Shown here: in pieces, positions 1 through 64,000 of the stretch
How positions within the stretch are numbered: the stretch's first letter is position 1
How the letters are laid out: every line of letters starts with the position of its first letter
Origin: Lutjanus erythropterus
Lineage: Eukaryota > Chordata > Actinopteri > Lutjaniformes > Lutjanidae
Assembly (NCBI GenBank): GCA_020091685.1
Contig: CM034603.1
Coordinates: 3,792,848 to 3,856,847, forward strand
Direction of reading: 5' to 3'
DNA: 64,000 nucleotides
Notes under the pieces: model-generated
Databases searched by the model: none
What the model was told of the DNA's origin: nothing
Seen by the model: the letters and a program-made list of their open reading frames with translations, nothing else
Translations under genes and position numbers: made by a program

Positions 1-1175
1 ACAGAAAAGGCAGTGAGAATCCAGTTAATTTTCAAAATAAAAGACCCCATGCAGATTCACGATCATAAAGACAGACAGAAAAGAAACTATTTAACCACGT
101 AGCCTGCTTATCCATGGTAGAAGCACAAAGAACAAGGAAAGAGGACCTAATCAACAAAATCTGAGCAAGTAAACATAATCAGGTGGGCAAAGCGCTCTGC
201 TGCTGAAATGCTTCTGAAATGCTGCTGGTGGGCGCTGCAGCCGTGCGAAGGACAGATCAGAACCGTGGCGCAGACGTGCCATGCTTGGTGGAATCAACCG
301 GTTATTGTTCAGTTGATTATTTGTCCAGACAAAGAAAGAACAAACACGAGAAACTCTGGTCTACACAGTGCATAATCAAAACAAAAAACATCAATAACTA
401 CTTCAGTTAAATTAGTCAGTCAGTCTGTTGTTTTAACTGATTAACTGTTTAATCTATAAAAAAATGTCTACAGAATTCATCAATCCCTCATCATTACTGA
501 TGATGTTTCTTTGATTCTGAGTTATTTTGTTATTGTCTTTCTGAAGCTTTTACTTTCGGTGTGTTTAACATGCGTGTATTTGATGTAGCTTTTCATTCTG
601 ATTCATAATAATTTAGTAATAACTGATCCTTTTATCCATGAATCGTTACCGTATTGTAATAAGTTTGCTTTAGTCCTGACATCAGATACTGAAATATAAT
701 GTTACAATAAGATTTTATGAGGCTGTGGCAGTCAACAATTTGCAGACTTGCCCCTTACTTTAACCACAACCAATTCAGAGACTCTTTTGAGATGCTGTAT
801 TGTTACACAAAAAATTCTGGAGCAACTTTCTATAGAAGAAAATGTCCCATTGAAACTACTGATGGTGTAGTGGATCATGTGGATCATTTTAGAAGCGGGG
901 CATTGTTACTGGAAAGAAAATAAGATTACTTCTTTTTTTTAACATTTTTTTATACTGTGAGTACATCAAACAAAATTATATTCACCTCAATTGTACTGGG
1001 GTGAAGGTGAAAAATCCTAATCTCAAATTCTGGGTGAATAAAACTTTAAAGTCTGTGTAAAGGAAAAGAGTTTTTCTTGGGAAATAGCTGCTGAAAATGT
1101 GTAATCTGAATTGTGGAGTGAGAGTACTAAATTGTTTTTCACAAGGTTCTATGTTTTGTGTATAAGCCCAACAAA
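1..1175. other. intergenic, no recognisable gene
   Basis: AT-rich sequence with stop codons in all frames. The only open stretches, near 219-410 and 717-923, are short, resemble no family I know, and have no convincing splice context. I see no clear repeat boundary here. Confidence 0.5.
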
Positions 1176-1183
1176 CTGAGACA

Positions 1184-2208
1184 CAGTGGTGGACAAAGTA
1201 CTCAACCCCAGTACTTGAGTCAAAGTATAGATACTCCTGGTCAAATATTACTCAACTACAAGTGAAAGTTGCTCAGTCAAAATTTTACTTGAGTTAAAGT
1301 ACTAGAGTTCTTGCTTTTAAAAATACTTACATATTCAAAAGTACATGTTTTTAAAAATACTTAAGTATTCAAAAGTACAAATTACAAAGTACATTTTCTA
1401 ATATCAATACATGTTGTATTGTTTTCATGATGCATTTACAGAAGCTTGTAACTCTGAAACCATCTAATGATGCACTGACCTGCTTGTAGAACCACTCTGC
1501 TACACAAAGCCTATAGAAACACCTATAAAAACTTCAACATAGAAATACAGTCAAAAACTAAAAGGACAGTTATTGTCATTTTCTGATGTAACTGTATTAA
1601 AATCACATCATAACATTAGATTGAAGTTAACTGTGAGTTGATCTCCAAGTCTGTTAAATAACTGAGATTTCTTTCTGTCTTCAGAGGCAGTATATATACA
1701 TGAATTATGTGGTATTTTTTCACCCCAATAAAACAATCCAACTTTAAAAGCTACCTGGAATAATGAATAATTATAATAACATCTTGAGATTTAATTTAGT
1801 CTTTCTCCTGCCGTCACCATTACCGCTTTTTGTTTGAATGAAAGAGGGAGAGTTTGCTTGTTCTTGTTACAGAGCGCCTGGATGACGCATTTCCACTTTT
1901 ACATCAGTCCCATTTGAGAGGAGCTACTGTGATTGGTTTCCTTCTGTGAGGAACACAGCATGTGACCAATTACATTTTAGAAAAGAAAAAACACCAACAG
2001 CTGACTTCAAAGCTTAGTCAAAAAGTAACAACAACCTTCCTAGAAATGTAGTGGAGTCAAAAGTACAATATTTGTCTTTGAAATGTAGTGGAGTGAAAGT
2101 CAGAAGTTTCCAAAAAAAACAAATACTCAAGTGAAGTGCAGATACTCAAAAAATGTACTTAAGTACAGTACTCAAGTAAATGTACTTCACTACTGTCTAC
2201 TACCACTG
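1184..2208. mobile_element. non-autonomous hAT-type transposon with 8-bp target duplication
   Basis: The left end begins CAGTGGTGGACAAAGTACTC. The right end reads toward CTACTACCACTG, so both tips are inverted CAGTGGT-like sequences followed by GTAC-rich subterminal repeats (ACTTGAGT, AAAGTAC, and their inverse). The flanks are CTGAGACA at 1176-1183 and CTGACACA at 2209-2216, an 8-bp duplication with one mismatch, as hAT transposases generate. The 1025-bp interior has no transposase reading frame, so the element would need help from elsewhere to move. The family is inferred from the termini and duplication length only. Confidence 0.75.
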
Positions 2209-2216
2209 CTGACACA

Positions 2217-2858
2217 TGAACAACACTGCCTCTCCCTCACCCTCGGTCAGTTATGAACGTATCTTAAGCGTCCAAATCAGCCCAGCAGTTCACTTCAGCT
2301 CACTTCATTCCAACAACCTGACACAGAAGAGAAAAAGTGTCCATGTTTCAGGTAGTTTTCAGGTTGTAGTGGTGTTTGACACTGAGACAGCAGAGTGGAC
2401 ACACCCTCAGTATTTCAGAGCAGAGAAAAACGCTTTTTTCATGATTTCAAAATGTAATGTTACATGTCATTTTATAATCCTTCAAATCTGGCTGGGTGGT
2501 TAATAACACATATTTCTGTGTGTGACAAACTCAGAACACACATTTATTGTTGCTTTACACAAACCTTAACTATCTGTAAGAGTAAATACCACTAGATTAA
2601 ATTCAATTCAAATTTTATTTGTATAACACCATCTAATCTAAAATCTACAGAAGCCCTGAGAGACAAGAGAGAAAATAAAAGTAAATCTGGTGATACTTTT
2701 CTTAAGTCTGTTGTACTATAAGAGATAACTAAAACAAGAACTTAGAAAGATTATCCTGGTAAAACCTGTTCAGCTGTTTTAAGAGAGAGAAGAATTTAGG
2801 GAATGGACCATGAGAATTTTTTTTGTTCTGTAAGAAACCGTTCAAAGTGCTTTACATA
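2217..2858. other. intergenic, no recognisable gene
   Basis: A 95-codon open frame (2216-2503) starts at the edge of the hAT element. It resembles no known protein and looks incidental. The rest is AT-rich without visible structure. Confidence 0.4.
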
Positions 2859-4126
2859 CACTGTAAAAAAAAAATTTCTTTAATATGAATAAATACAATG
2901 TATGTTTACATTAAGTTAATAAAAGATTAGTTGATTCCCCTAATTACACTTTCATGTATTTATTTTCAGAGCACTTCAGAACTTCTTCTAACTTGAAGTC
3001 TTTTGAGTTGCAATGATTAATTAAATGAACATACTGTACAGAGTTCAGTCAACTCATTAAATTAGGTTTCTAAAGAAACATGATTAGCATATTAGCAGAC
3101 TTCCCAGCATGCACTGTGTAAAAGTTAAGACTTTCTTGAGACCGTTCTTTAAACATATATGATGAAAACTTTATATAAGTCATGATTGCTTCTTTACACA
3201 GTAATGAAAACACTGTGCAGAATGATGAATTCAGTCTCTGCCCCCCTGAAAATGTAATGAATTCACTGAGAGCAGTTTCAAATATTGTCTTTGTGTCAAT
3301 TCTGGAACAAAGTGTCCCCGACAGGAGCTGCTGCAGCTGGAAGTCCTTTGTGTGAAATCAAGAACTTGTGTCTTCAAAGTGACAGAATGTTCAAGGAAAT
3401 CATAGCTGTTTGTAATATCTGCCTGTTTGATTAAAGAGTTGTTGGTTCAACTTAATATCATGGCTTATTGAACATGTTTTCTCAACAATAACTAATAACT
3501 AAATATTAAGTTTATCTGTCTAGAAAAAAATCAAAAATACAAATTTCCACTTAGTTTGTAGTGCTGTTTGTCCATATATTGAGCTCTCCAAGCAGCACCT
3601 TACTGTTTTGCTCCGTTTGGTGCTTGCAGGTTTAGTGAATACTTCACTGGCATTTTTAAGAAGCTCCTAGAACTACTACTCAGTTCACTGTCATCCATCT
3701 CATTTTCAATATGGCTGCTTGAAATATTGTCCTCCTAATGTGCACTTCTTTGTGTAATAGCTCCTGTTTGGAGGCACAATTGCACTGTTTGTTAACCAAT
3801 TTTATTCTCTTCATTTTACCTCTGCTTACTATCTTGCCAACACAGTTTAGTTGATGCTGGTTTTGAATTTTTCAAATGTATTTTTTGGTGCTTTGAGCAC
3901 CGCAAGTCGAGTGCCATTTAGTCCCACGATACTGGAAAGAAGTCAGACATCTCTACAGCAGATATCTCAAAAATTCTGCAACTCACACAAAAAAAATCTA
4001 GATGGAGAAATAACACTACAGGCAGGAGGAAAAATGTGTGTTTATGATTTTTGAGAGAACGGTTCCCTTTAAAGCACCACACTAACTTTTTTTATAGTTA
4101 AAACAAGTGGTTCATTTTTACAGTGT
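2859..4126. repeat. candidate DNA element with CACTGTAAAAA inverted ends
   Basis: CACTGTAAAAA occurs at about 2859 and its inverse, TTTTTACAGTG, at about 4116-4126. Fish genomes carry many elements with such tips, and similar starts recur at about 29549 and 52172. The segment near 3870-4060 (GAGCACCGCAAG, then a purine-rich TAGATGGAGAAATAACACTA) resembles a dispersed fish repeat I recognise, not a gene. I could not find a convincing target duplication, so the outer limits are uncertain and more than one old insertion may be present. Confidence 0.4.
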
Positions 4127-4199
4127 AAAAAGACTTTTCAAACACAAACATGCATCCATACACATAAAACAAACAAACATACTGTACACATACATATGT

Positions 4200-5130
4200 G
4201 TTCATTTAAGAAAATCCCAGTCTACAAGAAAAGTCTTTAGTTAGAACAGTGTTACAGCAAGTCTTGTTCTTATTTGGGTGAACTGACCCTTTAAAGTAAA
4301 ACTGAAATTGAACCCAGCTAATGCTGGAATATCTACGCATATATACATCACCTCCACCCTGAGCAGAGGTGCTGTTATTCTTACATTCTCTGTCTTTTCT
4401 ATTTGCTCCCATTACTCCCGTTCTTTCATCTGCAGCAAATACCCTGCTGTGTTTTTGTCCGTCTTCCTCTGTCATCTCACTTTCTCCTCCACCGCCCCCC
4501 CCACCCCCCTACGTACAGCAAGTATGCTGCTCCACTTTTAATCTTGCTCTTTTCTCTTTCTTTCTTCCTCGCTCCACTCATCCCTCCTCTGTCTGTGTTG
4601 CTACCTCCACTCATCGTCCTGCTGTCATCTCCTATGGGCTGCGGTCCAAACCAAAAGGAAGGGAGATCAAAGCTTCCCATTGCTCTCAAAGGCCACCAAG
4701 ATCAAAGGGTGGATATATAAGCAGACTCTCTCACACACACATAGATACACACACACTGGATAAATCCCATCACACATCTATACAGGAACACTGGTTCAGC
4801 TGATAGAGGTGCTCTAAGACGGTAAAGAAGAAAATGTTTGCAGCAGATGGATTTCCCTTTGTGTGTATGTGTGTTTGATGAGTTATTGATTACACAGGCT
4901 GATGGGAACTTTTTTCCTTTAATCCTGGTTTGGATGCACCACCTCACTCTGTTGGCTGGAGAGCCTACACAAACATGTGTCTCCGCTGATATGCAGTCAG
5001 TTTACCTCACTTACAATCTTTAATTTCAGCTAATAAATTAATTTAGAGAGAGCCAAAATATGAGTGGTGGTCAGTGGTGGAGACAAATTATTTTTGGATT
5101 CTGTTTGAACTGTGCCACGAATTACACATA
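4200..5130. other. pyrimidine-rich intergenic stretch with weak TATA-like motif
   Basis: From about 4380 to 4640 the plus strand is strongly biased to C and T. This opens several overlapping low-complexity frames (4369-4803, 4403-4720) that I do not regard as coding. TATATAA lies at 4714-4720, followed by a CA-rich stretch. It could be a promoter for an unseen 5' exon, but no coding exon follows before 7537, so I give this little weight. Confidence 0.3.
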
Positions 5131-5132
5131 CG

Positions 5133-5870
5133 CAGGGGTGGAAGTAACTAATTAGAAATATTCAAATTACTGTAATTAAGTAGTTTTTTTAGGGGGAGTA
5201 TGCATTTCATTATGTAATCTACTTAGTTACTTTTAAAATCATAGTTGAGTACTGAGTACTATTTGAATTAATATCCAAATGCTTCATCTGCATTTTAGCA
5301 GCCAATGAAGTGATCTGATCACAAACGGACCAATAAAAACCATGAGATACAAATGAAACACAAAAAAAACACTGCAGCAGGACACATTTGCAGTAATGCA
5401 GGACACATTTGCAGTAATGATGTTAATGATTAATGATTAATCAATTAATCATCATTAAGAATTTAACCAAAAATGTATTCATGGATATTTAATCAATAGT
5501 CTAGACATTGTTTTTTTCCAGGGGAGCCATTTGTTGAATTAAGAAAATTAAACTTAGACTTTAAATGAGGAAAAAAATGACCCAAAAAAATTAAAAATGA
5601 GAAAATAAACATATTTTGTAACTTATAACTAATATATACATATAAATTATCAATGGTTAATCAATTGTTAGCATTTTCAAGTACTGGTTATGGAGAACAC
5701 ACACAATTTGCAACCCTAGTTTGGAGAGGTGACTGTGACATCAATACTTAAAAGTAACTAATACTCTGGGTTGTTTTGCGACAAATACTTATATATACTT
5801 ATATTTCTAGCATCAGTACTTTTACTTGCAATTGAGTAATATTTTAGCAATGTAACAGTGTAACATTATA
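5133..5870. repeat. decayed DNA-transposon-like repeat
   Basis: The left edge, CAGGGGTGGAAGTAACTAAT, looks like a hAT-type terminus. The interior is full of ACTTAGTTACTTTTA and AGTACTGAGTACT motifs. The right part near 5815-5865 (AGTACTTTTACTTGCAATTG) matches the mirrored subterminal style. The matching CCCCTG tip is missing, so the right end is truncated or diverged. Confidence 0.45.
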
Positions 5871-5877
5871 TCTAATG

Positions 5878-6600
5878 TTAGATATTCTTAGACAGTAGCG
5901 TAGATGACGTAGGGTTGGTGGGTTTTGTAAACCCATGGGCCCTCTTGTGGTCAAACTTTTTTTTTTTTTTTTTTTTTAAATGTAATGTTGCCGCGGGGTT
6001 ACGTTACACTGCCGCACGGAGTGTAACGTCAGACTGGGTCACAGCATTTTGTTGCATATAAGGGGGGATACGGACACAGAAGAGGACATTCAAGGCCCTT
6101 TAACGTACATTTGACCTGGGATACTATTGAGAGGAGCTGTCAGGAGCAAAACAGTGGAGGTGTAAGATAGGTACATCCACTGGATTCAAGGCAGAGGCAA
6201 GGAGCGCAATCACAAAACATGATGTCTGGGGTGCCCTTCTTATTGGACAAAATGTGGCAAAGTGATCGCAAAGGTGCCCCTCTAGGGGACAAAACATGAT
6301 AAAGTGAACTCTCACTGCTCTTCCAGAAAATGTGATGAAGTGCCATATAGGGTACCCTACATTCTATAAACAAGGAATGCCTCTACAATCCTTTAAATAG
6401 TTAAATAGTTCCCTGTGTGTTATTATTATAGAGTTGTAGTAGTTTCTGTACAATGAAACAATTTTAATCTAAACCAGGAATTGAAACTTTTTCAGCTTGA
6501 ATGCAAAATGATTTTCACTGTGCTGGTGCCCCACAGGTGGTGCCCTTTTTATTTTTTATTTTTTTAGAGACTGCCCCTCAGACAGCGTGAGTCTTCCACT
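5878..6600. repeat. decayed dispersed repeat with internal degenerate duplications
   Basis: Three degenerate copies of an ACAAAATGTGGCAAAGTG-like motif recur between about 6245 and 6340. The stretch at 6520-6595, with GTGCCCTTTTT and CTGCCCCTCAGACAG, is found inverted at about 49955-50035, so this is an interspersed repeat. A poly-T run sits at 5949-5966. Short open frames on the minus strand at 6124-6373 arise from the repeat and I do not call them genes. Confidence 0.45.
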
Positions 6601-7380
6601 GCATACATCCTGAAAAGCCCAAAACCTGTGCATAAAAGAGCTGACAAGCATAGAATACACAACAGTGAATGAGTAAGTTTTATTTAGAAGACTTTCTTGA
6701 GAGTAAGATGGGTTTGACATAAGAAGATGGTTGGTGATTTAGAGGTGTCAGTTATACATTTCAAAATGTTATCCCAGTCCCATGGCACATCCTCTATGAT
6801 GTGTTCATGGCCCAAACCCATTCAATGTACAGAGGTGTATAAGAAGATGCTGAAAACAATCATAGGCCTGTATGTACATGATGTTATTGGAAGTTATTGT
6901 AAACAAACATTGTGACTGGTTCTATAATGTAAACCAAAGCATTTTGAAATTATAGTGAAAATGTAATAATGGTGAAAGACAGCACAAACCAGTGACACTA
7001 TGTCACTGTCATTTTGATATTGTATTGTCTTTGCGTATCAGCCCAAGGATATTTTCAAATTTTAAAAAAAGTGTAAAACGACAAATATGTGGAAGCTCTA
7101 AAAACATAACTTAAATGTTATTCTTTAGTGTTTGTGATCTTGTGTTTTTACAATGAGAGTGGTGCACATTACTTTTATTATATAGTTTAACAAACATAAT
7201 TTTTCAATTTTATGTCCCCATTTTTCATTCTATTTAATTACCGAATGTATGTGCTATAATGCACTAAGAACGTTTGTATTTTCCGAGTCGTGTTTCTACA
7301 CGGACATATAAACAATGTGTCCCTTCCGGGAAATTTAACTCCTGCCAGCGGGCTGTCAGCTGCTGCTGAATGTAAACGCT
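6600..7380. other. intergenic, no recognisable gene
   Basis: AT-rich sequence leading to the C5orf22-like promoter. The open frame at 6727-6915 has no family resemblance. No repeat boundary is obvious. Confidence 0.4.
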
Positions 7381-7536
7381 GAATACTTTCTGACCAAACG
7401 TGATTAAAATGTGCGCAGGAGATGGCGGTAAACATGAGAACGTGACATTAATTAGCTTAAGTCAAGTTTAAGAATAGCGTTAGTTACGTGCGGACGGAGT
7501 AAATAAGCTACGTTACATCCTTTATTCTCTGTTAAA
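7380..7536 (+). promoter_or_regulatory. 5' flank and 5' UTR of the C5orf22-like gene, with a YY1-like site
   Basis: Local base composition becomes less AT-rich, with several CpGs, just upstream of the start codon at 7537. GATGGCGG at 7421-7428 matches the core of YY1 sites that often lie close to the transcription start of TATA-less vertebrate housekeeping genes. I see no TATA box. The exact start of transcription cannot be set from sequence. Confidence 0.4.
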
Positions 7537-30571
<23,035 letters not shown>

Positions 30572-30828
30572 CAAACACATAAACACACAGCACTTTTTTT
30601 TTTGGATTTAGTGGATTGACTGTTTGATAAAGAAAATGACACATCGTCTGCTGCTACAGTGAATCTTGAAGTAAATATATCTTCTGTCCGACAGCTGCAA
30701 CATGCTTCACCATGATTTCTGTAATGTGTTAACATGAAATGTGGCCACAGAAGTTCTTCATCCTGGATCTAGTTTTTGTAGCGGACATCAACACTGTTTA
30801 CATGTACAGAAGAAACCAGATTACAGTG

Positions 30829-31440
30829 AGCTTTTTTTTTTTTTTGGAATATTTTATTTTCAAGTTTTCAATTATACAAGAACAGTACAATGTATTCCCA
30901 CTAAAAACGTAATATAAAATACACAGTTAAAAGACAAGGAGGCGAGAAAATAAAATCATAAACAGTCAAATACATTGATTATATTGTGCCACATTTGTCA
31001 AACTGAACATTAGTATTTGCTTACAAAGGTCAAAGGTTACAGTGAATCCACAGCTGATGTTTCTCTATATTCAATAAAGGGCTGCCAGATCTTTAAAAAG
31101 GCGTCATATCTGTTTTTAGGTCTGTTTTTAGGTGATCTTCTCTAAGGGCATACAGTTTGTCATGTTTGATATCCATTTTGATATTAGAGGGGGGGAATCT
31201 GGCCTCCAGGTTAATGCGATACAATTTCTGGAAAGAATAAATAAGTAGCTATAACAATGACTTTCCTGGAACTCTGATTTAGTTTCAAGTTTGTCATGTT
31301 TTCTAGGAGACAGAGTCCTGGATCCAGTGGAATCTGTGTATCCATCATTTTAGCCAGTGTCACATAAATCACACTAAAATGATGAGCACTGCACAAAATT
31401 CTGCACATTTTAAAGTTAAATGCATCAGTCTGGTACACTT
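30829..31440 (-). repeat. antisense retroelement-like tail in the C5orf22-like 3' region
   Basis: A poly-T run at 30829-30845 opens a segment whose minus strand reads as a poly-A-tailed retrotransposon end. The family is not identified. AATAAA at 31073-31078 on the plus strand is a candidate polyadenylation signal for the C5orf22-like transcript, about 500 bases after the stop, but falls inside this repeat. Confidence 0.4.
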
Positions 31441-31652
31441 TAAAGCAAAATTAAGAGGCTAGATGAATGAAGAACTCATTAACAATTTAATCATTAATAC
31501 ACTGGTTGAACTGAGTGGTGACAGCAAAAAGTCACATCTACAAAACAACAAAGCATGGTAAACAAGGTGGAGTTTAATCCTTTTCACAAATGGTCAAAAG
31601 ACAGTTGATTAGAACAGACATTTAAGATAACATAACATTGCTCCCTCTAACT

Positions 31653-32585
31653 CGGGGGTCTGCAACCTGCAGCTCCAGAGCTGCATGCAGCCCTTTAGTC
31701 CCTCCAGCGGCTCCCTGTGACTTTGGCAAAAAAAATATGGAAATAACTAACAGTTATTTCTTCAACATTATTATTTCATTTACTATTGCTGTAGGTCTAT
31801 GAAAAAGTTGAAATAACTCAAAACTTAAAGGCAGCACACTGCTATAAAGTTCTACTCAAATTCATATGTTTTGAAAAAGTTTTGCCAACTGTTGATCTTT
31901 TGTTGAGATAATTGCCTTTTCTTCTTTAGATAAATTAAAATTTTTAAGTTTTAGAACCCCCCCCAAAAAAAGAAAATAAATAAATAAAAATACAGTAAAT
32001 CCATTCTGGTGGAAGTGAATGTTGAAAATATTTTCACTTAAAACCATTTAATGTTCAGGCACCAAAATAATAAATCAGGTTCACAGCTCACTGTGACCAA
32101 CTTTTGAAATACAATTTTTTTGAGTTTCTAAAACTCCAGGACTCAAGTTTACCTTGAGAACAGTAGTACATTTTCATAACTAGAGATTACAGGTTGGCAA
32201 AACTTTTTAAAGTTTATTTCATAACATAAGGCTTGGAGTGGGGCTCAAAACTAAAATGTGTTGCAGTAAGTTGCGGCGAAATTTTGAGTTGTCTCAGCTT
32301 TTTTTTAAAGTGTAAAGTGATTCGAAATTGCCAATTGTAAAAATATGTAGCCTATACAACAAATTTTCAAAAAGTTTTGGTATTTCATCAACTAAAATGT
32401 GCGTCATAGCCTACGTCTGTGGCTTAGTGCATTTTCCTCTAAATGTTGATGGTGGCTCGTCTACTTGAGTCTCCATAAACTCTTCAGGATAAAGAAAGAA
32501 TTAAATTCTTGTGACTCCAGACAGATTTTTTTTCTTTTTTTGTCCAAAATTGTCTCTTTTGATTGTATAAGGATGCAGACACCTG
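31653..32585. mobile_element. hAT-type element with perfect 8-bp target duplication
   Basis: Ends CGGGGGTCTGCAACCTGC and, inverted, CAGGTGTCTGCATCC match at 12 of 15 positions. Both sides are flanked by exactly CTCTAACT (31645-31652 and 32586-32593). The 933-bp interior is non-coding and includes a fragment related to the CACTGTAAAAA repeat family (about 31808-32330), so it is a composite. The left end resembles a fish repeat with a GGCTC-rich start that I recognise. Confidence 0.8.
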
Positions 32586-32593
32586 CTCTAACT

Positions 32594-34890
32594 GAATATT
32601 AAGGATGCATTTGTTCTGCTTGCTTCATTGTTCAGGTGTCTATGTGAGAATACAGGCTTAAGTGTGGTCTTTTTTTTTGTTTTTTCTGTAGTCAATAAAT
32701 CCCACATACAGACTCAAGCAGTGTAAGCATTTTAAACCCAGCTGAGGGGGTGTGAGTCCCCACAGAAACACTCTATCAGTGTAAACTAGATTTGTCTCAG
32801 TAACAAAACATGTTAACTGAATGATACCTGAGTGATAGGATTATTTCAACACCACTAGTGTTTTTCCACGCGTTCCTGGACCCTTCTTTAACCTTCTCTA
32901 AACTGATAACAGATGTGTGAAATGCTGCAGGCTCCTTCATGGAGAACAGTTCCTCATTCCTCAGCTGTCTTTAATATCTCAGATCACAACACAGAGAATC
33001 TCAGCCTCACTGCAGCAGTCTGAGGATCTACTCTTTCCTCCAGAGACAAAGATAATTCATTATTGCCACTAGAGAGAAATCTCCAAGTATAAAGTAATCC
33101 AAGTGTAAATCATTCAGTCATTGATTTGTTTAAGTGTGCTTGGTGCACTTGTCAGTTTGAAGGAACTATTACAGCACTGTCAATGTGAAGGTAATTTTAA
33201 AAATTAGACTATCAGCTGGTAATAGCTTTTTCTCCCGTTTTAGTTGGTATCAGAGTCACAATAATTAGCAAATAAAAACACGCAGTTAAATCTGAGTGTA
33301 AAAAGTACACTCATGAACATTAAGGAGGAAAATCAAATAAAAACTAAACACCAGAATAGTAGTTTAAAACGGCAACTGGATTAGATTCTTCTGTGAAATC
33401 TGACAGGGAACCCTAAATTTAAATATACATTCATTCATATCATGGAATACAGAACAACTCATTAAATCACACTGATCCAGAGGGATGATAAGTTTCTGTT
33501 AATGAAGGTAGTTGTTCTTGCTATTCTTAGAAAAGTTTTGACATGATTTAAAAGGGATGTAATTTACAAATTATCCCTTAAAAGAGTCAGTAGGTATTTT
33601 CAATTTCACTATTTCACTATTCAAATTTGTCTGTGTTGTAACATACAGGCGATTGGCCAGTTTTACCAACCTGAGGCCGGTCCTGCCTTCTGATTGGTGG
33701 ATTGACCTAAAGCTGTTTTTTGACAGTTAAAACCTCATACAGAGAGAATTACACCTAGAGCAGCTCAGTGTGAAGTTATTAACAGTTTAAAAACACTGCC
33801 TGTCTGTCTGTCTGTCTGTCTCTGTCTCTGTCTTTCTGTGTCCAGCTTGGACATTTTAGACTGCAGTCTTTTTTTAACTGTTAATAAATTCAAAGTTTGA
33901 GCTGGTTAATGTTAAATTCATTCATTCATTCATGAAATGTCCATCTTGTCTACACAGTGGATACATGTCCACTCACAGTTGCTGGGGAGAAATTGACAAG
34001 GCTGATTGTGATTGGCTTAATTGAATGTCTAGCTCTAAGTCTAATATCCATGGCTGCCTACTGACATTTTTAATGTCAGCCATATTGTTCTTCTGTCCCA
34101 CTTACTCACACAACTTCTCATATATACACACACACACACAAAAGCTGTTCTTTGTGTCTGTAAGGGGACTTTTATTGACCTACACTCTCACCCATATACA
34201 TACAAACACACATGATAACACATGCACACACACAGAGACACACACACTTGCATACATACACACGTGTGCAACAGCACATGCATGTGCACACAGACACACA
34301 CAACCTAAATGATACATCTACTGCTATTAATACTTCTGGTAATATGGTGAGAATACTAGTCGGCAGCGAGCATCAGGCACACTCAAACTTTCGCTTGAAA
34401 TTTTCTAGTTTATCTTATTTCCTTGTGATAACAAAGTTTGTTTTCTTGTGATAATGGATTAATTTATGTCCTTGTCTTAAGATAATAAAGCTTGATTGAT
34501 TCATTATTCCGTTGTTTTGAGATAGCAACGTTTGGTTTCTCTTGACACCGGGTTCATTTATCTCTATTTGAAGACTACGGATTTTGTCATCTCACTTCTG
34601 TGCTAATTACTGTAGTCAAGGTTTCCACAACGTTTATCCTATTTATGACGTAGATATTAGCTCAGTGCCAGTATATGAGTGTTGTTGTATAGACCGATAA
34701 GTCACACAACTTAAACAGTCTGCAGATACCTGCAGAAATGCCACAGATGTGTCCAAAGACATTTAAAAATTGTTTCCATCACATAGTCTGTTATCTTAAA
34801 ATAATGAATATTCTTGAGGCTGTATGATCTGATTTTTTAAATCTCTTTAATATCAATATTGGCCTAAAAAAAAAAACAGTATTGGTCAGA
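32594..34890. other. intergenic, with microsatellites
   Basis: No gene found. A (GTCT)n microsatellite lies at 33800-33832 and a mixed CA/CACG-rich stretch at about 34115-34310, which opens low-complexity Thr/His frames (34025-34312, 34212-34451). The rest is AT-rich without visible structure. Confidence 0.5.
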
Positions 34891-34894
34891 CTTT

Positions 34895-35480
34895 AGTGGT
34901 ACGTTAGGTAGTTAGTCCAGATTTTTGGACTTTTCGGTTTGATCCAAACCAAAATTACAGCTACACCACGGTCTGGAGCAAAACTTTTGTCAGACTGAAG
35001 AGGTGGTCTCAGTCCAGATCAAATGAAACCATGGTTTGGATCGTTCCTATTGTGAAAACATTTTTTGGGGGGTGGGTCAGACTTTCAGACCAATTACAGG
35101 AAGATCTGACAGCTTATCGTCAGACCCGGGGAAAAAAGATAAACACAACAAAACAAAATGAGCCATGGTAGCACAGCCAAAATTTACATTTGGTCTCACA
35201 ACGTTGTAAAGAGTCAGCAAAAAAAAAACCTCACAACTGTTAAAACACTTCACAGTTTTTGAGAGGATTAGAGAGAGTGACAACACACCAGCGCCATGCA
35301 CATCTACAGACCAATCAGCTGCAAGTATAGCGAGACGCAGCTCATATAGGTGATGATGAGAGGATATCATGAATAGTTCTTTAGTTCACTTGCCTAATTG
35401 CAATCTGAAACCAAAACTAAGCAGATCAAATGTACAGTGTTCAAAATATGAACCTTGGTTCAAGTCGAGTCGAGTCAGTT
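34895..35480. repeat. probable dispersed DNA-repeat remnant
   Basis: GTGGTCTCAGTCCAGATCAA near 35008 and GGTGGGTCAGACTTTCAGAC near 35073 resemble the inner part of a fish repeat built on GGTCTCAGTCCAGACC. Ends were not resolved. Confidence 0.35.
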
Positions 35481-37087
35481 TCCTTGTTTCCTTGTACATG
35501 AAATTCTTCCTTTTCCTTCCACACTGAATGCTGTTGAACAATGAAACACAAAATATAAAAGTGAAGAAAAATTAGTATGAAGTGTGAAAGAATCTGAAAG
35601 CACCAATATAAACTAGAAATACAAAAAAACATAAGATATCGGGAGAGATAAAACAAACATAAATAAGTAACTGAGGAACACGATGTACAGTTGCAATATA
35701 AAACATCCAGTATACTGTATGTTAAATACAGTGGCCAATATTCACTAAGCAGTATCAGAGACTGTGCAGATTAGCAGCATTGTAAGAAATGAAGCAGCAT
35801 AAACAGAAAAGTCAATCAGGAATAGTGTGCAAAATGACTGTCAAGTGTGAAAAGGCCTGAACTAGAAAGACACGTCCAGTCTTTTCTCCAGTCTTTATAA
35901 TAATATAGTGAGACATCCTGTGTTAAACACAACGCTAAGATCCAGTAACTGCTGCCACAGTCATTCTATTAAAGGACTGTCATTTAAAGCTGTGACAGAT
36001 GCTCTCAGTGCTGTAGTGTACATGCAATCAAATCAATGACTGAGACAAATAAAGTGTTGAAATGTTGGAAAACAGCTTTCTCAATTACAAACACTAAGTC
36101 TGATCATTATATAGGCATTTACACTAAATTGCTCAAGACTTTTAAAAATAGTCTGATATGACTGATAAGTGCTGGCATGCCATTAAAGCGGTTTTTAAAA
36201 AGGTTGTAGACAGAATATGGAGGCAGCAGATGGATGGTGTTGGATACAGCAGGTTTTATAGTTAATAGGATCAAAGAGTGTCATGTTAACTAGATTACTC
36301 TGATGTGGATGTAAGGATGTGTCTGACAATGATGGTTTGTCTACTCCTCAGAATTCTGGCACTACAGAAGGAGGAAAAAAATCATTACTTGACTCTTGAG
36401 TCGGTAGAAAGGAGTTCAGGGGATCGTGATGCTGCAGGGTTTGTCAGTCTGTCAGCAGCACAGAATAACTTTATGCTTTGTGTGTGTTTTATCATGCTTT
36501 CTCCCATCTACAAAGGAAATTATGCAGGTTTATGATGACATATTTTATCACATTAATCAATATAATAATAAGCAGAAGGACACTCAGATAGCACAAGCCA
36601 AAGCCAAATGCCCTTTCTCACATTGTTAACAAACGAGAAGAATAATTTGTGTATCTGCCTGGTGACATGGATCCATTCCAGAGTTTTAATGGGTTCTTCC
36701 TTGACACCTGCTAAACCTTTCCACCAAGTTTCATGAAACTCAACCCGCAGTTTCCCTCAGCACTGCTGAGTTTTACCTCATTTTAGCTTGCAGTTGTTTT
36801 TAGCCTCACATCAACCTTGTTTCCAGCAGCAGCAGGCAGCTGTTTTCAGTGAAAAAGGTCTAATAAACTCACTGTACACCACCAGCTCAGCACCAAACAG
36901 CACACTCAGAAACCAGCTGATGAAACATTCAGCATTTAAATACACCATTTTGAACATGGGTCACAATATTTTTAACCAAATACCTTTATCGATAATGCGA
37001 CAATACAGTGTGACTGGCAGAGGGAAGAGGAAGTCCTAGCCTGGATGTGTGTTTTTTTTCCCCAGGATGGTGAAAGCTTTACCCACT

Positions 37088-37144
<57 letters not shown>

Positions 37145-39800
37145 TCTCTCTGAATAATTTACTGGGTTATGATTCAGTATATTGTAATACTGTAAGCATG
37201 GTGATATATTGCTATTTTTAATAGCTAATTTTAGGAAAATTGTAATAGTGTAAAGACACTCCACCATATGTGTAATATTAGAGTTAAAAAAGTAAACTGT
37301 TTATGCAGTCAGCACAGTGAAGAATTATAACACAATACAAAATGAACCACTGCCACAAATCTTTGCATGTAACACAATATTACAATACAGTGTCACAAAA
37401 ACATAATATCTTGATACTCCATATTTTCTTTCGCCCCTACCAGATATCAGTTATCTTGATTAATGCTGGCTATACCAGAAGCTCTGAAACATTGGCTGCT
37501 GGTGCCAAGTTTGGGTGATAATAAACTATTTTGTTTTGCTTGGCCCCAAAGTGTCCAAAAAAAAAAAATCAAAATAAAACAGCTTTAAATTTTCCCATAT
37601 TTCGGTTTCAGTCATTTCTGTATGTTTATGATCAGCAATCAACAGAAAAACATCAGCTGATTAATGAAAATTTCCAGTGGTAAAACTGGCTCCAGCAGCA
37701 TGTGCTGGTGACCATCATCACTTTACATGTCAGCTCTGTCAGTGGGAGTTGGGTTAGTTGTGTGTGTACATTCATGCTAATCATGTACATGACTGCAGCT
37801 TTATACATGTAAATGATGTCAAAAGCTCCAGTAAAAATCAGAACATGTTAATAAACATGTTCTAACAAAGACAGACAGTTAGAGCAAAGTGTTGTTTACT
37901 CCTGCACAGTTCATCAGATGATTTTATTCAGACATGCAGCAGCAAGTGTTTAATGCAGTCAGCAGTAATCACTGTGTCATTACCACTTAGAGTGAACCTG
38001 AAGATGTGATTGGTGCTCTTCTTCCAGTTTTTCTCCATCTAGTAAGTGAGAATTCTGCTGCTTGCTGATGCATTCTGGGAAACACTTCACAGTGGAGGAT
38101 CACAATATCCATTTTATTCAAAAATGTCAGCCCACACAGACATTGCTGAGTTCACAGTGGAGAAATCATTCTTGACAGATTTCAGCATACACTAAATCTG
38201 TAAGTACGAGATATATTAAGAGATGATTTTACTGTATGTTCTTTGTTCTACTTCTTGTCTTCAATTAAACCAAAAGAAATTCTCTCTTCATCACCACTCT
38301 TCTAAATAATATTTACTCTAATTAAAATAGCAATCTGTTTAAATATAATTTATTTGCAACTGTTTCAGAGTTTTAAATTTTACATTGGTGCATTCCAACA
38401 ATGACGCACTGCATTAACATTTTTAAAAGAATGGTCAAAATCAAAGCAGAGACAAGATATTTTCTCCCTAGAATAAGCCAAACTCCAAAAACTCTCAAAC
38501 CTGCAATTTCTAACTCAGTGCGCCTGTGACTAGCACCCATCTGTCAGGTTCTAAACGCCCTCCTGTACACCCAGCTCTGCACTTAGACTTTATGACACAG
38601 CTTTGCAAAGGTATTCTACATCTGTCACTCCACCTGATGCATGACCTTTGAATTTAAAATAGGTGGTGTGCCCCTTTAATATTTCTACAACAAGTTCTTG
38701 ATATTACAAAAAACAAAAGTATCTATGACTTTATTTAATCTTCTATTCCACTTGAAATAACACTGATAAGATGGTGCATCTAAATTTACAGTAAGTGAAC
38801 TCTTAGCATGGCCACAATTACATATTTGCTCAGATTTCCTCAGATGTTACACAGTGACCAAAGACACTTTTAAGATTCAGTGACTCAGTGGTGAGAATAA
38901 ACAGAGCTTTGTAAACAGAATCTCTTCAAAACTGAGAACAAATATCATAGCAATGTAGTTCAGTCATGGTTTCAGTTAGAGGTCACTGTTGGTATTAACA
39001 TTTGCTGACTGATGTGCTGCCTGTGTTTTGCAGCCTCCATAGATGAACAAAAAAAATCTAAAGTATTCTGACAAATTTTAAACCAATATGGACTCTTATG
39101 TGACTCTCAAATTAGTGTCCAGAGCCCCCAGGGGTCCATGGCACTCTGCTAGGGGGTCTGTGAAACTTTTGCTGAGTTTTTTTTTTTTTTAAAAAAGGCT
39201 TCAGTTCAACAAATAACATTTAAATTTATAAATCGAATACATTAGTTTCAAATCCAGTCAAGCACATGTGACTAGAGCTGCAACCATTAATTGATTAATC
39301 AGTAGGTCTATTTTCTATTATTTATATTTTCTATTTCTATATAATTCTTATTTTTATTTTGTGTGCACCTAGAGTGAAACACACTTTTGATGTGTGTGTT
39401 TATACTAATATCTAATATTTTTCCAATATATCTCTCTTTGTTCTTTCACCTAATTAAGTAGGAGTGTAACAAATAGGCCACATACAAATAGATAAGGGGT
39501 CCCAGGTATATTTTCTATTTTGTAAGTGGTCTTTGGCTGAGCAAAAATTGAGAACCTTTGTCCTGCCGTACAGCAAATGTGCAGCAGTTGTGTTCTCTGT
39601 ATGTCCACAGTTTTCCTGCAGAGGACACCATTACGCCTCAAATGCGTCACATGTCTGCTTGGAGCCCTCAAACCCCATATGACAGTGACAGACAGTTCTT
39701 CTACTGCCTTTAGCACCCATTTGTATTGTTACCGTATAAAAATAGCTCTAGTCATACAGTATATAGAAGAAAAGGGTGACTTTTGGTGAAAACAGCACTG
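35481..39800. other. intergenic, mostly unstructured
   Basis: No exon with family resemblance on either strand. A (CT)n microsatellite spans 37090-37151. Partial ATATCGATA-rich repeat pieces occur near 36955-37000 and 37170-37440. Open frames at 36305-36535, 36426-36629 and 36788-37039 look accidental. Confidence 0.5.
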
Positions 39801-39954
39801 TCTTTTACGACTATTTGTTGTAGGGCTGGGGGCGTTCACGTAGAGCACGTGAAGGCATCATTTGGTCAACGTGCGTTGGTGTTTGTCTCTCCGCCCCGAT
39901 TGTAACTGACAGCAGCAGAGCAGCACACATCTGTGAGACAGACGGAGCAGCAAC
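39801..39954 (+). promoter_or_regulatory. 5' flank and 5' UTR of the TspO-like gene
   Basis: CpG-containing segment just upstream of the start codon at 39955. It holds a CACGTG E-box at 39846-39851 and no TATA box. The 5' UTR limits cannot be set from sequence. Confidence 0.4.
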
Positions 39955-40054
39955 ATGAAGCACAACAGTTTGCCTCGAATTTTTGTCATTGTCGTCTGCG
40001 CGGTGGTTTTTGTCGCCATGTTAGTGATTAACGCTTTGGCGGGAGCGGGCAGAG
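39955..40054 (+). CDS. TspO-like exon 1 (residues 1-33, part of 34)
   Basis: [10 protein letters not shown] leads directly into the first membrane segment. Donor AGAG|GTGAGT, phase 1. The upstream reading has a stop before another ATG, so this start is well placed. Confidence 0.85.
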
Positions 40055-43000
40055 GTGAGTTAAAACTAACAACAAACACGTCACTCGTTTTCTCTGATGT
40101 TTTTCAGTGCGCGAGAGCTGAATTTGAAGTTCTGGCGTTCCGATGTTCTGAATTCTCAGCTCACTTTACGCTACATTGTAACACGTTAAATGTGGCAAAA
40201 CATTCATTTATGAAGCCTAAACTGCTTTGTTTTGTCCTTGGGTTATACAACTGTGTTTTCAGTGGTTACGAAACCGTTTTAGTGGGAGGAGGGAAGTTTA
40301 TGTTCGATGGCTGGCAGCTAATTAACTGTTATGTGATGTCCCTGGACGCTGCTCGACTTAAACAATGAGGAATTATTTCCATGACCGTCTAACCTTAACT
40401 TAATGAATAGGTTCAGCTACTAGTTGCGTAATTAACTCGTTATATAAAAAGTAGGAGAACAAAAGAACTTTTTAAATGAAGAGCTGGCGTTTTGTTACCG
40501 TACATTAATTTAAAGATGCTCCCAAACTTAAAAAAAACGACCTTTTTCTTACTTTCCTCAAACTCATAGTTACTGCGGTTAATCTTTGCACCTAAATTCT
40601 ATGCAACATTAAAGTTAACTTTAGTTTATGGTGCTTACAGCGTTGAAAAATAACCTCAGAAATCAGCAGCAACATCTTTTTCAACCGAAAATCACTGAAT
40701 AGTTTTTTAATTAGAGTTACTTTCTACCACCAAGATGTAGAAAGAAGTAAAAGAATGTTAACGGGAGTTTCTGTGGGTTTGTATCAGTGCCCGTGGTTCC
40801 CACACCCTCTGCTGCTCTTGGATGGAGGAAAAAAAAAGTCCTCTTTAAAAGGAAAAAGTGCCTCAATCTCTGGTCAGGGTGTGGCATCCAAATCTAAATC
40901 TAGACTCTCAAATACTCGGCCTCCTGGACTGCGCACTTTTTCTCCCTTTACTGTATTCCTACTATTGTACTATCCCATCCATTTATTAAAGATGTTTAAC
41001 CCATTCCAGTGCCTACAATTACATGTTTTATGCCACACCAGGGATCTATGAGACAACTGATGTCTTTGGACTATCCAGAGGAACAGGCAGTGTGTTTACA
41101 TGCTCTTTAGCAGTGTTTGAGAGTAACTATTAAGGTCACATACTAAAGTGCTGTATGTTTTTGAGCAGGTTTGGGAACAGATCACATGTAATGGGATTAT
41201 GTAATCTGGATACAAAAAAAGTAACTGTGTTCCAATACAGTCACAAATAAAAGAGAAAAAAATGGACATAATTTAGATTACAGTTTTAAAATAAAGAATG
41301 ATATACCACCATGCACAGTGACAAAATGCTTCACTGGGTGAAAATTTCACAATGTTTTGTGTTTAAATCAATCAATCAATAAATAAATTGTACATAACAT
41401 AGGAAGGAACAGCTGGACAAACTAATAAACCTAACAACCAACATAAAACACGGCATCAATTGACTATTAATTTAACATGCATCTATTTTGATAATTGATT
41501 AGTTATTTAGAGTTTGTTTTTGTTTTTGTTTTTAAGAAAAGAATCTGTGATTTCAACTTCTTAAATGTGAATATTTTCTGGTTTCGGAATATTTTTAAGT
41601 TGTGGTCAAACAAGACATTTGAGGAAGTCACTTTGAGCTTTGATCAACATTTTTCACAATTTTCTGACATTTTATGGACCAAACAAATTATTGATTAATT
41701 CAGAAAATTATAAAACAATAAAAATACTATATTAGGCTAAATATTGTCACCATATGTTATGAAAAGTAACAGAAGGTACTCAAGTTACATTACGTTACGT
41801 TCGATTGTGTTACTGACTACATTCTTTTTAAAGGCAATTCGTAACTATTAGCATACATTTTTAAGTATTTCCATTTTATGCAATTTTCTATATCTACACT
41901 ACAGTTTTACATTTAGGAAATATTTACTCCACTACATTTATCTGTCAGCTTTAGCTACCTGTTGCTATTTCAGATTCAAGTTTTACATAAAAAATAAAAG
42001 ATAAAGCTTGTAAAATACAATGTTTAAGTCTAATTCAGTGGTTCCCAGTGTTTTTGGCTCATGACTCCTTACATCAAAGCACTGTCTAGTTTAAGGTTGT
42101 TCCAGGTATCAAAAATGCCTCCAGTACAGCCTAATATTTTTTCTGGGGTACAGAGAGTAGTGGCGTCCTCTTTCAGGGTTAATAAGTTACATTTGTGCCA
42201 ATTTGTTTATCCTGAGCCAGGCCATATAACAGTAAAAACAGTCATATCTCACCCATACAGGGTTAATAATATACAGCTGTTCATAATCAGCGGTGTGGTG
42301 TAATAAAGTACAAATACTTGTTTGTTTATTTGTTTGTACTGGACCAGAGTTTTTAGGTATCTCTATTTGAGTATTTATTTGTCTGACAACTTTATACTTT
42401 CACTCCCTACATTTCAACACAAATATCTGTTCTTTCTGCTCCTTATGCTTTCAAAACAGGCTTCTTTAATATCCAAATGGATGGAAAAATAATTCATGAC
42501 GAGTTCAAAACTAACATGTAACAAGATGAAAACAGAGTAAAAGATGTAACAAAATGAAACAGACAAGAAGAGAGTCAACAACAGAGAAAAGGCATCTAGT
42601 AAGTCTGTCAGCTGCCTGTGAGAGGCTTTATATCACTACAGAGTGATTTTTAGACCCAAAAGGGCACATCTACATTCAAATAACTTTGAGAACCAGCCTC
42701 TGCTGTGACTCAACAAACTGATTTGCTTGCAGCATTTCAGAGCCTGAACTTGTTCACAGTAAAGAAGTGCCATCAGTTTTGGTACTCTACTTTTAGCAGT
42801 ATCTGTACTTATACTTGAGTAAAGGATGTGTGTTTTTGCCTCTTCTATCAGATTTGTACTCAATTTTGACCTATATGCAAAGTTCAGACATCAGAATCAG
42901 CATTGGGAAGGGAAAATATGGTACTGAAGCATCTTGAGTCTAGTAGGGTGTCCTTATCACACGTCTGAGCTATCAGCAGGTCCAGCAAACACAGAGATTT

Positions 43001-46000
43001 ACCCTCTCTTTATAGTGAGGTACTGTAGTGCTGCAGAGACGCCCTGGTCTAAATATCTTGTTCCTCAAATGAAAGAAAACATGTTTGTTTGGTATGGACT
43101 CCAACAAATGTCACATCATCCTGATTTTAATATATCTTTTTGTTGTTGTTGTTGTTGTTTTTTTCCAGTAAAAAATAAAAATTGCAATGCAAAAAGATCA
43201 TTCCCACTAATCGTATTGCACATCACAACTGCAATTTCAGACTTTGTTGCCACATCATTACCATTAATAATCCACAAGCTGCACTTTTTCATGGTTTGAG
43301 TGAGGCGTCTTAGTTCCAGTGTAAGAAAATCTTAATCAGCATACAGTCATTTTTTAGACAATAGTTTTTGTGCAACCATGGAGTCACAGTTTGTGTTTGG
43401 CCCCTTCCTGTTTCCACATGACCATCCCCCCGTGTTTCTGTCTTCTTTTTTCCAGGTCCATTCCATACCACTACAGGTAATGTGTCGGGCCGCTATGACA
43501 CAGGCATCACTCCAGCTGGGTGGACCTTCTCTATCTGGGGTGTCATCTACACCTGGCTCACCCTCATGGTCATATACATCACTACATACGTGTTCAGAGG
43601 GTGAGCTAACAGCATATAGCAACAGTCACACTAGATATTTACTCTTGCATATTTAAGCTGACTGATGTGACTGAGCAACTTGCAGTTGAAACTGATCCTT
43701 GTCTCTCTGTGAATAGATACTGGGCTCAGTATCTGCTGCCATACGGCTTCTATTTTTGCTGGCTGTCCAACCTGGTGCTGAACGTGACGTGGCTGCTGCT
43801 GTGGGACAGAGAGTATGTCTTCTACTTCTACTTCTTACGTACAGCAAAACAAAAAGAGTCAAGAGTGTAATGTGACTTAGGGTTGTTGAGGGAGAGGGCA
43901 GGTCTGTGAGGAAGAGGAGGAGCGAGACTGAGGAGGGGTAGAGATACCCTGAAATGAACCAGAAGTAAGTACTAACAGCTGTTTACATTTCAGCTGTGGT
44001 GTATTACCATTTAGAGGAGGAGGGATTGAGGACAGTGCAGGCATTTAGGCATAAGAACAGTAATTTATATGTGTATTTATGAAGGAAATCCTTCTTAAAG
44101 CTTTAGTTCATCAGAAAAAAGAGATTTGTCCTGTAGTTTTCTGCCTACAACCAATACTATCCTATAAAGACATAATATGCAACTTTTTCCTAAAAAAAAC
44201 GTAGACTCATATGAACATGATTCCTTTCGATCGTCACTTATGATCTTTAAGAAGTGTGTGATGTTGTCTGTACCTACTGAGACTCTGCCCTAGGCCTGTA
44301 TTTCCTAATTTTCTCATAGTTTTGCTGTGTCAGTTTTTGACATCCTGGGAATGAGACTTAACAATCAACTATCTTTCTGGTGCATTTAGGAACAGGTCAG
44401 GCAAATTCTACTCTTTCTATCTCGCCTCCCTTTCTCTTTCTTTCCCTCTTATACGTCTCTTAGTAGCACTTCACATCGCCGCTTTTAAAAATCACCACAG
44501 TCTCGGAACGTATGAGACATCCTGGTTTTGAGCCGCCCATGGGAAGAAGGAAGTCTGTCCTTTCATGATTAAAAGTTCTGTTTTCTCTGTCTACTTTTCT
44601 CTTTTTATAGCACGCCATATGAAATTACTTTTCTCTGACTCACTTATTCCTCTGACTGTCCTCTCTCCTCTCGGCTCTCTCCTCTGTGTGTGTGTGTGTA
44701 TCTCACTCACTGACTGGAGTCACAGTGCTTATCGAAATGCAGAGATCTGATTGGCCGAGTAGCGTCACGTGAGACGATTTATAACACGCGCAATTGGTCT
44801 GCGAGTTTCCTGGGCCACTAAACCAGTGTTGAAAAGGCCAGAAAAGCTGGGATAGTTAAAATAGAAACTCTTCATTTAAGCTTTAATATTTTTTCTTCTT
44901 TTCAGAAAAAAACATGAGATGTGTTATAATCAGTTATTATTATTTTACAAGTGGATTTTGTTGCACTTTTTATTCTTATCTGCGAATATAATTAGTTGGA
45001 TCTTAATTTGATATTTAGTCTTTAGCTTTTGGGTTAGGTGCTGAAACATGATCATCAATATATATGTGTGAAATAAGAGGGAGGCCTCGTGGAAGTCCTC
45101 GCAGTACTGTTCAGTAGGTGATGATGATTGTGACTATCATGTAAAGCCGCTGGTATGTTGTTGAAGAATCTGTAAAAATAGAATGTATCATGTGGTATGT
45201 TACGACTGACACATACTAAGGTTTTAGATAGACTTAGTAGTGAAGGTGAATGATTATTTCAGGCAAATTTAATATATTAGCTTTGTCTGAAATGTCTGTA
45301 TGAAATAAAACAATTGTCATTCATCCTGCTGATATGATGCATTTATGGTCCCTCTCTCTTTTTCTCTCTGCCCTGCAGGATGATGCTGGCTGCTTTGGTG
45401 GTATTAATCATGATAGCAATTACCAACTACGGTGCTGTGTTCTTCTGTTGCTACGCCACCGATTACTACGGACTCTGGTTAAAAACATACCATCGCAAAG
45501 ACCTGTGCTGTCTCCGAGTACTGGTACGACACAGTGTGTGTGGATGGACATTGCTGATGAAAAGTCTCATTACAAAAAAAAAAAAAACCCACATACGCGC
45601 TCTGTCCCCTGTGAATGATGTCATCTTTGTGCTTCCACATGTTAATGTGTTCAGCTCCAGAATGGATTGGCTCTCTACACCACATGGACGTCCATCGCCT
45701 CCCTGATCAACTTCACATTGGTTCTCCAGCTGTGGGGTGTGGCCAAGAGCACAGCAGCGACGGCTTCTCTCTGCATCCTGTTTGGAGAGATCATGGCATG
45801 GTAAGCTCTGATTGGACGAGGATAAATGGGCTGGAATTAGGTCATTTGTGAGGCAAGGACACTTATAAACTGGCCTACAAACTTATAAATCACTCGTTCT
45901 TGAGAAGTGGGACGAAACCATATTTTGAGGTTTTGATTTTTACTCTTCAGTCATGATGGAAAATATATTTTAAAAGATCAAACTCCTGGTTATCAAACCT

Positions 46001-48071
46001 TATTACGGGCCATCCTCCTACTGACTTAAATGTAGACGTCAACTAAGCCGACATCTGACAGAGATGACAAAATGTTTTTAATATCACATCACAGTCAGAG
46101 TGAGCAGCCATTTTCTCTCTGTCTCTCAATGTTAATGGAAACACACATTTTTAAACCATAATTCTTATTTAGCTTTGATTTAGAAGGACTACAGAGTTGA
46201 CATGTTAAGGTTGAGACATATCTGCTAGCAATATTATTGAATTCATTTATCAAAAAAAAAAAGAAAATTTACCAGTGCCTGAGCAGTGTTCCTGCCTTTT
46301 TAAACCAGGAAGTGAGACAGGGGTCTTGTCCCTTATCTGGGATAAACTTTTAAGGACAAACATTTTAAATCACAACGATTATAATAGCACATATTTATAC
46401 TTATAATTTTAGTTTAGTAGGTATTGTTAGTTCTAGACTTTGACATTTTTAAATTGTTTGATTGTTTGAAGTTTTGTTTTGTAGGACATGATTTGTCCCG
46501 TTTCTCAACAACAGGTGAAAAGTTAGTTAGGCATTGCAGCCAAAATATAGAGAAACAAGCCCAAAAACAATGGTGCAATAAGTGATCAGTGTATGAAGGC
46601 AAAACAGTATGACAATTATGTGATAATTTGCCTGATCAGTCACAATTAATACAAACACACAGTGTTATACTGTAAATCATTAACTGTGACCAGCAGCAGA
46701 CAACATCACACAGCATTACACCTCATACTTGAGCAGTTACCAAGTGTTTCTGAAGTGGTGAAAATATTAAAACTCCACAAACAGTATTAGCAGTTTGAAT
46801 TAAACAGAGGCTCCCTGTGCTCTTCGGACAAAATATTAAGCCAAACTTCCTTTAGGAGATGCGACATGTTAACAATTACTTACATGAAAAAACTCTAGAA
46901 CCACAAGATGAAAGGTCTCATATGTCTACAGTCTTCTTGTCAATTCAGCATCAACATAATCCATAAAGATAAACTGTATTTCTGTATAAACTTTCCATCT
47001 CAGCTCCCTGCCAGCCTCAGCTATTTTAGTGGGAGGAGACAGTGGTAATGAGAGGTCAAGAATTCAAATGTCTCACTAAAATACAAGCTGGTTAGTGGAT
47101 CAGATGAATTAAACAGCCTGTTTGACTATGGTGTAATTCCTGTCCTGTGGGCATTTCAAAAAGTAGACAAGCGACAAACTGACCATTTGATGCTAGCAGA
47201 TGAATCAGCTTTTAGTTCTGACAATGAACACTGTTATCATGAATCCATTACTTAGTGTTTTGAACTAAAAGTTCTTTGTGCTGTAGCAGCTGAAGGTATG
47301 ATCCCATTCTCTTTTTTATGACTGTAAGAACATACTGGTGAAAAATCTGAATAATGGTCACATTTTTTCGCTGCCAGGGAAAGCTTCAGTGCAGAAATAC
47401 TGGTGACAGTATCAGCCTTTGATTTTCTCAACCAAGTCAACAGAAACATTAACGTCCAGTAGATTCTACAGATGGTTGATTGCTTTGTCTCTGTGTGCAG
47501 GTACATCCTTGAGAACTGGGTGCTGGACCGCTGGGTGCGTAACATCCTGACAGTGTACCCTGTGGTGATCGTGGCTCTGGTTGGAAACATCGTGAGACAT
47601 TTTCACCCTGAGGATCCCACGATAAATTCTATATTTATGAGTAAGTGCTACCACAACTCTGACTTCACCAGCACCACATCTACATTCATGTTCATAGCAA
47701 CAAGCTAACTGTTTTTGACATTTTTGGTGAATCCTGGGCGAACAGGTTATGAACATATTTATAATATGTTCGTATTTAGATACGTATTTAGAATAAAAAT
47801 CATAGTGTGTTGCCTTACTGTATCCCATAAAATAATTGACATTTTTAAACTTGAAGGTTGGTTGCTGACCCAGTCATTCACTGTTGCATTTTATTCCCTC
47901 TTCTTCTGTTGCGTCCTGTCAGTCATTCTGCTGGTGGTAGCGTGCGTCCTGCTGCTGTTCCGAATCTGTAGCGTCGCCTGGAGAAACACCTGGCGGCCTC
48001 TCCTCTCTCCAGGCTCGGCACGGCTGATGATCTCACCCCTCGACGGCAGCAAATTCAAGATGTTTGCTTAA
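39955..48071 (+). CDS. TspO/tryptophan-rich sensory protein-like membrane protein (7 coding exons, 306 aa)
   Basis: Coding exons: 39955-40054, 43456-43600, 43717-43812, 45379-45523, 45655-45800, 47501-47640, 47923-48071. All join in frame with GT-AG ends. I predict eight membrane segments: about residues 9-29, 55-79, 88-110, 115-139, 165-187, 196-213, 226-242 and 257-272. [15 protein letters not shown] (51-65) matches the start of bacterial tryptophan-rich sensory proteins. LNVTWLLLW (103-111) and [12 protein letters not shown] (170-181) fit the two signature segments of TspO, seen in human TSPO as LNWAWPP and LAWLAFTTTLN. The best reading is a long, eukaryotic TspO/MBR-superfamily protein, not TSPO itself (about 169 residues, five membrane segments). 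Ligand and location are unknown. The C-terminal tail ([20 protein letters not shown]) is cytosolic by the positive-inside rule if the N-terminus is also cytosolic. No symbol is assigned because I do not recognise a named gene. Confidence 0.88.
43010..43262. repeat. truncated copy of the AGGGCTGTACGG MITE family
   Basis: TGAGGTACTGTAGTGCTGCA, then GAAAGAAAACATGTTTGTTT, then AATTGCAATGCAAAA, matches 16900-17070. Lies in intron 1 of the TspO-like gene. A (TTG)n run interrupts it at 43141-43160. Confidence 0.65.
43456..43600 (+). CDS. TspO-like exon 2 (residues 34-81, part of 82)
   Basis: Acceptor TTTTTCCAG, donor AGAGG|GTGAGC, phase 2. Carries [20 protein letters not shown], the strongest family motif, and the second membrane segment. 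Confidence 0.9.
43717..43812 (+). CDS. TspO-like exon 3 (residues 82-113, part of 114)
   Basis: Acceptor GTGAATAG, donor AGAGA|GTATGT, phase 2. Encodes [20 protein letters not shown] and [11 protein letters not shown], the third membrane segment with the Asn-x-x-Trp motif. Confidence 0.9.
44166..44260. repeat. second copy of the AAAGACATAMTATGC repeat (partial)
   Basis: AAAGACATAATATGCAACTT and the following CGTAGACTCAT and CGTCACTTATGAT blocks correspond to 25838-25915. Far end not found. Lies in intron 3 of the TspO-like gene. Confidence 0.6.
45379..45523 (+). CDS. TspO-like exon 4 (residues 114-162)
   Basis: Acceptor CCCTGCAG. Encodes [15 protein letters not shown] (membrane segment 4), then a loop with [15 protein letters not shown]. 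The donor after CGAGTACTG (GTACGA) is preferred to the GT three codons earlier because RVLLQNG fits the family. Both keep frame. Confidence 0.85.
45655..45800 (+). CDS. TspO-like exon 5 (residues 163-210, part of 211)
   Basis: Acceptor GTGTTCAG, donor GCATG|GTAAGC, phase 2. [20 protein letters not shown] carries the Trp and Asn of the TspO signature. Membrane segments 5 and 6 lie here. Confidence 0.9.
47501..47640 (+). CDS. TspO-like exon 6 (residues 211-257, part of 258)
   Basis: Acceptor TGTGTGCAG, donor TTATGA|GTAAGT, phase 1. Encodes [14 protein letters not shown], then membrane segment 7 ([16 protein letters not shown]). Confidence 0.9.
47923..48071 (+). CDS. TspO-like exon 7 (residues 258-306 and stop)
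   Basis: Acceptor GTCCTGTCAG. Encodes membrane segment 8 ([13 protein letters not shown]) and a basic tail, ending TAA at 48069-48071. Confidence 0.9.
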
Positions 48072-48642
48072 ACAATGGGAAGTATTTCAGTGCCTCCTGT
48101 CCCACTACCGCCTTTAAACTGTCGGCGTAGACCCACTTTTGTTTACATTTTCACACAAGCCACTGCAATGCTCAAGGATAAATCTTCCAGTTTTAGAATG
48201 AGGTTTTTACGCTTGTGATAGTGTTTAACTTGTCATGGATAATAACTGTTTCTTCCAATAGAATATTTGAAATAGGCTTGAAAGAGAAAGAAAGGGGAAG
48301 TGTTAAGAGTCTGCTCTTAAGACTATTCAACAATGCTTTCATATCTCAAACACTTTGCTTGAAATACTAATAAACTGCAACTGTTTGCACTACTTTCCAT
48401 TAATATTGTCTGTATGTAAAGCACTTTTTATACAAATGCATGCATATGGTTTGAGTATTGTGTTTTGTACTACTATTTTAAGGTAGTTTTATTATTGCAT
48501 TTGTGGCTTTTTTCATTTTCTATCCATATAATTACAATTGATATACTGTCAGTATATGTTGGCTTTTTGACAGTGTCATTTGATTAAATGAAGTCATCTT
48601 TTCTAAAAGTAATTAAGAGGTTGAATTCATTCTGAAATTCCA

Positions 48643-48648
48643 AATAAA
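48643..48648 (+). terminator. candidate polyadenylation signal of the TspO-like gene
   Basis: AATAAA about 570 bases after the stop codon, followed by a T-rich stretch. Another AATAAA lies at 48369-48374. Confidence 0.5.
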
Positions 48649-48659
48649 GCAATTTTTTT

Positions 48660-51600
48660 CACATCTAACACGGTCTGGTTTCCTAAAAATTTGTAAAAAA
48701 AATAAATAAAAATACACTATATAGCTCATATGTATAGCAGAATACAGTATGTTTCCCCACCGTGAAAGAAATCACTTAAATGGAGACAATGTTAACTGGG
48801 AACAGACCTGAAGATTAGTGAAACCCACAAAGGTTAAACATCTCACACTAAAAGAGAGAAAGAAGTGCAAATTAAAGGACTGAGTAAATGCAGAAGCACT
48901 GTCACTAATGGATTAATACCTTCATCTAACAAGGTTCCTGACAAGTGATACAAGAGAATAAACTGAATTTAATTTGGCTACTGCAGGAAACTAATGTGAA
49001 AGAAAATAACAAAAGTTACATTGTTATGGGCCTTAAATTTGTTATTTGCCTGTTTTTCACCAATATAGAGTGGTTGTACCATTTCAGTGACCTTTCCGTT
49101 TGGATCCTCGTGTCAAACATTCAATGAAATAGTGGGTTTATTTGTCTTTGTATGTCGTCTGGTTCAAGAGTTATGAAAACCGTCACTTTTTGCCACTCAC
49201 TAAACATCTGCTGGAGCCCATAGGCCATAAGTTGATCTAGCAAAAAGTCTTTACTAGACACCATTGGGGTCCTAAAAACAGGTTCCAAAAATTGTGATGT
49301 GGGTACATGGGAACCTGTTTCTCCCACTACTACTACTACTACTGTATTTTGATCATATAGTTGATAAAGAGGAACCTTGAAATATATGGACAAACTGACA
49401 GATCGCTGCATCTGACAGCAGAAGTATAAGGAGACGTTTCAAGTTCTGCTTCATTCCAGCAGAATGGAGAAGCTTGGTACTTGAACTCCCAGTGTATATT
49501 TAACTGTTGTTTAGAAAATGACATGAATAGTGTGACTACACCAAAGATTGCCTAACAGTGGCTACAATAAGCTACTGGTAATACCAGAACAAATAATGCT
49601 GTTCATTTGACAGCAAAGGAATTCGCTATTTCCTCTTTCAAAAGTTATATAGTCTTGGTTCATGGCCAAAATATGTGTGAGGGAAGTATAATCAAATTAG
49701 ATTGCTTATGCCTCAAGTTTCCATTCCTCATTTTCTTCTCTTTTCTGTCGGGTTCCCTCTATTAACCTGACAGGGCAAGAAAAAATGGCAGAGAATTTCA
49801 GTATAGGTGAAGGAACAGAGGTTAGGCAGACAGATACAATTCAATGGGACAGGTTGCAGGTAAGGAGAAGGTTGTGTGGCAAAGATGAAATTAAAAAATG
49901 CGAAAAGACTGGGTTGAAGAAATGAAGGTATCAGAAGATGTGTTTATAACAGTGGCCCTCAGGCTGTCTGAGGGGCAGTGGTGAGAAAATAAAAAGGGCA
50001 CCAGCTGTATGCAGTGGGGCAACAGCACACAGAAAACTTGTGTGCATTTATGTTGAAACAGTTTCAAATGCTGATTCGATTACTACACCTCTGTAATAAA
50101 GAAGGCGCACAGAAGCTGACACATTTTCTAACATGTAGGGCAGCAGTTTTCTCCACTGGAGGGGAACCCTAGACCAGGGCACTTTATCATATTTTATTTA
50201 TCATGGGGGCATCCATGTAAACATGAACATATTCTAGTGCTTCAATCACTTCCCCGACTCCCATTCCAATAAAAAAAAAGGTGCTGAAATAAAGCAAATA
50301 TAAAAATGTTACAACAAATGTGTAGACAGCTCTTGATTCGTGGGCAGCCTTTGTGTCTTAGCCTCTATGTCGTCCTGCAGTTGGCTGATTTAGTGAGCCA
50401 AGAGAGGAACTTCTTCTTCTAGTTTGTCTCTTCAGGGTCTGTCAGTGTAAGTGGCTCTGTAACAGTCTGTGTAGAGAAAACCCTCTTCCCCGGCTTATAC
50501 TCAATCCAGCTGGGTTAGCTCTCTTTTTAGCTCTGCTTCCTCTTCTTCGATTGGGGATGTTGAGGTTATATGGTGACTCATCTCTAAGCTTTGGCTTGGC
50601 CCCAAAGCTCTCAGCGGGCCTGAAGTGGTTCGTGATCTCTTTGACTATGAGGCAGCAGGCCAACAGTGCATTCTGAACATCCTCCTTTAGGGCACCTTCA
50701 GTTTTTCCCATGTGTCTTTGCCTCCTGTTGCAGCAAGAAGTAGTTATGCTCCACCATCTCCTTTTCAAATACCTGGTTCCTCTGATGCTGTGGTATGTAT
50801 TTATCGCAACCTGTAAAAAGTTCCACCAGGAAACATCAGATCGGTTCAGTCAGTGACCAGATTACATTTTACAGGCTCAGTCTGAAGCCATGAGCTGAGA
50901 GGACAGTGGTACATGGTATTTCTGTATGGAAAAATGTATAAATTTGTATATATTCTAATTCAGTTTTAGTTTTTCTTTTGTCTACATAGTCTTATAACTA
51001 TTTATAATATTATGTGGCATTATACATATTCAAATAGCCTAGGTTGTGCTGAAAAAAATATTATATCAGTTACTTACTTATCTTACAGTACTGAATGTAT
51101 ACAATAGTTTAAATAGTAAGAGATTCAAGGTACTAGTACATTTTAAAAAGTGGCCAGACTCCAGAGGGTAATGACTATATGTCACTTTACAGTTCCCCCC
51201 GCACCATCTTTTAATCATTTTCAAAATGTGTTTTTGACAAGCCTAACACACGCACAACTGTTATTGGAGCACAGAGCAAAAAGGGGCGGGGCTTACGAAG
51301 GGTGAATTCTTGCATAATAGGGCTTTAAATGACTATGGTGCACATGTGTTTTGTGCTCTAAAATAACTTGTTTTGAATTTATACATCAGTGACACTCACT
51401 GGCTTACAATACCAATGAAGCAGATCCAGAAAGAAACTTCTTCTTTTCTGTACTTATGAGTTAGTGGCAACACTGAGGATTTGTAGTTTGCAGATATAAT
51501 CACATGTTGTAGGTCATTAAAATCGATCACTGTTTTTTCATTTCTATTCACTTTGAGTACCCATCTGTCTTTATTTAGAATATTAATGAACGCTCATGTT

Positions 51601-52165
51601 ATCATCAGCTTTTAAAGCTCCAGCAAAATGTTTCTGACATCAACACTGAATCAGATGTGGAAGGGCTGCTGGGTAAATTAATCTAATGGTTCAGTTGCTT
51701 TGTTTTGTTTGCTTTGTTTTTCTGCCCTCTACTGGTCATAATCATTTAATAACATTTATATTTTCATCAAATTATTACCATTTTTGCATTACTTTCAAGT
51801 TTGAGGTAAAACATCATCTCTGATATCACTGACTGAGGAGTTTAATGTGCTTTAAGGTTTCACCCCAATAAGTTTCACACCATCTCTTAACATTTCGATT
51901 TTTCTGTAAGCAAATAAATGAGTGGCACATCAACATCTGGGTTCATTTCCTTTCAGATATAATACAATCTCTTCCTCTCTTTTCAGACATCATGGTATTT
52001 GTGCCTTTTATTCATTGTTACATATCAATAAAAATGAGAACATATAGAAAAACAAAACCCCGAAACCAGTGGGGTCATCTTGCAAGTGGTATAGAATTTT
52101 TTTAAGGTTTTTATTCTTTGCTTTGCCCTCCAGGTAGCACACAATGGACAAGTAATTTCACAGTC
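48660..52165. other. intergenic between the TspO-like gene and arpc5
   Basis: No gene identified. The stretch at 49955-50220 is an inverted copy of the repeat near 5878-6600 (GGCAGTGGTGAGAAAATAAA, then CAGGGCACTTTATCAT). A minus-strand open frame of 108 codons at 50442-50768 lies just beyond. It is basic (NRRRGSRAKKR) and unrecognised, and probably part of that decayed repeat. A (TAC)n run sits at 49327-49342. Confidence 0.45.
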
Positions 52166-52171
52166 TTTGTT

Positions 52172-52560
52172 CACTGTAAAAAAAATTTAGAAATTCAAAA
52201 TTTCAAGGCAACTTACTGCAATAAGTTTTTGAGTTTTGAGCCCAACTCAAACTCTTTAAGTTAGAAAAGAAAGTTTTATCAACTACTAATCTGTTGTTGA
52301 GATAATTTACTTTTCTTCTTTAGGTAACATTCAGTCTTTGAGTTTGAGGGGAAAAAAATTCTATTTCAAAACCTTTTAAGTAAATTAGTTGAAGTGAAAG
52401 TGAATGACAGTTAATATTTTAATATTATCAATTAAAACTTTCATTTTCAGGCACTAAATATTGATAATTACAAATAGGGTTCATAACTCACTGTGAACAA
52501 TTTTTGAAATACAATTATCTTTGAGTTTATAAAACCCAAGGCTTATCTAATGAAGAATAT
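52172..52560. repeat. CACTGTAAAAA-type repeat
   Basis: CACTGTAAAAAAAATTTAG opens a segment that shares GAGCCCAACTCAAACTCTTT with 29549-29790 and AATTTTTGAAATACAATT with 31653-32585. Dispersed, non-coding. Confidence 0.6.
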
Positions 52561-52901
52561 AGATCAGCAAAAAGAAATTTTTGAAAAATCAGTTTTAGAA
52601 AAGTGTCTATCCTTGTGGTTTGACATTTGAAAAACCAATCAAAATGTGGGCCATTATCAATATGTGGGATGTTCACTCTCACATGAAGTGAAACACCTGG
52701 TCACCCTAGTAATATCTACACCAAACAAACCAATATCAGTACTTAACATGACACAATATTAGGATTTCTTCTTAGTAAAGCAATATACGTATATAATATA
52801 GAAACATGGGCTCTATTTTGAACCCTCTTTCCTGTACACCACGGTCCAGTCCGTTAGGTGGCGCTAATAAAGACGTGCGCTGGTTTAACAAACACCAACG
52901 A

Positions 52902-53030
52902 GGAAGTAGAAGAGGAAGTGAGGAAGTAAGGAAGTGGTCGCGCTGCTGGAAACTGGACAGTGCAGCTGCTGGTATCTGCTGTTCATAACGCTTCATTCTG
53001 CGTTAAATAGTCTTTATTACCGTGTCCAAC
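52902..53030 (+). promoter_or_regulatory. arpc5 promoter with four ETS-like GGAAGT sites
   Basis: GGAAGT occurs at 52902-52907, 52914-52919, 52922-52927 and 52930-52935, all on the plus strand, 96-129 bases before the arpc5 start codon. ETS sites (GGAA cores) near the start of transcription are common in TATA-less vertebrate promoters. The base composition is GC-richer than the surroundings. Confidence 0.45.
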
Positions 53031-53167
53031 ATGTCTAAATGTAATGACAGCAAGTTCAGAAAAGTAGACGTTGATGAATACGACGACAACAAGTTTGTGG
53101 ACGAGGAGGACAGCGGAGAGAACCAGGGAGGTCCGGACGAGGCAGAAGTGGACTCTCTGCTCAGACA
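53031..53167 (+). CDS. arpc5: arpc5 exon 1 (residues 1-45, part of 46)
   Basis: Encodes the acidic N-terminus through [10 protein letters not shown] and the first two bases of Gln46. Ends AGACA|ATATCCTTT, a U12-type 5' splice site. Confidence 0.93.
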
Positions 53168-56100
53168 ATATCCTTTAAGTTCTTCTTCATGAAAGTAAAC
53201 TGGTTCTAAAGTTACACGAGCTCAGACAGACACGGCGCGAGCCACCCGGAACAGCAGCTAGCAGCGAGCTAACCTTAGGGCTAACCGTACAATATGTTTA
53301 GCTAGCTGAGGGCTAAAAGAAGGCACAGTATTGTATATTTAGTCTAAGTTCCAGTTTCGCAGACTGTTTTTATATATATTCTTTTAACAGTTGTATAGTG
53401 TTATGTGAGACACATTTATTAGGCTCTGGGTTCGCGGTTTGCAGGAAATTTCCGCTGAGTAGATGTCAAAGTGACGTTTCCGGGTGTCAGTTCACAGGAG
53501 GGTGTGGTCGCTGACTTTTCAAGGTTTAGCGTTTCAAGCGTTAGCAAGTGATGTAATCAGACGTGTTTTTGTGTGTGTGTCATAATACCTAACATCAGTG
53601 CTCTTTAATTATCCAGTGCAGTTTACGTACTAATTAGTGGTTAGTTATTATTAGTAGTGCATTCATGTGGTGTCGAAATAATAGGAAAAATGATTTCCCG
53701 ACTGTGAAAATTCACCTGAACGCCCCCTTCAATCGGAGAAAAATTGACTTGGCTTTTGTGAAGTTCTGAGAGATAAGATCATTTACACCTCTACGTAACT
53801 ACTTATATGTGGTTTTCTGTGGTTTTCATAGTTGAGATCGAAATTGATCATAAGGTCAGATGTTAATTTCTGATTTCACCTTAATTTAATGAGTAAGGAT
53901 TTTATCTTTAAAACAGAAGCATCCTTGTGTTTAAGCTCCTGTGCTTCACTGGTGGCTTTTATTCAGCAGTAATGTGCTCCAGGTGTTGAGTTTCTTTGTC
54001 AAGAGCTTAAAAATTCAGCAAGTATTTTCAAGCTGCAACTTTTCTTTGTTAGGATGTAGATTTAATCAGTCCCTCCAGGATTTCCCTAGCTTTTTTTGGT
54101 GGGATTGTTGCGACCTAAAATGCCTGATTTCCCAGCAGCCTTTCTAGAAAATTGTGATCCTTGTTGCAATGTTCTTACAGGTTTCTTGTAATGAAACTGC
54201 AGGAGCAAATAAAAGTTGCAAAGAAATAAAACTCAAAGGCAGCTTGCTCTGAGAATTAAACCACACAATGCTATGAGCATTCTAAGTAACCTTACCAAAA
54301 CGGCTCAGGATTAGAAAAAAACAAAATCTGCGTCATGTGTAAATGAAGAAGTGCACCTGCGGGAACTCTTTCAGGAGCTCACATTCGGTCAGAACAACAA
54401 GCACAAAATTATAAAATATAAAAGTGCACAGAGCATTGATAAAATATCAATAATGATGACAAACCTTGTGTTCTTTTCACTACCAATGACAAAAATATAG
54501 CATAAAATTATGCCATGATGATTGGACAAAATTGCAAGGCTGTGCAGAATTCATAGTGATTTTTACTTATTAAAAACACACAAATGTCATGAATATGTTA
54601 CCTGGAAGGGCGCGCAGCAGTGATGAAAACAGTTCCTCTTATGTGTTTGTGTTTATTTAGCAAAAAATATAAATGTGTATGCATGTGTGTCCTGTGGAAC
54701 TGTGTTGTCCTTAACTGTTGTTTTGCAAGGGGAACATGAATGGAGCTCTCCTCGCTGCGCTAAAGAATCCTCCAATCAACAACAAGAACCAGAATGCCAA
54801 GGTATCAGTATTTGTCTTTGTAATAAGTGTAATAATACAGTCAGAAGGTGCTGACAGAGGAAATCCTCCATACTTTGACTCACAGTGTTCTTCATCTTCC
54901 TGTCTATTATTGTCTTGTATCTCTGGATGGCTGCCATTCATCAGTCAACTTATTTGAAGTGTTAATTATCTCCACCAGCCAGAAGGCTTCAGCAGGAGGG
55001 AAAGCCAAGTCACTGAGCTCCACGTTATTTGATGTACAGTTTCCTCCCTCTGTGTGTGCAGGACCGAGCAGAGGCCATGGTGGTCAAAGTGCTGAGCAGT
55101 TTTAAGAGCAGCGACATAGAGAAGGCCGTGGGCTCTCTGGACCGAGCTGATGTGGACCTGCTGATGAAATACATCTACAGAGGCTTCGAGAAACCCTCGG
55201 ACAACAGCAGCGCCGTGCTGCTGCAGTGGCATGAAAAGGTATGTCCTGTAGTTGGTGTGAGTAAAGAGAAAGCAAATGAAAATCACTTTTGTATGAACAA
55301 ACTGTGCATTGTTGTGTAAGAGTATTAAGAAGAATGGTCATTCATTCTGTTGCATTGTAAACTTGAGATGGTAAAATCAGCTGGTCAGATGTGAATGTTG
55401 AACTCACTGTTCAAAATCTGATGAACAAACAAACATAAATGGGATAAAAGTTCATTAAGTCTCCTCAAGGACTTTCCATTGGACCATTTGCAAAAATAGG
55501 CTGGTATTATTGTTCTATATTTTTGTTTGAGATAGACCAAAATCAACAATCACTTTGCTCCTGTCAGTGTATTTTTCTGCACATTTTGAAGGATCACATT
55601 TGAAGAGCAAACAGCAAAATTCTTCCTCAATTTTGCAGAGGTATTTACACATTTGAGGTGGCTGTTGCCTTTTTCTAGAGTTAATTCTATTAATATGAGA
55701 TGCACACAGTTTTTCTGAATTAGTTTTGAAGTAATGAACATTTAACTCAAATGACTGATGAGCTGTTTTCATGTCCATCAGTCTCCTCATGTCTCTGTAA
55801 CACATCCACGATGTTCCACACAGATCTGATGGAACCTTCCTCACATTAATACATGAAACTTTTTTCTTTTCTACATTGTTTTTCACTTCGCCAACCTGCT
55901 GTGTATTTCAATGAACCAACTCAGTTACAATTCAAGAAACACAGCTGTCAGTCCATCTGTCAATACTGTTTGACTTCTCTACCCCGTCCATTCTTCCTAC
56001 TAAAAATGTGATTTAAAAAAAAAAGGCTCACAAATATATAGTTTAATTTTTATAATAGTGCATTTGTTGGGGACTATTTTCAGCAGTGGATTAATCCACA

Positions 56101-58333
56101 TTTGGTGTTCTAGTGAGTATTTGGGGCTGCAGGATGGTGTGTGTGTGGGACTGAATCAAAATAAACTACAGTGTGTGTGTTCATGGTGATGAAGGAACAT
56201 GTCAGCCAGTGCAGCAGTGTGACTCACTGATGTGTTTCTAATATTTGTGGACATCAGTGGAGCTCTGTGGCTCAGAGGAAGAAAACAGATGAGGCTTTGA
56301 TACACATAGAACACTTGTTAGCGGATACATTCACTGTCAAGCTTGATGTTATCATGGGATTTGATTAATGATGAGAAAAAGACTTCTCCTTTTAGTATAA
56401 TAGGGAACTGGTTTGCCAGTGGATGATGTTTTAGCATCATCATTTTCTTGACAACTTCATCTGTAATCAGGGTTAACAGGTCTGCATTTTTTCCACAGAA
56501 TTGGGCTACTTCTGAAGTGTACTCGCAGGATGAATTTTTGTCGGGGCTTGGTTGGGAAGACTTATTTTGCGGGGAAATTACATGAATAATACCTATAAAA
56601 CACATCCATGTTGGAAATTAAATAATTTATTTCTACCAAAAACCTACCAAACTGACCCCAGTTGCACTAACAGGAGCTAAGCTATGTTGGTCTTAACTTG
56701 GCATTCTAAGTCCACCCTATTAATTAGACCGATTGCACCATCTAGACTTAAGATTTCTTCTTGCTAAGACTGGGTGTAAATCTTATGCTTAGTCAGGAGC
56801 AGGCTTAAAGTTATAGTTCACCCAAAAATGAAATTTCACTCAATATCTACTCAGCCCTGTGCTGATGTGAGGATGGGTGAAGATCTCCAGTTCACAAAAC
56901 ACTCCTGGAGCTTCAGCAGAAAACAGTGTTGCAGCCAAATCCAGTACAGTTGAAGTGAATGGTGACCAGTTTTAAAATGTAAAAAAAGAACACAACTGGA
57001 GATCTTCACCCATCCTCACATCAGCACAGGGCTGAGTAGATACTGAGTGAAATTTCATTTTTGGGTGAACTATCACTTTAAAGTCAAGTCTAGCCTCGTT
57101 ATTACAGATGTTCAGCCTCTAGTCAAAGGTAGCTTATATTCTGTGCCATGAATGCTCAAAGAGACGAGTAATTCAACAGAACTGTGTTGAAAATGAAAGA
57201 AATACAGGTCAGACGTTAAAGTCAGACATTAAAGTCAGACATAAGAATTACATAACATTTGCAGAATTTACAAAAGGCCTAATTAATTAAGAATTTGTTG
57301 TTAGCAGTGCTTCACGTTTATTAAGTTTCTCCTCATGCAGCAACTCAAATTTTTTTTAAGGTAGTCTGGGGATATTGTGGTTACTGTATCTGTCCATCTA
57401 TTTTATCTGAACAACTATTTATGTCTTCAGTCAGACTTTTGTTGTGCTGGCTGCACAGCTCTAGTAGTTATCTTACCTCACTGTGAGGTGAAATTGTGTT
57501 TTCTTTATCTTTGATCCTCCATAACATATATGCAAAATATCAATGATTTGCAACAAATCAGCAAGACAGAGGAATATTGTTAATAATGTGTTCTAGAAAC
57601 ACACACAGCTACAAAATAGGAATAGTACTGTGAAGACTGGGCATAGTTAAGACTAGGCTTAAGTCTGGTTGGTGCAACTGGCGTAAAGTCTAGGGCTGCA
57701 GCTTACGATTACTCGGTCAGTTATTTTTGTAGTTAGTTGTTTGGCCTATAAAATGACAGAAAATGGTGATAAATGTCAATCAGTTTCCCACAGCCTGAGG
57801 TGACGTCTTCTAATATCTTTTTTTAGATCACAACCCAAAGATATTCAGTTTACTGTCATAAAGGAGAAGAGAAACCAAAAAATATTCACATTTAAGAAGC
57901 TGAAATCACTGACTTTTCTTCTAACAACAATGACTCAAAAGTCAAAAGTTGTAGTTGACGATTAATTTAATAATTGATTACTCGTTGCAGCTCTAGTTGA
58001 GTCCAGACCGGTCTTAACTAAGACCGACCTAGCAGTTAGGACTGGGCTTAGTAAAGACCAGTTGGTGCAGCCCATTCCAGATCAGCATGTTCACACATGC
58101 CCCTGTAAACACACAAAAGTAAAATGGTTTTGTGGTTTTGGACTTGTTTTGTCACACAGATCTGGCAACCCTGTCTGTAATAAACAAGTTTGTTGTCTGC
58201 TGTGTCTGCTGCAGTACACTAGATCTGCTGTCTGCCTTTAATATGTGTGTGTGTGTTTGTGTGCCCTCAGGTCCTGGCAGTGGGAGGAGTGGGCTCTATA
58301 GTTCGAGTCCTGACTGCCAGGAAGACCGTCTGA
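53031..58333 (+). CDS. arpc5: actin-related protein 2/3 complex subunit 5 (4 coding exons, 149 aa)
   Basis: Coding exons: 53031-53167, 54729-54801, 55062-55238, 58271-58333. The protein is the 16-kDa subunit of the cytosolic Arp2/3 complex, which nucleates branched actin filaments and in which ARPC5 helps hold Arp2. Visible landmarks: [20 protein letters not shown] near the N-terminus, [49 protein letters not shown] and the C-terminal [13 protein letters not shown]. Length (human 151) and the 'MSK' start and FRKVDVDEY fit ARPC5 better than its paralog ARPC5L. Intron 1 carries U12-type signals but appears to need AT-AA ends; introns 2 and 3 are GT-AG. The 3' UTR holds a CTC microsatellite and ends near AATAAA at 59028-59037. 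Confidence 0.97.
53168..54728 (+). other. arpc5 intron 1, U12-type with apparent AT-AA ends
   Basis: The 5' end ATATCCTTT (53168-53176) is the exact minor-spliceosome consensus. GTCCTTAAC (54707-54715) matches the U12 branch-point consensus TTCCTTAAC at eight of nine positions, 13-15 bases before the acceptor. Frame requires exon 2 to start at 54729 (third base of Gln46, then GGG AAC ATG), so the intron ends in AA. Ending at AC or AG would shift the frame. AT-AA is a rare but reported end for U12 introns. Confidence 0.85.
54729..54801 (+). CDS. arpc5: arpc5 exon 2 (residues 46-70)
   Basis: Encodes [20 protein letters not shown] then NQNAK. Donor CCAAG|GTATCA, phase 0. Confidence 0.92.
55062..55238 (+). 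CDS. arpc5: arpc5 exon 3 (residues 71-129)
   Basis: Acceptor GTGTGCAG, donor AAAAG|GTATGT, phase 0 at both ends. Encodes [20 protein letters not shown] through LLQWHEK. Confidence 0.96.
56805..57081. mobile_element. TTAA-flanked foldback MITE in arpc5 intron 3
   Basis: Starts TTAAAGTTATAGTTCACCC and ends GGGTGAACTATCACTTTAA: the arms are near-perfect inverted repeats, with TTAA at both edges (56805-56808, 57078-57081). The inner arms carry GAAGATCTCCAGTTCACAAA on one side and its inverse on the other. Non-coding. Same family as the larger element at 22557. Confidence 0.85.
58271..58333 (+). CDS. arpc5: arpc5 exon 4 (residues 130-149 and stop)
   Basis: Acceptor GTGCCCTCAG. Encodes [20 protein letters not shown] and stop TGA. 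The last 20 residues are nearly invariant in the family. Confidence 0.96.
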   Translation, partial: VLAVGGVGSIVRVLTARKTV

Positions 58334-58730
58334 TCGTTCCCGAACCCACAGAGTCCATCTGTTAACAGACGTTAATCGATACTCTGGCCAAACACGAGAC
58401 CTCCGGAGCCGAGCACAGGGATGAGCTTCTTCTGTTTCTGTTTCTGGACATGATCCCCGTTTATTTTTATACTGAAGCTGAGCGTCTTTCCTCTTTTTCT
58501 TCTGCATTCACTCTTTTCAATCACTCCTCTGGGATTCAGAAGTGCTGGCAGGGAGGCGGGGAGGTGCTGGCACCTCAGACTGTCTGCGTCTGCCAGCCAC
58601 GCAGAGAGAACAGACACATTTCAGACGCTTCACTCGGACACATTCTCTCCAAAGCAGCTCTCCACGCTCCTTTCAAACTGCTTCACAGCTGCTCTGATGC
58701 CTCTGCTGGCTCCCTCTAACATCACTCCCC

Positions 58731-58779
58731 TCTCCTCCTCCTCCTCCTCCTCCTCCTCCTCCTCCTCCTCCTCCTCCTC
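58731..58779. repeat. (CTC)n microsatellite in the arpc5 3' UTR
   Basis: About 16 CTC units. Opens a spurious minus-strand poly-Gly frame (58673-58936) that is not a gene. Confidence 0.85.
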
Positions 58780-59027
58780 TCTGAAGCTTCTGACTCATCC
58801 AGGTTGAGGAAATGGAAAAGATTGTTTTGGATGGACCGTCATAGACTGCTGACCTGTCCAGGTGTTTCCCTGCCTTTTGCCTAGTGCATGCTGGGATTGG
58901 AGTTCTTTTTCCCCTTATCATTCTAACTTTGTTCATTTTCTATTTTTTTCTACTTATACCACATTGTTGTGTAACCTGACTTTCAGGTGACACTGCTTAT
59001 ATTGTTTTTTATGAAATGAACAACAAA

Positions 59028-59037
59028 AATAAATAAA
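59028..59037 (+). terminator. arpc5 polyadenylation signal
   Basis: Two overlapping AATAAA motifs (59028-59033 and 59032-59037) about 700 bases after the stop codon, and the only good signal in this 3' region. Confidence 0.7.
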
Positions 59038-59323
59038 GTGCTAAACCTGAGTATTAACTGATTACGTTCCTGTCCTGTTACTTTAAAAGTCACAGCTCAA
59101 ATGAGCTTTTTCCTGTGTAATTAAAGTGATAACAGTGAGGCACGTTTGTGCAGACAAGTTTACTGACAGGTGAAGTCAGTGTAGTGTCTGCTTAGATGTG
59201 TGAACAACTAATTGAGATGCATCATTATGTGTGGTTGATGGTAAACTAATTAAACACTGTATCACCACTGGTAGAAACAAGCACTTCATAGTGTGATGTT
59301 TTAATGAGCAAAATCTTCAAGAT

Positions 59324-59324
59324 A

Positions 59325-59375
<51 letters not shown>
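59324..59375. repeat. (AC)n(AT)n microsatellite
   Basis: A short AC run continues into about 20 AT units. Confidence 0.85.
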
Positions 59376-59377
<2 letters not shown>

Positions 59378-59439
59378 CCTGGTTATTAAAGAAGAATATT
59401 AGGACCAGGAGTGAGGGAAAAATGAGGGCATGTCAACTC

Positions 59440-59960
59440 AAAATGGTATTTCAACTTTGTTATTCTCGGCATTCAGACTTCAACATTTTTATTTTACCCT
59501 TGGCATTTTGACTTGAGAAATGAAGAATTTAAAAACTCTTCCTCTTCACATTTTTTCCTCATGCCTGACCTTCATACTCTGCAGTAGAATGATTTTGCGA
59601 AGAGTTAAAACTATTTGACTTTATTCTCAACATTTCAACTTTATTCAACATTTATATTTATTTTTCACATTTCAACTTAACTGAACATTTTGACTTTATT
59701 TAACATTTTGATTTTACTGTCGACCACCCCCCCCCCAAATGCCTGGCCCAAATACTCAAAGTTCAACGTTATTCCTGGAATGCAAAATAAAATATAAATT
59801 TTCCTCTTTTACCTGGCCCCAATATTCTTCCATATTATTCTCCAAATTGAAAATTTTATTCCTCCTTTCATTTTTTCTCCTAATGCTCGGCCCTAATACT
59901 CTCCCATAATTTTGTTCTTTATTCAACTTGATCATTTCTCGTTGTATTGCAAGTTCAGTT
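59440..59960. repeat. degenerate AT-rich tandem array, CATTTTGACTTTATT type
   Basis: Variants of AACATTTTGACTTTATT recur at uneven spacing of roughly 20-25 bases. Four further blocks share a CCTGGCCC-AATACTC motif (about 59561, 59741, 59811 and 59886), giving a second, longer repeat level. Non-coding. Confidence 0.6.
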
Positions 59961-61379
59961 GAATATGGAGAGGCATGTATGAAATACAGATTGAAGTAAT
60001 TTTATACTCCTACTTGATAGAGAGGAAGTGCAGAGATACTGTCAGCTCATTTTTTATGATGTGGAGATCAGTGAGAGCAGAAGAACCAACACTCTATGTT
60101 CCCTGTTGATCACACAGATTCAGGTTTATTATCCAAACAGAAAGATGCAGTATACGGGTTCCACACACACAGACAGCTAATCAGACACACGGGGAGCAAA
60201 TGAGACGGAGTGAAGCTTCTACACCTCTGACACACTCCTACCAGGGCAGTTCAGTTTGTCAAACTTGTTGCTTTCTCTTTTCTAAAACTAGAAATACAAT
60301 CCTTTAAGTTTATGGTGTCAGCTACACTGGCATTAAAAGTATCGGTAGATTGAACTGAGTTGGCACACTGACGAGTAGAACAGGAAATAAATTCAAATGT
60401 GAAAGTTCACTCTTGACTAAATAGTAGTTTGACAAAATAATCAGAACTCAAGATCCACTCATCTTTTTTAATAGACAACTGAGCAAACAACATCTGTTGA
60501 TGGAAGTTTTTGTTGAAGTAACAGAAATGATTTGGATCATGAGGAGCAGGTGAAGGTTAGTGGTAGTTTCTGGGTTTAGGAAACTGGAGTACATTCTCAC
60601 AAATATTAACTGAACTGAATCCAGTGAAATATTTATCCAGAAATGTGACAAACTGCTCTGATTATCTGATCACCTGACTGAATATCATGGATGTGAAGCC
60701 TTTTATCTTTTTATTCGCTCACTACCGTAACCATCAGCTGACTGCCCCATGAAATGTTGAGAATAAATGAGTTATGCACTGTTAAATATGTAGCATGAGA
60801 ATGACAAGAAAGGAAAATGTTTCCAGCTTCTGACCTAAAAAACATCTCATTTCGTAACAGCAGGCCTTTGTGTCACCGTGAGCCCTGACAGGTTGTACTG
60901 AGGGATTCTTCACACCTGATATGGGCTGTCAACACACACACTGATTCATCCAGTCACTCATGATTAGTGTATCTGCCCCCTTGTGGTCGGTCGCAGCACG
61001 TTCGTCGACATGACCTTACTGTCCATCACCATAAGGAGCTTCATACATGCAAACATAAAAGAAAAAAAAAAAGAAAGATGCTCCTCATGTTTTCCTCACA
61101 CACAGATTGGACCGGTGCATGGTCGAGCCCACAGAGTTAAAAAGAGCAGCAACATGTTGGAAACACACAGATGTTTTGGTATAACGGATGTGATAATTGT
61201 CCAGTCGGGATTCATGTGGGCGTGACGATGTAGCCAATCAGATGTGGAGTACAAGAGGGCAGTAAAGTAAAAGGACATTTATGGTACAAACATGTTTGGC
61301 TTCACATTCATTCACTCTCACTCACTTAAATCATCACAAATGTTCCCCTCATTTAATCACACAGTAGGGAAGCTAATTT
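59961..61379. other. intergenic, no recognisable gene
   Basis: AT-rich sequence. The open frame at 60983-61225 has no family resemblance. No clear repeat boundary seen. Confidence 0.45.
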
Positions 61380-62890
61380 CTGTCAGTGATGAAAAAATAT
61401 CCTGTTAGTCATTATAATAACAAGTTATCTCCATATGACTTCATATTTCTAAATAATTAATTAAAAAGTCATTAGTTCAGATACAAAGTCATTACTACCA
61501 GATAAAAAAAGACCTAAGAGTCATTACAATGATAAACTTAGGCATAATAATGACATACTTATCTTGAAATAATGACTTAATATCACAAAAATGAGTCAGT
61601 ATTTTAAAATAATACTTTCTCAAAATGATGAGTCATTATTTTAAGACGGTTTCTCCAGTTTCACTATTTCTTAATATGAAGTCAATATCTTTTGCAAGAA
61701 GTCAAGAGATTAAAAAAAGAACCTAAAGATCCTTATTATAATGATACAATGAGAATTTATATGGGTTAGTATTTCAAAATAATGAGGTACTTTCAAAATA
61801 ATGAACTCATATTAATATAATAATGAGACATTAATGAAATAAGTCATTATTTTGTGACACTTTCTCATTATTTTGAGAAAAAAGTCACTATTTCTTAATG
61901 TTAAGTCATTATTTTGAGATTTAAAAAAAAGAACCTAAAGGTACTAATTATAATGGTACAATCCTAAAATTTAAATAATGACTTACTTATCTTACAATAA
62001 TGACTTAATGTCTCAAAGTATTTCAAAATAATGAGATACTTTTAAAATGCCTTATAATTTCAAATGAGTTATTATTTCAAAATACTGAGTTTGCATTTCA
62101 AAATAAAATCTTAAATCTTAAGATGTCATTACTTTGAGATAAAAAAAAAATCCTAAAAGTTATACGATGAGAAACTTTATCAAAATAATGATTTACTTAC
62201 ATGGTATTTTAAAATAATGAGATACGACATTATTTGAAGAAATTCTCTGACTCATTATTTCATAAGAAATCATTTTTCTCATTATTTTAGGATACCAGGA
62301 CATTATTTTGAGACACTGAATCATTATTTTCATATTTAAAAAAAACACAAAGAACCTAAAAGTACAATAACTAATTTTAAATGACTTATTTCTCTTGAAA
62401 TAATGACTTAATATCTCAAATATCTCATACTGAATACTTTCAAAATAATGGTTTATTTTGTCAAATTAGGAGTTAATATTTCAAACTAACAGTCTGTATT
62501 TCAAAATAATAAGTTGAGGCATTATTTTTGTGACACAACTCATTATTTCAAGATAAGCAAGTCATTTTGATAAAGTTTCTCATTACTTTGAGATACAAAG
62601 CCATTATTTTGAAATAAAAAGAACCTAAAGATCCTAAAAGTCATTACAATGAGAAACCTTAAATACTTAGTTACCATGAAATAATGACTTATTATCTCTA
62701 ACTAATGTGTTAGTATCCCAAAATAATTTTCAAAATATCATTTAATATTTCAAAATAACAAGTTAGTATTTTCCAATAATGACTTAGTATCTCAAAATAA
62801 TGTCATTATTTTCAACATCAGCAGGTGATTTTGGTAAAGTTTCTTATGAATTTGAGACACTAAGTCATTATTTTGAGGAAGTTACAGGAT
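61380..62890. repeat. ~210-bp higher-order repeat built from TCATTATTTTGAGAT motifs in both orientations
   Basis: The short motif TCATTATTTTGAGA and its reverse complement TCTCAAAATAATGA recur dozens of times, in both orientations. A purine-rich marker, AAAAAAGAACCTAAAG or a close variant, appears at 61512, 61721, 61933, 62151, 62354 and 62623 (spacing 209, 212, 218, 203 and 269), giving a period near 210 bases. The array has no coding capacity. The paired orientations would let one strand fold into many hairpins. Confidence 0.8.
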
Positions 62891-63023
62891 CTTTTTTTTT
62901 CATCACACTGGTGTAAATGGGTTTCCATAACATGGACACTAAAACCAAACTGTATTAAACACTGAACCAAGTCCTCACCATGTGTCTGTCCTCACATGAA
63001 ACACAACAGAAACAAACGTACAC

Positions 63024-63345
63024 TCATGTGTTCTGTGATGTCACGTCTGAGCCATAGATGAAGACAGTTCGGGTGTCGCGTCGGCGTCCGTCCTTTACAT
63101 CCAACAAGTGATGGCGAGAAAATGTTCCAGTGACAATCACCTTCCACTGGTGAGTCAGTGGTGATTCAACAGCAGAGGGGAGCAGGTTTGTGGAGATGCT
63201 CAATACTTTAATGGTCTGGCTGTGTATGGTGCTGCAAAAATACCCTCCCACCCCACCCACCTCGTCCAATCACACGCACTCCTTCCTCTCCATGTTACAA
63301 AAGACATTTATAAAAGGACAAGCCATAGAGAGCAGCCACAGATAT
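63024..63345 (+). promoter_or_regulatory. candidate TATA promoter of a gene beyond the window
   Basis: TATAAAAG lies at 63309-63316. An AP-1-like TGAGTCA lies at 63151-63157. The local base composition is more balanced than the surroundings. The sequence downstream of 63340 is not obviously coding, so any first exon would be non-coding. The open frame 63222-63455 crosses the TATA box and is probably not a gene. Confidence 0.35.
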
Positions 63346-64000
63346 TAGAGGACAGTTTGTTCCTACAGGCAACAGATCAAGACAACAGCTACGAGATTCA
63401 GACTATTCAAGGGTTCTCCAAAGAGTCTGAGACAAGTTACTCTGCTGTACACTAAACCCTGACTGTATTATACAAAACTAAAGCGAGACCTGCTGATGGT
63501 GCAGCTGGATTGTTAGCATGCGTTCACACTGCTAGCTCAAAAGAGAGAGCATTCTCCCTTGTTCCCTGTTATTATGTTTCAGTTTGACACACTGCAGACA
63601 TTCAAACTTTCACTGTTCTATAGTTTTATTTCAGACTACAGAGACATGACAAAAAAAAAAGTTTTGAGACCATTTGCAACAGTATCGGGGAAAAAAAACT
63701 TAAATCGACTGGCCTGCTACAACTGTACCATATAGATGCAGCTGGACATGCTTCCCAAAACTGTCAGGTTCCTCAGTGTGAACGCACCTTTAACCTATTG
63801 TATTAGTATTCAACACAGGATACACTATGTGATAACATGTCACACTGTGCCTCATGGGTCTGATACAACTGTGTCAGACTGAAATTTAAATCACTACTGA
63901 TTCCTGATTTTATTCTGAAAAGCTTTTGAAAAGCTTCTTGTCTGAATTTATGTGGTTATGAATTTTACTCTTAAAAATATCCAGTAGCTCATTTCAAGTA
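63346..64000. other. unassigned sequence to the window end
   Basis: Either a non-coding first exon and intron downstream of the TATA box at 63309, or intergenic sequence. No coding exon is recognised. Confidence 0.35.

Follow-up and report, generated by a model that had tools for sequence, protein, structure and literature searches.

A long TspO-like protein with eight predicted membrane segments in the fish Lutjanus erythropterus

The genome of the fish Lutjanus erythropterus encodes a membrane protein that is very probably a distant homologue of TspO carrying three added helices. We tentatively place it in an eight-helix sister branch of TspO that would bind a tetrapyrrole-like ligand and perhaps serve in photo-oxidative protection, a reading that draws its functional side from pocket residues and a sparse gene context and whose chance, taken whole, we put a little short of even; its ligand-and-protection part, in which we infer ligand, chemistry and light link alike, is slightly less secure again.

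TSPO serves widely as a target for drugs and imaging, and its basic function remains a matter of dispute. A second vertebrate branch that is longer, shares the ligand tryptophans and has at least five genes in one fish offers a natural comparison, which relatives across bacteria and archaea widen; it bears on the role of the pocket once three helices have been added, and on whether porphyrin protection is the ancestral role. The title of one review (PMC6032217) calls the functions of TSPO elusive. The long kind is already known to databases, and in the open-licence literature searched we found no description of the eight-helix variant.

An intact seven-exon gene

The window, by which we mean the whole 64,000-nucleotide stretch analysed (C13:3792848-3856847 of the 938 Mb assembly), contains at 39955-48071 an intact open reading frame of 306 residues made by splicing seven exons, all of them open and on the + strand; the spliced length of 921 bases corresponds to 306 codons and TAA, and all six introns are GT-AG. 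Exon 1 (39955..40054) provides the start codon and the first membrane segment (TM1), and ends with donor GTGAGT in the same phase as in the three paralogues, A to C, described below. Exon 2 (43456..43600), supported by splicing, the paralogues and profile alignment, encodes a loop and TM2 with a 15-residue motif (P53, W61); exon 3 (43717..43812), which is 18 bases shorter than the modelled exon 3 of A, B and C, encodes TM3 with LNVTW (N104, W107); and exon 4 (45379..45523) encodes TM4 and a loop. TM5, with a 12-residue motif (W173, A177, N181), and most of TM6 come from exon 5 (45655..45800), the end of TM6 and TM7 from exon 6 (47501..47640; V235, where A and B have W), and TM8, the C-terminal tail and the TAA stop from exon 7 (47923..48071). 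A candidate polyadenylation signal, AATAAA, stands at 48369..48374 on the same strand.

The 306-residue product proposed in the first-pass annotation is thus borne out by an in-frame seven-exon splice with GT-AG introns and a terminal TAA. Its quoted motifs are likewise present, two of 12 residues at residues 51-62 and 170-181 and LNVTW at 103-107; hydropathy gives nine windows, two of which overlap and so make eight segments, in agreement with the "about eight" predicted; and "nearly twice as long as TSPO" describes well a length of 306 against the 161 residues of this fish's own TSPO. The gene is genuine and intact, a vertebrate representative of a long TspO-like family.

Elsewhere in the window, a neighbouring exon at 55017-55316 shows a match to the ARP2/3 16 kDa subunit, and frames 20389-21069 and 30023-30361, which look to us like a C5orf22/UPF0489 gene, both lack a Pfam match. 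An open frame at 11004-11501 with a DDE_3 transposase match is read as Tc1/mariner-like.

Paralogues in the same genome

Searched with the window protein, the genome yielded 24 matches at E <= 10, of which seven fall on the window gene's own exons. On C21 lie two genes in tandem, A and B, and 2 Mb away a third, C; all three keep seven exons with the same positions and phases as the window gene (the last exon of A was read by eye) and encode proteins of 313 residues whose identity to the window protein is 47, 45 and 38% respectively. Adjoining C on C21 is a fifth, strongly diverged relative (L152:7502-9768, L028:43-768), seen as three matching stretches in L152, two within the L028 overlap, with a degenerate TM2 motif. 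At least five genes is a lower bound for the family in this species. Matches on C6 and C3 are fragments, that on C3 carrying stops. At L029:3196-3250 (C6:15408665 region) there is a lone exon 5 copy of about 55 bases, inside an apparent transposable element, with the other exons not matched nearby.

Relatives in bacteria and archaea

Searching plasmids with the window protein produced three weak matches (E 0.04 to 2), two of them annotated "tryptophan-rich sensory protein". Aligned with the fish protein, these three served to search bacterial and archaeal genomes by pattern, and tblastn showed relatives to be encoded in 500 of at least 593 pattern-matched genome stretches. From these 500, among the matches listed, the best 80 loci were kept; among the sources that their record titles and tree labels name are Bacteroidota, Bacillota, Actinomycetota, Chloroflexota, Spirochaetota, Fusobacteriota and archaea. 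Alignment A2 holds the bacterial and archaeal proteins (240-297 aa) of 74 of the 80, the over-long frames L037, L047, L051, L070, L074 and L093 and a second Chryseobacterium copy in L081 having been left out. The Chryseobacterium locus carries its two long TspO genes at a distance of about 3 kb (L081:4986-5756, 8871-9635).

The A2 profile matched the window protein with 73.2 bits over residues 11-268 and paralogues B, A and C with 77.5, 65.4 and 27.2 bits; at E <= 100 it reported none of 200 shuffles, nor the reversed protein, nor fish TSPO. Such a match, together with exon positions and phases kept in three paralogues, argues for more than chance. The idea that the protein belongs to a separate, longer branch related to TspO stands; the branch is no peculiarity of fish, many bacteria and archaea having relatives. 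A tree of 80 rows, midpoint-rooted for drawing only, unites the four fish proteins in one group (support 100/100) whose branch measures 3.19 changes per column. An attempt to name a bacterial donor failed, the fish group standing on its long branch beside all the prokaryotes.

Eleven columns are invariant in 74/74 A2 members (P54, F59, W62, I65, Y66, N100, W103, Y154, W157, A161 and W215, in the numbering of the bacterial member L061), and the window protein keeps ten. The exception is W215, replaced by V235; the whole prokaryotic set of 74 has tryptophan in this column, as do A and B, whereas the window protein and C lack it.

Relation to TSPO

The first-pass annotation had assigned the product to the TspO superfamily, which a TspO/MBR profile search does not bear out directly: the fish protein found no match in Pfam, NCBIfam or PDB at E <= 10, and the A2 profile of 74 members matched no PDB sequence at that threshold either. 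What ties the fish protein to TspO is its prokaryotic relatives. A search of the genome with TspO_MBR (PF03073) at E <= 0.001 found canonical TSPO alone, located on C2 and assembled by joining three exons by hand. Among long prokaryotic members the same profile is more telling, six of 30 passing its cut-off (24 bits); L059 and L104 are listed below 24 bits, and the other 22 were not identified in the TspO_MBR listing. The three plasmid-borne members had no TspO_MBR match, and NCBIfam gave none above a cut-off. Being below the PF03073 cut-off, the window protein is a distant relative of TspO and not a member by the Pfam rule.

Could the protein belong to some other eight-helix family, resembling TspO in short motifs by chance? 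The fish protein itself has no direct profile match, the Foldseek comparison was not significant, and the second structure comparison, with the model of L041, listed no TSPO chain. Against this stand the six members above the Pfam cut-off, an hhalign profile comparison (reversed controls near 1) that links the long prokaryotic family to canonical TspO, and the best structural alignments of an AlphaFold2 model of L061, which are to TSPO chains, at ranks 1-7. We consider an unrelated origin very improbable. A five-helix TSPO-like part is predicted in one bacterial member, L061, and the fish protein may share the fold. An internal repeat, with helices 6-8 as copies of 1-5, was looked for and found no support (hhalign probability 0.7).

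The ligand pocket

By profile alignment, Pro42, Trp51, Trp138 and Ala142 of Bacillus TSPO correspond in the window protein to P53, W61, W173 and A177. The equivalents of Trp51 and Trp138 are kept in 74/74 prokaryotic proteins (of the best 80 loci) and 4/4 fish proteins. These tryptophans were reportedly shown by Guo et al. in 2015 to be needed for porphyrin breakdown. The correspondence takes the aligned Bacillus chain to be shifted by 2 from literature numbering, a shift that fits nine residues given in PMC12767876; the same paper has docked ligands hydrogen-bonding to Trp51 and Trp138 of Bacillus TSPO. In Rhodobacter TSPO, according to PMC6470738, protoporphyrin IX occupies the same pocket. 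PMC13185565 reports that tspO deletion in Bacillus cereus leads to porphyrin accumulation; it cites in vitro breakdown but questions ROS-dependent breakdown in the anoxic conditions used there.

On our preferred reading, helices 1-5 would fold into a bundle like that of TSPO, with the ligand-contacting tryptophans W61 and W173 retained in its pocket, helices 6-8 being the added C-terminal part; the pocket would bind a tetrapyrrole or similar lipophilic photosensitiser, and the protein might shield, export or break down the bound molecule under light or oxidative stress.

The same residues can be read otherwise. A protein of TSPO fold might have lost the tetrapyrrole role and become a lipid or sterol carrier or an assembly factor, its tryptophans serving for packing. 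N104, W107 and Y65 are also invariant, as is the added-helix tryptophan (W215 of L061) in the 74 prokaryotic members, so that conservation is not confined to the pocket; but the ligand-contacting pair is kept in all 78 aligned sequences and the gene sits with pigment genes at three loci, and we judge such a loss unlikely, if still the most serious of the rivals. Alternatively, the eight helices might constitute one new unit, a transporter or channel, for which likeness to TSPO would say little about function. Eight membrane-length helices in two high-confidence bacterial models (L061 and L041), and a tryptophan in the three extra helices that is invariant in prokaryotes, would suit such a protein, yet a binding role like that of TSPO accounts no less well for the kept pocket residues; a transporter or channel seems to us quite improbable.

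Gene context in bacteria and viruses

Of the 157 immediate neighbours at the best 80 loci, 150 were scanned and seven over-long ones left out. These neighbours are diverse, with 154 Pfam families of which the commonest have four members each. Among them are three lycopene cyclases and two photolyases: the long TspO gene adjoins lycopene cyclase in three of the 80 loci, two of which also have the photolyase, and lycopene cyclase was not found at the other 77 (one query sequence, flanks of up to 5 kb). In two Salinimicrobium loci (L041 and L088) the order is oxidoreductase, phytoene-synthase-like frame, a further frame, hydroxylase-like frame, lycopene cyclase, long TspO and photolyase; the oxidoreductase, which has an Amino_oxidase match in L041, is probably a phytoene desaturase, and the phytoene-synthase-like and hydroxylase-like frames were scanned in L041 only. 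Upstream in L088 is a MerR regulator whose B12-binding match falls slightly short of the cut-off; B12-dependent MerR light sensors are those of the CarH/LitR kind. The third locus, from Sphingobacterium (L076), has oxidoreductase and lycopene cyclase. A photolyase-like frame lies about 4 kb from the gene in L086, and L085 has a weaker oxidoreductase match.

With only the fish protein as query, no relative was confirmed in a viral scan, and a PHROGs search with two long members gave no match at E <= 1. Eleven viral contigs encode a long TspO that is 58-61% identical to the Fusobacteria member L099. In L148:619-3768 and L145:244-6565 the gene sits within or next to a group of tail genes (major tail protein, tail protein), with a tape measure protein also nearby in L145, a setting like that of phage cargo.

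Light and the fish genes

After trying four motifs, we saw a CACGTG E-box within 600 bases upstream of the window gene, A, B and C (at -109, -572, -253 and -141); that of the window gene, at 39846..39851, 109 bases before the ATG, is a candidate regulatory element. The light-responsive D-box had no consensus match in the 2 kb preceding the window gene. A relaxed D-box match lies in the gene's intron 1, at 40424, and upstream of A, B and C there are three, one and none, 0.62 being expected per 2.3 kb from shuffling. The zebrafish gene si:ch211-161h7.5, which gives PANTHER family PTHR33802 its name, is presumably a member of the long TspO-like family. In a table of PMC11589825, one treatment comparison out of two shows it raised along with cry5, cry-dash and ddb2, the treatments apparently being melatonin or a peptide, not a light pulse. 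PMC12561580 describes light regulation of canonical tspo and of heme genes in cells of zebrafish. The link to light in fish is weak.

Discussion

Taken at its widest, the material would make long TspO an ancient light-protection module, an eight-helix protein that handles tetrapyrroles. Bacteria would use it in carotenoid-photolyase clusters and tailed phages would carry it; fish would have retained and multiplied it, with one copy or more light-induced along with photolyases and heme genes. We offer this as speculation, and think it unlikely.

Canonical TSPO, an 18 kDa protein of the mitochondrial outer membrane with about 160 residues and five helices, differs from the window protein with its 306 residues, eight segments and want of a direct Pfam match; set against TSPO/TspO (PF03073), bacterial L061 has a predicted five-helix part in common, and the pocket residues are shared. 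The closest comparison is with long prokaryotic proteins such as WP_025436961.1 (Peptoclostridium, 314 aa) and WP_125958510.1 (Vagococcus, 261 aa), whose motif positions align with those of the window protein; unlike the prokaryotic proteins, the four fish proteins have no tryptophan at the nearly invariant columns 175 and 185, and they keep to their own branch of 3.19 changes per column.
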